Shown here in pieces: positions 1 through 64,000 of a stretch of DNA of 64,000 bases. The DNA comes from Bacteroidota bacterium (GTDB lineage: Bacteria > Bacteroidota > Bacteroidia > Cytophagales > Cyclobacteriaceae), in contig JAFEAM010000034.1 of assembly GCA_018266395.1 (NCBI GenBank), positions 1 to 64,000 of the forward strand. Direction: 5' to 3'. A program made the position numbers and the translations under genes. A model generated the notes under the pieces. The model made no database searches and was not told the DNA's origin. It saw only the letters and a program-made list of their open reading frames with translations. Every line of letters begins with the position of its first letter. The stretch's first letter is position 1.

Positions 1-149
1 TTTGTTTTTAACATAGAAGGGGTGCAATGATTATAGCAAATTGTATCAGTGCGGAGTTCGAACCCCGAAGGTGGTGACATTACTTGTGAAAGTGAGACCC
101 TTGGGATTAACGTCACCATTCATCTTGTCACCTTTTATTTCAGTTCACG

Positions 150-2141
150 CTATTTCCAAAACGCAAATCCATACGACTCATACATGGCCTTTGGATCATA
201 CAGGTTGCCATCCTTGACAGTGAGAATCACCTTGCGGATGTCAGAAATATTGGCAACGGGATTGCCTTCGATCAGAACCAGATTGGCCTTCTTGCCCACT
301 TCAACTGAACCAAAGTCCTTGTCCTTCCCTGCCACCTGTGCAGAGGTGAGCGTGGCCCGCTTCAGCACTTCTGCGTTGGGAATAGAAGCGCCGGAGTAGA
401 TCTCCAGTTCCCGTTGAAGCGTAAAGCCTGCCATTCCATCGGTGCCCGGCACATAGGTGACACCGGCTTTGTGGAGATTCAGGAGCATGGTCTTCATCAC
501 CGCGAAAGAACGGTTATAGTCGGCTTCGTGACCTTTCATGGTAGGAAGCCCTCCCTGGTACAAACCTCTTTTGAAATCGGCGGGGAACATATTCTGCACC
601 TGATCATATCCGGGCGCTATCTTACCGGGAACGTGAGTGAACATGCTTTCAAATACCGCCATGGTTGGGTCGATCACAGTCTGCCTCGATTTCAGTTGAG
701 CGATGAATTCCTTTGCCGCCGGGCCATCAGGGTTAATGTTCCTGGCGCGCTCGGCCACCTTGACAAAACGTCCCATGGAACGGGTGTCAATGCTGTCGCC
801 CATGAAATTGAGCATGATCATGTTCATGTGAATAATCTGATCATAACCATCGTTCACAGCCCTTGAAGCGGACATCCCGGAAGGAATATGACCGCACACT
901 TTCAGCCCGCGCTTGTGTGCCTCTTCTGCAAGCGGCTTCACCCAATCCACCGGGATGGAACTGTAAAGCTTGACCTGCTGATATCCACGATCAGCATAGA
1001 AATTCACAGCAGCTTTACCCTCGTCCAGCGTGGTAACGAGCTTGCCTGTAGGACCGGAGTAAGGCCCGGCGAAATCGATGAAACCCGACATGATGCTGAT
1101 GTCAGGGCCGATCAACTCACCGGCATCCACTCGCTTCTTGATGTTTGGAAGGTCGAGACTGTTGCCCATGTCCTTCACATTGGTCACACCCGCAGCCAGA
1201 TGATAAAGTCCGTCAGCGCGGTTGTAGTGAACGTGGTTATCCCACAATCCGGGCAGCAATACCTTTCCCTTGCCGTCAATCACCCTTGCTCCTGCCGGTG
1301 CTTTTACTTTCTTTGATTTCCCCACCTGGGTAATTCTGTCTTTATCAATGATCACGGTCTGGTCTGCCATCAGCTTGCCGGTAACAGAATTGAATACACT
1401 GACTCCGGTAATAGCCACAGGTACACCAGGCTTCTGCATTTGCTTCAGCGCCTGTACTTCGAAATAGTCTTCATCCACTTCATCCTGGAGCTTGCGGAGT
1501 TCAGGAACAAGAAATTCATATCCGAGTTTGATGGTCGACATCCATCCGCTGATGGTGGCAAAGAACTCATGCTTGGGTGTCACCCACACATAATCTGGCG
1601 GACCTCCTGAACCGGATACTGCGAACAATTCCAGCTCTTCTGGAAAACCATTCACTCTGGCAGTGTGGCTTTTCATATGTACAATCTTCAGTTTCCCTGC
1701 CGGCAACATATCCACCTCCAGGATGCGGTGATGCATCAGCAGCTTAAAGGCCCATTCGATTTCGCCGGGAGCGCCGTTCATGGCAGAGTAGATGACCGGA
1801 CCTGAAACCGCCTTCTGTCCTTCCTCAATCTGATTCTTCCATGAGGCCGTCCCATTGGTTATCTGGAAGTTTTCTTCAACGGCTCCCTTGAAATAATCAA
1901 CGCCGGTGGCCTTGCGTGCCAGCAGCTGATGGTTGTCCATGGTGAGGTCAATGCGAAGTTTGGGACCCCGGCCCCGGTCGTTGTATTCATAGTAATAGGA
2001 CACCTTGCCGTCTCCGGAAGACCACATCAGTTGCTTGCCCGCGATCTTGTCGGGTGTGAGAATCGTGTACCGGGTTGTATCTACCGCGGCATAACCGGCA
2101 GAAATCAATAATGAAAAGATCAGGGAGAGGAACGACTTCAT
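150..2141 (-). CDS. Secreted amidohydrolase-family metallohydrolase
   Basis: Predicted exported hydrolase of 663 residues with an N-terminal signal peptide (hydrophobic residues 4-18). The second half is an amidohydrolase (imidazolonepropionase/dihydroorotase-like) TIM barrel: the strand leading to the metal site reads LPGLWDNHVH with H303 and H305, and later come a GHIPSG stretch and a C-terminal TDG motif plus the usual small beta-sandwich closing segment (KKANLVLIEGNP). The first ~240 residues are an extra N-terminal region of unknown role that I do not recognise. The gene is monocistronic in appearance and divergent from the deformylase gene, with 84 bp between the starts. The substrate cannot be told; dipeptidase or lactonase-like activity on cyclic amides is a family-level guess. 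Confidence 0.85.
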   Translation of the reverse strand: MKSFLSLIFSLLISAGYAAVDTTRYTILTPDKIAGKQLMWSSGDGKVSYYYEYNDRGRGPKLRIDLTMDNHQLLARKATGVDYFKGAVEENFQITNGTASWKNQIEEGQKAVSGPVIYSAMNGAPGEIEWAFKLLMHHRILEVDMLPAGKLKIVHMKSHTARVNGFPEELELFAVSGSGGPPDYVWVTPKHEFFATISGWMSTIKLGYEFLVPELRKLQDEVDEDYFEVQALKQMQKPGVPVAITGVSVFNSVTGKLMADQTVIIDKDRITQVGKSKKVKAPAGARVIDGKGKVLLPGLWDNHVHYNRADGLYHLAAGVTNVKDMGNSLDLPNIKKRVDAGELIGPDISIMSGFIDFAGPYSGPTGKLVTTLDEGKAAVNFYADRGYQQVKLYSSIPVDWVKPLAEEAHKRGLKVCGHIPSGMSASRAVNDGYDQIIHMNMIMLNFMGDSIDTRSMGRFVKVAERARNINPDGPAAKEFIAQLKSRQTVIDPTMAVFESMFTHVPGKIAPGYDQVQNMFPADFKRGLYQGGLPTMKGHEADYNRSFAVMKTMLLNLHKAGVTYVPGTDGMAGFTLQRELEIYSGASIPNAEVLKRATLTSAQVAGKDKDFGSVEVGKKANLVLIEGNPVANISDIRKVILTVKDGNLYDPKAMYESYGFAFWK

Positions 2142-2225
2142 GGGGGTTGGGTTTGAAAACAGAATATTTGTTTCTTTAGGTGTTAGTAAAGGTAGCAGAT
2201 TCAGGTATTTAAATCAGTTGGAAAT

Positions 2226-2708
2226 ATGGGAAAACTGGAGATGATCCTTCCATTGGGAAATCCGAAACTCTATGAAGTCTCTTCGCTTGTGAAAGAGGAA
2301 GAAGTACCCGGGCTCATGCCTGCGGTGAAAGACCTTCATGATATCCTTTTCGAATTCAGGGCGAAGTATAATGCCGGGCGTGCAATTGCGGCCCCGCAGA
2401 TCGGCGTCATGAAGCGATTGATTTATATGAACATTGAAAGGCCGGTCGTGATCTTCAATCCGGTCCTTACTGAGATGAGTGCAGAGAAATTCGAACTGTG
2501 GGACGACTGCATGTGCTTCCCTAACCTGCTGGTGCGGCTGGAAAGGCATAAGTCGTTGCGTCTCACCTTCCGCGATGAAAATTGGAAAGAGCATTCCTGG
2601 CTGCTGAGTGACGCCCTCGCAGAACTCATCCAACATGAATACGATCACCTGGATGGCATCCTCGCCACCCAGCGCGCCATCGACAATAAGTCGTTTAAAT
2701 GGCGGTAG
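2226..2708 (+). CDS. def: Divergent peptide deformylase-like protein
   Basis: 160 residues, the usual peptide deformylase length. Peptide deformylase removes the N-formyl group from nascent proteins using an Fe/Zn ion held by one Cys and two His. All three motifs can be located: motif 1 as GRAIAAPQ (residues 51-58), motif 2 as DDCMCF with the ligand Cys at 95, and motif 3 as QHEYDHLDG with H137, E138 and H141. Motif 2 normally reads EGCLS, so the residues around the ligand Cys are atypical and a second Cys (C97) is added. The N-terminus also departs from housekeeping forms. This may be an accessory deformylase paralogue rather than the essential copy. It ends tail-to-tail with the next gene, overlapping by 14 bp. 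Confidence 0.8.
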   Translation: MGKLEMILPLGNPKLYEVSSLVKEEEVPGLMPAVKDLHDILFEFRAKYNAGRAIAAPQIGVMKRLIYMNIERPVVIFNPVLTEMSAEKFELWDDCMCFPNLLVRLERHKSLRLTFRDENWKEHSWLLSDALAELIQHEYDHLDGILATQRAIDNKSFKWR

Positions 2709-3138
2709 GCAGAGAGAAGAATCCGCGATGACTCATCGCGATGGCCATGAGGATGATGATCAAGGCAATAAGATTGAAGATGAACATCCGCTTGTGACGG
2801 GCTGTATCGTCAGTCATTTTCTTGGATGTAATCCGCGCCAGGGTGATGAACGTGATGCTGATCAGCATCATCACAATGTGCTCCGTAGTCCAGTAACGCA
2901 GGTTGGCGTCTTTCATGGCGGCACCGCTGAATTGTACATGCGGACTTACAAAATAAAGTATCAACCCTACGAGCAGTTGGGTGTGCGTAAGGGAAAACAA
3001 CAGCATACCGGCTATGCCATCCATCCGGCCATAGGGCTTCTTGCCCTGCCATCCCATGTACGCCATAGCGATAACCAGGATCAACAGCACCAGTACAAAA
3101 TAGCGAAGGGTGGAATGGGTAAGCAGGAGATGATACAT
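2695..3138 (-). CDS. Small four-helix membrane protein, cytochrome b561-like topology
   Basis: 147 residues. I chose the start at 3138 because it begins MYHLLLTHS directly before the first hydrophobic helix; a longer in-frame extension to 3243 is charged and unlike a protein N-terminus. Four membrane segments are visible at about 8-27, 38-60, 82-102 and 118-136. His residues sit near the helix ends (HSTLRY, LTHTQL, TTEHIV, RHKRMF), which resembles Bacteroidota proteins annotated as cytochrome b561-like or as DUF membrane proteins. Function is unknown. The gene is convergent with the deformylase gene. Confidence 0.7.
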   Translation of the reverse strand: MYHLLLTHSTLRYFVLVLLILVIAMAYMGWQGKKPYGRMDGIAGMLLFSLTHTQLLVGLILYFVSPHVQFSGAAMKDANLRYWTTEHIVMMLISITFITLARITSKKMTDDTARHKRMFIFNLIALIIILMAIAMSHRGFFSLPTAI

Positions 3139-3269
3139 GACTTGTTTGGTTTGGGGGCGTAAAAATAGGAAGGAAAGGGTTGGGGTACAACCTGCATTGA
3201 CGTTCCGCCCACAGCCAAGTCCTTGATCAATCTCCCGGGCCAATGTACCTTACTGGAAATTCCAAAGAC

Positions 3270-5699
3270 ATGAAAAAAGGATTGTGGATTTTGCTGCTGC
3301 TGTTTGTTTTCAACGCTCAGGCTCAGGACAATCAGGGCTACCGCCGCCCACCGGAAGAAATAGCCAAACTGGTGGAGGCTCCCCTCACACCGGCAGTGAT
3401 ATTCTCGCCGGATAAATCCGTCATGGTGCTGCTCGACAGGTCCGACTATCCGTCGATAGAAGAACTCTCCAGACCGGAGCTGCGCATCGCAGGTCTCCGG
3501 ATCAATCCGGAAAACTTTGGTCCGAGTCGCGGCAATTATTTTATCGGACTGAAAACCCGGAACATGAAAGACGGCAAGGAGAGCACCATCAGCGGACTGC
3601 CATCGCCGCTTCAGGTCAGCAATTTCAGCTTCTCACCCGACAGCAAGAAGGCTGCTTTCCTTCAAACGTACACCGATCATATTGAATTGTGGGTGGTCGA
3701 CTTCTCCAATAATACCGCCCGTGCGCTCAGCAAAAGAAAGATCAATGCAACGTTGTCCAATCCTGTTCAATGGATGAGCAATTCCAGCCAGTTGATCTTC
3801 CTGGCAGCTGCCACGGAAGGCAAGAACCTCCCCGTGAAGACCCGCGTGCCGGAAGGTCCTGTGGTGGAAGAGAACCTGGGAAAGAAGGCGCCATCCAGAA
3901 CCTATCAGGATTTGCTGAAGAATCCTTACGATGAAGCGCAGTTCGACTACTACTGTACTTCACAGCTCGTGCTGGCCTCACTTGACGGCAGCGAAAAAAC
4001 GCTGGGCACCCCGGCGGTGTTCAACTCTGTCAACTCCAGCCCGGATGGCACACTCATCCTCACACGTAATGTGCATCGCCCTTACTCCTACCTTGTGCCG
4101 GCCTTTCTTTTTCCACAGTCAGTGGCCGTGATCAACTCCGACGGCAATGTCGTGAAGAAGGTTGCTGAAATTCCATTGGGCGACAACATCCCGGTAGGGT
4201 TCAACGCCACCATCAAAGGTCCGCGCAATCATAACTGGCGCAACGATCAACCTGCAACTTTATATTGGGTGGAGGCGCAGGATGAAGGAGATCCCAAGGT
4301 AAAAGCAGAAGTAAGAGATAAAGTGTTTGCATGGACTGCTCCTTTCAGTGGACAACCTGCCGAGCTTGCAGCTCTTCCCCTCCGTTACGGCGGCATCAGC
4401 TGGGGCAATGAAAAGACGGCGTGGATATATGAATCATGGTGGTCAGACCGCAAGACTCGCACCTGCCAGTTTGATCCTTCCAATCCCGCCAAAAAGAAGA
4501 TCTTGTCCGACCGCTCTTATGAAGATACCTACACCGATCCGGGGGATGTATTTATGACGCCAAACGCATGGGGGCGAATGGTGATGGCCATCTCGACCGA
4601 CAATGCTGTCTATCTCACAGGTGAAGGCGCCTCTCCTGAAGGCGATCGTCCCTTCCTCGACAAGATGGACCTCGGCACAGGCAAGGTTACCCGGCTGTGG
4701 AGAAGCGAAGCACCTAATTACGAATATGTGGTCACCATCACCGATACAAAGAAAGGTTCCTTCATCACGTCACGCGAATCACAGAATGACCCGGCCAATT
4801 ATTTCTCGCGTACCCTGAGTTCCAAGGTGCTGACACAGTTGACCCACTTTCCTCATCCCTATCCGCAGATCAAGGATGTGAAAAAGCAGGTACTGAAATA
4901 CAAGCGTCCAGATGGTGTGGATCTCACTGCTGATCTCTACCTGCCTCCCGGGTACAAGAAAGAAGACGGTCCGTTACCTGCATTCTTCTGGGCCTATCCT
5001 GAAGAATTCAAATCAAAAAATAATGCAGGCCAGGTAAAAGGCTCACCATATACTTTTACGCGCATCAGTTGGGGCAGCCCGATCTATTGGGTTATGCGGG
5101 GCTATGCAGTGCTGGATAATGTCTCCATTCCAATTGTCGGCGAAGGTGACAAAGAACCGAATGACACTTACGTGGATCAGTTGGTGGCGAGTGCAAAAGC
5201 CGCGATCGACTACGCCGCTTCCCTGGGTGTAGTAGATCCCAACCGCATTGGCGTGGGCGGACACAGCTATGGTGCTTTCATGACCGCCAACCTGCTTGCG
5301 CACAGTGGACTCTTCAAGGCAGGAATCGCCAGAAGCGGCGCCTATAACCGAACCCTCACACCTTTCGGTTTCCAGTCGGAAGAGCGCACCTACTGGCAGG
5401 CACCGGAGATTTATTATCAGATGTCGCCTTTCTCCTATGCTGACAAGATCAAAACACCGATCCTGCTGATCCACGGCGAGGCCGATAACAACTCTGGCAC
5501 CTTCCCCATCCAGACAGAACGTTTCTACAATGCCATAAAGGGCCACGGAGGAACTGCGCGCTATGTGCTGCTGCCCTATGAAAGCCATGGCTACCGGGCG
5601 AAGGAGTCCATTATGCACATGTTGTGGGAGATGGACAATATGCTCGAGACCTATGTGAAAGGAAACGGAACCATGAAAGGGAAAATCGAATCTCGCTAG
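3270..5699 (+). CDS. S9 family peptidase, glutamyl endopeptidase (S9D)-like
   Basis: Exported serine peptidase of the prolyl-oligopeptidase family, 809 residues from the ATG at 3270; this start gives a clean signal peptide ending AQAQ, whereas the upstream in-frame ATG at 3243 adds nine polar residues. Residues ~30-560 form the beta-propeller and ~580-809 the alpha/beta hydrolase domain. The catalytic triad is S666 in GGHSYGAF, D739 in HGEADNN and H773 in ESHGYR. The stretch around IARSGAYNRTLTPFGFQ is characteristic of S9D glutamyl endopeptidases, first known from plant chloroplasts, so cleavage after Glu is the likely specificity. It lies 46 bp upstream of the ion-channel pair on the same strand and may share their transcript. 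Confidence 0.92.
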   Translation: MKKGLWILLLLFVFNAQAQDNQGYRRPPEEIAKLVEAPLTPAVIFSPDKSVMVLLDRSDYPSIEELSRPELRIAGLRINPENFGPSRGNYFIGLKTRNMKDGKESTISGLPSPLQVSNFSFSPDSKKAAFLQTYTDHIELWVVDFSNNTARALSKRKINATLSNPVQWMSNSSQLIFLAAATEGKNLPVKTRVPEGPVVEENLGKKAPSRTYQDLLKNPYDEAQFDYYCTSQLVLASLDGSEKTLGTPAVFNSVNSSPDGTLILTRNVHRPYSYLVPAFLFPQSVAVINSDGNVVKKVAEIPLGDNIPVGFNATIKGPRNHNWRNDQPATLYWVEAQDEGDPKVKAEVRDKVFAWTAPFSGQPAELAALPLRYGGISWGNEKTAWIYESWWSDRKTRTCQFDPSNPAKKKILSDRSYEDTYTDPGDVFMTPNAWGRMVMAISTDNAVYLTGEGASPEGDRPFLDKMDLGTGKVTRLWRSEAPNYEYVVTITDTKKGSFITSRESQNDPANYFSRTLSSKVLTQLTHFPHPYPQIKDVKKQVLKYKRPDGVDLTADLYLPPGYKKEDGPLPAFFWAYPEEFKSKNNAGQVKGSPYTFTRISWGSPIYWVMRGYAVLDNVSIPIVGEGDKEPNDTYVDQLVASAKAAIDYAASLGVVDPNRIGVGGHSYGAFMTANLLAHSGLFKAGIARSGAYNRTLTPFGFQSEERTYWQAPEIYYQMSPFSYADKIKTPILLIHGEADNNSGTFPIQTERFYNAIKGHGGTARYVLLPYESHGYRAKESIMHMLWEMDNMLETYVKGNGTMKGKIESR

Positions 5700-5745
5700 G
5701 CAGCAATATGCTGTTTTTAGGTAACTTCACTTCAGAACACCCTTC

Positions 5746-6681
5746 ATGAAAAAAATTCTGTTTGTCCTTTTCTTTGTTTCCGCCGTGGCACAGGCCCAGC
5801 CGGATACCGTGAAAGTCGGCGCTTACGTCATCAGCGTTCACGATATCAACTTTCGCGACAAAGAATATACCATCCGTTACTGGCTTTGGTTCCTGTACAA
5901 GAATCCCGATTTCAATTTCAGCACGCAGTTGGATATTCCCAACGCCAAGGAAATTGACGACCCAGATACAGTTGTGGATTCCGTGAACGGGATGAAGTGG
6001 GTACAGATGAAGATGAAGTGTGTGATGAAGGAGAGTTGGGTGGTACACGACTTTCCATTTGACAAACAACACCTGCGCCTGCGGGTGGAGAATACCGTGT
6101 TCGACAAGAACAAACTCATCTTCGCCGCAGACAAAAGACATTCCACCTTTAACCAGGCAGAGGGTCTCGATGGCTGGAAGCTCACCAACTTCCAGGTTAC
6201 TTCCGACACCACGCGTTACGGCACCGGCTTCGGCGATCCGCGCCCCGGCCGTGACAGCCAGACTTTCTCCACCTTCAAGATCGACATGGACATCGAGCGT
6301 GAGGCCTGGGGATTGTTCCTCAAGATCTTCATCGGCATGTACATTGCCTTCCTGATTGCCTTGGTCAGCTTCGTCTCCCATCCCTGGGAGTTGGAGCCGA
6401 GATTCGGGTTACCCGTGGGTGGTCTGTTCGCCGCAGTCGGTAATAAATACATTATTGACTCACTTCTCCCTGAGTCGCCGGAGTTTAGTTTGGTGGACAC
6501 GCTTCACAGCCTGACGTTCATGGGCATCCTTGCCGTGCTGGCGGTATCGGCGCTCTCCCTGAAGTATTATAACGATGAAAACAAGGCTGCTTGCCTGAAG
6601 GTGAACCGGATCGGTTCCCGTGCGGTAACCATCATCTATGTGGTGTTGAATATCTATTACGTGGCACAGGCTGCCAACTGA
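5746..6681 (+). CDS. Pentameric ligand-gated ion channel (Cys-loop receptor-like), paralogue 1
   Basis: 311 residues: signal peptide (1-18), an extracellular beta-sandwich ligand-binding region (~20-185) and four membrane helices M1 (~187-209), M2 (~219-241), M3 (~248-273) and M4 (~290-308). The hallmark FPFD of this superfamily is present at residues 103-106 (HDFPFDKQ). The M1-M2 turn and pore helix follow the known bacterial channel ELIC in pattern: an ELxxR entry, then a small-residue-rich M2, a LP turn and a T-L/V-D start of M3. No pair of Cys forms a Cys-loop, as in other prokaryotic members. It is followed after a single base by a second copy, so the two are probably translationally coupled. 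Ligand and ion selectivity are unknown. Confidence 0.8.
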   Translation: MKKILFVLFFVSAVAQAQPDTVKVGAYVISVHDINFRDKEYTIRYWLWFLYKNPDFNFSTQLDIPNAKEIDDPDTVVDSVNGMKWVQMKMKCVMKESWVVHDFPFDKQHLRLRVENTVFDKNKLIFAADKRHSTFNQAEGLDGWKLTNFQVTSDTTRYGTGFGDPRPGRDSQTFSTFKIDMDIEREAWGLFLKIFIGMYIAFLIALVSFVSHPWELEPRFGLPVGGLFAAVGNKYIIDSLLPESPEFSLVDTLHSLTFMGILAVLAVSALSLKYYNDENKAACLKVNRIGSRAVTIIYVVLNIYYVAQAAN

Positions 6682-6682
6682 G

Positions 6683-7630
6683 ATGAAACGAATTGCTTTT
6701 ATTCTCGTCCTACTGTTGGCTGCCTCCAGGGCCCTCCCTGCGAAGGAAGTACCTGACACCGTCATCACAGGGGCCTATGTCATCAGCATACACGACATCA
6801 ACTTTCACGACAAGGAATATACAGTACGGTTCTGGCTGTGGTTCATCTACAGCAATCCCAAGTTCGACTTTAGCAAGCAATTGGACATCCCCAATGCGAA
6901 GTCGATAGACCAGCCCGAAATCATCACGGACAGCATTGATGGCAAGGCATGGGTATTAATGAAGATGAAGTGTGTGATGAAGGAGCGCTGGAACGTCGGT
7001 GATTTTCCTTTTGACTCCCAGCATCTTCATGTGCAGATTGAAAATACCCTCTTCGACAAAAGAGCGCTAGTCTTTGTGCCGGACCAGAACGGCAGCCGCA
7101 TTGAAGACGAGATGGCCATCGATGGCTGGACCGTCCGCAACTTCAAAGTTTCTTCTAAACACAATGTTTACGAAACAGCTTTCGGCGATTATCGGGTTCC
7201 ACAGCAATCCGACTTCGCAACATTCAACATCGACCTGGACATTGACCGCAATGCCTGGGGCCTGTTCATGAAGATCTTTATCGGCATGTACATCGCTTTC
7301 CTGATTGCCATCGTCAGCTTCACGCCACATCCATGGGAACTTGAGCCACGGTTCGGGCTGCCTGTCGGCGGACTCTTTGCTGCTGTTGGTAATAAATACA
7401 TCATCGACTCTCTGCTGCCCGAGTCATCCCAGTTCACGCTGGTGGACACCCTTCATACCCTCACGTTTCTTTCGATCTTCGGAGCCCTGGTCGTCTCGGC
7501 TATCGCACTGAAATTGCACGATTGGGGGAGGAAGGAGCAATGCATCCGCGTGAGCAAACGCGGCGCTGCACTGGTGATCGTGGCTTATGTAATTGCGAAT
7601 ATATTCTTCATCTGGCAGGCGTTGCTTTGA
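6683..7630 (+). CDS. Pentameric ligand-gated ion channel (Cys-loop receptor-like), paralogue 2
   Basis: 315 residues with the same layout as the preceding gene: signal peptide (1-20), ligand-binding region (~24-190) with FPFD at 108-111, and four membrane helices. The start ATG lies one base after the upstream stop (TGA-G-ATG), which points to coupled translation in equal amounts. The segment from H216 through the end of M2 (33 residues) is identical to paralogue 1, while the ligand-binding regions differ at many positions. The two may assemble as a heteropentamer or as two receptors with one pore design. Characterised prokaryotic members are homopentamers encoded by single genes, so the tandem arrangement is notable. 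Confidence 0.8.
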   Translation: MKRIAFILVLLLAASRALPAKEVPDTVITGAYVISIHDINFHDKEYTVRFWLWFIYSNPKFDFSKQLDIPNAKSIDQPEIITDSIDGKAWVLMKMKCVMKERWNVGDFPFDSQHLHVQIENTLFDKRALVFVPDQNGSRIEDEMAIDGWTVRNFKVSSKHNVYETAFGDYRVPQQSDFATFNIDLDIDRNAWGLFMKIFIGMYIAFLIAIVSFTPHPWELEPRFGLPVGGLFAAVGNKYIIDSLLPESSQFTLVDTLHTLTFLSIFGALVVSAIALKLHDWGRKEQCIRVSKRGAALVIVAYVIANIFFIWQALL

Positions 7631-7985
7631 AGTGGGGGCGCTTCGCGCAAGAATATTGGGGCGCGCTAAGGCGCAAAGCGCGCAATAAAGATGTGAATAA
7701 TGATTCGTTAGTGATCAGAAAGGTTTCCAGCGGAGCATTTTGGGTGACGTTACAATTGATCTGTTGATTGTCGAGATAAGACACAGACCTCTATCCCAGT
7801 CGAAAACTTATAGGCCGGTGTCCTAACTGACCGTCCCTATTTCCTCATACTTTGCGGACTCCGCGAGCTTTGCGCGAAATAATTCTTGCGGGCTTGCTTC
7901 AACATTCAAAATTGGACATACAAAATTCAACATTCATTACTACCTTCCTCCTTCCGTTTACCCCTTCACATTATCCCTTTTACTA
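7631..7985. repeat. Intergenic region with imperfect inverted-repeat element
   Basis: 355 bp without a gene. Near its left side is a GC-rich block that begins GCGCAAGAATATT (about 7645) and continues GCGCGCTAAGGCGCAAAG; near its right side (about 7850-7895) is TTTGCGGACTCCGCGAG followed by AATAATTCTTGCGG. The two blocks are roughly inverted copies of each other over about 30 bp with several mismatches. I read this as a short non-autonomous repeat, possibly related to the GCGCCTTTGCGTGAAA-type words seen near 21300-21500. No clear promoter for the downstream protease can be assigned. Confidence 0.45.
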
Positions 7986-10900
7986 ATGAAACGATTGATA
8001 CTTCTCGTTATCGCGGGCCTGGTGGCTCCCGGCCTGCAGGCGCAAATCAATGCGAAACTGATACGCTATATGGATGTCTCCGATTCCGAAATCACTTTCG
8101 TCTACGGCGGTGATGTGTGGATCATGCCCAAGACCGGCGGGCAAGCGGTGCAAATCACGCACTCACCCGGTGAAGAGTCATGGCCGAAGTTCTCACCCGA
8201 TGGTACGGAGATCGCGTTCACCGCGAACTACAATGGCAACCCGGATGTGTATGTGATGCCATCCAAAGGCGGTGTGCCGGTGCGGGTGACATACGCATCA
8301 TTCACAGACAGGCTGGTGGACTGGCATCCGGATGGGAAGCGATTACTGTTCGCGTCACCACGCGAGTCAAGCACGGGCCGTACCAGCAACCTCTACCTGG
8401 TGGATAAGAAAGGCGGACTGCCCGTCAAACTTCCCATGCCTTACGGGGAACTGGCGAGCTTCTCCCCTGATGGAAACAAGATCGCCTACATCACAAAGAT
8501 CACAGAGAACTATCCCTTCAAACGCTACCGCGGCGGACTCACATCGGACATTATTGTGTTCGACCTCGCCACCAACAAGGCAGAAAATATCACCAGCAAC
8601 ATGGCCAACGACGGCAAGCCTGCCTGGGCAGGAAACCAGATCTACTTCCTCTCCGATCAGGATGCAGACATGCGCCTTAACGTTTGGGCATATGACACAC
8701 AGGCAAAGACCAGCAAGAAGGTAACTCAATTCAAAGACTTCGATATTACTTACATGTCGGCCGGGCCCAGGGACCTGGTCTTTGAAAACGGCGGCACGCT
8801 CTACCGAATGGACCTCTCTTCCAGCCAATACCAGGAGGTAAAGGTGGATGTGGTAAGTGACTTGTCTACGGAAATTCCCCGTGCAAAAAATGTGGAGAAG
8901 AATATCGTCAATGCAACGGCATCACCAGGCGGTACGCGTCTGGTGATCGAAGCGCGTGGCGAACTGTTTAACGTGCCTGTTAAAGAGGGCTTTGTCACGG
9001 ACATCACGAAGTCTAGTGGTGCCTTCGACCATGACCCCGCCTGGTCGCCCGATGGAAAATCTGTTGCCTACTGGAGCGACAAGTCGGGTGAGTATGAAGT
9101 GTACCTGCAGGATATGACCAAAAGCGACCCCGCCCGCAAGCTGACAAACCGCGGAGCGGGCTTCGGTTACCGCTTGTTTTGGTCACCGGACAACAAATGG
9201 CTGGCCTACTTCAATGAGAAGAATGACATCAACGTGCTGGACGTAACTTCTGGTGCCGGCAGAGTGATCGACAACTACTCCTGGGAAATCGGCCACGGAG
9301 GCCGAAACGGATATAACATGAGCTGGTCGCCCGACAGTAAATGGCTGGCATACGTGAAGGGCGAGGACAACGGCAACGAAGCCATCTTCCTCTACAGCGT
9401 AGCCGACAGCAAATCCAGCAGGGTGACGGGAAGTTTCTATAACAACCACAACCCGGTCTTCAGCAAAGATGGGAAGTACCTTTTCTTCCTCACGGACCGC
9501 GACTTCCATGCTGTGTATAGCAGCCTTGGCGACGGTACCTGGATCTATCCGAACAACGTACGCCTCGCGGCCATCAGCCTCACGGCAGATGCGGCAGACC
9601 TGATGAAACCAAAGAACGACGAGGTGAAAGACGAGAAGGCGGACAAGAAAGAGGGAGACAAAAAAACTGACGAGAAGAAGACCGACGATAAGAGCAAGAA
9701 AGGCAAGGAAGCAGAGCCCGAGAAGAAGCCGGAGGTGGCGGTGAAGATTGACTGGCCCGGCATCGAAAGCCGCACAGTTCTCCTCTCCCCTGACGCCGGT
9801 AACCTGGATAACATCATGGCATTCGAAGGCAAGGTGGTGTATCAGCGCTACCCGCTCGCGGGCGACTTCAAGGCAAAAGGTTCCGACCTGATGGTATACG
9901 ACCTGGAGAAACGCGAGGAGAAGAAGATTATCGGAGGTGTGACGAAGGCACAGCAGACCGCCGACCACAAGTCACTGCTGGTGAAGAGCAACGACAAGTT
10001 TGGCGTCATCAAGGCTGAGGCTGACCAGAAGATCGAGACGCCGGTGCCCACGGTAGACCTGGTGATGAACCTGAACCCGAAGGAAGAATGGCGTGAGATC
10101 TTTAACGACACCTGGCGCCGCTACCGCGATTTCTTTTATGACAAAGACATGCAGAAGGTAGACTGGAATGCGCTGCGCACCCGCTATGGATCACTCATCG
10201 ACTATGCCCGCAGCAGATGGGATGTGAGCAACCTACAGTCCAACCTCCAGGCGGAACTCAGCGCCGGCCACACCTACACTTTTGGCGGCGATGCCGAAGC
10301 GGTGACCCGCATTGAGACAGGCTTCCTCGGCATTGATTGGGAACTCAACAATAATATGTACCGCATCAAGCGCATCGTGCGTCCTGCCGACTACGAGACA
10401 GGCATGCGGTCGCCACTGGACCGGCCGGGTGTAAACGTGCAGCCAGGAGAATATATTCTTGCAGTGAATGGTATTGACATTGACCCAACCAAAGAAGCAT
10501 ATGCTGCCTTCGAAGGGCTTGGCGGCAAGACGGTGGTGCTGAGTGTCAGCAAGACTGGAACAAAGGCTGACGCAAGGAATGTTGTCGTTACCTGCCTTAA
10601 AACCGGTGAAGAACAAGATCTCCGCTATGCAGAGTGGATAGAGAACAACCGAAAGATGGTGGAGAAACTTTCTGGCGGAGCACTGGGATACATATACATG
10701 GCGAACACTGGCGGCCAGGGCCAGCAGGAGTTGGTGCGGATGTTCTATGGACAATTGGAGAAGAAGGGATTCATCATCGACGAGCGCTTCAATGGAGGCG
10801 GGCAGTTGTCGGACCGGTTCCTGGAGTTGTTGAATCGTCCTGTGGTGTATAACCTCTACTGGCGTCATGGCCGTTACACCGGTGCTCCCACCAAGGCCAA

Positions 10901-11303
10901 CCCCGCACCGATGGGCATGGTGATCAACGGCTGGGCCGGCTCAGGCGGTGACGCATTGCCCTGGGCTTTCCGCGAACAGAACGGCGGTCCTATCATTGGC
11001 GAACGTACGCTGGGAATACTGGTCGGTCCCGCGACGGGTCACGAGCTCATCGACGGTGGTGGCATCACCATCCCGGAGGCGCGGTTGTATCACAATTCCG
11101 GCAAGTGGTTCGACGAAGGTGTGGGTACCAAGCCCGACATCGAGGTATGGGACGACCCCACGCTCATGGTGCAGGGCCGCGACCCTCAAATGGAGCGCGC
11201 CGTGGAAGAAGTGATGAAGCTGGTGAATACCAAGCCCTTCAAGCGCACGCCTCCTCCGGCGATGGAGGACAGGACAGCAGGGGGGATTAATGGTAAGAGG
11301 TGA
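7986..11303 (+). CDS. Tricorn-like S41 family protease
   Basis: 1105 residues with a signal peptide (1-18). Residues ~22-540 are TolB/WD-like beta-propeller repeats with recurring SPDG blades, as in the tricorn protease that degrades oligopeptides. Residues ~541-585 are a low-complexity linker very rich in Lys, Glu and Asp. Then come a helical bundle, a PDZ domain (~775-850) and a C-terminal S41 domain. The putative catalytic residues are H762 in LSAGHTYT and S986 in GWAGSGGD, matching the two tricorn positions. It is probably periplasmic and works on peptides released by other proteases. It appears monocistronic, with a 355-bp repeat-bearing region upstream and a convergent permease gene downstream. 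Confidence 0.92.
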   Translation: MKRLILLVIAGLVAPGLQAQINAKLIRYMDVSDSEITFVYGGDVWIMPKTGGQAVQITHSPGEESWPKFSPDGTEIAFTANYNGNPDVYVMPSKGGVPVRVTYASFTDRLVDWHPDGKRLLFASPRESSTGRTSNLYLVDKKGGLPVKLPMPYGELASFSPDGNKIAYITKITENYPFKRYRGGLTSDIIVFDLATNKAENITSNMANDGKPAWAGNQIYFLSDQDADMRLNVWAYDTQAKTSKKVTQFKDFDITYMSAGPRDLVFENGGTLYRMDLSSSQYQEVKVDVVSDLSTEIPRAKNVEKNIVNATASPGGTRLVIEARGELFNVPVKEGFVTDITKSSGAFDHDPAWSPDGKSVAYWSDKSGEYEVYLQDMTKSDPARKLTNRGAGFGYRLFWSPDNKWLAYFNEKNDINVLDVTSGAGRVIDNYSWEIGHGGRNGYNMSWSPDSKWLAYVKGEDNGNEAIFLYSVADSKSSRVTGSFYNNHNPVFSKDGKYLFFLTDRDFHAVYSSLGDGTWIYPNNVRLAAISLTADAADLMKPKNDEVKDEKADKKEGDKKTDEKKTDDKSKKGKEAEPEKKPEVAVKIDWPGIESRTVLLSPDAGNLDNIMAFEGKVVYQRYPLAGDFKAKGSDLMVYDLEKREEKKIIGGVTKAQQTADHKSLLVKSNDKFGVIKAEADQKIETPVPTVDLVMNLNPKEEWREIFNDTWRRYRDFFYDKDMQKVDWNALRTRYGSLIDYARSRWDVSNLQSNLQAELSAGHTYTFGGDAEAVTRIETGFLGIDWELNNNMYRIKRIVRPADYETGMRSPLDRPGVNVQPGEYILAVNGIDIDPTKEAYAAFEGLGGKTVVLSVSKTGTKADARNVVVTCLKTGEEQDLRYAEWIENNRKMVEKLSGGALGYIYMANTGGQGQQELVRMFYGQLEKKGFIIDERFNGGGQLSDRFLELLNRPVVYNLYWRHGRYTGAPTKANPAPMGMVINGWAGSGGDALPWAFREQNGGPIIGERTLGILVGPATGHELIDGGGITIPEARLYHNSGKWFDEGVGTKPDIEVWDDPTLMVQGRDPQMERAVEEVMKLVNTKPFKRTPPPAMEDRTAGGINGKR

Positions 11304-11392
11304 GTGGTGGGTTGGTGAGTGGATGTTCATTCAGCGTATAGACTTCAATCACCAAATCGCCCAATCACCAAATCAATAAATGAGAGTTCACT

Positions 11393-14035
11393 TCACTCCG
11401 TCTTCAAGCTATTTGCCGGGTTGGTTAAGGCTGCTTTGAGGGATTGAAGGCTGACGGTGAGAAGGGTAATGAGCATGGTGCCGAGCGCAGTGTTGACGAA
11501 GATCCACCACGGTAAGTCAGTGCGGTATCCGAATTTCTGAAGCCACGCACCCATGAAGTAGAATGAAAGCGGGATCGTGATCACGAGGGCAATGAGTACC
11601 AGCAGGAGAAAGTCACGGGACAGCATCTGCCACACGCTTATCACCGACGCGCCCATTACTTTTCGAATGCCAATCTCCTTCCTGCGCCGCTCCGCCATGA
11701 AAGAGGATAAGCCGAAGATGCCGAGGCAACTGATGAAGATGGCCAGCGTCGCGAAGGAGCCTGACAGCCGGCCTGCCCGCTCCTCGTCACCGAACTTCCT
11801 CGCATATTCTTCGTCCACGAATTTGAAGTCAAAAGGCGTACTGGGACTGTATTTCCTGTAAATATTCTCCACCGTCGATAGGGTCTGGTGCAATTCCATT
11901 TCTGGGTTAAGACGAAGTAAAGCAACGTTGCCGCCATCCTTGTCGCACAGGCGATATAGGGAAGGACGCACCGGTTCATAGGGTGACTCCACTACAATGT
12001 CGCGGACGACGCCCACGACTTTGTAGTTCCGGCCGTTCCAGGTGATCACTTCTCCTATAGGATCCTTGAAGCCGATGAACTTTGCAGCCGTCTCGTTCAG
12101 GATGAAGGCTGCGGAGTCAGATGGAAAATATTTGGAGAAGTCGCGCCCTGCTACCAGTTGCCACCCCACCGTCTTGCCGTATTCATACGACACGTCGGTA
12201 TTGGGGAATTCCACCGTAAGCGCCGGATCTTTTCCGCGCCAGTCAAAAAAGGAATTGCTGTTCCACACTTCTGTCGGCGGGCTGCCAGACTCCGACATTT
12301 CCACGATGGCATTGGAAGCTTTCAGCTCGTTGCGTACCACATCGAAATTGCTGTGAAGATCGCGCGTTAGCAGCATGTTAATAAGCCCCCCGCGGTCATA
12401 GCCCACAGGCCGGTTCCGTGCAAATTCAATTTGGCGATATACGACCAGCGTGCCGATGATCAATGAGGAAGAGACGGCGAACTGCAGCACGATCAGCACC
12501 TTTCGAGGTAGTGATGCCTGCGCCCCTCCCATGAAGGAGCCCTTCAATACCGTCGCCGGTTGAAACGACGATAGGAAGATGGCTGGATAGCTGCCGGCCA
12601 GCAAGCCTGTAAGGAGACTGAAGCCGATGCTGGCAAGCCAGAAGACCGGTGTAGTCCAGGGCAACTCCAGCTGCTTGTCAGCAACCAGGTTGAACGCTGG
12701 CATCAGCAACTGGACGATCAGCAGCGATAGGACAAGCGCAACCAACGCTAGCACTGTGGATTCGCTGAGGAACTGCGTTACGAGTTGCCCGCGTGCAGAG
12801 CCAATCGACTTACGGATGCCCACTTCCTTCGCCCGCTTCTCAGACCGCGCCGTACTGAGGTTCATGAAGTTGATGCAGGCGAGGGCCAGAACAAAAATGC
12901 CGATGATGCCGAAGAGCCAAACCAGTTCAATCCTTCCCCCTGCTGGCTTCCCATCTCTGAACTCTGAATTAAGATGCCAGCTGCTCATCGGATGGATGAA
13001 AACCTCCGGTCGTGCATTGATGTCCTGTGCGTTCTTCAATTTTTTGATCTTGATGTCTTTGATTTTCGAAGACACCGTGGCGAAATCCGCACCGTCGGCG
13101 AGCTGAACGAATGCCTGAGTGAAATTTCCACTCCATGGGTCTTCCATTTGTTTCAGGAAGGGGTTTCGGATGACAAACAAGTCCCATGGCAAAATGAAAC
13201 TCATTTCTTTGAAACTCGAGTTGCGCGGGAAATCTTCATAAACGCCTGTGACCTTCACTTCCGTCCTGTCAACCTTGATCATCTGGTTCACAGGATCTGC
13301 ATCGCCGAAGAAGACTTTGGCCACAGATGCACTGAGGAGTATAGAGTGTGGTTCTTTCAATCCGTTGCGGTCACCATAGATCATCTTCAATGACAACATC
13401 TCTGTCACACCGGGTTCAATGAAGTTGCCGCGCTTGTAGTATTTCTTGTCACCCACTGCAAGGTTGTGCGCTTCTGTCCAAGTGGACTGCAGCACCTGCT
13501 TGAAGTCACTGCCGAAGCTGTTGCGCAGCTCTTCTCCCATCAACCAGGGTGTGGAGCGGTCCGAAAGCAAAATGCCGTTGACTTTGTTGGTCGTCCAGAC
13601 TTGACCAATAGTCCGGTAGTTTGTGAAGTTGTGATCATAGGTCACTTCGTCGAAAACCCACAGGGCGATGAACAGCGCCACCGTCATACCGGCAGTAAGG
13701 CCTGCAACGTTAATGAAGGCGTAACCCTTGTTGTGCAGCAGGTTACGAGCAGCGATTTTCAGATAGTTGCCGATCATAGCGGGATGGATGAGTGAATATG
13801 AATGGTGGGAATAAGATGATGATTGTTTTCGCCTTTTGATGGCATAGGAAAATATCAGCACCAGTACCTGGCGCCAGTACTTGCGTCTTGCGCGGGAGGC
13901 AGGCATCCGCTTGAGGTTGGCGAAGAACATCTCCTCCATGTCGCCAAGCAGGTCCTCGACGAATGCGCGGCCGCAGAACCATTCGAAGATTCGGTTGGCG
14001 AGTCTTGGAGGCCTGCTGGGTCGATTGCCCTTCAT
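11393..14035 (-). CDS. FtsX/MacB-type ABC transporter permease with N-terminal prefix domain
   Basis: 880 residues from the ATG at 14035, which overlaps the upstream PadR stop as ATGA; a longer in-frame start at 14071 would overlap PadR by 40 bp. The first ~85 residues are the soluble Bacteroidota permease-prefix segment (FEWFCGRAFVEDLLGDMEEMF pattern) ending in a helix. Then come two MacB_PCD/FtsX units, each a periplasmic domain between membrane helices, with the RSEKRAKEVGIRKSIGS and RRKEIGIRKVMGAS signature turns. Such permeases handle peptides, antimicrobial compounds or lipoproteins and need an ATPase that is not encoded here. The gene is convergent with the tricorn protease gene and is probably controlled by the coupled PadR. 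Confidence 0.9.
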   Translation of the reverse strand: MKGNRPSRPPRLANRIFEWFCGRAFVEDLLGDMEEMFFANLKRMPASRARRKYWRQVLVLIFSYAIKRRKQSSSYSHHSYSLIHPAMIGNYLKIAARNLLHNKGYAFINVAGLTAGMTVALFIALWVFDEVTYDHNFTNYRTIGQVWTTNKVNGILLSDRSTPWLMGEELRNSFGSDFKQVLQSTWTEAHNLAVGDKKYYKRGNFIEPGVTEMLSLKMIYGDRNGLKEPHSILLSASVAKVFFGDADPVNQMIKVDRTEVKVTGVYEDFPRNSSFKEMSFILPWDLFVIRNPFLKQMEDPWSGNFTQAFVQLADGADFATVSSKIKDIKIKKLKNAQDINARPEVFIHPMSSWHLNSEFRDGKPAGGRIELVWLFGIIGIFVLALACINFMNLSTARSEKRAKEVGIRKSIGSARGQLVTQFLSESTVLALVALVLSLLIVQLLMPAFNLVADKQLELPWTTPVFWLASIGFSLLTGLLAGSYPAIFLSSFQPATVLKGSFMGGAQASLPRKVLIVLQFAVSSSLIIGTLVVYRQIEFARNRPVGYDRGGLINMLLTRDLHSNFDVVRNELKASNAIVEMSESGSPPTEVWNSNSFFDWRGKDPALTVEFPNTDVSYEYGKTVGWQLVAGRDFSKYFPSDSAAFILNETAAKFIGFKDPIGEVITWNGRNYKVVGVVRDIVVESPYEPVRPSLYRLCDKDGGNVALLRLNPEMELHQTLSTVENIYRKYSPSTPFDFKFVDEEYARKFGDEERAGRLSGSFATLAIFISCLGIFGLSSFMAERRRKEIGIRKVMGASVISVWQMLSRDFLLLVLIALVITIPLSFYFMGAWLQKFGYRTDLPWWIFVNTALGTMLITLLTVSLQSLKAALTNPANSLKTE

Positions 14036-14361
14036 TTGTTGAGCGCCAGTTTTGTTTTCGATACTTTCCATAGCTCGTCACGGAGAGCTTTTGTCTCATG
14101 CAGGATGTTGACGCCGCTTCGTGTCAGTTCGAAGAAGCGCTTCCTTCTGCCTCCCCGCTCCTGGGTAGGGTCTCCCAGCCAGGATTTGATATAACCTTTC
14201 TCATCCAGGCGGGAGATTGTGGAGTGCAGGGCGCCGATGCTGATGTCGCGGCGGCATCTCTTTTCGATATCCTCCTTGATGGCCACGCCATAGGCCTCGT
14301 CGCCGAGGCCGGAGATCGTGAGCAGCACCAGTTCTTCAAATTCGCCGATATAACCGGTCAT
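14032..14361 (-). CDS. PadR family transcriptional regulator
   Basis: 109 residues. The N-terminal winged helix begins GEFEELVLLTISGLGDEAYGVAIKEDIE and includes SIGALHSTISRLDEKGYI, the PadR recognition helix and wing. These are dimeric repressors of drug-inducible transporters. The stop codon overlaps the start of the permease gene (ATGA), so the two form one operon; coupling of PadR genes to prefix-domain permeases is recurrent in Bacteroidota. Effector unknown. Confidence 0.92.
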   Translation of the reverse strand: MTGYIGEFEELVLLTISGLGDEAYGVAIKEDIEKRCRRDISIGALHSTISRLDEKGYIKSWLGDPTQERGGRRKRFFELTRSGVNILHETKALRDELWKVSKTKLALNK

Positions 14362-14506
14362 GGTTGAGTGTTTTGGTGTTTAACGGGGTTCGGGTTAATA
14401 TGTTTCTATTTTTCAGAGGAAATGCCAACTGCTTTTCCCGGGCAGTGGGGTGCAGTTTGCCTTTCAAGGATTGCCGCAGTATCCTATCTTTAACTTTTTC
14501 ACCCCT

Positions 14507-15586
14507 ATGAATATGACCATTAAAGTGTCAACTCTCTTGCTTTGCCTCTCCTTGTTATTTCAAGCGCGCGCGCAGTCGGGTTATCAGTCAGAAATCAAAC
14601 AATATGCCACCCAGCTCTATGCTTCGCTCGGCAAGTTTCAGAAACAAACAGGCCTGTTGAATTTTAATGACACTTCCCGTCTCAAATGGAACAACCTACC
14701 CGTGGGTCTGCGGGCGCGGGCAGGTATGAGCATCGGCAATATGAACAACGACCAGCGCAGGCTGGTGCACCGCATCCTTTCTGCTTCCCTCAGTTCGCAG
14801 GGCTACCTGAAGGCCACGGGCATCATGTACCTCGATGAGCTCATCAACGGGTTTTATGACAGTCTCTATGTGCAGAAAACAATTGACGAGAAAACGTACG
14901 CTTTCGTCAGGAATCTGAAGTGGTCTCCCAAGAACTATTATTTCGCGTTCTTCGGATCTCCGTCAGACGCCACCTGGGGCTATAAACTGGAAGGGCATCA
15001 TCTCTCCGTCAACTTCACCTTTACGGGAGATAAGATTTCTGTCACACCCCTCTTTGTGGGCACCGATCCTGCCGAATACCTGGTGGCAGACTACGCAGGG
15101 TGGCGCGTATTGAACCAGGAGGAGGACCTCGGACTGCGTCTGATCAACTCCATGACAGAACCACAAAAAAAGAAAGCGATCAAAAGCGTGGAGGTACCAC
15201 GCGACATTATTACCTCAGCGGAGAGTGGCAAGCGCCTCGTGGAAAACTGGGGCATCAAATCATCAGAACTGGACAAAGCACAACAGACTGTGCTTCAGTC
15301 CATGATCCGGGAGTATGTCTTCAACATGGAATTTGAAAAAGCCACTCTGGAATATGACAAGATTCAGAAGGCAGGCATGGACAATATCTATTTTGGATGG
15401 ATTGGCGCGCTGGAAGAAAAGCAAGGGCATTACTACGTGATCAATGGCCCCACTTTCCTCATTGAGTTTGACAACTATGGCGGGCCTCGCAACAGCGCAA
15501 ACCACATTCACTCTATCTGGCGCGAAAAGGGCAATGAGTACGGAGAAGATGTGCTGAAGAAACATTACCAGGCGGAGAAGCATTAG
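14507..15586 (+). CDS. DUF3500 family secreted protein
   Basis: 359 residues from the ATG at 14507, the position that gives a compact signal peptide ending ARAQS; an in-frame start at 14450 adds 19 residues with no signal character. It contains the DUF3500 features: an early LPVGLRARAGMSIGNM segment, a LEGHHLSVNFTF motif and the C-terminal INGPTFLIEFDN...ANHIHSIWR region rich in His, Asn and Trp. The family is exported and its activity is not established. It stands alone, divergent from the padR gene. Confidence 0.8.
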   Translation: MNMTIKVSTLLLCLSLLFQARAQSGYQSEIKQYATQLYASLGKFQKQTGLLNFNDTSRLKWNNLPVGLRARAGMSIGNMNNDQRRLVHRILSASLSSQGYLKATGIMYLDELINGFYDSLYVQKTIDEKTYAFVRNLKWSPKNYYFAFFGSPSDATWGYKLEGHHLSVNFTFTGDKISVTPLFVGTDPAEYLVADYAGWRVLNQEEDLGLRLINSMTEPQKKKAIKSVEVPRDIITSAESGKRLVENWGIKSSELDKAQQTVLQSMIREYVFNMEFEKATLEYDKIQKAGMDNIYFGWIGALEEKQGHYYVINGPTFLIEFDNYGGPRNSANHIHSIWREKGNEYGEDVLKKHYQAEKH

Positions 15587-15762
15587 GGGAGTGAAGACGG
15601 GCTGCGTCCTTGACATCCGGGGCGATGTAGTGGCTCCTATAACCCATTAAACTCCAGCGGCGAGCATTGCGTTGTGGTCCAATGCCACAGCCGGGGAATT
15701 GCCTCAACCACCAAATCGCTATATGACAGAACCAATTAATTTTCGTTAATCAATGGAAATCC

Positions 15763-16206
15763 ATGGACATCAAGGTAAGAGCAGCAACTAAGAAGGATGC
15801 TGCCGCATTGGCCGGACTGGTTCGGCAGCTAGCTGAATCAGAGGGCAAACCATCCCGTTTCACTCGAAAAGATTTCATCCGGGACGGGCTTGGACATGAC
15901 CGGCGCTTCTCGGCATTCGTGGCCACAAAAGGAAATTTGCCGATCGGCTATGCAGCATTTCATGAAGGCTACGACCTGGAATCAGTGTCGAAAGGCTTAT
16001 ACCTAATCGATTTGTTTGTTCGAAAGGAATACAGGGGCCAGCAGGTGGGAACATCTTTAATGAAGGCATTGGCGGAGAAATGCAAATCCTCCGGCAGCCA
16101 ATGGATAGCATGGAACGTTTCGAAGAACAATGCTGATGCGATTCGGTTCTATGAGTCCATGAAAGCGAAAAAGAATGACTCACTTCAATATTGGATGAGC
16201 GTGTAG
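15763..16206 (+). CDS. GNAT family N-acetyltransferase
   Basis: 147 residues, a single acetyltransferase domain. It opens IKVRAATKKDAAALAGLVRQL, has the beta-strand LYLIDLFVRKEYRG and the acetyl-CoA loop RGQQVGTSLM (a Q/RxxGxG/A variant), and ends with NADAIRFYESMKAKK, a typical motif B. The substrate could be an amine or the N-terminus of a protein. Immediate neighbours give no hint. Confidence 0.9.
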   Translation: MDIKVRAATKKDAAALAGLVRQLAESEGKPSRFTRKDFIRDGLGHDRRFSAFVATKGNLPIGYAAFHEGYDLESVSKGLYLIDLFVRKEYRGQQVGTSLMKALAEKCKSSGSQWIAWNVSKNNADAIRFYESMKAKKNDSLQYWMSV

Positions 16207-16361
16207 TGTGATTGTAAGCCAAGCCACTGCGGGGTCACTCCTCAATCACCAGATCGCCACTCTCGCATGCACTGTGGGCCGTACACGGTTGGTTGTGGAC
16301 TGTGCCATTACCCGTCCGACCCGGATCGACACCCTCAACCTCCAAATCACCAACTAAAAGC

Positions 16362-16394
16362 CTGCATTTCTCGGCGCTTCCGCAACTCAGCGGT
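16362..16394. repeat. Copy of the dispersed word CTGCATTTCTC..CGACTCAGCGGT
   Basis: This site carries CTGCATTTCTCGGCGCTTCC followed by GCAACTCAGCGGTTTG. It matches the words at 25434, 25781 and 28441. Here the stop codon of the leftward arsC-like gene (16387) lies inside the repeat, so the repeat forms the 3' end of that gene. Confidence 0.6.
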
Positions 16395-17040
16395 TTGTAC
16401 CCCTCACTGTTACCATTGAAAATGAAAACAGTATCTCCCTCCCTATTTCGTCCACCCTCTCCCTGTATTTGTCCGACTCCTTCGGTGTGCCATCAAAGTG
16501 CTTGGGATCGTCGTAGGTCAGTGCAATACGGAACGCCGCACCGGTAACGATCGGACAATTTTCATCAGCATGGGAGCATGTCATCACTGCAGCAAAGTCG
16601 CTGGACGGATTGAAGGGATCATCGTATTTCTTGGAATACGAAATGACCGGTGCAGCACGCTGTGAATACCGGACTTCATAAACCGGGTTGGCGCCGCCTT
16701 TGGTCTGGGTAACAAGGAAACCCGCTTCTTTCACCGCCTGTACAGCCCGCAAATCAAAAGCTGTCGCCTCGGTACCGCCGGAATAGCAGTGCACCCCCGG
16801 AATGTTGTAACGCGCCGCCGCAGCCTGCGCCCAAATCTGTGCCATGTGGCTCCGCCTGGAGTTGTGGGTGCAGATAAAATTCAGATTTACAGGAGCCCCT
16901 GCCTCTATCCTCGATTGAATAAACTGTGCAAGCTGTGCCAGCAACTTCCTCCTCTCAGCTGGAATCTGGCCAAACTCTTTGATGAGTTCATCCATTTTCT
17001 GCTGCAGTGGCGGAATAATGTCCAGGTGCACGATAGACAT
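16387..17040 (-). CDS. arsC: Thioredoxin-coupled arsenate reductase-like (low-molecular-weight phosphatase fold)
   Basis: 217 residues. The P-loop CTHNSRRS has the nucleophile C57 and R63 (CX5R), and the later CSHADENC gives C155 and C162, the same seven-residue spacing as the redox Cys pair of S. aureus ArsC (C82/C89). Reduction of As(V) to As(III) by a Cys relay is therefore likely. Two oddities are an N-terminal helix-rich extension of ~50 residues not found in the classical enzyme, and Arg in place of the extra P-loop Cys. It is 23 bp downstream of arsM on the same strand, so the arsenic genes form one unit. Some annotations would call it a protein-tyrosine-phosphatase. Confidence 0.85.
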   Translation of the reverse strand: MSIVHLDIIPPLQQKMDELIKEFGQIPAERRKLLAQLAQFIQSRIEAGAPVNLNFICTHNSRRSHMAQIWAQAAAARYNIPGVHCYSGGTEATAFDLRAVQAVKEAGFLVTQTKGGANPVYEVRYSQRAAPVISYSKKYDDPFNPSSDFAAVMTCSHADENCPIVTGAAFRIALTYDDPKHFDGTPKESDKYRERVDEIGREILFSFSMVTVRGTNR

Positions 17041-17063
17041 CTGATTTCTTTAAATCTCCAATG

Positions 17064-17912
17064 TTAGTTGCAACAACCCGGACCGCAGCACGCATCCGGC
17101 TTCTCGGCATATACTGTTATGCTGAAGATTCCCGTGCTGCCGCTCTTGAACTCCTCCATGGCGTCCTGCGTAAGGTGTTCTTTCAGAATTTCATCGGGAA
17201 GTGTGATTCGCTTTTCCTTCTGGATGCTGATGTTCTTGAATCCGGCCTGCTGAATGATGGATAAGTATTCATCTTTTTGAATCGCACCAGAAACACATCC
17301 CGCATACATCTCCGCGTTCTGTTTCAAACCTTCAGGAAGATTGCCTGACAGGACGATATCGGAGACACTGAAGTGTCCACCGGTTTTCAGGACACGGAAC
17401 GTCTCCTGGAAGGCCTTGCGCTTGTCTGGGACAAGGTTCAGGACACAATTGCTGACCACCACATCGGCCACATTTCCTGCAAGCGGCATGTTCTCAATGT
17501 CTCCTTGCCGGAACTCCACGTTTGTATAGTTGAGCTGTTTAGCGTTCGCCCTCGCTTTGTCGATCATCTTTTCCGTAAAGTCGACACCGATCACTTTTCC
17601 CTTTTCCCCCACGATGCTGCGCGCTACAAATGCATCATTCCCCGCGCCGGATCCAAGATCCACCACCGTGTCCCCTTCTTTGATCAAGGCAAATTCTGTG
17701 GGCAGCCCGCATCCCAATCCCAGGTCTGCGTCTGCCACGTAGCCATTGAGCTTCGAGTAGTCGTCTGCCATTACCACATAGTCGACGGTGGAGCATCCGC
17801 ACCCTGCACCGCAGCAGCTGGATTCATTTTGCTCTTTGGTCTGGTCTGCAATCTGGTTGTACTTCTCTTTCACCATTTGCTTCAGTTGCTCGGAAGTTTC
17901 GGTTGTTGTCAT
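17064..17912 (-). CDS. arsM: Arsenite S-adenosylmethionine methyltransferase
   Basis: 282 residues. Class I methyltransferase with the SAM-binding VVDLGSGAGNDAF (83-95) and the three Cys that bind As(III) in ArsM: C68 in GLGCGLP, C156 in SNCVLNL and C206 in AGCVSGA. Extra Cys clusters are at the N-terminus (SSCCGAGCGC, 31-40) and at the extreme C-terminus (CCGPGCC). It methylates trivalent arsenic, giving methylarsenicals that can volatilise. It follows arsR after 51 bp and has its own ArsR-like palindrome in that gap, so arsM may be transcribed both from the arsR promoter and from an internal regulated promoter. Confidence 0.95.
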   Translation of the reverse strand: MTTTETSEQLKQMVKEKYNQIADQTKEQNESSCCGAGCGCSTVDYVVMADDYSKLNGYVADADLGLGCGLPTEFALIKEGDTVVDLGSGAGNDAFVARSIVGEKGKVIGVDFTEKMIDKARANAKQLNYTNVEFRQGDIENMPLAGNVADVVVSNCVLNLVPDKRKAFQETFRVLKTGGHFSVSDIVLSGNLPEGLKQNAEMYAGCVSGAIQKDEYLSIIQQAGFKNISIQKEKRITLPDEILKEHLTQDAMEEFKSGSTGIFSITVYAEKPDACCGPGCCN

Positions 17913-17927
17913 TTTCTTATAGTGTTA

Positions 17928-17943
17928 ATCGTAATATTGCGAT
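17928..17943. promoter_or_regulatory. ArsR-type operator in front of arsM
   Basis: ATCGTAATATTGCGAT is a near-perfect palindrome (arms ATCGTAA and TTGCGAT, one mismatch) 16 bp upstream of the arsM start. It has the same arms as the site in front of arsR. Binding by the ArsR encoded next door is inference from the matching pair. Confidence 0.65.
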
Positions 17944-17963
17944 CGTTAAAGTCAAAAAAATAG

Positions 17964-18290
17964 TCAGCAGCACATCTTTTCCTGGAGGCTTTCGAACAGG
18001 TCTCCCAGGGATTTCCTGGCCCTGTTCCATGCCTTCTCATCGATGCAGTAGCACACAGAGGGCCCCTCTATGTCACCCTTAATCAGTCCCGCCTTCTTGA
18101 GTTCCTTCAGGTGTTGCGACACAGTAGATTGCGAGAGCGGGAGTTCCTCCACAATATCGCCGCACACGCAAGACCGGGTTTTGATCAGGAACTGAAGAAT
18201 AGCGATCCGCGCCGGATGCCCCAGCGCCTTGGCAAGCGTCGCCAGCTCATTCTGCGTTTTAGTGAATTCCTCTGTCTTGGTGAGTCCCAT
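17964..18290 (-). CDS. arsR: ArsR family metalloregulator
   Basis: 108 residues. Winged helix with the recognition segment [19 protein letters not shown] and, at the start of the DNA-binding domain, TRSCVCGDI, the CxC metal site of arsenic-sensing ArsR proteins (ELCVCD type). Additional Cys occur in SVCYCIDE and in the terminal MCC. It represses until As(III)/Sb(III) binds. First gene of the leftward arsR-arsM-arsC unit, with a palindromic operator 10 bp upstream of its start. Confidence 0.95.
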
Positions 18291-18299
18291 ATGTTATTA

Positions 18300-18315
18300 A
18301 TCGTAAAATTACGAT
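18300..18315. promoter_or_regulatory. ArsR-type operator in front of arsR
   Basis: ATCGTAAAATTACGAT has perfect 7-bp arms (ATCGTAA / TTACGAT) around two bases, ten bases upstream of the arsR start. The same arms recur ahead of arsM (17928-17943), which supports an autoregulated two-operator system. Confidence 0.7.
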
Positions 18316-18946
18316 AAAGGTTGCAAAGTAGCAACTGGCTACTGGCTTCTGGGTACTGGCCTGTATTGATTGAAGAGGAGGAGACGGCAGGGTTCGGATT
18401 TCAGAATTCAGATATTTCAGATTCCAGATAATTCCAGATTTCACATTGGTTCTCACGTGGGTATTCATTCATGTCGAGAAACTTCCGTCTCAGGCCTTGG
18501 GATCCGGAATCTGAGATTTGAAATCTGAGACCTTTGAACTTCGAACAATTGAAAATTCCAGATTTCACAATGTTTCTCCCAATCGCAAAAAAATGATTGT
18601 ACGTAGACCTCGCAGGCTCGGGAGTTCGCCAAGAGATGTCAACAACGCCTTACGAGAATCTTTGCGCCCTTCCGAGCTACGCGAGGTTAACTTCTTGTCA
18701 TTAATCCTTAGATTTTGCGCCTTCCTGGCCGGCAGGCAAGTGCGTGAAACCAGCCTGAGTATTCATCGCGAGGAGCTCCGTCTCAGGAATTGGGATTCGG
18801 GAATCCGAAATTTGAATCTTTGAACTTGGAACCTTGAACCTTGAAGAATAACTAAGGCTAAACATTACTCTATAACCCACAATCCGCCATACTCCGTCAA
18901 GTGTAGACAAAGCCTGGATAAAAGCAAGAAGACAATACCCGTGTGA
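18316..18946. repeat. Gene-free stretch holding a dispersed repeat (copy A) and a partial copy
   Basis: 631 bp without a gene. Copy A spans about 18606-18840: it starts with CCTCGCAGGCTCGG (18608-18621), has the opposite arm CCGAGCTACGCGAGG at 18672-18686, then TTAACTTCTT, GATTTTGCGCCTT, GAAACCAGCCTGAGTATTCAT and a tail of TTGGGATTCGG/TTTGAATCTTTGAAC words. A partial copy of the tail lies at about 18462-18545. The same element is at 21365-21580. Copy A carries an extra ~17 bp (CCTGGCCGGCAGGCAAG) inside the GCGCCTT..TGCGTGAAA part. It is non-coding. Confidence 0.7.
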
Positions 18947-19996
18947 CTAGAATGTGTAATTAAACTTGATACCGAGCAATGAACTCTTAAGATCATCCGT
19001 GAGGTACATTTCAGGGGAAATCATGACATTCCCAACGTATTTGGTGATGAAGAACTTCACAGTGTTTCCTTTGAAATAACTTCCGCGATTTTGAATAAGG
19101 TACCCTGCACCAAACCCGATCCACTGAGGATTTTCACCTTTATAATTAAGATTTTTGTTCCATGACACGTTGACAAATGAATTGATATTGGTCTTATAGC
19201 TTCCATCAGCACCCCTTTCGGTGAAGAACAAATTGTTGTAAGAAAAATTGATGCTTTGGTTATAGCGATTGTACCGTCCACCCAAGCGTAACAAGATATC
19301 GACGTTCAGTTCAGGATAGAACCGGTCAGCCAGGTACCCCAGGCCAGCGCTTGCTCTGCCCATGATAAAATCCGTGGCGATGCTTCGCTTCAGATCGGAG
19401 TACTGTACCCTCCCATCTTTCACAATGAACCGGCCTTTTAAACTTTTCCTTCCCAGGGGGTTTAGTTCTATGGATTGCTTTATTTCCGTCACAGGCATTT
19501 CGAAAGATAAATTGGAGACAGCGGTCAGACCATCAAATTCCTGCGCGTAGACCAATACCTTGTAGCCTTTTCCCTTCACGTTAATTCTCCATCCCGGAGG
19601 CAACAGCTCTGTAATTACCTGGTGATTCACTGTAACATTGGTTTCGATTTTATCCGGGCGTCGCACGACCATAGCGGTTTGTCCATCTTCCGCCACTCTG
19701 ATTTCAACGTAACAGGGCGACTTTAAATCCGAAGTACTTTTTCGAATCACTTGCACCCATCCCCTGAGCGAGTCCGGGAACTGGCTGATGATGTCGAGAT
19801 CTTTGTTCAATGCCGACATCTCGAATACGACAAGTGATTTTTGGTCCGGGAACTCCAGGCGGATGGAGTCCGGAAAAAGATTGAGTCGCCTTTGCGGAGA
19901 AACCGAATAGGTCACTCCTTTAACGGTCTTCGTCTGCCCCTGAATTGTGTGTGTCAGGAAGAGCATAACGAAGCTGGCAAAGAACAGTGATTTCAT
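18947..19996 (-). CDS. Outer-membrane beta-barrel-like protein at the end of the ECF sigma operon
   Basis: 349 residues with a signal peptide (1-20, cleavage near IQGQ). The first ~165 residues are a soluble beta-rich part; from ~190 on, alternating aromatic/polar strands and the C-terminal KFNYTF end look like an outer-membrane beta-barrel. I do not recognise a named family. It begins 9 bp after the preceding gene of the sigma/regulator pair and is probably the effector or target gene of that regulon. Confidence 0.65.
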   Translation of the reverse strand: MKSLFFASFVMLFLTHTIQGQTKTVKGVTYSVSPQRRLNLFPDSIRLEFPDQKSLVVFEMSALNKDLDIISQFPDSLRGWVQVIRKSTSDLKSPCYVEIRVAEDGQTAMVVRRPDKIETNVTVNHQVITELLPPGWRINVKGKGYKVLVYAQEFDGLTAVSNLSFEMPVTEIKQSIELNPLGRKSLKGRFIVKDGRVQYSDLKRSIATDFIMGRASAGLGYLADRFYPELNVDILLRLGGRYNRYNQSINFSYNNLFFTERGADGSYKTNINSFVNVSWNKNLNYKGENPQWIGFGAGYLIQNRGSYFKGNTVKFFITKYVGNVMISPEMYLTDDLKSSLLGIKFNYTF

Positions 19997-20005
19997 GGGA
20001 GTAGA

Positions 20006-20647
20006 TTAGTTGATTCTTGCTGTGATAACATGAGCGTATTCAGCGTTTGTACCCTCGTCAGAGAATTCATTGTCGCGTGGAAGTTTGAACTTGATTTTCC
20101 TCGCCTTAGCAGTCCTGACCCCTGGATGTATCGTAGGAATAACCCCAATAATTGCATTTATGACAGGGTGTACGACCGTATCAGACTGCTCAATGGATGC
20201 TGTAACGTCCGCCAAAGGTGCAGTTGTAATTTCAACTCTTTCTTCAGGTACGGCGGCGACCATAGGGGTGTCTATGACGTTTAGAAAAACCTCTTCCTTG
20301 CTTCGCTTGGTGGTGAGGGGAAGAACAACAGTACTACTGCCAGGAATGCAATTATCTATTGCCTCTTCCTTGTTCAATTTACTCGTTCGTTTCTCCGACT
20401 GATGGACCGCTTCTTCCAAAGCAGCTAACTTGAGCTGGACTCTTGTCTGCTCCCATCGGTAAAAAAAGTAAACTGTTGCACAGCAGGTCAGTAAGATAAG
20501 TGTGGCAGCATAACGCAGTTTCATGGAAGGCCGGCGGTTTAATGTCGACTGAATGCGCAACCACACCTGGTCCTTCTGCCAATAAGATGGAGTCATTTCA
20601 GCCGTATTAATCTTCAGGCTGATTATTTTGTCAATATCACGTTCCAT
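20006..20647 (-). CDS. Single-pass membrane protein, putative anti-sigma factor
   Basis: 213 residues from the ATG at 20647 (an alternative ATG lies 15 bp upstream). A short cytoplasmic N-terminus (ERDIDKIISLK...) of ~45 residues is followed by one membrane helix (about 45-62, rich in Leu/Thr/Cys) and a long extracytoplasmic part with no recognisable fold. Position and topology fit an anti-sigma factor: its start overlaps the end of the ECF sigma gene by 11 bp. The cytoplasmic part lacks a clear zinc anti-sigma HxxxCxxC motif. Confidence 0.6.
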   Translation of the reverse strand: MERDIDKIISLKINTAEMTPSYWQKDQVWLRIQSTLNRRPSMKLRYAATLILLTCCATVYFFYRWEQTRVQLKLAALEEAVHQSEKRTSKLNKEEAIDNCIPGSSTVVLPLTTKRSKEEVFLNVIDTPMVAAVPEERVEITTAPLADVTASIEQSDTVVHPVINAIIGVIPTIHPGVRTAKARKIKFKLPRDNEFSDEGTNAEYAHVITARIN

Positions 20648-21179
20648 ATTGAAACCCCTCACGGGTTAGCATTTTTTGTAGCAATGATTTGGCCTTATAA
20701 AGTTGAGACCGGGAAGTATTTTCTGTAATCTCGAGCATGGCTGCGATTTCCCTGTGATTGAATCCATCAATTACAAAGAGATTAAATACCGTTCGGTAGC
20801 CGGTAGGCAGTCTGGATACCATACCAAGAATGTCTTCTGCCTCCAGCGAAGTGAGAAGGGAGAGATCAGGCTCAGGAAAATTCAGGTCAATGTTCTCCGA
20901 CATCATGAAGTTGTGCCTTTGACGAAGCAACATGAGCGATTCATTAACGACAATTTTTCGGATCCATCCCTCGAGACTTCCTTCACCTGAGTAGGAGAAC
21001 TTACTGATTTGACGGAAGATTTTTGAAAAGGAAGTAATCATAACATCTTCGGCATCCGGTTGGCTCCTGACATATCGAAAGCTGAGCCTGTACATCCTGT
21101 CTGAATAGATCTCAAACAGTAGTTCCTGGGCCTTTTTGTCGCCCTTTTGACAGGATCTCACTAGGTCTGTTTCGATCAA
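20637..21179 (-). CDS. ECF-type RNA polymerase sigma factor
   Basis: 180 residues. Region 2 is visible as QELLFEIYSDRMYRLSFRYVRSQPDAEDV, and region 4 as LPTGYRTVFNLFVIDGFNHREIAAML followed by RSQLYKAKSLLQKML, the DNA-contacting helix. This is the sigma70/ECF class that drives cell-envelope regulons in Bacteroidota. It is the first gene of a three-gene leftward operon with the membrane protein and the barrel-like protein. Confidence 0.92.
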   Translation of the reverse strand: MIETDLVRSCQKGDKKAQELLFEIYSDRMYRLSFRYVRSQPDAEDVMITSFSKIFRQISKFSYSGEGSLEGWIRKIVVNESLMLLRQRHNFMMSENIDLNFPEPDLSLLTSLEAEDILGMVSRLPTGYRTVFNLFVIDGFNHREIAAMLEITENTSRSQLYKAKSLLQKMLTREGFQYGT

Positions 21180-21639
21180 AGCTTGTGTGCGCTATTGTAT
21201 GTGTAAAATGCAGAAAGAGGACCAACCGTTGCCTGAGAGATGAAAAGTATGTCAAAATAGCTTAGAAATCTTCAGTAATGGGAGGCAGCTGGCTGGACTG
21301 ACATCGCTTTTTGCTTCACGCGAAGGTGCAAAGGCGCAAGAAAATTGATTGATGTATTATAAGAACCTCGCAAGCTCGGGAGTTCGCTAAGAGATGTAAA
21401 CAACCCTTTACGAGAATTTTTGCGCCCTTCCGAGCTATGCGAGGTTAACTTCTTATCATTAATACTTCGCGATTTTGCGCCTTTGCGTGAAACCTAGCCT
21501 GAGTATTCATAGCGAGGAGCTCAGGCCTTGGGATCTGGAATCCGAGATTTTCGAATCTTGAACTTTGAACCTTAAAACACTCCCATTTCGATTTAGCCTC
21601 ACCGTTTACTAATTTGAATACAAATCCAATTTCCAGACC
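21180..21639. repeat. Gene-free stretch with dispersed repeat copy B
   Basis: 460 bp without a gene. Copy B covers about 21365-21580 and matches copy A (18606-18840) in order and orientation: CCTCGCAAGCTCGG (21366-21379), opposite arm CCGAGCTATGCGAGG (21430-21444), TTAACTTCTTATCATTAAT, GAAACCTAGCCTGAGTATTC and the TTGGGATCTGGAATC tail. Outside the CCTCGC arms lie an outer word TTCACGCGAAGG..GGCGCAAG (about 21312-21338) and its inverted partner GCGCCTTTGCGTGAAA (about 21476-21491). The layout is that of a nested inverted-repeat element. Confidence 0.7.
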
Positions 21640-23877
21640 ATGAACAAATGGACCCGTCGCGCATTCATTACTACCGGCGTGCTGGCCGGGGGAGCTGTTG
21701 TGCTTGGAATAGCCATCCGACCTGGTAACCGGGCAGGAAAGGTGGCCCCGCTAATAGCGAACAAAGGCGACTCAGTGCTGAACATCTGGCTTAAAATCGG
21801 TACGAACAACATCCTCACCGTGATCATCCCCCATGCGGAAATGGGTCAGGGTATACACACCACCCTGGCGATGATGGTAGCGGATGAAATGGACGCGGAC
21901 TGGAACCTTGTGCAGTTCATGGAGGCGCCAGCCAATAAAGAATACGCCAACTACGGAATCATCCGCGGGTTCATCTCCGGAGAGAAGGAGTTCCCGGGAT
22001 TTCTCGAAGACACGATGACGGGAGTCTTCCTTACTGCAGTAAAGAAAATGAACATCCAGTTTACCGTGGGCAGCGGATCGGTGCGCTTCACCGGCATGCA
22101 TGCCATGCGCGTGGCAGGCGCAGCTGCAAGATCGATGCTGCTGCAGGCCGCCGCAAAACGATGGAGTGTACCATTGGGTGAACTAACCGTCAGCAAGAGT
22201 TTTGTTTTTCACCAGGCCAGCAGCCGCTCGGCCTCATTCGCAGAACTGGCACCCAGCGCCATTAACTTCACCGCAGATGCCAAACCTGTACTCAAAAAGA
22301 AGGGAGAGTACTCCATCATGGGCACCTCTCCGCATCGCTTTGATATTCCGCAGAAGGTGAACGGCTCCGCCAAGTATGGACTTGATACATCCCTGCCAGG
22401 AATGAAATACGCAACCGTTAAAGCGTCTCCGGTTTTTGGGAATAAAGTCAAGTCTTTTGACGCTTCAGCCATACTAAAGACACCGGGCATTCTACGCGTG
22501 ATCAATCTCGGCGACGCCGTCGCGATTGTCGCCGATAACTTTTGGCTCGCCAAGGAGTCCATCGCCGAGCTGCCGATCGAGTTTGAGCAGAACAACAAAC
22601 AGGTTCAGCAAAATGATATCTACGAGCAATACACCCGCGACCTGGATGCAGCAGTAGCCAACGGCAAGATGGACAACCATTTCAAATCAGGCGATACAGA
22701 GGAAGCAATGAAGTCTGCTTCCAAAACATTTGAAGCAGAATACAGGATTCCTTATCTCGCCCACGCCACAATGGAGCCGATGAACTGCACGGTATGGCTT
22801 CATGACGGGTTGTGCGAAATCTGGTGCGGAAGTCAGAACCCGCTGGGCTTTGCCGGTGAGGCCGCCGAGGTGCTCGACATGGATATCGAAAAAGTGGTAG
22901 TGCATAACCAGTTTCTTGGTGGGGCATTTGGCAGGCGCGCAGAGACCGACGTAGTCAGGCAGGCCGCACTCATCGCGAAAGAAGTGAACTACCCCGTCAA
23001 GCTGATCTGGACACGGGAGGAAGACATGCGTCACGACATGTACCGGGAAGCCAACATCAGCAGGATGAAAGCGGGACTTGACAAAGACGGCAAGCCGGTT
23101 GCGATGATACACCAGTTCTTGTTCAAGCACCATCCGCCGGAAGCGCCGGACATTCCTTACAACATCAGCAACCAGCTCATCCATTTCGCCACGAGCAAGA
23201 CCCATGTACCCTGGGGCAGTTGGCGAAGTGTCGATCATTCCATGCATGGATTTTTCATAGAGTCCTTTATCGACGAACTGGCAGTTGCCTCCAACCAGGA
23301 TCCTTATCAATACAGGAGAACTCTGCTGCCGGAGGGTTCGAGATTTCAGAAGGTTCTCGACCTGGCTGCAGAGAAGGGCAAATGGGGTCAACCCCTCCCT
23401 CCCAATCAGGGGCGTGGCATTGCAATGCACAAGTCATTCGGCACCTTGGTCGCAGAAGTCATCGATCTGGAGATCAGCGACGAAGGCGAGCTGAAAGTGC
23501 TGAGGGTGGTGTGCGTCGCCGACCCCGGGTTGGCAGTTCACCCCGACGGCTTCACCGCCCAGATGGAAAGTGGCATTATATATGGCCTGACAGCCGCCCT
23601 GAAAGGGGAAATCACTATTGAAAACGGTGCTGTTGCCCAAAGTAATTTCCATGACTACCCGATGGTGCGCATGCACGAGGCTCCGATCATAGACACCTAT
23701 ATTATAAACAGTGACCAATGGCCCGGCGGCGCCGGCGAACCCAGCACCCCGTGCGTGGCCCCCGCAGTCACCAATGCTATTTACAGCCTCACAGGCATCC
23801 GGATACGGAATCTGCCCGTGAAGAATTATGATTTGAGCAGGGATAAGTGGGTGAAGAAAGATGTTGAGTTGATTTAG
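21640..23877 (+). CDS. Xanthine dehydrogenase-family molybdopterin-binding subunit (isoquinoline oxidoreductase beta-like)
   Basis: 745 residues. The N-terminus TRRAFITTGVLAGGAVVLG is a Tat-type or membrane-anchoring signal, expected for periplasmic members of this family. The molybdopterin-binding large subunit is recognised by GGAFGRRAETDVV, PWGSWRSVDHSMHGFF and the C-terminal GGAGEPSTPCVAPA, which carries the active-site Glu. These enzymes hydroxylate N-heterocycles or aldehydes and normally work with a small 2Fe-2S subunit and a c-type cytochrome. No 2Fe-2S subunit gene lies next to it here. The repeat-bearing stretch upstream separates it from the sigma operon. Confidence 0.9.
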   Translation: MNKWTRRAFITTGVLAGGAVVLGIAIRPGNRAGKVAPLIANKGDSVLNIWLKIGTNNILTVIIPHAEMGQGIHTTLAMMVADEMDADWNLVQFMEAPANKEYANYGIIRGFISGEKEFPGFLEDTMTGVFLTAVKKMNIQFTVGSGSVRFTGMHAMRVAGAAARSMLLQAAAKRWSVPLGELTVSKSFVFHQASSRSASFAELAPSAINFTADAKPVLKKKGEYSIMGTSPHRFDIPQKVNGSAKYGLDTSLPGMKYATVKASPVFGNKVKSFDASAILKTPGILRVINLGDAVAIVADNFWLAKESIAELPIEFEQNNKQVQQNDIYEQYTRDLDAAVANGKMDNHFKSGDTEEAMKSASKTFEAEYRIPYLAHATMEPMNCTVWLHDGLCEIWCGSQNPLGFAGEAAEVLDMDIEKVVVHNQFLGGAFGRRAETDVVRQAALIAKEVNYPVKLIWTREEDMRHDMYREANISRMKAGLDKDGKPVAMIHQFLFKHHPPEAPDIPYNISNQLIHFATSKTHVPWGSWRSVDHSMHGFFIESFIDELAVASNQDPYQYRRTLLPEGSRFQKVLDLAAEKGKWGQPLPPNQGRGIAMHKSFGTLVAEVIDLEISDEGELKVLRVVCVADPGLAVHPDGFTAQMESGIIYGLTAALKGEITIENGAVAQSNFHDYPMVRMHEAPIIDTYIINSDQWPGGAGEPSTPCVAPAVTNAIYSLTGIRIRNLPVKNYDLSRDKWVKKDVELI

Positions 23878-23941
23878 TAATTAGTCCTTAGTAGTTAGTC
23901 TTGAGTATTGAGTCGGTATTAGTTCGAAGTCAATTGATCTG

Positions 23942-24937
23942 GTGACACTTTTCAGAGGCTTCATACCTTTCATCGGCATGCTCCTTGTGGCGTGTGCATC
24001 CAATGCCCCGGGGCCTTCCTCCTCTTCCATCTATTCCATCAAAAACGAGTTCATCTATTACAAGGAAAAGCCCATTCAGCTAATCGGCGCCAATGCGCTC
24101 CATGTATTTGGCGGCAGCAGTCAGGATATGAGCGCGTGGAAACTTGACATTGTGAGAGAATTTGTTGGCAATGTGAAGGAAACACCGCTGACGGGCAGCA
24201 CGATTCAGGATGCCAACGGCGCTTACCTGCACCCTTTGCAGGAGATCGTGAACGAACACAGGGCAAACGGAAGGATTATCATCATTTGTCCTTTCGGATG
24301 GGACGGTACGGCTTCCACACAATTCACTGGGTTAAGCCCTTCACTCGCATCGTTTCTGCCGGCCTACCTCAACAAACTGCAGCAATGGGCAATCCAGTTC
24401 AAAGATCAGCCCGATGTGTGGATTGAAGTATGGAATGAACCCTACCGGTACGATCGCAGCGACGGATACACAGATAACATCTGGACGGCTGATATGAACA
24501 TGCTGGTCAGCAAAATTCGTGACGCCGGCAACCAGAATGTGGTATTGGTGCCATGCGCCGAACAGGGGCAGGATGAAAGTGTGCTGGTGAATCGCGGAGT
24601 CAACTTCATCGCCGGAAAGGTAAACATCCTTTATGATGTCCATGCTTATGAAAAATGGTTGCTTACCGGCACCATAGGTAGTCGGCTCAGTCAGCTGAGA
24701 AAACTGCATTTGCCGGTCTTCTTTGGCGAATTGGCTCCACTGAATGCCGGAACATTGATGAATCCCAAGGCATTTCTGGGTTCTGCCTATGCGAAAGGAT
24801 TTTCAATGGCGGCCTGGGTCTGGAAACACGACGCCACAGATCCCGATGCACTGCTGGATGCGGCTGGCCAGCCCAATAATTCGGATAATAATCAATGGGG
24901 AAGTCTGTTTAAGGAAGTGGCCGGGAGGAACAGGTAG
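23942..24937 (+). CDS. GH5-like glycoside hydrolase lipoprotein
   Basis: 331 residues from a GTG start at 23942; this start gives a full lipoprotein signal ending LLVACAS (lipobox Cys at ~18), whereas the next ATG (23978) would leave too short a signal. The fold is that of family 5 cellulases/mannanases: WIEVWNEPYRYD carries the acid/base Glu and LPVFFGELAPL the nucleophile Glu, with IICPFGWDG and YDVHAYEKW between them. It is likely surface-anchored and cleaves a beta-linked polysaccharide. No SusC/SusD pair is nearby. Confidence 0.82.
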   Translation: MTLFRGFIPFIGMLLVACASNAPGPSSSSIYSIKNEFIYYKEKPIQLIGANALHVFGGSSQDMSAWKLDIVREFVGNVKETPLTGSTIQDANGAYLHPLQEIVNEHRANGRIIIICPFGWDGTASTQFTGLSPSLASFLPAYLNKLQQWAIQFKDQPDVWIEVWNEPYRYDRSDGYTDNIWTADMNMLVSKIRDAGNQNVVLVPCAEQGQDESVLVNRGVNFIAGKVNILYDVHAYEKWLLTGTIGSRLSQLRKLHLPVFFGELAPLNAGTLMNPKAFLGSAYAKGFSMAAWVWKHDATDPDALLDAAGQPNNSDNNQWGSLFKEVAGRNR

Positions 24938-25320
24938 TTAAGCATTTCAGATCACCAACTCACCGAATGGACTGTATCTTTTTCTCTGATTTCTGGTTGC
25001 CGCCCAGAATTGCTGAATAAGTCCATGGTATGCCAAAATCGCCGATCGTTCAATCGCCACGTCAACAAAGGGTCCCTGGGGTCAACCTAATTACCAAATC
25101 ATCATACCTTCTCCATACCCTGTCCAGACTAAGGTATATACTCTGTCCAGACTCGGACCAGACTTAGGCAATACTTTGCTCAGACTTTGGTTAGACTCTG
25201 CTCAGACTATGCTTAGACTATGTTCAGACTATGTTTAGACTCAGGCAGCCATTGATCCAGGAAAGAAGTCACCCATTTGAGGTGATCTCCTTTGACCAGT
25301 CCGGTACCGTCCGCCTCACG
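24938..25320. repeat. 11-bp tandem repeat array in gene-free DNA
   Basis: Between 25126 and about 25247 the pentamer AGACT (twice ATACT) starts at 25126, 25138, 25149, 25160, 25171, 25182, 25193, 25204, 25215, 25226 and 25237. All steps are 11 bp except the first (12). The unit is roughly TCAGACTATGC / TTAGACTATGT, with C and T alternating before AGACT in the last six copies. The unit length is not a multiple of three and no gene spans it. The flanks (24938-25125 and 25248-25320) show only scattered ACCAAATC-type words. Confidence 0.85.
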
Positions 25321-25820
25321 TAGCCTTCCCCGCAGTGTCTCCCGTCAGGGGACTGCAATAATGACACATGATGCGTTGATTCTAAGATCTATTCCCTTGG
25401 TGACTCTAAGTCAAACCATCGGCCTGTTCAAAACTTGCATTTGTCCGCGCCTTGGCGACTCAGCGGTTACAAATTGCCTTCCAAGCAGAGGCTCCCGTAA
25501 GGGGGCTCTGCGAGAAACAAAACTTGATGTGTAGATTGAAGATCTATTCCCTTGGTGACTCTGCAGCTAGCCAACGGTCAGTTCAAAGCTTGCATTTCTC
25601 GACTTCCCCGCAGAGTCTCCCGTCAGGGGACTCTGCGATATACAAAACTTGATGCGTTGATTTCAGGATCGCTGTTGGAGACACAGGCATATACCCTTCA
25701 TGAGCCACTTAAGCAGGCAAACAGATTTGTGTCCTCACATACCATCCTTACCACTTCCTAAATCTTGAACCGGATAAATGCTTGCATTCTCTGCGCCCCC
25801 GCGACTCAGCGGTCAATATC
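25321..25820. repeat. Composite hairpin repeat cluster (three units)
   Basis: Gene-free. Three hairpins of the form GCAGAG..CCC-GTCA-GGGG..CTCTGC lie at 25332-25356 (decayed), 25485-25511 and 25610-25636. Each is preceded by a CTTCC word and followed by ACAAAACTTGATG-type words, then GATCTATTCCCTTGGTGACTCT and CTTGCATTTCTC. The second copy differs in the stem on both sides (GGCTCCC / GGGGGCTC), so pairing is kept. The word CTTGCATT..CGACTCAGCGGT occurs at 25434-25468 and 25781-25814, the latter reaching almost to the stop codon of the leftward hydrolase gene (25821). Confidence 0.75.
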
Positions 25821-27479
25821 TCATTCGCCTCTCTTGTCAAACCTGATATTTTGTACCCGGCCTCCAGACAGTAGAAATCCACTGACCTTACCCTTGTCGC
25901 GAACAAACTGGAGTGAACCAATGGTGCCATCAGCCGCATCTTTCATTACAATACTGGGATGGAGGTCGAAGTCTCCGAGCCGCATATGATGCAGGGTAAG
26001 CTTTTTGTCCGCAAAAGTTAGCCGGTATTCTGTTTCCAGCTCTTCACTGTAGTACAGCCCTGCGAACTCTTTCAGTTCTGCAGGATCTGTTTGTAATGGA
26101 GTAATGCGTTTGGCATTGATCCCATGATAGCGGATCATGTTCACTTCGCCATTCTGATCCGTGACAAAGGTCATGGGAGAACCGTAGGCTTCAATCCACA
26201 CCACGGAATCGGATTTGGGTAAAATGGGGAACTTTTCCTCACCATTGGCCTGCGTCATCAGTTTTCCGTCCTCCAGTGTCAGGGTTACGAACCAGCGCCT
26301 GCCCAACTGGTAGATTCCGACGAACTTCTTAGCCAAATCAGGACTTAGTGTTACATCCGGCATCTTCCTGACAGCCTCAGGACCATCAGGTGGATCCTGG
26401 TATTTTTCTTTCAGGATGAGCTTTGCGACCTTGAGCGCCTCATCCTCTGAATCGAACTCGCCGATGTTGCCGAGTACAATAATGGATAGCTTCTCATCGG
26501 GGAAATTCATGATGATCGTGCGATATCCTGCCCAGCCACCTGTGTGGCTTATCATTCTGAGGCCTCCCGACTTTTCGACAGCCAGTCCAAAAGCATATTC
26601 TGTCTTCTCGCCGCTGTTCAGCACACCTGTTTCCAGCATGCGGGTATAGACAGGATCGTTCGCTTCGAGCCGCTCGCTGAAATGGATCACCCATTTACTC
26701 AGATCTTCCACACTGGTAAAAAGTGAACTGGAGCCATAGGCCGTGAGGCTGTTCGGGTTTTTGCGATAGACTTTGTCCGCAGTGGAGTAGGAATAGGCCA
26801 TGTTCCTTATGACGAGGCTGTGGTCGTCAAGGAAGTGAGATTGTTGCATGCCTAGCGGTGCGAAAATATTCTTGTCTGTCCACTCACGGAACGAGGTGCC
26901 AGTCACCTTTTCAACAATCCTTGCGAGAAGGTTGTATCCAGTATTGGAATAGGAAAAGCGCTCGCCCGGGGTAAAGTCCAGATCTTTTTGATGCTGAACC
27001 ATGCGCACGATATCCTGGAAGGAGAACACTTCATCCCAGCGCCATCCTGCAGTATGAAGTCCTTCCGGCCAGTCCCTCAGTCCGCTGGTGTGATGCACCA
27101 GGTGCCGGATGGTGATAGTTTTACCAAAGTCCGGCACGTCCGGCAGGTACTTATGGATATCGTCATCAAGTGAAATCTTCCCTTCCTGGATGAGTGTGGA
27201 GATGGCCAGCCCGGCAAACTGTTTTGATACTGATGCGATATCAAAAATTGAAGATGAGGTAATCGGCACATCGTATTCCAGGTTGGCCATACCGTAACCC
27301 TTCTGGAGTACAACTTTGCCGTGGTCTACAACCGCGACAGCACATCCGGGTGTATGAGAGTTGAATCGCTTGAATATCTCATCCACGCCTGACTCCAGAT
27401 CTGAATGCGGTTGCTGGCAGGAAGTGACGCAGAAAAACAGTAGCAAAATGCACGGGACTGCAATTTGTTTCGCTTTCAT
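25821..27479 (-). CDS. Serine hydrolase of the beta-lactamase/S12 family (lipoprotein)
   Basis: 552 residues with a lipoprotein signal (VTSC, Cys at 21). The penicillin-binding fold is shown by S83-V-S-K86 in DIASVSKQFAG, the YSN triad in RFSYSNTGYN and the HTGG third motif (ISHTGGWAG). Residues ~385-552 are an extra C-terminal domain of beta-strands as in many class C-like hydrolases of unknown substrate. It is more likely a D-aminopeptidase or esterase-type enzyme than a true beta-lactamase. Its 3' end abuts the dispersed CGACTCAGCGGTC repeat. Confidence 0.9.
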   Translation of the reverse strand: MKAKQIAVPCILLLFFCVTSCQQPHSDLESGVDEIFKRFNSHTPGCAVAVVDHGKVVLQKGYGMANLEYDVPITSSSIFDIASVSKQFAGLAISTLIQEGKISLDDDIHKYLPDVPDFGKTITIRHLVHHTSGLRDWPEGLHTAGWRWDEVFSFQDIVRMVQHQKDLDFTPGERFSYSNTGYNLLARIVEKVTGTSFREWTDKNIFAPLGMQQSHFLDDHSLVIRNMAYSYSTADKVYRKNPNSLTAYGSSSLFTSVEDLSKWVIHFSERLEANDPVYTRMLETGVLNSGEKTEYAFGLAVEKSGGLRMISHTGGWAGYRTIIMNFPDEKLSIIVLGNIGEFDSEDEALKVAKLILKEKYQDPPDGPEAVRKMPDVTLSPDLAKKFVGIYQLGRRWFVTLTLEDGKLMTQANGEEKFPILPKSDSVVWIEAYGSPMTFVTDQNGEVNMIRYHGINAKRITPLQTDPAELKEFAGLYYSEELETEYRLTFADKKLTLHHMRLGDFDLHPSIVMKDAADGTIGSLQFVRDKGKVSGFLLSGGRVQNIRFDKRGE

Positions 27480-27625
27480 GGGTAAGGGTTAAAGAATGAA
27501 GTTAAGGAATATGCCAGAAAGTAATTGATTATAATTGGTCACTCTCACTTATCCTTACAGCCGCATCTTGTTACTTACAAGCTGATGACAGAATTTTACT
27601 TATAAAAGTCTGCATTCACATCAAA

Positions 27626-28216
27626 ATGAAAACGAACCCCAAAGTCGATTTCTTCTTCATCAAGGCCAAAAAGTGGCAGGAAGAGTTTGAAGCGCTGAGA
27701 ACCATTGTGCTTGGCTGCGGTCTCAGAGAAGAATTGAAATGGGGTCAGCCCTGCTATACCCTGGACGGCAACAACGTAGTGCTGATCCATGGTTTTAAGG
27801 AATATTGCGCCCTTCTCCTTTTCAAAGGAGCAGTCCTGAAAGACAGTCACCACATGCTCATACAGCAAACGGAGAACGTACAGGCTGCGCGCCAGCTCCG
27901 GTTTGCAGGCGCTCAGGAAATCAGGAAGAAATCGGCCAAAATAAAATCCTATATCAAACAGGCCATAACAGCTGAGAAGGCTGGCCTGAAGGTGAAGCTT
28001 AAAAAGACCTCAGCGTTCCCCATGCCCAAAGAGTTCAAAAGCAAACTGGATGAGAGCCCTTCCTTGAAAAAGGCATTCTCTGCCCTGACCCCCGGACGAC
28101 AACGCGCCTACCTCCTCTTCTTCTCTTCTGCCAAACAACCTAAAACCCGTGAAGCCAGAATCGAGAAATGCAGAAAGTGGATCATGGACGGAAAGGGTAT
28201 CAATGATATGAACTAA
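27626..28216 (+). CDS. YdeI/OmdA-like protein with DUF1801 domain
   Basis: 196 residues. The N-terminal DUF1801 part (FFFIKAKKWQEEFEALR ... LKWGQPCYTL) is followed by the YdeI/OmdA segment (LDESPSLKKAFSALTPGRQRAYLLFF...KQPKTREARIEKC), the usual architecture and length for YdeI-like proteins, some of which are linked to bacteriocin or envelope-stress tolerance. It is divergent from the hydrolase gene (146 bp between starts). Both genes together sit between two clusters of hairpin repeats. Confidence 0.85.
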   Translation: MKTNPKVDFFFIKAKKWQEEFEALRTIVLGCGLREELKWGQPCYTLDGNNVVLIHGFKEYCALLLFKGAVLKDSHHMLIQQTENVQAARQLRFAGAQEIRKKSAKIKSYIKQAITAEKAGLKVKLKKTSAFPMPKEFKSKLDESPSLKKAFSALTPGRQRAYLLFFSSAKQPKTREARIEKCRKWIMDGKGINDMN

Positions 28217-28594
28217 AATGATATGAACTAATCAGATCGCTGCGCTTATCCTTCATAAACACCTTGCGTCCTGTATGAACTTAATTCTTGCCTTCCCCGC
28301 AGAGTGTCCCCCTCAGGGGACTCTGCGATAACTAAACTTGAAGTGTGAATTGAAGATCTATACCCTGGTGATTTTACCACATGTACTCAGGTCAGTTCTA
28401 ACAGCTGTATTATTCTCTTACTTCATTAACCAATCAAAAACTTGCATTTCTCTGCGCCCTGGCGACTCAGCGGTCAAAAATCTCTCCGCGCCCCTCCGAC
28501 CCAGAGGTAACACACTCACTCATCTCTTTTGTAAAACTTTGCCTTCTCGGCAGAGACCCCGTCAGGGGACTCTGCATTTGTCGGCAAATTTCAC
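28217..28594. repeat. Composite hairpin repeat cluster (two units)
   Basis: 378 bp without a gene. Hairpins at 28299-28326 (GCAGAGTGTCCCC..GGGGACTCTGC) and 28550-28575 (GCAGAGACCCC-GTCA-GGGGACTCTGC) belong to the family at 25332-25636. Between them are GAAGATCTATACCCTGGTGA (about 28355) and the word CTTGCATTTCTCTGCGCC..CGACTCAGCGGTC (28441-28474). The last hairpin ends 19 bp before the stop of the leftward oxidoreductase gene. Confidence 0.75.
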
Positions 28595-29281
28595 CTACGC
28601 TGTTGCAATGTGAAAGTTGAACATGGGATTCTTGAGGGCGCCCCACAACCTTATCCAAATGGGTAGCAACTGCTCTGTTCCCCTAGCGGTGGAAATATCC
28701 CCCAGGTCAATGATACTCTTTTCTTTCCAGCCGAACGACTTGAGAACTTCCTTCACCCTGGATTTCGCATCTGCATCATTACCGCAAACAAAAACATTGT
28801 GGTCTCCGGGAATCAATGAAGGGTTCACCATGATTTGGGCATTCATTGTGTTAAGGCTCTTCACAACTTTCAAAGACGGGTGCGCACGCTGAATCTGTTC
28901 ACCCAGTGAATCGGTATTGCAGATAAAAAGTGAGGGTGGCATCCCTTTCGAAAAGTCCAGGGGATTGGCGATATCCAGCATCACCTTGCCCGACAGATTG
29001 GCCTCTCCTGCCTGTTCCAGCAAGGCCAATGAACCATTCCCGCTGGAAGCATTCACGAGGAATGAACCAAAGGCAGCAGTTTCTGCATAGGTTCCAAGCC
29101 GGATGGCTGTGTGCGCTTTGTACCAGTCTGCAAATCCAGGCCTTCCAAAATTGTCCGGTGCTGTCTTTGCCAAAGCACCTTTCACATCCCTGGTCCCGAT
29201 CATCACTTCATGACCCAGTGACGAAAGCTTTTCAGCCATTACCTGGCCGACCACTCCTGTTCCAAATACTGCGATTTTCAT
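28595..29281 (-). CDS. NADPH-dependent F420 reductase-like oxidoreductase
   Basis: 228 residues from the ATG at 29281 (MKIAVFGTGVVGQ; an in-frame ATG two codons earlier is possible). The Rossmann motif GTGVVG sits at the extreme N-terminus, followed by GTRDVKGA, in the arrangement of the FNO/ProC-like NAD(P)-binding family. The C-terminal part (LPIWIRLWGALKNPMFNF) is also typical. It probably reduces small quinones or flavins or an unknown dinucleotide substrate. It is divergent from an HxlR regulator across a shared palindrome, a common arrangement for redox-stress genes. Confidence 0.85.
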   Translation of the reverse strand: MKIAVFGTGVVGQVMAEKLSSLGHEVMIGTRDVKGALAKTAPDNFGRPGFADWYKAHTAIRLGTYAETAAFGSFLVNASSGNGSLALLEQAGEANLSGKVMLDIANPLDFSKGMPPSLFICNTDSLGEQIQRAHPSLKVVKSLNTMNAQIMVNPSLIPGDHNVFVCGNDADAKSRVKEVLKSFGWKEKSIIDLGDISTARGTEQLLPIWIRLWGALKNPMFNFHIATA

Positions 29282-29319
29282 AGGCATGTAGTTATTTAGT
29301 CTGTTTACTTTTGTTACTT

Positions 29320-29336
29320 ACTATCCTTTTGATAGT
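29320..29336. promoter_or_regulatory. Palindromic HxlR-type operator between divergent genes
   Basis: ACTATC-CTTTT-GATAGT is a perfect 6-bp inverted repeat with a 5-bp spacer, in the gap between the oxidoreductase and hxlR-like genes. It resembles the TACTAT/ATAGTA half-sites bound by Bacillus YodB, an HxlR-family repressor. A second, imperfect ACTATCATTTTTGACAG lies at about 29391-29408. Confidence 0.6.
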
Positions 29337-29453
29337 GGTCAAATGTAAAAGGCGATCTTGCTTTTTACAATGGCTGTCATTCCTGGCCATCACTATCATT
29401 TTTGACAGAATTGGATTATTGAACTGAACAAAAGGCTTTTAGAACAAAAAATT

Positions 29454-29864
29454 ATGCTAATTGAAAACAGGGAAAAGGTGTTCATGCTGAATGGAAATGA
29501 ATTTCATTGTGCCATGGACATAACCATGCACTACATCGGTGGCAAGTGGAAGACCGTAGTGCTCTGGTATTTGCGCAAAGACAAGAAGCGTTTCAGTGAA
29601 TTGCGAAAACTGATACCCAACATCACTGAAAAAATGCTGAGCATTCAGCTCAAGGATCTCGAACAGGACGGCATCGTGGGGCGCAGGATATATCCGGAAG
29701 TCCCTCCCAAAGTGGAGTACTACCTTACGGACTTCGGCAAAACGCTCATACCCATGCTGGAAGAAATTGCCAGGTGGGGACGTGGGTTGGCTGAAAGCAG
29801 AGGAAGAATGGTTGACAAAGTCAAAAGCACGCCGTCAGGCAAGAAGGTTAGCTTGAAACCATAA
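29454..29864 (+). CDS. HxlR family transcriptional regulator
   Basis: 136 residues. The winged helix shows the family pattern CAMDITMHYIGGKWKTVVLW, FSELRKLIPNITEKMLSIQL and YPEVPPKVEYYLTDFGKTL. A Cys just ahead of the domain (FHCAMD) is at the position of the redox-sensing Cys of YodB/HypR. It probably represses the divergent oxidoreductase in response to electrophiles or quinones. Confidence 0.93.
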   Translation: MLIENREKVFMLNGNEFHCAMDITMHYIGGKWKTVVLWYLRKDKKRFSELRKLIPNITEKMLSIQLKDLEQDGIVGRRIYPEVPPKVEYYLTDFGKTLIPMLEEIARWGRGLAESRGRMVDKVKSTPSGKKVSLKP

Positions 29865-29950
29865 ATGCAAGCTTGCCGCTGCGGGGAGCAGGTTGTGCAT
29901 GCGTACCATGGTTTTCGCTAAATTGGATTACCAAACCAAAATCCAACACT

Positions 29951-30373
29951 ATGAACACCAAGACTATTATGGCTACAGCGGCGGGAGCGCTTTTCAACTT
30001 CCTTGGCGGATGGGCAGTATTTGGAATGTTGCTCGCCGGATTCTACCGCTCGAACACCATGACCTATGAAGGGCTGTCCAAGGGTGAAATGCCGGACCTT
30101 ACCTTCATTTTTATGAGTGGTATTTTCAGCGCTTACCTCGTTACCTATCTTCTCCGCAGGGTGGGGAAAGACTATTCCTTCGGCACAGGCTTCCGGCACG
30201 GACTGGTCGTGTATTTCTGCATGGCTGCCTGGGCCGATCTGAGCATTTACGGATTTTACAACCTGATATCCCTGACACTCAGCCTGACCGACATAGTGGT
30301 TCAAGGTATTTTTGGAGGCATTAATGGCGGCATCATCGCGTTGATTCTGGGATCGGGTAAGAAAGAAGCATAG
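29951..30373 (+). CDS. Small membrane protein of unknown function
   Basis: 140 residues; I chose the ATG at 29951 because it opens MNTKTIM before the first helix, while the 26-residue extension upstream looks non-coding. Four hydrophobic segments are visible (about 6-28, 49-68, 80-100 and 108-132), with Gly-rich turns (FLGGWAVFG, FGGINGG). I do not recognise a family. It may be co-transcribed with the DUF2306 gene 23 bp downstream. Confidence 0.7.
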   Translation: MNTKTIMATAAGALFNFLGGWAVFGMLLAGFYRSNTMTYEGLSKGEMPDLTFIFMSGIFSAYLVTYLLRRVGKDYSFGTGFRHGLVVYFCMAAWADLSIYGFYNLISLTLSLTDIVVQGIFGGINGGIIALILGSGKKEA

Positions 30374-30396
30374 AAGAGCGACTCCCGGATTTGAAG

Positions 30397-31026
30397 ATGA
30401 AGAAATTGCGCTTTGGCCTGATGGCTGCGTCTGCCATCGCCATAGGATTATACCCCGCCGTTTATTTCATCTTTGACCGCCGCTTTGGCTTACTCCAATC
30501 AAAGTCGGAAGCACTGTTGTCCGACTGGGTGTGGAACACGGGATTCTACACCCATATTATTCTCGGCGGTGTTGCTTTGTTGTCCGGGTGGTCACAGTTC
30601 AGCCCCTCCATAAGGGCCAGGCATTTGCAATTGCACCGGAACCTCGGAAAGCTTTATGTGGCGTGCGTTCTGCTGAGTTCGGTGGCCGGGATATATATCG
30701 GCTTTTTCGCGACAGGAGGTTTCGTTGCGGCAGCCGGCTTCATTTGCCTGGGTGCGGTATGGTTTTCTTCAACCCTATTTGCCTATCGATCCGTGCTTCG
30801 GAAAGATACGGAGACACACCAGAGGATGATGATGTACAGTTATGGGGCCTGTTTTGCAGCAGTGACGTTGAGGATCTGGCTTCCCATTCTGATGCTCTTG
30901 TTTGAAGATTTCGAAAGGGCATACCGGATTGTGGCCTGGCTTTGCTGGGTCCCAAATATCCTCGTCACGCATTGGCTCGTAATGCAACTGCCTGAAAAAA
31001 GTGTTGCTAAAGCGGCCAGCGCCTGA
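30397..31026 (+). CDS. DUF2306 domain membrane protein
   Basis: 209 residues from the ATG at 30397. Six or so membrane helices with the DUF2306 landmarks FYTHIILGGVALLSGWSQF, RHLQLHRNLGKLYV and TETHQRMMMYSYGACFAAVTLR, which contain conserved His and Arg. The family's function is not established. No link to the neighbouring HxlR gene can be shown beyond same-strand proximity. Confidence 0.85.
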   Translation: MKKLRFGLMAASAIAIGLYPAVYFIFDRRFGLLQSKSEALLSDWVWNTGFYTHIILGGVALLSGWSQFSPSIRARHLQLHRNLGKLYVACVLLSSVAGIYIGFFATGGFVAAAGFICLGAVWFSSTLFAYRSVLRKDTETHQRMMMYSYGACFAAVTLRIWLPILMLLFEDFERAYRIVAWLCWVPNILVTHWLVMQLPEKSVAKAASA

Positions 31027-31219
31027 AACCTGAAGAACCACCCATTCCTACCCCCTGCTCTGAAAATGACTGGTGATATCCGCTTGGCACAGGGTCCACT
31101 GTCCCCAGTTTATTCTTGCGGTCTTACAGTCCATCTGGCTCATCCGTCAGTTCAGTAACTCTTCCCTGCAAAAAAGAGCAGCCAAGGTCACTTTTGTCGT
31201 GTAACCGCGAAAAGTCGGT

Positions 31220-33379
31220 ATGACGAGAATTGCAACTTGGGTCCTTTGCTTCATCACCAGCCAGGCGATTGCGCAAACGCGCATCAGCGGAACAATTCGC
31301 GATGGCCACGGTGAATCCCTGCCAGGGGCCAACATATTCATTAGTGATTCTTATGATGGAACAAGCTCAACCGCCGACGGCACCTTCTCCTTCTCAACCG
31401 AGGAAACGGGTAAGCGCATGCTGCAGGTGACTTCCATCGGTTATGTGCACTTTGAAATGATAGTTGAGTTAACAGGACAAGACGTGAAGGTTGAGCCGGT
31501 GTTGCAGGAGGAAGTCAGCGAACTTGATGCGGTGGTCATTTCAGCGGGCTCCTATACGGCCGGCGAAGAAAAAAGACGAACAGTGTTGAAGCCGCTTGAC
31601 ATTGCAACCACAGCCGGAGCAACCGCGGACATTGCCGGAGCCCTCAACAGTTTGCCAGGCACCCAGAAGGTGGGCGAAAGTGGACGGCTATTCGTTCGAG
31701 GGGGTGATGGAAGCGAGGCACGCACTTTCGTTGACGGCATGCTTGTCCTCAATTCCTACAGTCCATCCGCACCCAACACCCCTTCAAGGGGAAGATTCCT
31801 CCCATTCATGTTCAAGGGAACCAGTTTCAGCACCGGAGGCTACTCAGCAGAATACGGACAAGCGCTTTCGTCAGCTCTCGTGCTCAACTCCAAGGACAAA
31901 GCCGAACTGAACCAGACTGATATCGGACTGCTCTCCGTAGGTGCTGATGTCGCTCACACACAGGTATGGGATAAAGGTTCGTGGTCAGGCAAGGTGCAGT
32001 ACACTAACCTGCGTCCATACATGAATGTGATCAATCAACGGGTGGACTGGATCAACCCGACAACTTCGCTGGAGGGCACGACTGCCTTTCGCCAGGAAAT
32101 GGGCAAGGGGATGATAAAAGCCTTCGCCAGCGTTAGCCAGACCGATTTCTCCCTTTACAGACACAGCATCCTGGACCCTAACTTCAAGCAAGCCTTTGAC
32201 CTTTCTAACCGGTATCGCTACGGTAATCTCTCCTACAAAACTGAGCTCAGCAATGGGTGGGGCCTTCGGGGAGGAGTCGCCTACTCTTACAACCGCAACG
32301 AGATTGGGTTGGATGGCAATCCGGCAGAAGAAACCGAGGAGGGTACGCATGTCAAACTGGTAGGTGAGCGATCGCTTTCGCGCGATGTTGAATGGCACAT
32401 CGGAGCAGAAGTGATCGACCGGGACTATTCAGCGACACGTTACAATGACACCATCAGGCTCACGCTTTCAAAGTCATTCCATGAATCCATTGCAGCGGCC
32501 TTCACTGAAGCTGAGGTACTCATCAGCCGCAAGCTTGTCACTAAAGTCGGGCTTCGTTATGAATACAATTCCCTTCAGCAGACTTCCGGTACTGATCCCC
32601 GAGCGTCACTTGCCTTCAAGCCCGGAAAGCGGGGTCAATTTTCCCTTGCTTATGGCATATTCCGTCAGTCAGCCCCCAACGCCTACCTTTCACTTGCCCA
32701 CCAGTTGGGTCCGTCCAGGGCGGAGCATCTGATCCTGAACTACCAGATCCTCGCCGACCAGCAGACTTTCAGGGTTGAAGCCTATTACAAGCGCTATAGC
32801 AACCTCATCAAATTCAATAATGGTGATCCAGGGCTGATAAACAACGCAGGTTACGGATATGCTCGGGGGTTTGAAGTGTTCTGGCGTGACAACAAATCGT
32901 TACGCAATGTTGATTACTGGGTTTCCTACTCTTACCTGGACACCCAACGCGACTATATGAATTACCCGATGGCAGCTGTGCCCACATTCGCGTCTGCGCA
33001 TAATCTTTCAGTTGTCTATAAGCACTTCATCAAGGCAGTCAAATCGCAGGTCGGGTTAACTTACAGTTACGCGAGTCCTCGTACTTACTACAATCCCAAT
33101 CAGCCTGGGGAGAAATTCCTTTCCGATCATACTCCTTCCTATCATGACCTGAGTGTCAACATCAGCTACCTGCCAAAGAATTGGCTGATCCTTTACGCTT
33201 CATGCACCAATCTGATGGGACGAGACAACATATTCGGCTACGAGTACAGTACAGCGGCTGACGCCAGCGGTCAATTCCCCGGTCGCGCCATCCGCCAACC
33301 GGCCACACACTTTATGTTCCTGGGTGTGTTCATCACCCTGTCGAAAAATAAGTCCATGAACCAACTGCCCAATCTTTAG
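31220..33379 (+). CDS. TonB-dependent receptor with carboxypeptidase-like N-terminal domain
   Basis: 719 residues. Signal peptide (1-18), a CarboxypepD_reg-like domain (~20-105: ISGTIRDGHGESLPGANIFI...), a plug domain (~115-225, with VGESGRLFVRGGDGSEARTFVDGM) and a 22-strand-type barrel to the end. It imports a ligand through the outer membrane using TonB energy. SusD is absent, so glycan uptake is not indicated; a metal or siderophore is more likely given the neighbours. It is first in a tight rightward series (2 bp to the next gene). Confidence 0.93.
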   Translation: MTRIATWVLCFITSQAIAQTRISGTIRDGHGESLPGANIFISDSYDGTSSTADGTFSFSTEETGKRMLQVTSIGYVHFEMIVELTGQDVKVEPVLQEEVSELDAVVISAGSYTAGEEKRRTVLKPLDIATTAGATADIAGALNSLPGTQKVGESGRLFVRGGDGSEARTFVDGMLVLNSYSPSAPNTPSRGRFLPFMFKGTSFSTGGYSAEYGQALSSALVLNSKDKAELNQTDIGLLSVGADVAHTQVWDKGSWSGKVQYTNLRPYMNVINQRVDWINPTTSLEGTTAFRQEMGKGMIKAFASVSQTDFSLYRHSILDPNFKQAFDLSNRYRYGNLSYKTELSNGWGLRGGVAYSYNRNEIGLDGNPAEETEEGTHVKLVGERSLSRDVEWHIGAEVIDRDYSATRYNDTIRLTLSKSFHESIAAAFTEAEVLISRKLVTKVGLRYEYNSLQQTSGTDPRASLAFKPGKRGQFSLAYGIFRQSAPNAYLSLAHQLGPSRAEHLILNYQILADQQTFRVEAYYKRYSNLIKFNNGDPGLINNAGYGYARGFEVFWRDNKSLRNVDYWVSYSYLDTQRDYMNYPMAAVPTFASAHNLSVVYKHFIKAVKSQVGLTYSYASPRTYYNPNQPGEKFLSDHTPSYHDLSVNISYLPKNWLILYASCTNLMGRDNIFGYEYSTAADASGQFPGRAIRQPATHFMFLGVFITLSKNKSMNQLPNL

Positions 33380-33402
33380 TTATGAATCAAATCCAACTTT
33401 AT

Positions 33403-34059
33403 ATGAAACTCAAATCAACACTTGCCATCCTTGCCATCACGCTGTCGATACAGGCTTCTGCATCCGATGAAAAGTTTATGCAGGCCATGCTGAAACACAT
33501 TGACGATGTATACAAGGCCGCCACACTGCAGGAGTATCAGAGTGCAGTAAATGCGTTTGACCGCATCGCCGGGGCGGAGAAGTCGCGATGGGAACCCTTA
33601 TACTATAGTGCTTTCGGCAACATCATGATGGCGATTCAGACCAGCGAGGCAGCAAAGAAGGACGGATACCTCGACCTTGCTCTTCAAGCACTCAGCAAGG
33701 CCGCTGCTATGGCGCCTGAAGAATCAGAGATTGCCGCTCTGGAAGGGTTTGTTCACATGATACGGGTAACAGTGGATCCCCAGACGCGAGGAATGGAATT
33801 CAGCATGAGGGCCAATCAGGCTTATGAAAAAGCCCTGAAGCTCAATCCGGAGAATCCACGAGCCATTGCATTAAAAGCACAAATGGATTTTGGAACCGCC
33901 CAATTCTTTCATGCAGCAACGGAGACGGCATGCCAAACCAACGAAAAGGCCCTCCTCAGATTTGCTGAAAACCAATCGGATAATCCGCTGGCCCCGAAAT
34001 GGGGAGAAAGCATGGCGCAGGGGTTAAGGCGCCAATGTTCAGGTACAAGTAAAAATTGA
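33403..34059 (+). CDS. Secreted TPR-like helical protein
   Basis: 218 residues from the ATG at 33403; this begins MKLKSTLAILAITLSIQASA, a clear signal peptide (another ATG at 33382 adds seven residues). Helical pairs such as YLDLALQALSKAAAMAPEESEIAALEGF and QAYEKALKLNPENPRAIALKAQ are tetratricopeptide-like. It is a periplasmic partner of unknown role, in the operon of the TonB receptor. Confidence 0.8.
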   Translation: MKLKSTLAILAITLSIQASASDEKFMQAMLKHIDDVYKAATLQEYQSAVNAFDRIAGAEKSRWEPLYYSAFGNIMMAIQTSEAAKKDGYLDLALQALSKAAAMAPEESEIAALEGFVHMIRVTVDPQTRGMEFSMRANQAYEKALKLNPENPRAIALKAQMDFGTAQFFHAATETACQTNEKALLRFAENQSDNPLAPKWGESMAQGLRRQCSGTSKN

Positions 34060-34081
34060 GTCTATTATCTTCAATATAAAT

Positions 34082-34531
34082 ATGAAAGCCAATATCATTA
34101 TTCTCTTTTGTCTCGGATTACTGATCCTGTCCGGTTTCAGTCATGAAGATCGTGGCAGCCTGACGGTAACCATATCCAATATCAAAAAGACAGGCAAGAT
34201 GCACATCGGTCTGTACAGCAAAGGAGATAAGTTCCCTGACAAGAAGTACCAGGTAAAGGGACTGATCAGCGAATGTTCTGGCGCGCAATGTACTGTTACA
34301 TTTGACGCTGTACCTTACGGAGAGTATGCTATTGCTATATTTCAGGATGTCAATGACAACAATGAATTGGATACCGGGTTTTTTGGCATTCCTTCAGAAC
34401 CCGTTGCTTTCTCCAACAACTTCCGTCCGAAATTTGGTGGTCCTAAATTCGATGAGTGCCGCTTCCGGATGGAGAATCCTTCGCAAGTGGAAAAAATAGA
34501 ACTGATCAACTCTCTCTTTGGTGGGAGCTGA
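34082..34531 (+). CDS. DUF2141 domain secreted protein
   Basis: 149 residues with a signal peptide (1-20). The DUF2141 fold is recognised by LTVTISNIKKTGKMHIGLYSKGDKFP, the middle segment PYGEYAIAIFQDVNDNNELDTGFFGIPSEPVAFSNN and the closing CRFRM. Function is unknown, though such genes often sit with TonB receptors. 22 bp downstream of the TPR-like gene. Confidence 0.9.
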   Translation: MKANIIILFCLGLLILSGFSHEDRGSLTVTISNIKKTGKMHIGLYSKGDKFPDKKYQVKGLISECSGAQCTVTFDAVPYGEYAIAIFQDVNDNNELDTGFFGIPSEPVAFSNNFRPKFGGPKFDECRFRMENPSQVEKIELINSLFGGS

Positions 34532-34552
34532 TATTACCTGATTTTAAAACAT

Positions 34553-35578
34553 TTGCCCAAATCCGACATTGTGAAACGCATCCATCCTGATATCCGATTG
34601 CTGGTTCTGCTGATTCTTGGAGGCTTCGGTATCACCTTCCTGGTCTGCCCGCATTGTACCAACTCGCTCTATCAGTATACTATGGCCAGCCTCTACTCAG
34701 TATCGGTATGGGTGTTCCTTTGGTTTGGGAACGATAAGATGGCTCACATCCTGAACAATAAAATCTCGTGGGTGACGTCGCCGGTCAAACGTCTATTCTG
34801 GGGACTGCTGAGTACCGTTGTGTATACTCTGGGCATCATGTATATTTTAAAATCAGTCTTCAATGCCATTACTGATTTCGACATTCAGTTCAATACCGAA
34901 ATACTAACCATCACGCTGGTCATCACATTCGGGATCTCCATATTCATGCATGGACGGATGTTTCTGCTGAACTGGCGCCAGGCAGCGCTGGATGCGGAGA
35001 CCCTTCGCAAGGAGAGCGCGATGGCGCGATATGATGCGTTAAAAAGCCAGATTAATCCTCATTTCCTGTTTAACAGTCTTAATGCCCTTACCAACCTGGT
35101 GTATGAAGACCAGGACAAAGCTGCACGCTTCATCAAACAGTTATCCGAAGTGTACCGCTATGTGCTGGATACCCGTGAAAAGGAGTTGGTTTTGCTGGTA
35201 GAAGAATTGAGGTTCGTCAAGGCCTACCTATTCCTGCAACAAATCCGGTTCGGAGATAACCTGAACATCGAATTAGAAGTAGAAGACGAAAATGGCCAGG
35301 TTGCGCCTCTGGCACTTCAGCTGCTGCTAGAAAACGCCATCAAGCACAACGTCATCTCGAAGGAGCAACCGTTGAACATCCGTTTGTACCGTGACGGTGA
35401 TTATATTGTAGTGGAGAATTCGCTGCAGCCAAAGACCCTGGCCGTTCCGGCTACTCCCGGACTGGGTCTCGAAAATATCCGCCGCCGCTATTCTTTCCTG
35501 ACCAGCAGGGAGGTTGTCATTCACCAGACGGCAGACCGTTTCGCAGTCCGAATTCCTGTCATATCCGTGGAAGCATGA
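34553..35578 (+). CDS. LytS/YehU-type sensor histidine kinase
   Basis: 341 residues from a TTG start (GTG at 34571 is an alternative). Four membrane helices lie in the first ~140 residues. The kinase follows: INPHFLFNSLNALTNL carries the phosphorylated His, and PLALQLLLENAIKHN plus GLGLENIRRRYSFL form the ATP-binding N and G boxes. There is no periplasmic sensor domain, so the signal is probably read in the membrane. Its stop overlaps the LytTR gene start (ATGA), so the pair works together. Confidence 0.92.
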   Translation: MPKSDIVKRIHPDIRLLVLLILGGFGITFLVCPHCTNSLYQYTMASLYSVSVWVFLWFGNDKMAHILNNKISWVTSPVKRLFWGLLSTVVYTLGIMYILKSVFNAITDFDIQFNTEILTITLVITFGISIFMHGRMFLLNWRQAALDAETLRKESAMARYDALKSQINPHFLFNSLNALTNLVYEDQDKAARFIKQLSEVYRYVLDTREKELVLLVEELRFVKAYLFLQQIRFGDNLNIELEVEDENGQVAPLALQLLLENAIKHNVISKEQPLNIRLYRDGDYIVVENSLQPKTLAVPATPGLGLENIRRRYSFLTSREVVIHQTADRFAVRIPVISVEA

Positions 35579-36333
35579 ACGTGCTGATTGTTGAAGATGA
35601 ACCCCAGGCAGCGCGCAGGCTGGAGAAACTGATTCATCTAATAATGCCTGAGGCTGAAGTGCTCGCGTCCCTTGATTCGGTTGCGAGTACGGTTGACTGG
35701 TTGAACAGTCATGCTCAGCCAGATCTCATCTTCATGGATATTCAATTGGCAGACGGCATCAGCTTCACCGTTTTTGAGAAGGTAAAAGTCGCTTCTGCAG
35801 TAATATTCACGACGGCGTATGAAGAGTACGCCCTGAAGGCCTTCAAAGTCAATAGCATTGACTATATCCTGAAGCCCTACGATGAAGAGGAACTTCGTCT
35901 TGCCCTTGAAAAATTCCGAAGACTTACCCGTCCTACCCAAAACCCGGATTGGGTTCGCCAAATCGAGGCCACCATGCAAATTCTGACCCGCAGATACAAG
36001 GAGCGTTTTGTAATCAGGATTGGCGACCGGCTGAAAACTTTGACCATAGAAGACATCCTATTCTTCTTCAGCCAGGACAAGGCTACTTTTGCGCAAACGG
36101 CTGAGGGAAGAACCTACATTGTTGACTTTACCCTGGATCAATTGGAAGAGATGATTGACCCTGCCCGGTTCTTCCGCATCAACCGGAAATACATTGTCGG
36201 ACTGAATTCCATTGAAGATGCGGTGAGTCACCCCAACTCGCGACTCCGTCTTAAGCTTAAATCCAGCAACGATGATGACACCATCGTCGCCAGGGAAAGA
36301 GTGGATTTATTCAAATCCTGGCTGGACCATTAG
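35575..36333 (+). CDS. LytTR family response regulator
   Basis: 252 residues. Receiver domain (1-~120) with the acidic pocket E7-D8 in IVEDE, the phospho-acceptor Asp in LIFMDIQLADG and Lys in YILKPYDEEEL. The LytTR DNA-binding domain is C-terminal (~145-250: FVIRIGDRLKTLTIEDILFF...FFRINRKYIVGLNSIE). It is translationally coupled to the kinase. Target promoters are unknown; the closest candidate is the set of Cys-rich genes just downstream. Confidence 0.95.
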   Translation: MNVLIVEDEPQAARRLEKLIHLIMPEAEVLASLDSVASTVDWLNSHAQPDLIFMDIQLADGISFTVFEKVKVASAVIFTTAYEEYALKAFKVNSIDYILKPYDEEELRLALEKFRRLTRPTQNPDWVRQIEATMQILTRRYKERFVIRIGDRLKTLTIEDILFFFSQDKATFAQTAEGRTYIVDFTLDQLEEMIDPARFFRINRKYIVGLNSIEDAVSHPNSRLRLKLKSSNDDDTIVARERVDLFKSWLDH

Positions 36334-36390
36334 CGAAACTTCCTGTTGGTGACTGATTGGTATTGAATCGTAATCCAATATCTTTGACGA

Positions 36391-36768
36391 ATGATCAGGA
36401 AGATTGTCGCCATTATCGTTCTCTTCAGTGTGGTGATGCACCTGTCTGCTCGCACAGGTCTGCTTGCACAATTGTACAAAAACCGGTATGAGATTGTCCA
36501 TAAATTGGGTTTGTACGGTGAGTTGTCCATCTCGGAGTGCGGTTCTTCCTATTATGCGGATCAGCAACTTGTACTGCCTTCGGAACACCAGGATGAATCG
36601 ATTCCACCGGTTCTGACTCATGTCTCAGAAATTACGCTCTTCTTTAAAGCTGCTGAATCCCTTAACAGTTCGAGCATGCCCCTCCTGTTAAGAGAATCTA
36701 ATACCCATTATTTGACCGGGTTTTACGAAACACCCGGCCACGACTTTTTTCAGCCACCTCGCTGCTGA
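36391..36768 (+). CDS. Small secreted protein of unknown function
   Basis: 125 residues with an N-terminal hydrophobic segment (MIRKIVAIIVLFSVVMHLSA). The mature part has LLAQLYKNRYEIVHKLGLYGE, an isolated ISEC and a C-terminal HDFFQPPRC. The layout (hydrophobic start, Y/K-rich helix, Cys, His-containing tail) resembles the small proteins that precede metal-related outer-membrane genes in Bacteroidota, but I cannot name a family. 57 bp after the response regulator. Confidence 0.65.
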   Translation: MIRKIVAIIVLFSVVMHLSARTGLLAQLYKNRYEIVHKLGLYGELSISECGSSYYADQQLVLPSEHQDESIPPVLTHVSEITLFFKAAESLNSSSMPLLLRESNTHYLTGFYETPGHDFFQPPRC

Positions 36769-36890
36769 ACCCTTCTTTACTTCGTAATTCTTTCGCTTTA
36801 CGAGGTTTCATTTTCCAGTAAGAAAGTGAATGCATTCGGTGTTGTGGCACCGTCAGCTGCATTGTAATCCTTCAACACTATTTCAGACCG

Positions 36891-36918
36891 GGGCAGACCC
36901 TTCTATCGGGTCCTGCCC
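36891..36918 (+). other. Stem-loop in the leader of the CPYCGCG outer-membrane protein gene
   Basis: GGGCAG-ACCC (36891-36900), a 7-base loop, GGGT (36908-36911), a bulged C and CTGCCC (36913-36918) form a 10-bp stem, 18 bases before the next start codon. There is no T-run after it, so it is a leader element rather than a standard terminator. Confidence 0.55.
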
Positions 36919-36936
36919 ATATAAAAAGTTTCAACC

Positions 36937-37839
36937 ATGAAAAGAACATTCTTATTCGCACTCTTGCTGACAGTTGGTTCAGCAGCCAAGGCCTGTCCTT
37001 ATTGCGGATGCGGCAACTCCAATTTCTGGATTGGCGCCTTGCCAACATTCTCCAACGGGTTTGTGGGCTTTCGCCATTCCTATACCTACTTCAAAACTGA
37101 TAGCGGAAGTCAATACAGCCGGGACTATTTCCACACCACAGAAGTATGGGGAGGCTACAAGCATGGCAAGTGGCAAGCGATGGTTTTTGTGCCGTATATC
37201 TCAATACACAAAACCAGTGATGATGGTGTGACGGATCAGTCCGGTGTAGGTGACATCACCATTCTCTTCAACTATGAGGTCTTTTCAAAGACGACGGCGG
37301 TAACCGACGGCAAACCCTACTTCGCCAACATGATTTACATCGGAGGAGGGATCAAACTGCCTACAGGAAAAAGCAATGTCAATGTAAGCGATCCTGATTT
37401 TACAGTGGGTGACTTCACCAATACACCTGGCACCGGAAGCACCGACTTTCTGTTAAACCTTAATCACAATCTCTTCTTTGGCAGTAACGGACTGGTTACC
37501 AATGTCGCTTACAAGATCAATACAGAAAACAGTCAGCAGTATCGTTATGGAAACAGGTTCTACTTCAACACTTCCTACTTCCACACCTGGCCTGCAGGGG
37601 AGGTAAACTTCAGCCCGTCACTTGGGGTTAACATGGTTTTCAACAGCGGCAATTACTTCCAGGGGCAGGAGGTTCTATACAGCGCCGGATATCTCCTTAA
37701 CGGGATGGCCGGTCTCAATGTGCAGTGGAAAAAGGTAGGGCTGATCCTGAATGGCTTTATGCCCCTTTCACAAAATCTGTTTGAGGGGCTAACCGTGGCC
37801 AAGGCAAGGTGGCAGGCCGCCGTCACCTACTCGTTCTGA
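36937..37839 (+). CDS. Outer-membrane beta-barrel protein with N-terminal CPYCGCG motif
   Basis: 300 residues. The signal peptide (1-~18) ends just before CPYCGCGNSN, so three Cys are at the mature N-terminus. The rest alternates aromatic and polar strands (GFRHSYTYFKT, WGGYKHGKWQAMVFVPYI, GVGDITILFNYEV) and ends in VTYSF, as outer-membrane barrels do. The barrel resembles the MetA-pathway/transporter-like outer-membrane family. The Cys motif suggests metal or redox contact at the periplasmic side. A strong stem-loop lies in its leader. Confidence 0.7.
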   Translation: MKRTFLFALLLTVGSAAKACPYCGCGNSNFWIGALPTFSNGFVGFRHSYTYFKTDSGSQYSRDYFHTTEVWGGYKHGKWQAMVFVPYISIHKTSDDGVTDQSGVGDITILFNYEVFSKTTAVTDGKPYFANMIYIGGGIKLPTGKSNVNVSDPDFTVGDFTNTPGTGSTDFLLNLNHNLFFGSNGLVTNVAYKINTENSQQYRYGNRFYFNTSYFHTWPAGEVNFSPSLGVNMVFNSGNYFQGQEVLYSAGYLLNGMAGLNVQWKKVGLILNGFMPLSQNLFEGLTVAKARWQAAVTYSF

Positions 37840-37878
37840 TTGTGAAAAGGAATTCAAAAATACCAGAATACTGATCCG

Positions 37879-37952
37879 AAAGGAAAAAGGTTAAAGTACC
37901 ACCGTACGCCGGAGGGGGAACACAAGTGGCGGTTGTTTACCTCCGGTCCTTT
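37879..37952 (+). other. Candidate structured leader upstream of the DJ-1/YHS gene
   Basis: AAAGGA (37879-37884) can pair with TCCTTT (37947-37952); CCGGAGG (37909-37915) with CCTCCGG (37940-37946); and GTAC-CACC-GTAC (37896-37907) folds between them. This makes a three-way junction with a 24-base loop in the third arm, ending 39 bp before the start codon. No known riboswitch class is recognised. Confidence 0.4.
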
Positions 37953-37991
37953 CCTTTTATCTGTCCAACACTTTAACAACAACCCATCAAA

Positions 37992-39563
37992 ATGAAAAAA
38001 GCCAGGATTATTTTGCTAACCATAGGGCTCACTGCTGCCATTGGAACAGCTTATTTCTATCTGCATAAAAAGATCACGCAGAAGACGGTTGTCATCGCAC
38101 TATACGACCGCTTTAATCTTCTGGATGCCGTGGGCGCATACCAGACTGCAAGTGGTCTGATGCTTGAGAACTACGCCATCAAATTCGCAGCCCGCAACAA
38201 AGGGAGAGTCCCTTCAGGTTACCTACAGTCGCTGAAAGCTGACTACAGTTTTGAAGACATCTCCAGCGCTGACATCCTCATCTTGCCCGGCTCGGAAGAC
38301 TATAGATCCGTTCTTGAAGATCAATCGAGCATGGATTGGATCCGGAAAATGGATAAGCAAAGTGAACAAACACTTGCTATAGGTTCCGGAACAGTTATTC
38401 TCGCTTCCACAGGTGCACTCAAGGGCAAAAAAGTTTGTACGGGGTGGCACGAAAAAGACGTTGTTGAATCGTTTGGGGCCGAATATGTCGAGGCAGACTA
38501 TGTGCACGATGGAAAATATTACACCGGTGCCGGAGCATCAGCATCCATTGACATGGTGTTGGCGCTGATCAACGATGTCTATGGCGCGGGACTTGCTAAG
38601 ACCACCCAGTTGTTTATTGCGTATGATCCGAATCCGCCGGTTAACTCAGGCTTTTACCAAGATGCGGATTCCGCCGTAAGAACACTAGCCACTGCCATGC
38701 CTCAACATACCGTGGCGCCCTCCGAAGCTAAGAAAACCATAGCCATTTATTTATACAATGGCTTTACCATGCTGGACGTGTCAGGTCCCTACCAGGTCTT
38801 CAGGGAACTGGAACCCTATGGTTACGAGATGAAATTCATATCTGATACGAAGGGAATTGTGCAATCCGATTTCATCCAATCCCTGGAGGCACCCTTTTCT
38901 GTGAATGACGTGAACGAAGCGCAAATCTTCTTTGTACCGGGAGGTTCAACTACTTACAAAATCCTTGACAACACAAGCCTGATCAACTGGATCAGGGGCA
39001 TAGACCGCACAACCGATTTTACCATCAGTGTGTGTACCGGGTCAGTACTTCTGGGTGAAGCTAAGCTTCTTAAAGGCAAACGTGCGACTTCCCATTGGTT
39101 TGTAGGCCCCAAGTTGACCGAGTTCGGAATCCAGTACACTGGCGAGCGATACACCAGGGATGGGAAATACATTACCGGTGCTGGCGTGTCAGCCGGAGTT
39201 GACCTCGCCCTTTTCATTGTAGAGCAACTGGAAGGAGAGGAAGTTGCTAAAGCTATCCAACTCAGGATAGGCTACTTCCCGCATCCGCCTTTTGACGCCG
39301 GTTCGCCGGAAAAATCTGACCCTGCCACTGTGGAAATGTTGTCGAAAATGCTTTTGGGGGCAACTCAAAGGAATAATACTGGAGCAATTGGTATACGCGA
39401 AAAGAGCGTTCAGACCATCCCGAACCTGGATCCTGTCTGTCACATGGACGTCGTAGAAACTTATACCGATTCCATAACTTACAATGGCATCACGTACGGG
39501 TTTTGTTCCGCCATGTGCAAAGAATTGTTCATGGAAAAGCCTGAAAAATACCTCTTGAAATGA
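37992..39563 (+). CDS. Tandem DJ-1/PfpI domains fused to a C-terminal YHS domain
   Basis: 523 residues: an N-terminal membrane anchor or signal (5-22), DJ-1/PfpI domain 1 (~32-230), DJ-1/PfpI domain 2 (~250-440) and a YHS domain (~478-523, DPVCHMDV...FCSAMCKELF). Domain 2 keeps the nucleophile C348 in SVCTGS, while domain 1 has GSGT there, with Gly in place of Cys. YHS domains bind heavy metals through their Cys pair and are known from mercury and copper proteins. Its stop overlaps the next start (ATGA). It is likely an exported or anchored metal or carbonyl stress protein; the enzymatic activity is unknown. Confidence 0.85.
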   Translation: MKKARIILLTIGLTAAIGTAYFYLHKKITQKTVVIALYDRFNLLDAVGAYQTASGLMLENYAIKFAARNKGRVPSGYLQSLKADYSFEDISSADILILPGSEDYRSVLEDQSSMDWIRKMDKQSEQTLAIGSGTVILASTGALKGKKVCTGWHEKDVVESFGAEYVEADYVHDGKYYTGAGASASIDMVLALINDVYGAGLAKTTQLFIAYDPNPPVNSGFYQDADSAVRTLATAMPQHTVAPSEAKKTIAIYLYNGFTMLDVSGPYQVFRELEPYGYEMKFISDTKGIVQSDFIQSLEAPFSVNDVNEAQIFFVPGGSTTYKILDNTSLINWIRGIDRTTDFTISVCTGSVLLGEAKLLKGKRATSHWFVGPKLTEFGIQYTGERYTRDGKYITGAGVSAGVDLALFIVEQLEGEEVAKAIQLRIGYFPHPPFDAGSPEKSDPATVEMLSKMLLGATQRNNTGAIGIREKSVQTIPNLDPVCHMDVVETYTDSITYNGITYGFCSAMCKELFMEKPEKYLLK

Positions 39564-40789
39564 TGAATCCGAAGTATAGGATTATTGCCACTATCTTCAT
39601 TCCTATGATCTATTTGGCGGGCTGTGCAACCAAGCCGACCGGAATTCCACAGTTGAGTATGATGGATGTGCCGTGCCTTTCACCCAGCAGCGAGCCATTT
39701 CTTTTCACTGGCGACAACGATAAAGTCTACCTCTCGTGGATTGAAACTCATGGTGAGAAGGTCGAACTCAGATTTTCACAATTGGACGGAAATGTCTGGT
39801 CAGAACCTCAATTAATTGACTCGGGCAACGAATGGTTTGTTAACTGGGCCGACTTTCCCATGATAGCCGCCAACAGGCGCAGCCTGATCGCATCATACCT
39901 TGCCAAAAGCGGACCGGGAAAATTCTCCTACGATATTAGACTGACGACTTCATCCGATGATGGCCAAACCTGGTCAAGTCCAATACCGCTGAATGAAGAT
40001 GCAAAAGAGGCAGAACATGGGTTTACGTCATTCCTTTCAATTGAGGACAAATACTTTGCTTCGTGGCTTGACGGAAGGAACACCGTGATGGAGGATGCCG
40101 ATCACCATGGGGGAGATCATGGTGCCATGAGTCTCAGGGGCGCCTACCTGGAATCCAATGGGCACAAGGTCAAAGAATGGGAGCTGGATAATCGTACTTG
40201 CGACTGTTGCCAGACATGTTCAGCACTTACAAATAATGGTCCAATTGTGGTCTACAGGGACCGCTCGGAAACGGAAGTGAGGGACATAGCCATCGTTCGC
40301 CTGCTCAATGGCAAATGGACCAAACCCCGTACTATTTATAATGACGGTTGGGTTATTGCCGGCTGTCCTGTTAATGGCCCAAGGGCAGATGCGAGAGGAA
40401 ATAAACTTGCAATTGCATGGTTCTCCGCACCTGATAACAAACCTGAAGTAAAGGTGAGCTTCAGCAATGACGGAGGAGAATCCTTTGGGACACCCATACG
40501 CGTTGATCATGGGAAGGCAGTTGGTCGCGTAGATCTTGTTATGATGGAAGACGGTTCAATATTCGTCTCCTGGATGGAGGCTACCGAAATCATGGTGGCA
40601 AAAGTGAATGAGAAAGGCGTAGAATGGTCTACTCCTGTCCATGCCTCGACTTCTGCAAGGTCAACTGGTTTCCCTCAACTCACCCGATCCCAAAATCGCT
40701 TGATTTTTGCATGGACGGATGATGAGGAAAAGGTTGTGAAGTGCGGATTCATGCCTTTGCCATTAGCAAGGGAATGGGTAACCGAATGA
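39560..40789 (+). CDS. Sialidase-fold (BNR repeat) lipoprotein with CDCCQTC motif
   Basis: 409 residues, lipoprotein signal (YLAGC, Cys at 22). Blades of a six-fold propeller carry Asp-box motifs (SSDDGQTWSS, SNDGGESFG). Between blades lies RTCDCCQTCSAL, a dense Cys cluster. The stretch PIVVYRDRSETEVRDIAIVRL just after it is a recurrent family signature. True sialidase arginines are not evident, so a binding rather than hydrolytic role is likely. It is translationally coupled to the DJ-1/YHS gene. Confidence 0.75.
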   Translation: MMNPKYRIIATIFIPMIYLAGCATKPTGIPQLSMMDVPCLSPSSEPFLFTGDNDKVYLSWIETHGEKVELRFSQLDGNVWSEPQLIDSGNEWFVNWADFPMIAANRRSLIASYLAKSGPGKFSYDIRLTTSSDDGQTWSSPIPLNEDAKEAEHGFTSFLSIEDKYFASWLDGRNTVMEDADHHGGDHGAMSLRGAYLESNGHKVKEWELDNRTCDCCQTCSALTNNGPIVVYRDRSETEVRDIAIVRLLNGKWTKPRTIYNDGWVIAGCPVNGPRADARGNKLAIAWFSAPDNKPEVKVSFSNDGGESFGTPIRVDHGKAVGRVDLVMMEDGSIFVSWMEATEIMVAKVNEKGVEWSTPVHASTSARSTGFPQLTRSQNRLIFAWTDDEEKVVKCGFMPLPLAREWVTE

Positions 40790-40799
40790 ACAACCCGGC

Positions 40800-42221
40800 T
40801 TACAACTCCGTATTCACCTCGCGGAGATCCGTGCGCTTCAACGATGTTGACTGCAGGGACTTGTAACCACCGGCGATGTTGACGATGTTCTGATAACCCC
40901 GTGACTTCAGGATGGAGCTCATAATCACCGACCGATAGCCTCCGGCACAATGGATATGATAGGTCCTGTCCGGATGGAAAGAGCCCATATTCTTGTTGAT
41001 GAAATCGAGGGGGAAATTCTCGGCTCCAACGATGTGCTCGACATCAAACTCGCTTCTTCTTCTGGCGTCCAACAGGTTCAGATCCTCGCCTTGTGCAAAG
41101 AGGTCGGCGAATTCGTGGGCGCTAATGGTGTCGACGGCATCTGCCTGTCTTCCGGACGCGACCCAGCCCTCGACTCCATCTTTGAGGAATCCGATGGTGT
41201 TGTCATAACCCACCCTGGCAAGCCGTGTAATCACTTCCTCTTCACGCCCCTGCTCTGCAACAAGCAGGATCGGTTGTTTGAGGTCGGTTATCAGTGTGCC
41301 CACCCACGGCGCAAAGGAGTCGTCGATGCCAATGAAGATGGAACCTGGTACGAATGATTTTACGAAATCTTCCTTCTTGCGGGTGTCAAGCACAAGTGCA
41401 TTGGTTGCTTCCCAGACTGTTTCAAATTCTTTCGGTGACAGCGGCTTCATTCCACGGCTGATGATGTCATCTATACTTTCCACCTTGCCGGTTACATTCA
41501 GGAGCACATTGGACGGGAAGTACTGTGGCGGTTCCGCCAGGCCATCGGTAAGGGTATCAATGAACTCTTCCTTTGTCATGTCGGCGCGGAGGGCATAGTT
41601 GAATTTCTTCTGCATTCCCACGGTTGAAACCGTCTCTTTGTCCATCTTCTTGCCGCAGGCACTTCCTGCACCGTGGCCGGGATACACCAGCACCTCATCG
41701 GGCAGTGTCATGATCTTGTAACGCAGCGAGTCAAAAAGTTGTCCCGCAAGGTAACGCGGTGTGATCTCTGTTTTCAGCTTCTGGACCAGATCGGGCCGTC
41801 CTACATCACCGATAAATAAGGTGTCACCGGTGAAGATGGCATATTCCTTTCCCATTTCATCCAACAATAGATAGGTGGTGGACTCCAGGGTATGCCCGGG
41901 GGTGTGCAGCACTTTGATGGTCACTTTACCGAGCTTCAGTGCCTCACCGTCTTTTGCCACATGTGCAGCATAACCTACAGACGCGGTTGGCCCATATACA
42001 ATCGTCGCTCCGGATTTTTTTGCCAGGTCTACATGCCCGCTTACAAAGTCGGCGTGAAAGTGCGTTTCCAGCACATACTTTATTTTGGCATTATCATGCA
42101 GTGCACGCTCCAGATAAGGGGCAGTTTCGCGCAGCGGATCGATGATGGCAGCCTCGCCGTCACTTTCAATATAATAGGCCGCTTCTGCCAGACATCCCGT
42201 ATAAATCTGTTCTACTTTCAT
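40800..42221 (-). CDS. MBL-fold hydrolase with two rhodanese domains (persulfide dioxygenase-like)
   Basis: 473 residues. Metallo-beta-lactamase domain (1-~250) with THFHAD (H54, H56, D58), H63, HTPGH and TGDTLFIGDVGRPD, as in ETHE1/CstB persulfide dioxygenases. Two rhodanese domains follow (~265-360 and ~370-473). The second keeps the active Cys C425 in HIHCAGGYRS; the first lacks a Cys at that place (LLVAEQGREE). It oxidises low-molecular-weight persulfides and moves sulfane sulfur. It is convergent with the sialidase-fold gene (10 bp between stops). Confidence 0.92.
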   Translation of the reverse strand: MKVEQIYTGCLAEAAYYIESDGEAAIIDPLRETAPYLERALHDNAKIKYVLETHFHADFVSGHVDLAKKSGATIVYGPTASVGYAAHVAKDGEALKLGKVTIKVLHTPGHTLESTTYLLLDEMGKEYAIFTGDTLFIGDVGRPDLVQKLKTEITPRYLAGQLFDSLRYKIMTLPDEVLVYPGHGAGSACGKKMDKETVSTVGMQKKFNYALRADMTKEEFIDTLTDGLAEPPQYFPSNVLLNVTGKVESIDDIISRGMKPLSPKEFETVWEATNALVLDTRKKEDFVKSFVPGSIFIGIDDSFAPWVGTLITDLKQPILLVAEQGREEEVITRLARVGYDNTIGFLKDGVEGWVASGRQADAVDTISAHEFADLFAQGEDLNLLDARRRSEFDVEHIVGAENFPLDFINKNMGSFHPDRTYHIHCAGGYRSVIMSSILKSRGYQNIVNIAGGYKSLQSTSLKRTDLREVNTEL

Positions 42222-42358
42222 ATGTCTATTGGTTCAAGATGGTGTTTTGGACTTCAATAATTCTGCGAAATTATGGATGATCACTAAGTGATACAGTGAC
42301 TCATGTCACATAATGCCGTTGATCGTAGTCAGCCACCTCCGGATTAATGGGAAACAAT

Positions 42359-43351
42359 TTAAAATACCTTGTCCAGCATGGCAATAGCCAACGGAATCAG
42401 CAATGCCGTTATAAGCTGCCATATGGTATTCGTGTCAAAGGGCCACTCGTTCATCCCCTTCAGATGCCCCTGAAGTTCAAACAATTCTTTCAAATGCTGC
42501 ATGTTTGCGGATGACGGATCCTTGAGTGAGCGTTGCATGGCCTCCTCCAGGTGAACGGTAAACCCCTCAAGCCGTTGCGTTTTTTCCATGGCCATTATTC
42601 TGTGAATTCCCACCTGTGGCAACAGGAAGAAGGCAAAGATCAGGGCCAGTCCAGCCGCCAGCCACGCGAGTACATACATGTTGTTTCCCAGCGGTGATAT
42701 AATCAATGCAAGCACAAGTGGCAGAAAGGTCAATATGATCGACAATGACATTCTGAAATAACTGACTCCCAGGGCCTGTATGCCATGACCTGACAATTGG
42801 GTCAGGCTCACACGGATTTTATACCGCGTCAGCTGTACAGGGATGCGCGCCACACAAAGCAGTGCCCAAACACCCATTCCAAGTAAGAAGAAGCCCGCGA
42901 ATTCATAAACCCCCCTAAAGAGCGCAAGGCTTCCGGCTGGGGTAAAAGAAGCGATGACTCTCCCAGCAGTCAACGATTCCAAAACAGCAAACACCAGCCC
43001 AAAGCCAATGGGCCAGGGTCCTTCATAAGCGAGTTTGAGTTGTTGCTGATACCACACGGTGAATGTTGCATGATCATCCTCGATGAATGCAAGCAAATCA
43101 CGATGAAGTTGGACCAAAACGCGGGAACAATAAATGATCGTGCTTCCCACGAGTGCGAAGAACACGATAAGGCAGCCGAACTCCGCCAGATGTGTGGATT
43201 CCTGGAATGACCTTCCAAGAAAATAATCCGCAGCAAAGACCAACTCCCAGGCCACAAAGATCGAAAGCCAATAGGGTAGCGAGATCCATCCAAACAGCCG
43301 CTCAGGATAAGACCGTACTTCGAGGCCAGGTGACTCACTCATGGATTTCAA
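42359..43351 (-). CDS. Polytopic membrane protein of unknown function
   Basis: 330 residues; an ATG three codons in (MSESPG) is an equally possible start. Six membrane segments are visible (about 22-43, 58-78, 113-133, 148-170, 200-222 and 230-250), then a helical cytoplasmic stretch (MAMEKTQRLEGFTVHLEEAMQRS) and a last hydrophobic tail (WQLITALLIPLAIAML). No conserved catalytic motif is recognised. Neighbouring genes do not assign a role. Confidence 0.65.
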   Translation of the reverse strand: MKSMSESPGLEVRSYPERLFGWISLPYWLSIFVAWELVFAADYFLGRSFQESTHLAEFGCLIVFFALVGSTIIYCSRVLVQLHRDLLAFIEDDHATFTVWYQQQLKLAYEGPWPIGFGLVFAVLESLTAGRVIASFTPAGSLALFRGVYEFAGFFLLGMGVWALLCVARIPVQLTRYKIRVSLTQLSGHGIQALGVSYFRMSLSIILTFLPLVLALIISPLGNNMYVLAWLAAGLALIFAFFLLPQVGIHRIMAMEKTQRLEGFTVHLEEAMQRSLKDPSSANMQHLKELFELQGHLKGMNEWPFDTNTIWQLITALLIPLAIAMLDKVF

Positions 43352-43441
43352 GGTAGCATAATTGGTCCGGCCAAAACAATCTAACCGTAACCATTTTGCT
43401 CACCATACCAAGAATCAGACCGACGCAGAAAAGATTGAATT

Positions 43442-45892
43442 TTACTCGTGCTTAAGCGAATCCACCGGATTGGACTGGGCAGCCTGTATGCTTTGATAAC
43501 CCATAGTGAACATCGCCAGAAGAAATGAAAGTATTCCTGCCTGCAGATAAATGGTCGCACCGACATCAGCCCTGTAGGCATATTGCTGAAGGTACATGTG
43601 AATGGCGATGGCTGCAAGGGGAACAGCCAGAGCAAAACCGGTGAGCACAAGTCGTCCGAAACTAGCTGACAGAAGCAGCACGATTTGTTGTACAGAGGCT
43701 CCCATCACTTTGCGAATGCCTATTTCTTTGGTCCTTTGCTCAGCCGTATAGGCAGTAAGTGCGAACAGTCCCAGTGAGGCGATAATAATGGCCAGCATGG
43801 TAAAGAGAACAAATATCTCACCCAGCTTCTTTTCTCCATTGAACATCTTCTCAAAGTCTTCGTCAAGAAAAGCATAGATGAAGGGTTCACCAGGGGCAAT
43901 TTTGTTCCATGAAGCTTTAAGCGCTTCGATCACATCCCTGGTCTTGTCTGTGGTGTACCGGAAGGTGATGGAGTTACCCATGTTTCCGAGAAACAGGCCC
44001 AATGGCGTAACCCCCTGACGCAGTGATTCAAAGTTGAAATCCTTTATTACGCCAATGATGGTGTAAGATTCTAGGCGGTTCGGGTCCTGCGATCCGTCGG
44101 GGTTCTCGTGAAAAAGACTGAGTTTCTGTCCAATCGGATCAGGGCCCACTCCCAGTTGCGAAAGAGCAGCCTCATTGATGATCACCGCCGATGAGTCAGA
44201 CGGAAAGTCCCTTGAAAAATCCCTTCCGCTGATTACTTGCATGCCTAGCGTGGACACGTAATCGCGATCTACCATCCATTTCTCAATGTTTACGGAATTT
44301 TCCGGAAGAGGAGTTGCGCCGTATTTCCAAATCAACGGAGACTGACGCGCCGCAAAGGGTCCGGGCAGAAAAGATGTAATGGTGGCCCCCTGGATCATCG
44401 GATTGGCAAGCATCTCCTCTTTGAATGTCGTCAGCCGGTTTCCTGCATTCTGCACAACCTTCATGCGGATTAACTGTTCTTTATTAAAGCCGAGGTCTGC
44501 CTGCCTCATATAGTTCACCTGCGTGTAGAGTGCAAGCGTGGCAATTGTCAGAAATATTGAAATCGTAAACTGAAATATTACGAGTCCGCTATGAAAAAAA
44601 GACGAAACGCCGGATGTAGTAACTTTCCCTTTGAGGACCTGGGATGGGTTAAAAGCCGAGATGACAAATCCTGGGTAGACGCCAGCCATTAGTCCCACCA
44701 GTACGGCTGCAACCAGAAGCCCGGTGACTAACGGCAAGCTGTTATAGGGCACTGACAAATGAAGACCGGTGAGGGCATTAAACAAGGGCAATGCAATTTC
44801 GGTAATGCCCAGTGCGATCAGGAAGGAGAAGAGGCTGAGTATAACGGACTCCATAAGAAACTGCATCGTAAGGCTTGTACGTGATGAGCCCATGACCTTG
44901 CGAACGCCAATTTCGCGTGCCCTTTTTGCCGAACGAGCCGTTGCGAGGTTCATGAAATTGATGCAGGCGATAAGCAGGATGAAGATACCGATGGCTCCAA
45001 AAATCCAGACATACTTGATGTCGCCGTTGCCTTCCAGCTCATTGCGCAAATGAGAATACAAGTGGATGTCGGTCAGTGGTCTTACATGAATGGTCAGGTG
45101 ATTTCTTGGGGTCTTTTGAAACTCATCCATGAAACTTTGACCAAGGACCGAGGCGGCATATGGCATCAGGTGTTTGTTGACCAGTGAAGGCAATTTCGCT
45201 TCAAGCTCAGCCTGGTCCGTACCTGGCTTCAGCAACAGGTATGTGTTATATGGTCCGCCAATCCAGTTTCCGCTCCTGGCTTCTTCAAGGCCCTCCATTG
45301 AAAGGAAGATTTTGAAATGGAAATGGCTGTTATCCGGAAGGTCCTTGATTACTCCGGTGATAGTGTAAAGGGTGCTGTTGTCCTTTAGCAATGTTTTTCC
45401 CAAGGCAGATTCATTAGGAAAATACCTGGCGGCACAGGACTCCGTTATCACCATGGTATTGGGATGTGTCAACGCCTCCATGGGACTTCCTTCTACGAAA
45501 TGAAAGGTGAAAACCCGGAATATGCCGTTGTCGGCATAGACCGTATGAGGTTCAACCAGATTCTCGGCATCTTTCCTGAATTGAAATGATCCCAGGTCAC
45601 GGAACCTGGCAGCAGCCTCCACCTCCGGATATTCTTTCATAATGACCTCCGCCATCGGGGGCGTTACGGCTGCATTGTAGGTGTGGGTCTTTTCAAAGAA
45701 TACCTCCCAGTCAAGTCTTACAATACGGTCTGCATTTTCATGAAAGCGATCATAACTCAACTCATTCCTTATAAAGAGGAAAATCACAAGACAGGCTGTA
45801 ATTCCTGTGGTCAGCCCAATGATATTTATTAAGGTGTAGAAGCGGTTCTTCTTGAGATGCCTGACAGCGATAGTGAAGTAATTGCGTATCAT
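43442..45892 (-). CDS. FtsX/MacB-type ABC transporter permease
   Basis: 816 residues from the ATG at 45892 (MIRNYFTIAVRHLKKNRFYT), the standard beginning of this family; an in-frame ATG at 45955 adds 21 residues. Two FtsX units with MacB-type periplasmic domains are present, with RSAKRAREIGVRKVMGSS and QRTKEIGIRKVMGASVQQ after the respective helices. Unlike the permease at 11393 it has no prefix domain and no coupled PadR. The ATPase partner is not encoded nearby. Confidence 0.92.
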   Translation of the reverse strand: MIRNYFTIAVRHLKKNRFYTLINIIGLTTGITACLVIFLFIRNELSYDRFHENADRIVRLDWEVFFEKTHTYNAAVTPPMAEVIMKEYPEVEAAARFRDLGSFQFRKDAENLVEPHTVYADNGIFRVFTFHFVEGSPMEALTHPNTMVITESCAARYFPNESALGKTLLKDNSTLYTITGVIKDLPDNSHFHFKIFLSMEGLEEARSGNWIGGPYNTYLLLKPGTDQAELEAKLPSLVNKHLMPYAASVLGQSFMDEFQKTPRNHLTIHVRPLTDIHLYSHLRNELEGNGDIKYVWIFGAIGIFILLIACINFMNLATARSAKRAREIGVRKVMGSSRTSLTMQFLMESVILSLFSFLIALGITEIALPLFNALTGLHLSVPYNSLPLVTGLLVAAVLVGLMAGVYPGFVISAFNPSQVLKGKVTTSGVSSFFHSGLVIFQFTISIFLTIATLALYTQVNYMRQADLGFNKEQLIRMKVVQNAGNRLTTFKEEMLANPMIQGATITSFLPGPFAARQSPLIWKYGATPLPENSVNIEKWMVDRDYVSTLGMQVISGRDFSRDFPSDSSAVIINEAALSQLGVGPDPIGQKLSLFHENPDGSQDPNRLESYTIIGVIKDFNFESLRQGVTPLGLFLGNMGNSITFRYTTDKTRDVIEALKASWNKIAPGEPFIYAFLDEDFEKMFNGEKKLGEIFVLFTMLAIIIASLGLFALTAYTAEQRTKEIGIRKVMGASVQQIVLLLSASFGRLVLTGFALAVPLAAIAIHMYLQQYAYRADVGATIYLQAGILSFLLAMFTMGYQSIQAAQSNPVDSLKHE

Positions 45893-46101
45893 AAAAGAAG
45901 GGATAGGCAGACAGATTCTTTTCAAAGAAGATGCCAGTGCAAATTTGACCTGCACATGCCCAATTCAAGATGATAAATGTCAGACCTGTTCAATTATCGA
46001 ATATGACGTTCCATTAACGAACAGTTGAGTCGCTGGAAAGAGTGCCAAACATAACGTGTCAGTTAAGCAGCCGGTCGGTTAAATTGATTCAGGAAAGCAG
46101 C

Positions 46102-47208
46102 CTACAGCCTCGCCTCTTCGATGGCCTTGATCACATTCATCATCCCCTTCTCCAGCTTTTCGGTTTTATCCCAGCTGTAGCCGATGCGCATGTAACGCTC
46201 ATCCTGTTCAAACCAGTGACCCTTTCCGACATAGGTTGCATACTTGTTGAGGAGGATGCCATGGAAACGGGCCGAATCAAAACTAATCTCCTTCCTGATT
46301 CTGGGAAAGCAAACACACCCGCCCTGCGGCTCCACCCACTCCAGGAGTTTCTGCCGGGACATGAAGCCTTTCAGAATATGGAAGTTCCGCCGGATTGCAG
46401 CCGTGTTGGGAGTGAAGAGTTTATCCTTCCTTAACAGATATTGATAAGCCACCTCTTCGTCCAGCACGGAGTTTGTGATGCAAATTTGTTCTTTGGCTGC
46501 CAGAAATGTTTCCATGAGTGCTTTGTCCCTGCATTGAATCCAGCCAATGCGGATTCCGGGAAGACCGTAGGACTTGGACATCGAAGAAATGCTGATCGCT
46601 TTTTCTGAAATGGATGCGGCGACAGGGAGCCTTTTCACAAAGCACATGTCGCGATAGGTCTCGTCAAATAGAAGGAAGACGTTTTTTCTTTCTGCAAGTG
46701 CGATAATCTCCATCAGCTTCTCTTCATCGATCATGACGCCCGTGGGATTGTGCGGGTAAGTGAGACTGATGAATTTAGTAGCAGGTGTGATCAGCTTTTC
46801 CAGTTCGCCCACTTCAAAACCAAAGTTCGTTTCGAATCGCAGATCAAGGTAAGTGATGTCGGCGCCGATCGTCCTGGGCGTCTCAATGTTGGTGGCATAG
46901 TTGGGCCTGGCGACAACCAACTGGCCGTTCTTTTCCAGCAATGATGTGGCAACAATAAATAAAGCCGTGGCAGCTCCTGACGTGATGAGAATATCTTCTG
47001 CATCAAGACCAGCCTCCGCTGCTACAAGCTCCCGCAAGGCAGGCTTCCCTTTGTGGTCACCATAAAGCAAGAGTTGATCGCCCAGGTCGATGCCCAGATC
47101 GCTAAGTCGCTGATCAGTGAATGAACTTTCTGACAGATTGCAGTCGATCTTGTCATAACCAAAGCCTTCAGGTGCCTCGATTTCAATGGGCATTCGTTTG
47201 TAACGCAT
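46102..47208 (-). CDS. PLP-dependent class I/II aminotransferase
   Basis: 368 residues. Fold type I enzyme with the cofactor Lys K212 in SSMSKSYGLPGIRIGW, N154 in YPHNPTGVM and D182 in LLFDETY. The N-terminal arm is short, as in the aspartate/histidinol-phosphate-like branch, so the amino-acid substrate is open. It faces away from an amino-acid transporter gene (156 bp between starts) next to an isopenicillin-N-synthase-like oxygenase, which hints at a joint amino-acid pathway. Confidence 0.9.
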   Translation of the reverse strand: MRYKRMPIEIEAPEGFGYDKIDCNLSESSFTDQRLSDLGIDLGDQLLLYGDHKGKPALRELVAAEAGLDAEDILITSGAATALFIVATSLLEKNGQLVVARPNYATNIETPRTIGADITYLDLRFETNFGFEVGELEKLITPATKFISLTYPHNPTGVMIDEEKLMEIIALAERKNVFLLFDETYRDMCFVKRLPVAASISEKAISISSMSKSYGLPGIRIGWIQCRDKALMETFLAAKEQICITNSVLDEEVAYQYLLRKDKLFTPNTAAIRRNFHILKGFMSRQKLLEWVEPQGGCVCFPRIRKEISFDSARFHGILLNKYATYVGKGHWFEQDERYMRIGYSWDKTEKLEKGMMNVIKAIEEARL

Positions 47209-47364
47209 GATGATCAGTTCTTTAATTCAACAATGACACCGTGTTGCCATAATCAAAACCAAAATTAAGAAAGCCGGATAGAAACAGCCCTGCTTCAAAT
47301 ACATCTGCACAATCGTTAACTTACTCCCTTTGGCCAACCCGCAATCTGTCCAACCTCAGAAGTC

Positions 47365-48663
47365 TTGAAAGAAACGCTTTTCTCATCGCGTATAGCAGCC
47401 ATACTCACCTTGCTGGGTGTGGCGATCGGATTGGGTAATGTATGGCGGTTCCCGTACATGATGGGCCGGTACGGCGGAAGCGCTTTCCTAATTATCTACC
47501 TTGTGCTTACCCTGTTGTTTGCATTTCCCGCCCTGATTGCCGAAATGACCCTTGGACGAATGAGCAGGAAGGGAACGATCCATTCCTTGCAGGCGGGGTT
47601 TGGGCCTGTGGCAGGAAAGTGGACGGGTTACTTTCTGCTCTGTGTTGTGACCATAGCCGGTTCCTATTATGCGGTTGTCGTGTCGAATGTGTTCTTTACT
47701 TCCTTCTTCGCCCTGGTTCCGGGATTCAATCATGATAATGACTCTACGTACACCTCTCTACTGGCCAACGGTTGGCTGCAATATGCTATTACCCTTGGGC
47801 TGATTGTCTTGTCTTTGCTGCTGATTTGGCTTGGTCTCATAGCAGGCATCGAGAGGGTGAGTAAGCGGTTCATGCCTGTGTTTTTTGTTGCGCTGATTTA
47901 TATGATCGTTCATGCGCTCACCCTGCCTGGTGCCGTCGACAAGTTCGTTCAGTTTCTGCAACCGGACTTTCATCTGTTGGGCCCTCGCGAAATGTTTGCC
48001 GCACTTGGTCAGGCATTTTTCTCCGTCGGGCTGGGCGGAACCTTTGTAGTGGTTTATGCCGGATTCCTGGGACCCCGGGAGAAAATACCCGGCATTGCGC
48101 TTTACACTGCGTTCGGCGATGCAAGCGCTTCGCTGCTTTTCAGTCTTTTTCTGATTCCTTCCATGCTTGTTTTTGGTCTTGATATGACCGAAGGGCCCAG
48201 GCTTATCTTTCACACCTTTCCTCAGTTGTTTGCTGCCATACCAGGCGGACGATTTGTGGGGCCTCTTTTTCTCCTTTCCATTTCTATCGTGGCCTTTCTT
48301 TCACTGGTGGCGGCATATGAAGTTCCGTTCATGAGCCTCTCCCACCAATGGCCTCAGACCGGAAGAACCAAACTCCTGATAATGATCGGAACCGTTCAGG
48401 CTATATTGGCTTTGCCCAGCGCTGTTTTTCCTTCCGTGATAGGCTACCTGGATCTGATTTTTGGATCAGGCATGCAGGTGCTGGGGAGCGCACTTTGTGT
48501 TTTCTGCCTGACCTGGGGAATGAGACGCGAGCAAGTATTGGAACACATGTTTAACGGTCAGCCTCCCGCCTGGCCTCATAGGGTAATTTTCTTCTGGATA
48601 CGATGGATCATACCATTGGCACTACTGTCTGTCCTCGGGTCCTATGTCTATGAGGTGATTTGA
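47365..48663 (+). CDS. Sodium-dependent neurotransmitter-symporter-family (NSS) transporter
   Basis: 432 residues from a TTG start at 47365, the only position that keeps the family N-terminus. Helix 1 reads GVAIGLGNVWRFPYMMGRYGG, the NSS signature with the unwound Na+/amino-acid site, as in LeuT. About 11 membrane helices are seen, typical of bacterial members. It imports an amino acid or derivative with Na+. Followed by the oxygenase gene after 97 bp on the same strand. Confidence 0.93.
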   Translation: MKETLFSSRIAAILTLLGVAIGLGNVWRFPYMMGRYGGSAFLIIYLVLTLLFAFPALIAEMTLGRMSRKGTIHSLQAGFGPVAGKWTGYFLLCVVTIAGSYYAVVVSNVFFTSFFALVPGFNHDNDSTYTSLLANGWLQYAITLGLIVLSLLLIWLGLIAGIERVSKRFMPVFFVALIYMIVHALTLPGAVDKFVQFLQPDFHLLGPREMFAALGQAFFSVGLGGTFVVVYAGFLGPREKIPGIALYTAFGDASASLLFSLFLIPSMLVFGLDMTEGPRLIFHTFPQLFAAIPGGRFVGPLFLLSISIVAFLSLVAAYEVPFMSLSHQWPQTGRTKLLIMIGTVQAILALPSAVFPSVIGYLDLIFGSGMQVLGSALCVFCLTWGMRREQVLEHMFNGQPPAWPHRVIFFWIRWIIPLALLSVLGSYVYEVI

Positions 48664-48760
48664 CGTAATTCACTTAACTTTTCCATCTTACCATTACCAT
48701 CATAACGGGAAAAGGGAGGTGTACGCTGGAACTTGAAATGACAACAACAAAGCGATAAAC

Positions 48761-49843
48761 ATGGCACAGGAGAAAGGAATCGAAGCGCTCAACCAGGAAT
48801 TCAAGCGCTATGAGCAGGTGAAGAAAGACCAGTCTTATCATCTTTCCGAGAAATCGGAAGAAGATCTGTTCGATGACCAATATGTCATCCGGACATGTGA
48901 CATGGGGTTGTACTTCCACGGGGGTGAAGAGGGCAGGCAGGCTTTTGCACAGCAGCTCGGCGAGGCCATGAAGGGTATCGGCTTTGCCATTCTTACCAAC
49001 CACGGCGTAGACCCTGCGTTGTATGACGATGCTGAGAAGAAGACCGCTGAATTGTTTGAGACCACCACACGTGAGGAGCGGATGAAGTACCACGCGCAGC
49101 GTTTCGGATCGGTGAATCAAGGCTACTTTCCGATGAAGGAAACCACCATCATTCATCCCGACCTGGTGGAAGGCTGGGTATTTTGCCGCAGGGCCTTTAA
49201 TCTGGATGGCAAAGGAGACTATAAAGAATCAGACTTCTGGCCCCGGCCAGGTTACGAACCGTTCTTCAGGAAGCTGGTGATCGAGCACGAGAAACTCATT
49301 CTCCCCATCATGGAAAGCATACTCGTTTTTCTGGGTTGTGACCCACATCTATACGACAAGAAATTCACTGGCACCAATTTTGGCTTCAGGCTAAATTACT
49401 ATCCGGCTCTAACGAAGGCTGACGAGGCCACCGGCGGCGGGCGCATGCTGGGACACGAGGATGTGGATTTCTTTACCATCCTCCCTGCCCAGTCAGTTGA
49501 CGGCTTGCAGGTGCTTAACCGTGAGAATATGAAATGGATACGACTCAACGCGCCAAAAGGAAGCATTGTACTTAACACCGGTGATTACATGCAACGGGTT
49601 ACCAACGACATCCTGCCATCCACAACCCACCGTGTAAGTAAGCCCCGTAACCGTTCCCTTTACGGTAAGCCCCGCATCAGTTTTCCCATGGCTGTTTATG
49701 TTTGGGAAGAAGAAATTCTCGAAGTGCTCCCCAATACCGGCATCCCCAGGTATGAACCGATCCGAGCCGAGACGTTCCATACAAGGATTACCAGCAAATA
49801 TTATGGCGATGATTACGCCAAGGAAGTAAAGAACAACAGTTAG
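48761..49843 (+). CDS. Isopenicillin N synthase-like 2-oxoglutarate/Fe(II) oxygenase
   Basis: 360 residues. The N-terminal DIOX_N-like part (GIGFAILTNHGVD, HAQRFGSVNQGYFP) is followed by the double-stranded beta-helix with iron ligands H232 and D234 (GHEDVDFFT) and H290 (TTHRVSKP), and with R305 (PRISF) for the co-substrate. Members hydroxylate or cyclise amino acids and small molecules. The substrate is unknown; the upstream amino-acid transporter suggests an amino-acid derivative. Confidence 0.92.
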   Translation: MAQEKGIEALNQEFKRYEQVKKDQSYHLSEKSEEDLFDDQYVIRTCDMGLYFHGGEEGRQAFAQQLGEAMKGIGFAILTNHGVDPALYDDAEKKTAELFETTTREERMKYHAQRFGSVNQGYFPMKETTIIHPDLVEGWVFCRRAFNLDGKGDYKESDFWPRPGYEPFFRKLVIEHEKLILPIMESILVFLGCDPHLYDKKFTGTNFGFRLNYYPALTKADEATGGGRMLGHEDVDFFTILPAQSVDGLQVLNRENMKWIRLNAPKGSIVLNTGDYMQRVTNDILPSTTHRVSKPRNRSLYGKPRISFPMAVYVWEEEILEVLPNTGIPRYEPIRAETFHTRITSKYYGDDYAKEVKNNS

Positions 49844-50029
49844 CAGTGCCTGGTGGGTGAAGTGACCGCTTGTCAAAGAGGTCAGGAAATGTGTGCATCC
49901 TGCATTCAGGACAATTGAAGCCCCGTTATTCAGTCAGGGTTGTGACGCATCTGCTTTATCCATACTTTGTGCACCTTGCACCCGGAAAATAATGACCAGC
50001 TCCGGCATTCGGACAGGGCTCCATTCAAC

Positions 50030-51268
50030 ATGCGCACCAAACGCTACCATCTCATCCTCATCCTGGGTTTGCTTTCCACCATCGGGCCATTTTCGATAGA
50101 CATGTATCTGCCCGCGTTTCCTGCAATAGCGCTGGGCCTTCATACAACCACTGCCAAGGTGATGCTTTCATTCTCCAGTTTTTTTATTGGCATTTCTGTC
50201 GGGCAACTGATCTATGGTCCGCTGCTGGAGCGGTATGGCCGGAAGAAGCCATTGTATATAGGCCTGGTTATCTACTTCGCGGCTTCTGCAGGATGTGCCC
50301 TCGCCAATTCCGTAAATGCGCTGATTGCATTCCGCCTCCTTCAGGCATTGGGAGGTTGCGCCGGTATGGTGGCTTCCAGGGCTATCGTCCGCGATTTGTT
50401 TGAAGTAAAAGACAGCGCCAAAATCTTCTCGTTGCTCATGCTTGTCGTGGCGGTTTCACCGATCATCGCTCCTACCGTTGGGGGCTATGTAACAGCCTTT
50501 TTAGGATGGCGGTATGTCTTCCTCATGCTCATATTGGTCACCATGATGATTCTCGTTGGCGTTCATTTCCTGCTTCCGGAAAGCAAGACGCCGGATACCA
50601 ACCATTCCTTGCGTCCTTCTTCGATTGCGAAAAACTATTGGAACATTCTCATCCAGCCCCAGTTCTACGTCTTTACCTTGACCGGATCGATAGCAGCGTC
50701 AGGATTATATGCTTATATCAGCGGGTCTCCTCATGTCTTCATAGAGCTATTCAAGGTAACCGAAGAGGAATATGGATGGATCTTTGCACTGCTGGCGCTT
50801 GGAGTGATAACCGCAAGCCAGGTGAACACCTTGGCGCTCAGACGGTATTCAAGCGAACAACTCATTGTCTATGCACTGTCATTTCAGAGCGTTGTGGGTG
50901 TTACGCTGCTGGCCCTTACCTATAGCGGATGGATCGGATTGCACATGACCGGCGTCCTTATCTTCCTGTTCCTTTGCTGCCAGGGTTTTATTTTCCCCAA
51001 TGCGTCGGCGCTCACGCTCGCGTCTTTTGGTCATAGCGCAGGTAATGCTTCCGCGCTAATGGGCGCAGTGCAGATGGGCATTGGAGCGTCTGTTTCGGGC
51101 TTGGTCAGTTTTATGCAGAATGATACGGCATTGCCTATGGTCGGCACCATGGCATGCTGTTCATTGATCGCCTTTACCATTATTTTTATTGGCAGAAGGA
51201 CGGCTGTCAAACAGCCCAGCCTGGAAGAAATAGAAGAAGAAGACGTGGAAATGGTGAGCGGGTTATAA
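50030..51268 (+). CDS. Bcr/CflA family drug-resistance MFS transporter
   Basis: 412 residues from the ATG at 50030; an in-frame ATG at 49967 adds a polar 21-residue stretch. Twelve membrane helices, with the Bcr/CflA landmarks GPFSIDMYLPAFPAI in helix 1, GQLIYGPLLERYGRKKPL (motif A) and ALGGCAGMVASRAIVRDLF. Proton-driven exporter of drugs or amino-acid-like compounds. It stands 186 bp after the oxygenase gene and directly before the ABM-domain gene. Confidence 0.93.
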   Translation: MRTKRYHLILILGLLSTIGPFSIDMYLPAFPAIALGLHTTTAKVMLSFSSFFIGISVGQLIYGPLLERYGRKKPLYIGLVIYFAASAGCALANSVNALIAFRLLQALGGCAGMVASRAIVRDLFEVKDSAKIFSLLMLVVAVSPIIAPTVGGYVTAFLGWRYVFLMLILVTMMILVGVHFLLPESKTPDTNHSLRPSSIAKNYWNILIQPQFYVFTLTGSIAASGLYAYISGSPHVFIELFKVTEEEYGWIFALLALGVITASQVNTLALRRYSSEQLIVYALSFQSVVGVTLLALTYSGWIGLHMTGVLIFLFLCCQGFIFPNASALTLASFGHSAGNASALMGAVQMGIGASVSGLVSFMQNDTALPMVGTMACCSLIAFTIIFIGRRTAVKQPSLEEIEEEDVEMVSGL

Positions 51269-51276
51269 GCAGTGCC

Positions 51277-51720
51277 ATGAAGAAACACCCATCCAGAAGG
51301 AATTTTATGAAGCAATCCGCTGTACTGTCATCTGCACTGATGATGGGCGGAAGTCAAATGTTGTTCGCGTATGATAAGAAAACTCCAATGAATACACCTG
51401 CAAATGATTCACCGGTGATACGACTGGCCCGGCTTCAGATCGATGCGTCACAATTGGACAAGTATAAGGCCGCATTAAGGGAAGAAGTCGAAGCATCTGT
51501 CCGTGTGGAACCAGGCGTTCTCACCCTGTATGCTGTCCAGGACAAGAATCATCCTGATCGCGTTGTGGTCTTCGAAATTTATGCAAACCAGGCTGCCTAT
51601 GATTCACACATCCAGACGCCGCATTTTAAGAAGTACAAGGATGCAACCCAGTCGATGGTCAAATCGTTGGAGCTGAATGAAATGGTAGCTGTTGCATTGA
51701 AATCACAGAATCAGAAATGA
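51277..51720 (+). CDS. Exported ABM-domain (antibiotic biosynthesis monooxygenase-like) protein
   Basis: 147 residues from the ATG at 51277, 8 bp after the MFS stop. The N-terminus KHPSRRNFMKQSAVLSSALMMGG is Tat-like (RRNFMK). The ABM fold follows (~50-140): IRLARLQIDASQLDKYKAALREEVEASVRVEPG, VVFEIYANQAAYDSHIQTPHFKKY. Such proteins are quinol or polyketide monooxygenases without cofactor, or simple dimeric binding proteins. Probably co-transcribed with the exporter. Confidence 0.85.
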   Translation: MKKHPSRRNFMKQSAVLSSALMMGGSQMLFAYDKKTPMNTPANDSPVIRLARLQIDASQLDKYKAALREEVEASVRVEPGVLTLYAVQDKNHPDRVVVFEIYANQAAYDSHIQTPHFKKYKDATQSMVKSLELNEMVAVALKSQNQK

Positions 51721-51767
51721 AGATTCCTAAGTAAGGTGCAAAGCAGGACATCAAAAAAAATCAATAC

Positions 51768-52433
51768 ATGTTTATAGGACACTTCGCTCTTGGTATGGGC
51801 GCCAAGGCTGCCAAACCGCAGCTTTCCCTCGGCACATACTTTCTTGCAGTTCAGTTCGTGGACCTTCTCTGGCCTACTCTACTCCTCTTCAACCTGGAGC
51901 AGGTGGCCATTGTGCCAGGCATCACCGAAATGACTCCGCTGGATTTCATCAGCTATCCTTATACCCATAGTCTCCTGATGGCGGTCACATGGTCAGCACT
52001 GGGATTCATCCTCATCTACCTGATAAAGAAAGATGTCAGTCTTGCCTTTATTATTGCGGCCTGCGTGGGAAGTCACTGGTTTCTGGATTTCCTCACCCAC
52101 CGACCCGATCTGCCTTTAACTATAGGCGGTGCTACCAAGGCGGGACTTGGCCTTTGGAATCATAAGATGGCCACCATCATCCTGGAAACCTCCATGTTTG
52201 TACTTGGAGTTTATTGGTACCAACGGGTTACAGCTGCGACCGACAATACAGGAAAGTACGGATTCTGGGGCCTTGTGACTTTTATGCTTTTGATCCACAT
52301 CGGGAATATCATGGGGCCTCCTCCTCCAAATGTCGCAGCTATTGCATGGGCTGGACACCTGCAGTGGCTATTCGTTGTCTGGGCATACTGGGTGGACAAG
52401 CACAGAGGTACCAGGGAAGTGATACATGCTTAG
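51768..52433 (+). CDS. Integral membrane protein, YdjM/DUF457-like metal-dependent hydrolase fold
   Basis: 221 residues with about six membrane segments. Conserved polar sites occur in the positions seen in the membrane-bound YdjM-like hydrolases: GHFALGMGAK at the N-terminus, YPYTHSLL and SHWFLDFLTHRPD. The catalytic role in that family is not well established. It follows the ABM gene by 47 bp but may belong to a separate transcript. Confidence 0.7.
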   Translation: MFIGHFALGMGAKAAKPQLSLGTYFLAVQFVDLLWPTLLLFNLEQVAIVPGITEMTPLDFISYPYTHSLLMAVTWSALGFILIYLIKKDVSLAFIIAACVGSHWFLDFLTHRPDLPLTIGGATKAGLGLWNHKMATIILETSMFVLGVYWYQRVTAATDNTGKYGFWGLVTFMLLIHIGNIMGPPPPNVAAIAWAGHLQWLFVVWAYWVDKHRGTREVIHA

Positions 52434-52593
52434 CGGAGTTGATTCAAATCCACTTGTATCGGATTAGATTGGCGACTCATACGGTAAGATCGATGATGGA
52501 GCATTGAAAACCGCTTTTGGGTGTCTGCCATTCACTCACCAGCCACAGGTCTAATTAAGGGCTGATAACCACAATCCTTATTAACTTCAGGAT

Positions 52594-53685
52594 ATGCTTT
52601 ACCTAAGTGGTGTCGGCCTTGCCATTTTTCTGCTTTTGCTTTTGATAGCCAAGGATAAGAAAGTGCAATCCGACTGGGTATTGGCATGCTGGCTGTTGGT
52701 CATGGCCATTCATCTTCTCCTATTCAGTTTTGAGCAGAGCGGCATTTACCCTGAATTGCTGGGCGCCGCTTTGCCATTTCCACTTTTGCACGGCCCCCTA
52801 CTTTATATATACACCCGTTCCCTCACCCGTTATCATTCTCTTTCCTATTACCAGCTTTTGCATTTTCTTCCTGCAACCCTGGTGGTCCTGTATATGATCC
52901 CATTTTTTGGCATTCCTACCGAAGAAAAGATCGAGGTATTCAGAAACAATGGCGCCGGCTACGAAAATTTCAACCTGATCAGGCACGTCGCCGTTATGAC
53001 ATCAGGCATTTTATATGTGATCCTTTCCACAATCGCACTCATGCGGCATCGGGCGCGGATAGCGAGCCTGTATTCCAACACCGAAAAGGTCAACCTGCTG
53101 TGGCTTCAATACATGATCTTTTGGATCGCGGCCATTTGGCTTTTTGTGCTCACCCACATTGATGAGCTGGTATTCGGTGCAGCTGTTCTGTTTGTGGGAT
53201 TCATAGGATATTTTGGAATAAGGCAGATGGGAATATTTAATAATCCGTCGCCTGAAGAAAAGGGTCTGACTGCCGTGGGAGAAACAGACGCCGTTTCCAC
53301 TCTGGAAAAACCCAAGTACCAGAAGTCTGGGCTTTCTGCGGAGGCTGCCGAAAAGATTCACAAGGGGCTGACCCAGGTTATGCATGATGAGAAGCTGTTT
53401 ACCCAAAGTGATCTTTCTCTTGCAGATCTGGCAACCCGACTAAATACGCCAGCCAACCATCTTTCCCAGGTCATCAACGAGAGGGAAGGCAAGAATTTCT
53501 ATGACTACGTTAACAACCTTCGCATCCAGGAATTCATAAGAGTCACAGGCAGTCCTGAAAGCCAGAAGTACACCTTGCAGGCCCTTGCTGAAGAAGCTGG
53601 GTTCAGTTCAAAGTCCTCTTTTAACCGGCACTTCAGGAAAGTTACCGGTAAGTCCCCTTCAGAATATTTGCAAACCAAGGGCTAG
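52594..53685 (+). CDS. AraC family regulator with N-terminal seven-helix membrane domain
   Basis: 363 residues. About seven hydrophobic helices occupy residues 1-215, the 7TM-sensor form common in Bacteroidota. The C-terminal two helix-turn-helix units (~260-360) are LADLATRLNTPANHLSQVIN and LQALAEEAGFSSKSSFNRHFRKVTGKSP. It reads a membrane signal directly and activates transcription; the likely target is the lipoprotein hydrolase gene downstream, but nothing proves it. Confidence 0.93.
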   Translation: MLYLSGVGLAIFLLLLLIAKDKKVQSDWVLACWLLVMAIHLLLFSFEQSGIYPELLGAALPFPLLHGPLLYIYTRSLTRYHSLSYYQLLHFLPATLVVLYMIPFFGIPTEEKIEVFRNNGAGYENFNLIRHVAVMTSGILYVILSTIALMRHRARIASLYSNTEKVNLLWLQYMIFWIAAIWLFVLTHIDELVFGAAVLFVGFIGYFGIRQMGIFNNPSPEEKGLTAVGETDAVSTLEKPKYQKSGLSAEAAEKIHKGLTQVMHDEKLFTQSDLSLADLATRLNTPANHLSQVINEREGKNFYDYVNNLRIQEFIRVTGSPESQKYTLQALAEEAGFSSKSSFNRHFRKVTGKSPSEYLQTKG

Positions 53686-53831
53686 TATCTCCATAAGTGG
53701 TGTCAGCCTACACGGTGGGCCTAAATGGGGTCATTTTGGGCCATCCCGCCATATACCTCCCCGTTAAGGTGACTTACATCCTTGACCCACTGCGCGCTGG
53801 GTTGAGGGCGCCAAACAAACCTTAATCCATT

Positions 53832-54821
53832 ATGAAACATCTATTAATTTTCCTTTGCTGCCTTTCTGCCATACAATTGTCATGCGAGGGCCCACTCAAT
53901 GCAGATGAGCCAGGGCTGCTGGTTCCGAAAACTGTCGACCAGGATGCCCTACTGCCTTCGATCAGGGCAAATAACACACAACTTCACTCAGAGGCATTTG
54001 GCGATCCTACCCAACCCATGCTCGTCGTACTCCACGGCGGGCCGGGATTGGACTATCGACCTTTACTCAACTGCAAGTCATTTGCAACGGAAGGTTATTA
54101 CGTGGTATTCTATGACCAGCGCGGATCGGGCCTATCGCGCAGGGAGAGCAAGTCCTCCTACACAACGGAGATTATGTTGGATGATTTGGAGGCTGTTATC
54201 TCCTATTACCGAAGCAGTCCAAATCAAAAGATATTTCTTCTTGGTCAGTCCTGGGGTGCTATCCTGGCCACAGCCTACATTAACCAGCACCCTGATGCAA
54301 TCAATGGGGTAATTCTTGCCGAGCCCGGTGGTTTCATCTGGAATGACATTAAAGATTACATGGCACGGACGCGCAAGTATGACCTTCAAAGTGAAACGCT
54401 AAACGACGCCACCTACATGGATCAATTCATTACCGCCAAAGAATCTGAACAGGAGAAGCTAGACTACAAATTCGGGCTGCTGGCATCTTCTGAGGGTGCA
54501 TCAGACAGTCCGCTTGGTGACGAAGGCCATATCCCCTTTTGGAGGATGGGGGCGCTGGTCAACCAGGCCATGTATGACCTGGGAAAAAGAGAGCAACCCG
54601 ACTGGACTAAAAACCTGTCAGCCTTCAAGACCAAAGTACTGTTTGTTTACAGTGAGCACAACAAGGCATATGGGGCTGCTTACGCAGAGCATGTAAGTTC
54701 AGCGTATCCGAACGTCGAGTTGAAACGCATTGATGAGGCAGGTCACCATGTAATGACCTTTCCCGCTGGATGGAACAATTTCAAACCTTTCGCACTGCAA
54801 TACCTTAACGAATTAAGATAA
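53832..54821 (+). CDS. Alpha/beta hydrolase lipoprotein (proline iminopeptidase-like)
   Basis: 329 residues; lipoprotein signal with Cys at 18 (QLSCEG). The fold shows HGGPGLDYRPL (oxyanion hole), DQRGSGLS, GQSWGAILA (nucleophile Ser) and a C-terminal DEAGHHVMTFP (His), the layout of proline iminopeptidases and related S33 enzymes. It is anchored to the outer membrane facing the periplasm or the surface. 7 bp from the next gene. Confidence 0.9.
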   Translation: MKHLLIFLCCLSAIQLSCEGPLNADEPGLLVPKTVDQDALLPSIRANNTQLHSEAFGDPTQPMLVVLHGGPGLDYRPLLNCKSFATEGYYVVFYDQRGSGLSRRESKSSYTTEIMLDDLEAVISYYRSSPNQKIFLLGQSWGAILATAYINQHPDAINGVILAEPGGFIWNDIKDYMARTRKYDLQSETLNDATYMDQFITAKESEQEKLDYKFGLLASSEGASDSPLGDEGHIPFWRMGALVNQAMYDLGKREQPDWTKNLSAFKTKVLFVYSEHNKAYGAAYAEHVSSAYPNVELKRIDEAGHHVMTFPAGWNNFKPFALQYLNELR

Positions 54822-54828
54822 CCATCAT

Positions 54829-55491
54829 ATGAAAACCCTGATTATTTTCTGTACCACAATCCTTCTTCCACTCACTGGCGTCTTTGCTCAAACCCTGAAC
54901 TGGCACAACATTGATGGAGGGAAGAAAAATGTTGTCAGTGTGAATGCCGGTTGGGATTATGCCAACACCATCGGGCTGGCCTACACACGAGTCGTGATGA
55001 CAAAGATGCCCATTGCACTTTCCGGACAGTTCTCAAAACCTGCAGGCAATGATTTGCTGGATGACTTCAAGTCAAAATTAGGTGGTCAAATCCGATTGAT
55101 GACTGCAGGAAACTTTGCTGTTGCTGCGTCCGTGTACGGCAACTACCGGCAGTACCAATCATCGATGGCAAAGTTGCAGAGCTTTGGATGCGAGCTGACT
55201 GCGATCGGCGGATATTACAGGGCACACTGGTTCCTGGCAATGGAATTTGGCTTCGACAAAGCCATCGCCACCCGGATAAGGGGCAGCGATTGGATGAAAC
55301 AGAACTTCCCTTCATCCAAAGATGGATGGTATGTGCCGACCGCCGGCAACTTTCTCTTCGCCCTCCAGGCGGGCGGGTCTATAAAGAACGTCGATCTGTT
55401 TCTTAGGGCCGGTCAAGTGACGGATCAGAATTTTAAGTCATCCGCCCAGGTGCCGTTCATGGCTCAAGTCGGCGTGAATGTGAAGTTCTGA
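54829..55491 (+). CDS. Exported protein, probable outer-membrane beta-barrel
   Basis: 220 residues with a signal peptide (1-20, VFAQ). Alternating hydrophobic strands (VVSVNAGWDYANTIGLAYTRV, FALQAGGSIKNVDLFLRAGQV) and a C-terminal VGVNVKF end suggest a small outer-membrane barrel. I do not recognise a family. It is co-directional with, and 7 bp from, the lipoprotein hydrolase gene, so the two are probably co-transcribed. Confidence 0.6.
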   Translation: MKTLIIFCTTILLPLTGVFAQTLNWHNIDGGKKNVVSVNAGWDYANTIGLAYTRVVMTKMPIALSGQFSKPAGNDLLDDFKSKLGGQIRLMTAGNFAVAASVYGNYRQYQSSMAKLQSFGCELTAIGGYYRAHWFLAMEFGFDKAIATRIRGSDWMKQNFPSSKDGWYVPTAGNFLFALQAGGSIKNVDLFLRAGQVTDQNFKSSAQVPFMAQVGVNVKF

Positions 55492-55509
55492 TTGATGTGG
55501 GCAGAGGTT

Positions 55510-55534
55510 GAAGATTGCAGAGAGTGCAGTCTTC
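55510..55534. terminator. Hairpin between convergent genes, possible bidirectional terminator
   Basis: GAAGATTGCA (55510-55519), loop GAGAG and TGCAGTCTTC (55525-55534) form a 10-bp stem with one wobble pair. It lies in the 41-bp gap between the barrel gene and the convergent M28 gene and reaches into the M28 stop codon. No long T-run follows. Confidence 0.45.
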
Positions 55535-57548
55535 ACTTCTGCTTCACAATTACTCCGGCATTTTCGAGTGCCCTCAGGTATTCCTCCACCACTTCCAATG
55601 GTATGGGACCAAACTCGGCTGACACAGCATTACGAATTTCTTCAGTTGAACGCCTGCCGTCAACAAAATTGAGTGTTTCATACGCATATTCATCTCCCCA
55701 AAGCCCATGATATCCGGGAAGGCGAAGGGCTCCCACCTTCTCTTCACCCAGGTGGTCGGCGAGATAATCATATCCAAAAACAGAAAGCGGCCCTTTTATT
55801 GAGGCGTTGCGTTTATATACAGAGGTGGCATTTGATCTGGTTCCGGTCGATGGTTTCCCGGTGAGTTTCTCCATGGTCGAATAGAATTCTCCTGCTTCCT
55901 TTTCCATGGCCGCGTTCACCTGAACAAAAGATTTCAGAGATTGAAACACTCCGCGCTCATAGCGAAAATGCTGCGACCACAGGTTATCCACTTCTTCTTT
56001 TGGAATCTCGCCTGCCCGTCTCACCACATCAGATGTTCTCTTCAAGGCTTGCTGCCTGATTAAACTCCATAAGGAAGCAGCATCGGCTGCCTGAAGGTTA
56101 GAGAGGTAATATCCACTCGCCGCACCGATAAATCCTGCCCGCTTCAATTTCGTAGGATCTATATTGGCGGCCATGTCGAAGTTGGTATGGATGTACCGGT
56201 CCGGCCAATCGTGCATGTAGATACACGGAATCCTGAAGGAACCCTCATTGTATACGTCGTGATCGCTCCCCATATGAAACTCTCCGAGCACTGCCTGCAA
56301 GGGTTCCTTCCCTCCTTCGTTGGAAACAAATTTGAAATCATGGGCATATCCGCTGGCATAGGCATCCGATTGGGCATTCACATATCCTCCGAAGGTTTGT
56401 CCAACATCTGCGACAAAATTCGGAAGGCTTTGAGGGGCGCCCGCCACGTGGAATACAGATTTCGTTATCGGACCCCCTCCCACCATATCCATGTGAATTA
56501 CAGCTTTGATCCTGTCGGCATAGGTGGGTCGTTGTGCCAGTATCGCGAGTGTTCCTTCTATTTCCGGAGACCAGATGAAGCGGATAGTTCGTCTCGGTCG
56601 GCCTATTCTTCCCTCTGCAATCAATTTATTTAAGCTTCTCGCGATTTCCAGGATGGTCATACTTCCGCTTGCATTGTCATTGGCACCCGGACGCTGATGG
56701 TCAAGATGGCAGGTAAAGGCAATCTCTTCATTCTGCAGAACAGGGTCAGTGCCTTTGATGATCGCTGTAGCAAAACTGTAATTACCAGGATGCTGACCTG
56801 CCTTCACTTTTGCGTGCAGCACAATCCGCTCGCCTCGTGCTAGTCGCGATTGAAATTCCCTCGCTTGTTTCAACGAGATCATGAAACAAAAAGCCTTAGT
56901 CGGGGCAAAGCTGTCGAAGTGACCCCATCGGATCAGGTTCTGGTCCTCACGTGACCAGGCCGTAGGTTGATTTTGAGTATAGCTGATCAATCCTGCCGCG
57001 CCCTTTGCCACGGCTAGTTTAACTGCAGCTGAAGGAGATGAAGAGATAAGGACGATCTTGCCCCTGAAATCTATGTTTTCATAGTCCTTTTCTGAACTGC
57101 CTGCACCTGCATCCACCAGGTCGGCCGTTACTTCTCCGCTTTCACTGTCTTCTGCAAGGGTAATAGGCATGGATTCCCAATCCGCAAGCCTGGTCTTTGG
57201 CCTCCATTTGTCACCATCTTTCTCCATTTCCCACAACTCGGCGAACTCGGCCTCCCATACCAAACGAGATTTCTGGGTTCCATACATGGACTTTCCATCA
57301 GCCGGAATCTGAAAGACTTCAACACCCTCCAGGCCGTATTCCTTCAGTTTCGACTCCACAAAGTCAATGGCCATGCGGAATTCGGATGAACCACGTATCC
57401 GGTGCAGGCGGGTGACATATTCAAGGTTTCGCTTTGCGGATTCACCAGAAAGTTCAGAATCAAAGGCCTTCACTGTGGCAGGATCCAGCAATGGCTGGGA
57501 CCAAGCACAAGAGGCGATAAACAGGAACAAGAACGTTGTTCGAATCAT
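55533..57548 (-). CDS. M28 family metallopeptidase with C-terminal helical (winged-helix-like) tail
   Basis: 671 residues from the ATG at 57548, giving signal peptide MIRTTFLFLFIASCAWSQ; an in-frame ATG at 57593 precedes it by 15 residues. A protease-associated insert (~110-260) is followed by the M28 zinc domain: FTCHLDHQRPGANDNASGS, WSPEIEGT and GSDHDVYNEGS contain the likely metal ligands. The last ~80 residues (NFVDGRRSTEEIRNAVSAEF... EYLRALENAGVI) look like a winged helix. It is an exported aminopeptidase, convergent with the barrel gene. Confidence 0.88.
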   Translation of the reverse strand: MIRTTFLFLFIASCAWSQPLLDPATVKAFDSELSGESAKRNLEYVTRLHRIRGSSEFRMAIDFVESKLKEYGLEGVEVFQIPADGKSMYGTQKSRLVWEAEFAELWEMEKDGDKWRPKTRLADWESMPITLAEDSESGEVTADLVDAGAGSSEKDYENIDFRGKIVLISSSPSAAVKLAVAKGAAGLISYTQNQPTAWSREDQNLIRWGHFDSFAPTKAFCFMISLKQAREFQSRLARGERIVLHAKVKAGQHPGNYSFATAIIKGTDPVLQNEEIAFTCHLDHQRPGANDNASGSMTILEIARSLNKLIAEGRIGRPRRTIRFIWSPEIEGTLAILAQRPTYADRIKAVIHMDMVGGGPITKSVFHVAGAPQSLPNFVADVGQTFGGYVNAQSDAYASGYAHDFKFVSNEGGKEPLQAVLGEFHMGSDHDVYNEGSFRIPCIYMHDWPDRYIHTNFDMAANIDPTKLKRAGFIGAASGYYLSNLQAADAASLWSLIRQQALKRTSDVVRRAGEIPKEEVDNLWSQHFRYERGVFQSLKSFVQVNAAMEKEAGEFYSTMEKLTGKPSTGTRSNATSVYKRNASIKGPLSVFGYDYLADHLGEEKVGALRLPGYHGLWGDEYAYETLNFVDGRRSTEEIRNAVSAEFGPIPLEVVEEYLRALENAGVIVKQK

Positions 57549-57759
57549 GGTGCAAATTTTGATACAGGAAATATAACTAATCGGTTGTCTCAAGCCGAAC
57601 CATGTTAGGCTAAACGGTCAGGAGTCAGAATGTCCGGAGGGTCTCTCTGGGTTGCCGCTCTTTCCGAGACGTTCAGCTAACAAATCAGGGTGAATCCAAA
57701 AAACTTTCATTTCATGGTCCTCGTCCTTTTTTTATCTTGGTCACTCATAGTTGTAATTA

Positions 57760-59220
57760 ATGAAAGCCTTAACATTACTCGTTGTTCTCGCCATGCATGT
57801 TGGCTGCAGCCTTGCACAGGAAGCTGATTTGCCGAATGACTTCTTAAGCAAAGCCTTCTACAAACAACGCAGAGAAGAGCTCAGGGAGAAGTTGCCGGCT
57901 AATTCGGTCGCAGTATTCTTCGCAAACCCCATACGAAACAGGGCCAAAGATGTGAACTACGTCTACCACCAGGATCCAGACTTCTTTTATCTGACTGGCT
58001 ATAAGGAACCCAACGCGCTGTTACTCGTATTTAAAGAAAAACAATCAGCAAGCAACGGAAGGGAATATGATGAAATTCTGTTCGCTCAGCCCCGGAACGA
58101 ACAGGCTGAAATGTGGAACGGTCGGCGACTCGGAGCCTCAGGGGTAAAAGACTTATTGGGAATTGAACAGGCCTTCAATAACTCTGAATTCAGGAAATAC
58201 AACCTGGACTTTTCAAAATTCAGTTCGGTATTGTTCTTCGATTTTCTCAACGACGTGCGCAACGATCCGCGTGATTCATCAGATCTGTATGACCTGATTG
58301 CCCAATTCAAAGTAAAGTCCAACTACCCTGACAAGAGCAGCAAGACCCTGACTGTAGAACCAGTTAAGAACAATCTTGACGTGCAGTCTCTCGGTAAAAT
58401 CATGGACAACCTTCGTGGCATCAAAACCCAGGAAGAAATTGAGATGATTCGGAAGGCGGTCAGGATCTCCTGCGCCGGTCAGGCGGAAGTAATGAAAGCG
58501 ATGAGGCCTGGTATGAGTGAACGTGAAATTCAGGGGATCCATGAATTTGTGTTTAAAAAATACCAGGCAGAAGATTTAGGCTACCCATCGATTGTGGGGG
58601 CCGGGCACAACGGCTGCATACTTCATTACATCGACAATTACAAGCCCAACATCTCCAACAAAGAATTGATCCTGATGGATCTGGGCGCCGAGTTCCATGG
58701 TTACACGGCAGACATCACCCGCACGATACCGGTGAACGGAAAATTCTCGCCCGAGCAAAAACTGATCTATGAACTTGTGTTGAAAGCCCAGGAGGAAGCG
58801 ATGAAAATATGCAAGCCCGGCACTCCGTTCAGTGAATTGTACAAGGCCACCCGGATCACCATTGACAAAGGCCTGAAGGAATTAGGCATCATACAAAATG
58901 AATCCGACAAGCACATGTTCTATCCGCACGGCTGTTGCCATCATATTGGTCTGGATGTACACGATCGCGGACCTTATGAAAAGCTGGAGGAAAATATGGT
59001 AATTACAATTGAACCTGGCATCTACATCCCGGAGAACTCAAATTGTGACAAGAAATGGTGGGGAATTGCCGTACGCATTGAAGATGACTACCTGATTACA
59101 AGAGACGGGTATGAACATCTTTCAGCATCAGGACCAAGAACTGTAAAAGACATCGAAGCAACCATGAAACTCTCCAGTCCCCTGGATAGTTTTGTGTTGC
59201 CTGATTTGGATAAGAAATAA
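57760..59220 (+). CDS. Xaa-Pro aminopeptidase (M24B), exported
   Basis: 486 residues with a signal peptide (1-19, CSLAQE). The N-terminal aminopeptidase P domain (~30-170: SVAVFFANPIRNRAKDVNYVYHQDPDFFYLTGY) precedes the pita-bread domain. Metal ligands are visible: two Asp in LMDLGAEFHGYTADITRTIP, His in HHIGLDVHD, Glu in ITIEPGIYIPE and Glu in AVRIEDDYL. It removes the N-terminal residue before proline, here in the periplasm. Together with the nearby M28 and S33-type enzymes it fits peptide scavenging. Confidence 0.95.
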   Translation: MKALTLLVVLAMHVGCSLAQEADLPNDFLSKAFYKQRREELREKLPANSVAVFFANPIRNRAKDVNYVYHQDPDFFYLTGYKEPNALLLVFKEKQSASNGREYDEILFAQPRNEQAEMWNGRRLGASGVKDLLGIEQAFNNSEFRKYNLDFSKFSSVLFFDFLNDVRNDPRDSSDLYDLIAQFKVKSNYPDKSSKTLTVEPVKNNLDVQSLGKIMDNLRGIKTQEEIEMIRKAVRISCAGQAEVMKAMRPGMSEREIQGIHEFVFKKYQAEDLGYPSIVGAGHNGCILHYIDNYKPNISNKELILMDLGAEFHGYTADITRTIPVNGKFSPEQKLIYELVLKAQEEAMKICKPGTPFSELYKATRITIDKGLKELGIIQNESDKHMFYPHGCCHHIGLDVHDRGPYEKLEENMVITIEPGIYIPENSNCDKKWWGIAVRIEDDYLITRDGYEHLSASGPRTVKDIEATMKLSSPLDSFVLPDLDKK

Positions 59221-59267
59221 AACTGAAGCTGCTAATTCAGGATTGGAAGACCGCAGACCTCAGTTTT
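59219..59267. terminator. Stem-loop between convergent genes, likely bidirectional terminator
   Basis: AAAACTGA (59219-59226) pairs with TCAGTTTT (59260-59267) and CTGC (59229-59232) with GCAG (59253-59256), around a 20-base loop. A- and T-tracts flank the stem on both sides, so transcripts from either gene could end here. It includes the stop codon of the leftward gene. Confidence 0.45.
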
Positions 59268-60327
59268 TCACTGCCCAGGCCAGACCATCAGGTGCGTCAC
59301 CGACATCAATCTTGCCGATCATTTCAAGTTTCTTCAGATCTACAACAGCTACATAGTTGTCAGGGGTGCATCCCAGAAAAGCACGCCCACCGTCCGGATC
59401 CACTAGAATTCCTGCGGCACCACGGCCAATGGGAATCCGCTTCACTTCTTTATGCGATTGAGCGTCGAATACAAACAAGTCGCCCATTCCCAAACAGGAA
59501 ACCAGAACGCGTTTGCCGTCGGGGGTGAACTTTAGCCGGTTCGCGCCTTTCACATTTGCATCCAGCTTGGCGGTCACTTTCTTTCCTGTAAGGTCAATGA
59601 TCCAAATTGAACCATCACGTGCTGCTGCAGTCCAGAGTTGCTTGCCGTCGGGCGACACGTCAAAGCCTTCAGCACCAGGCCCCACCTGAATTACAGTCTG
59701 CACCCAATCCTGACGCGGTTTGGCTCCTGGTATGACTGCACCCGTAGGTGTAGTGGGCGGAGGCAACAAAGTGTCGGCGAGGATGCTTACTGTACCCGCA
59801 TTTACATTGGTAGTGTAGATTCTCTTGATATCAGGCGTAACATAAATCATGTGAGTGCGATCCTGACCGGTTCCCATGCTCCAGTCAATTTTCCCTGAAG
59901 CGGGATCATAGCTTCCGACGGCCCGTGCACCTTCAGCCGAAAACCAGACTTTACCTCCTTCAAAGGCGAGTCCGTGCGGACCGATGAGTGGCCGGGTATC
60001 TATGTTCGGCAACGCCTTCTGGGCGACAAGATCGATTGCATTCATCTCAAATGATTTTCCCCCTCCAGTGATGGATACGTAAGCCATCTTTCCGTCAGCA
60101 GATGCAATCACTTCGTGTGGATCCGATCCTACCGGCACTTTGCCCATCACCTTTAACGTAACGGGATCAACTATGGCGAGCGTGTGATCGGCTTTGGATA
60201 GCGCCAGCAAAGTGCGCCTGGGATTGCCCTGTGATACACCCTCGGTCGTAACAGTGAACAGGAGCAAGTGAGCGCCCACGACAGCAAAAAGCATCGTGAG
60301 GAAACTCTTTCTGGATGTAAGGATCAT
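59260..60327 (-). CDS. YncE-like YVTN beta-propeller protein
   Basis: 355 residues, N-terminal hydrophobic signal/anchor (10-28). Repeated blades such as HEVIASADGKMAYVSITGGG, EGFDVSPDGKQLWTAA and ANRLKFTPDGKRVLVSCLG are of the YVTN/lactonase-like type. It is extracytoplasmic, with a binding or structural role; an enzymatic role is not indicated by visible residues. It appears monocistronic. Confidence 0.85.
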   Translation of the reverse strand: MILTSRKSFLTMLFAVVGAHLLLFTVTTEGVSQGNPRRTLLALSKADHTLAIVDPVTLKVMGKVPVGSDPHEVIASADGKMAYVSITGGGKSFEMNAIDLVAQKALPNIDTRPLIGPHGLAFEGGKVWFSAEGARAVGSYDPASGKIDWSMGTGQDRTHMIYVTPDIKRIYTTNVNAGTVSILADTLLPPPTTPTGAVIPGAKPRQDWVQTVIQVGPGAEGFDVSPDGKQLWTAAARDGSIWIIDLTGKKVTAKLDANVKGANRLKFTPDGKRVLVSCLGMGDLFVFDAQSHKEVKRIPIGRGAAGILVDPDGGRAFLGCTPDNYVAVVDLKKLEMIGKIDVGDAPDGLAWAVKN

Positions 60328-60449
60328 TGGGTTGTGTTGAATAACAGTTAGACAAGCCTAAGTTGGAAATTATTCCAACCCCTGCAAGATATTCTTAACA
60401 GCAAAGCCCCTTTGCCTTTATGAAAGGTACTTTAGGATGCCTGCAAGTA

Positions 60450-61217
60450 TTAGCTCCTGACCTTTCTGAAGTGATCAGAGGCAGTAAGCACCAATAGTTT
60501 TGTTCCTGCATCAAACTGGATGGTTGCGAGTTCATCCTTCCCCAACTTTTTCACCGAATTAAGTTTGCCTTTGCCATAATTCATATGGAAAAGCTCATCT
60601 CCCGGCTTCAGCTTGAGAATCTCCTCAGCATTGAATGGATCGCCGACATAATCAGGCAGCGGTGAAATCACAGGGAGGTGAGAAGTCTTACTTACACTCA
60701 ATGGAGCCTCTGGTTGCGATGATCCACCAGATGATGGCGTTTCGGCAGAGGAGGAATGCAATCCAATACCAAGCCTGGTGATTATTTCATGCTTCTGCAA
60801 TTTACTCTCGCTCGCCTTTTGAAGTGACTCGCTGAGTCCGTCAATTGCCTTCTGAACAGTGTCTATCCTCAGGGAGTCATCATATTCCACCACGTTCAAA
60901 TCCACTGTCTGGAAAGGTATGTAGCTGTGAACATCCCTGATGAGCACCACGGGCAGGCCAAGCGCGTGCCGAACAGCCAGTCCATAGGAGGCAAGTTGAT
61001 TATGACCGCTCATGTCGAAAATGGCCAATTCACTGTCGATCACTTCCTTTACCACATCAAATGGGTCGATGTGAACTGATCCGTCGGCCCTGTTCGGGAA
61101 AAAGCCGGCCTTGCGGCAGGCCGGTGCAACCACATATTCATATACACGGTTCACATGACCCTGCGGGTACCCATCCGGGTCATTCAGGGGCATGATAATA
61201 AAGCATGTTTTGTCCAT
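60450..61217 (-). CDS. TIR/deoxyribosyltransferase-like domain joined to a UvrD/CarD-type Tudor domain
   Basis: 255 residues, cytoplasmic. Residues 1-~135 match the nucleoside-2-deoxyribosyltransferase/TIR-like pattern: CFIIMPL, YEYVVAPACRKAGFFPNRAD, IDSELAIFDMSGHN and VRHALGLPVVLI. The usual Glu of the YELG motif is replaced: Y78-G79-L80 stands there, so base-exchange or NADase catalysis may be lost. A Ser/Pro-rich linker (~155-185) leads to a ~45-residue domain (204-247: PGDELFHMNYGKGK...IQFDAGTKLLVL) like the Tudor domain at the C-terminus of PcrA/UvrD or the RNA-polymerase-binding domain of CarD. A nucleotide sensor tied to RNA polymerase or repair is one reading; the function is not known. 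Confidence 0.6.
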   Translation of the reverse strand: MDKTCFIIMPLNDPDGYPQGHVNRVYEYVVAPACRKAGFFPNRADGSVHIDPFDVVKEVIDSELAIFDMSGHNQLASYGLAVRHALGLPVVLIRDVHSYIPFQTVDLNVVEYDDSLRIDTVQKAIDGLSESLQKASESKLQKHEIITRLGIGLHSSSAETPSSGGSSQPEAPLSVSKTSHLPVISPLPDYVGDPFNAEEILKLKPGDELFHMNYGKGKLNSVKKLGKDELATIQFDAGTKLLVLTASDHFRKVRS

Positions 61218-61437
61218 AAAACTCTCTTTGGTGCCTTATACAGATCGATAAAATTCAACGGTCAAATTAAGAAAAGTATTTCATTCGGAGCTTTTGATCC
61301 TTTTAGGGAATAATAGGCGGGTGAGGTCTTTGAAGGAAGTGATTGAGGATGGCCTGGGCGTGTTTGGCATAATCAAATTCCGCTTTTCTTTTCGAACGCC
61401 AAACCCTACCTTCCACGATAATCAATAACCAGTTTCA

Positions 61438-64000
61438 ATGAATCGCATCCGCCTAACCCTGATCCTGTGCGCGTTCCTATTGCAGGCCGCACTGGCACAA
61501 ACCCTGAAGAAAGAAGATATCGAACAACTGAAATTCCGGTACATCGGTCCAATCGGCAACCGCATAAGTTGCGCGATAGGCATACCCGGGAATGACCTGG
61601 TCTATTTTGCCGGTGCTGCCTCCGGCGGCCTCTGGAAAACCACAGATGGAGGTCTGAGTTGGAGGCCGGTATTCGACGACAAGAATGTGGCTTCGGTGAG
61701 CGCTCTTGCCGCAGCAGCATCGGATCATCAGATCATGTTTGCGGGCACCGGGGAGAGCTTCATCCGCTCCAACGTCACGATTGGAAACGGCGTCTACAAG
61801 TCTACAGATGGAGGTGAGACCTGGCAACTTTCCGGGCTCGAGAACACCGGCAGGATTTCACGCATCGTCATCCACCCCACCAATCCCGACATCATTTATG
61901 TTTGTTCCGTGGGTCATGCCTATGCGCCACAGAAGGAACGCGGCGTCTACAAGTCAACTGACGGAGGAAAGACATGGAGGCAAGTGCTTTTTGTGGACGA
62001 AAACACCGGCGCGTCAGATCTCGTCATGGATCCAACAAATCCCAGAATTCTTTTTGCCGGGATGTGGCAGATTTCATTGAAGAACTGGAACCGCACCAGC
62101 GGTGGACCAGGAAGTGGTCTTCATATGTCAACCGATGGCGGTGAAACCTGGAAGAAACTTTCAGGGAGCGGCTTGCCCGAAGGGCCCGTCGGCAAGATTG
62201 CCCTTACGATGACGCCTGCAGCGCCCAACCGTGTCTATGCACTTATCGAAACAGGGGATGGACTGGAGAAACTTAATGACAAAGACAAGGCAGAGACCGG
62301 TGAACTGTGGCGTTCAGATGACAAAGGAAAATCATGGACTCTCATGAGTTCTGACCGGAACATGTCGGGCAGGCAAGCTTATTATACCCGGACTGCTGCA
62401 TCACCAGACAATCCAAATGAAATCTACTTCATCAACGCCGGTTTCTTTACCAGTATCGACGGCGGCAGATCTTTGGAGCCCATCACCAGTTTCCTGTCCC
62501 AGCCATATGGAGATCATCATGACATGTGGATTGATCCCACCAACGCCAACCGCTCAATCGTTTCACACGACGGGGGCATTTCCATCTCGAAGGATCGTTG
62601 CAAAAGCTGGAGCAGGATTGCACTTCCCATCGCCCAGCTCTATCATGTGACGGTTGACAACAATATCCCTTACAACGTACTTACCAATCGTCAGGATGGC
62701 CCTTCGATGCGCGGCCCAAGCCGCAGCGGCATTGGGTCCTTCTTCGGAATGATGGGCATACCCAGCATTGGCACCGGGATGTGGCATGAAGTGGGTGGAG
62801 GTGAAAGCGGATTTGCTACACCGGATCCGAAAGATCCAGATGTGATCTGGTCAACAGCCTCAGGAACCGGCGCGGTAGGCGGTGTGGTTGTACGCTTCAA
62901 TGAAAAGAACCGCCAGTTCCGTCAGGTTGAAATCTGGCCGGACTATGTGGCCGGTACGCCTGCGGCCGATGTGAAGTATAGATTCCAGTGGACGTTCCCG
63001 CTGCTTATCTCACCTCACGATCACAATACAGTTTATGCCGCAAGTCAAATGGTGCACAAGACAACCAACGGCGGACAAAGCTGGCAGGTGATCAGCCCTG
63101 ATCTCACCCTAAATGACAAGAAGCAGCAACAACAGTCGGGTGGCCTTACCCCTGACAACATCGGCGTCGAGTATGCCAATGTCATTTCCGCTTTTGAAGA
63201 ATCTCCAATGAAACAAGGTCTGCTCTGGACGGGCAGCAGTGACGGACAAATCAATGTCACGCAGGACGGCGGGAAGACCTGGACTAACGTAAGCAAGAAT
63301 TTCACCGACCTCCCTGCCCAGGGTGCTGTGAGAAATATCGAAGCCTCCAAATATGCGGAAGGCAAAGCGTTCCTCGTGGTTGATTTTCATGAACAGGGCA
63401 ACTTCCAGCCTTATGCCTACAGGACTACAGATTATGGCAAGACCTGGAAGAAGATTGTGAAGGGCATCGAACCCGGTATAAGTTATTGCCGATCCATCAA
63501 GGAGGATCCCATTCGTAAGGGACTTCTCTACCTCGGTACCGAAACAGCACTCTATATTTCTTTTGATGATGGTGATACCTGGCAACCTTTCATGAATAAC
63601 CTGCCTCATACTCCTTTCTATTGGCTGGAAGTACAGGAACATTTTAATGATTTGGTTATAGGTACATATGGTCGAGGCGTATGGATCCTCGATGACCTGA
63701 CTCCACTCCAGCAGTTGCCTGTCAACGCGGCAGAAACCAAAGCAGCCTTGTTCAATCCCAAGGATGCCTATCGCTTTCAGGCCAGGACCAGCTCGTTGCA
63801 GCAGCTGCCTGAACCATCATGGGGATTTGATCCGCCCTATGGCGCCTCAATCAATTACTGGACAAACTCAGACAAGGATAGTGTCAAGGTGTACATCACC
63901 AGCGCTTCCGGCGATACCATCAGAACCTTCAAACAAAAAGGCAAGGCAGGTATCAACAGAATTTGGTGGGACCTCCAGAACAAACCCACAAAGGACATCA
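61438..64000 (+). CDS. BNR/VPS10-like beta-propeller exoprotein, 3' end beyond the window
   Basis: 854 codons are visible and the frame is still open at the last base, so the gene is partial only because the window ends. Signal peptide MNRIRLTLILCAFLLQAALA ends before QTLKKED. Many Asp-box/sortilin-type repeats follow (KTTDGGLSW, KSTDGGETW, STDGGETWKK, TTNGGQSW, FDDGDTWQPF) over two seven-bladed propellers, then RGVWILDDLTPLQ and a C-terminal region (KDAYRFQ...) typical of Bacteroidota glycosyl-hydrolase-annotated VPS10-like proteins. True glycosidase residues are not evident. Confidence 0.9.
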   Translation, partial: MNRIRLTLILCAFLLQAALAQTLKKEDIEQLKFRYIGPIGNRISCAIGIPGNDLVYFAGAASGGLWKTTDGGLSWRPVFDDKNVASVSALAAAASDHQIMFAGTGESFIRSNVTIGNGVYKSTDGGETWQLSGLENTGRISRIVIHPTNPDIIYVCSVGHAYAPQKERGVYKSTDGGKTWRQVLFVDENTGASDLVMDPTNPRILFAGMWQISLKNWNRTSGGPGSGLHMSTDGGETWKKLSGSGLPEGPVGKIALTMTPAAPNRVYALIETGDGLEKLNDKDKAETGELWRSDDKGKSWTLMSSDRNMSGRQAYYTRTAASPDNPNEIYFINAGFFTSIDGGRSLEPITSFLSQPYGDHHDMWIDPTNANRSIVSHDGGISISKDRCKSWSRIALPIAQLYHVTVDNNIPYNVLTNRQDGPSMRGPSRSGIGSFFGMMGIPSIGTGMWHEVGGGESGFATPDPKDPDVIWSTASGTGAVGGVVVRFNEKNRQFRQVEIWPDYVAGTPAADVKYRFQWTFPLLISPHDHNTVYAASQMVHKTTNGGQSWQVISPDLTLNDKKQQQQSGGLTPDNIGVEYANVISAFEESPMKQGLLWTGSSDGQINVTQDGGKTWTNVSKNFTDLPAQGAVRNIEASKYAEGKAFLVVDFHEQGNFQPYAYRTTDYGKTWKKIVKGIEPGISYCRSIKEDPIRKGLLYLGTETALYISFDDGDTWQPFMNNLPHTPFYWLEVQEHFNDLVIGTYGRGVWILDDLTPLQQLPVNAAETKAALFNPKDAYRFQARTSSLQQLPEPSWGFDPPYGASINYWTNSDKDSVKVYITSASGDTIRTFKQKGKAGINRIWWDLQNKPTKDI

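Follow-up and report, generated by a model that had tools for sequence, protein, structure and literature searches.

A conserved pair of old paralogues as a candidate two-subunit pentameric ligand-gated ion channel in Cyclobacteriaceae

Two adjacent genes in a draft genome of the Cyclobacteriaceae, here termed A and B, encode members of the pentameric ligand-gated ion channel (pLGIC) family, an assignment that we regard as close to certain. The two genes are old paralogues that recur side by side in five species of the genus, and the conserved pair is a good candidate for a bacterial channel with two different subunits. The superfamily is already known; the new part is this conserved close pair, together with an unusual pore helix (M2). 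The window analysed here is a stretch of 64,000 nucleotides from contig 27. The draft genome to which it belongs spans 4.43 Mb at 97.6% completeness and encodes four family members: the A/B pair, one at C8 (58% identity to B) and one at C35 (56% identity to B).

Gene layout, family membership and the pore helix

Both open reading frames are found where the initial annotation had placed them, and in the ORF reading of the window the TGA stop codon of A (6679-6681) is followed, after one base, by the ATG of B, which starts at 6683 (Table 1). The FPFD motif ascribed to both proteins occurs in each, and both begin with a hydrophobic stretch that was taken by eye as the signal peptide claimed for them. 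A search for RNA elements in window positions 2000-12000 returned none at gathering thresholds.

Table 1. Positions of the paired channel genes, their main sequence features and the genes upstream of them in the window
Feature	Position	Strand	Remarks
Gene A, pLGIC subunit, 311 aa	5746..6681	+	signal peptide (judged by eye), then a beta-sandwich ligand-binding domain and helices M1-M4
Gene B, pLGIC subunit, 315 aa	6683..7630	+	60% identity to A
A/B junction TGA-G-ATG	6679..6685	+	single base (G 6682) between A stop and B start
A FPFD, Pro loop, residues 103-106	6052..6063	+	
B FPFD, Pro loop, residues 108-111	7004..7015	+	
A pore helix M2, residues 217-240	6394..6465	+	24/24 residues same in B
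B pore helix M2, residues 221-244	7343..7414	+	
A loop C region and beta10 start, residues 159-175	6220..6270	+	4/7 B-specific fixed changes
S9 family peptidase, glutamyl-endopeptidase-like	3243..5699	+	46 bases 5' of A
Divergent 4-TM protein, no assigned function	2695..3138	-	common near channel loci, not channel-specific

The proposed homology to pLGICs was borne out by sequence, profile and fold comparisons alike. In phmmer searches of the PDB, A matched best to 4yeu (E 3.6e-5), a chain listed under the name of an ELIC-type plus proton-gated channel, and to GLIC from 2.6e-4, while B matched GLIC at 8.4e-8; with a 54-row family profile the E values improved to 9.5e-12 for a construct of proton-gated channel/GLRA1 and to 3.3e-11 for GLIC. 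Against the Pfam model Neur_chan_LBD the two proteins scored 23.3 and 24.7 bits, short of its threshold of 26, Neur_chan_memb gave no match in either protein at E up to 1, and the matches to NCBIfam ligand-gated channel models were all under their cut-offs. AlphaFold2 single-chain models, built from input alignments of 54 and 48 chosen rows, have a mean pLDDT of 86.7 for both A and B and pTM values of 0.71 and 0.72. Each model consists of an all-beta N-terminal domain followed by four C-terminal helices, in agreement with the ligand-binding domain and four helices first read from the sequence. When Foldseek was used to ask whether this fold lies outside the pLGICs, GLIC came out on top for both models (B: E 1.2e-20, TM about 0.7; A: E 3.1e-19, TM about 0.77; probability 1.00 each), and the beta-sandwich ligand-binding domain and four helices of the pLGIC fold are thus present in A and B.

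The signature residues of the superfamily were assessed in a family alignment of 96 rows, from which the four distant rows L053, L054, L055 and L056 were excluded and in which L126 and L133 were kept as first pieces. Jaiteh et al. (2016; PMC4795631) describe an [F/Y]PxD motif with a Pro that is absolutely conserved in the superfamily; in the alignment the Pro and Asp of this loop are invariant (96/96 each) and the first position is F in 87 and Y in nine of the 96 rows. The beta9 aromatic residue, W in 71% of the superfamily (PMC4795631), is W in 96/96 rows, and the pre-M1 arginine is likewise found in 96/96. The proline kink at M1 14', present in 77% of the superfamily with Gly in 5% (PMC4795631), is absent, the position being Gly in 95/96 rows with one gap; as some superfamily members lack this Pro and Gly is among the substitutions recorded for it, this is compatible with pLGIC membership. 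The M2-M3 Pro, Arg 0' and Phe 9' each occur in 95/96 rows, giving the Leu or Phe at 9' and the basic residue at 0' typical of the superfamily, and the lone gap row at M2 is L133, a truncated piece. No pair of Cys-loop cysteines of the eukaryotic type surrounds the FPxD motif in A or B; each window protein has two Cys, one before the loop (A residue 92) and one after M3 (A residue 283).

The pore helix is identical in the two proteins and almost invariant in the family, where it reads FGLPVGGLFAAVGNKYIIDS over the 96 rows, compared with VTLVVSTLIAHIAFNILVET in GLIC. Its register was taken from the alignment of the 54-row profile to GLIC, with the -2' Glu placed by extending past a two-residue insertion, and in the prime numbering that we assign to A and B on this basis M2 reads P R(0') F G(2') L P(4') V G(6') G L F(9') A A V G(13') N K Y(16') I I D S(20'). 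Position -2' is acidic (E in 87/96 and D in 8/96 rows) and the Glu at A residue 215 is nearly invariant. By analogy with DeCLIC, in which acidic rings have been described (PMC9897478), these residues suggest that the predicted pore is cation-permeable, with Pro -1' and Arg 0' as a caution. In more distant Bacteroidota members RFGLxVGxxFA is kept and Pro 4' is absent, with GNKY present in several. Two divergent pLGIC genes annotated 'hypothetical protein' were also encountered on plasmids, one on an Azospirillum plasmid (L187:7917-8957) whose M2 has FAAVGNKY and the other on a linear Streptomyces plasmid (L188:3743-4879).

It is very improbable that A and B have the pLGIC fold but are non-conducting periplasmic sensors, a reading that could draw on the unusual M2 with its Gly at 2', 6' and 13' and Pro at 4', on a 40-residue M2-M3 fragment of B without a match to PDB sequences at E up to 10, and on literature searches that gave no recording from this subfamily. 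M2 is, however, the most conserved part of the protein, with a mean conservation over the 96 rows of 0.97 compared with 0.37-0.83 in the other regions counted, which argues for pore function. The near-invariant M2, along with the M2-M3 stretch of B that has no PDB sequence match, represents a second target for study.

Recurrence, ancestry and divergence of the pair

When all 62 genomes of the genus were searched with A as query (E up to 1e-20), a family member was found in 54, 38 of which have a single match. In wider draws, 25 of 196 genomes of the family matched B at 1e-5 and 19 of 296 genomes of the phylum matched the profile at 1e-10. A genome-contig search yielded 150 confirmed relatives, and loci were analysed for the closest 80 of the 150, so that counts out of 80 are biased to near relatives. 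Going by record titles, fifty of these 80 are assigned to Cyclobacteriaceae, Flammeovirgaceae or Cytophagales and 22 only to Bacteroidetes or Bacteroidia, the remainder being five Chryseolinea-type species, two Cytophagaceae and one 'uncultured Chitinophaga'. Viral carriage was considered and rejected, as no relative was encoded in any of the 60 viral-contig stretches with a pattern match.

A-type genes, delimited by at least 73% identity to A (the next best match being 66%), are present in five of the 62 genus genomes: G000 (the window genome), G006, G037, G042 and G539 (contig L066). A B-type gene directly follows A in all five, and no A without an adjoining B was found among the 62 genomes, so that the pairing, once surveyed across genomes, is more than a one-off. 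The A-B gap is 1 base in the window, 2 in G037 and 3 in G042 (the starts in the latter two being inferred GTG codons), -4 in G539, where the genes overlap by ATGA, and 167 in G006, the one pair of the five whose gap counts against the two-subunit proposal. The junction sequence differs among the species, yet in four of the five the genes remain closely spaced. The single-base gap emphasised in the initial annotation is real, but as evidence by itself it is weak, since three of 19 other same-strand neighbour pairs among the window ORFs of 220 aa or more are also spaced at -4 to 3 bases; it is the recurrence of the short gap between the same two paralogues that matters.

The strongest argument for mixing of the two subunits is that A always has B directly behind it (5/5), with near-zero spacing in 4/5, while the strongest arguments against it are the sufficiency of a single gene in most relatives, the occurrence of B in the absence of A and the frequency of short gaps in the window. 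The gap control lowered our estimate for mixed pentamers from an even chance to slightly below one. A and B may instead be co-expressed and yet form separate homopentamers with differing ligands or gating, the operon reflecting shared regulation only, and to this we assign somewhat less than an even chance. The single match that is the rule in the genus (38/54) means that the subunits of the family are presumably able to form homopentamers, and locus L060 keeps B without A; the prevalence of short gaps in the window points the same way, whereas the invariable position of A directly before B and the four junctions spaced at -4 to 3 bases do not.

Locus L060 has a B-clade gene in the same place, with an S9-B interval of 197 bases, no A and one match in the genome. 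L060 is the locus from which the A-less arrangement is known, the contig of L062 ending too early to show the arrangement. Judged by synteny, B holds the place of the gene in single-gene relatives and A is the addition. Among the named species, Chryseolinea serpens DSM 24574 (locus L067) is such a single-gene relative.

Phylogenetic analysis was performed on 100 rows, obtained from 147 ORFs after duplicate removal, with ORFs of less than 280 aa (broken copies and partial genes) dropped beforehand. All five A genes fall into a single clade (support 90, not starred), the B clade comprises seven rows including L060 and L062 (support 98 and 99), and a clade of 15 rows unites A with the C8 and C35 paralogues (support 99). 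A reaches at most 79% identity to another row and B at most 77%, compared with 60% between A and B. Forcing A and B into a single clade gave a tree 42 log units worse (p-AU 0.0014; 94 rows without L126 and L133, row sets taken from the tree). A recent in-place duplication is rejected by the tree and this AU test. The description of the genes as tandem therefore holds for their position and fails for sister copies, since the closest kin of A are paralogues dispersed in the genome; the split between A and B is old.

Several further paralogues were observed in relatives. L121:4447-6942 (G045 C17, SZAS MAG) carries a tandem of two dispersed-type paralogues, approximately 400-500 bases apart depending on the start chosen and not of the A-B type. 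Channel paralogues with an in-frame stop occur in L127 and L133 (G001 C19 and G005 C18) and one split over two frames in L126, which may be decaying copies or assembly errors.

Both A and B are under amino-acid constraint, with a dN/dS of 0.126 between them and within-clade identities over the five species of 0.80 for A and 0.77 for B. Relative to L061 and L006, the window genes show non-synonymous differences of 0.14-0.15 (A) and 0.16-0.18 (B); the synonymous differences are saturated at 0.84-0.90, so that within-clade dN/dS was rejected and raw proportions are given instead. These values bear on the proposal that A is a tolerated extra copy, providing more channel or heading to loss, in a pair without a special role. 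Although paralogues with an in-frame stop exist in two genomes of the genus, A is missing at the L060 locus and the pair is limited to 5/62 genomes, A is no looser than B in either within-clade identity or its non-synonymous differences from the window copy, and the single A+B clade expected of fresh copies is rejected, making this proposal improbable.

In enrichment tests on the 96-row alignment, picked after the sites had been seen and with a B set of seven related sequences, four of the seven B-specific fixed changes fall in residues 159-175, spanning loop C and the start of beta10 (entropy-matched permutation p 0.0022), a count that falls to 3/7 if loop C ends at residue 171, while one of the seven is in the M2-M3 loop (p 0.14, no clear excess). 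The same tests place two of 18 A-specific fixed changes in the M2-M3 loop (p 0.03) and one of 18 in loop C (p 0.81, no excess). The lean of B-specific changes to loop C is suggestive only, as are the other outcomes of these tests. The changes specific to A and those specific to B mostly occupy separate parts of the protein, as in two receptors with different ligands, and this adds to the case for separate homopentamers. A comparison of relaxation on the principal and complementary faces of A and B gave no clear asymmetry in region identities.

Neighbouring genes

The gene upstream of A encodes an S9 peptidase, as had been annotated, closest to chloroplast glutamyl endopeptidase (E 2.4e-226); S9D is the label that we take to denote its group. 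It lies directly 5' of A in the window and in three of the four other pairs, giving the order S9-A-B in four of the five, while the remaining pair, at a contig end, has a different partial gene upstream. From this recurrent order, S9-A-B is probably one operon, with S9 the probable first gene. Among the loci of the closest 80 of the 150 relatives, the S9 family is found in 22 in addition to the window, where it immediately precedes the channel gene, in the same orientation, in 17 and the window, follows it directly in one and lies further downstream in four; it was not found in the examined stretch in 58/80, some of these stretches being shortened by contig ends. A role of the S9 peptidase as supplier of a peptide ligand is speculation.

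The divergently transcribed gene beyond S9 encodes a 4-TM protein, whose family is present in at least 59 of the same 80 loci, a lower bound given that the simple gene caller missed the window copy. A channel-specific partnership was considered for this protein and rejected, the 4-TM family occurring in 160/196 family genomes compared with 25/196 for the channel; being commoner than the channel, it is taken as old shared synteny. Pfam gave no match for the window copy and only sub-threshold matches for one relative. An OmpA/PD40 protein gene adjoins the 4-TM gene in many loci, a place taken in the window by a peptide deformylase gene (2226-2708, + strand). An amidohydrolase-family protein is encoded at 150-2141 (- strand), and its family is found near the locus in 7/81 cases, the window included. 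On the 3' side of B, a Tricorn-type protease with PD40 propeller, PDZ and S41 domains is encoded at 7986-11303, while 34/80 relatives' loci include a D-Tyr-tRNA deacylase gene, mostly directly 3' of the channel gene.

A proposed two-subunit channel and its known relatives

As the best explanation of the locus as a whole we tentatively propose, at just under an even chance, that A and B are two subunits of one pLGIC, produced from an S9-A-B transcript and assembled into mixed pentamers. S9, A and B would be carried on one transcript, and the proximity of the A stop and the B start would couple the translation of the two subunits; from the gene arrangement, co-transcription and coupling are both very likely. 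The subunits would be inserted into the inner membrane, their ligand-binding domains facing the periplasm. Co-assembly into mixed pentamers is the more tentative step and falls a little short of evenly balanced. B would retain the ancestral place, and the added subunit A would alter gating or the recognition of the ligand. The latter would be a small molecule of the periplasm that binds where subunits meet, with loop C taking part, and thereby opens a pore predicted to be cation-permeable via acidic residues at -2' and -4', in which rings of Phe 9' and Tyr 16' would form the gate. A more far-reaching version is unlikely, namely that S9-A-B encodes the first prokaryotic obligate heteropentameric channel, in which A needs B, the site is specialised by loop C of B, the pore has an unusual Gly/Pro-rich M2 and a co-made periplasmic glutamyl endopeptidase produces or destroys the ligand, a small amino-acid or peptide signal.

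GLIC, ELIC and DeCLIC are homopentamers, each encoded by a single gene. GLIC is the closest relative of A and B in sequence, profile and fold comparisons, aligning along most of the chain, and shares the ligand-binding domain and four helices, but the identity is only 16-18% in the Foldseek rows, M1 has the kink Pro in GLIC and Gly in A and B, and the two genes lie side by side, unlike the single gene of GLIC. ELIC belongs to the same superfamily and its chains are among the weaker sequence matches of A, while DeCLIC, also of the same superfamily, differs from A and B by an extra N-terminal domain (PMC9897478). Bacterial members were considered probable homopentamers by Tasneem et al. on the grounds that most genomes have one gene (PMC549065), and according to Jaiteh et al. 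none of the pLGICs of single-celled organisms has a known biological role (PMC4795631). The conserved pair of old paralogues makes the homopentamer assumption for bacteria directly testable, and its recurrent operon partner gives a handle on the biological role of unicellular pLGICs. Literature searches, judged largely by the titles listed, found no report of a prokaryotic heteropentameric pLGIC, and none on a Cys-loop receptor in Chitinophaga or a pLGIC in Bacteroidota.

The animal heteropentameric Cys-loop receptors (nicotinic, GABA-A and glycine) are likewise built from paralogous subunits of the same fold, and the Foldseek matches of the A and B models include chains from heteromeric receptors of the glycine and GABA-A types. 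In contrast to these receptors, A and B are without the Cys-loop cysteines and their mixing is only proposed. If A and B do mix, the arrangement would parallel that of the animal receptors, and the pair could provide a simple system, small and with only two subunits, in which to study how the mixed receptors of animal nerve cells work.

Cytophaga hutchinsonii belongs to the same bacterial order as the window organism. Three pLGIC versions have been described in its one genome (Tasneem et al. 2004; PMC549065), which thus resembles the window genome in having several pLGIC genes. One of the three is simple in architecture, while another, unlike A and B, has MCP-N and Cache domains, and the section on the C. 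hutchinsonii ART-LGICs mentions no adjacent pair (PMC549065). An extended architecture was also seen among the distant relatives, where L056:1381-3450 (- strand) is a 690-aa frame with a weakly pLGIC-like C-terminal part. Its extended N-terminal portion looks, on visual inspection, like a substrate-binding protein, and for other bacteria fusions to PBP-I have been described (Tasneem et al.; PMC549065).
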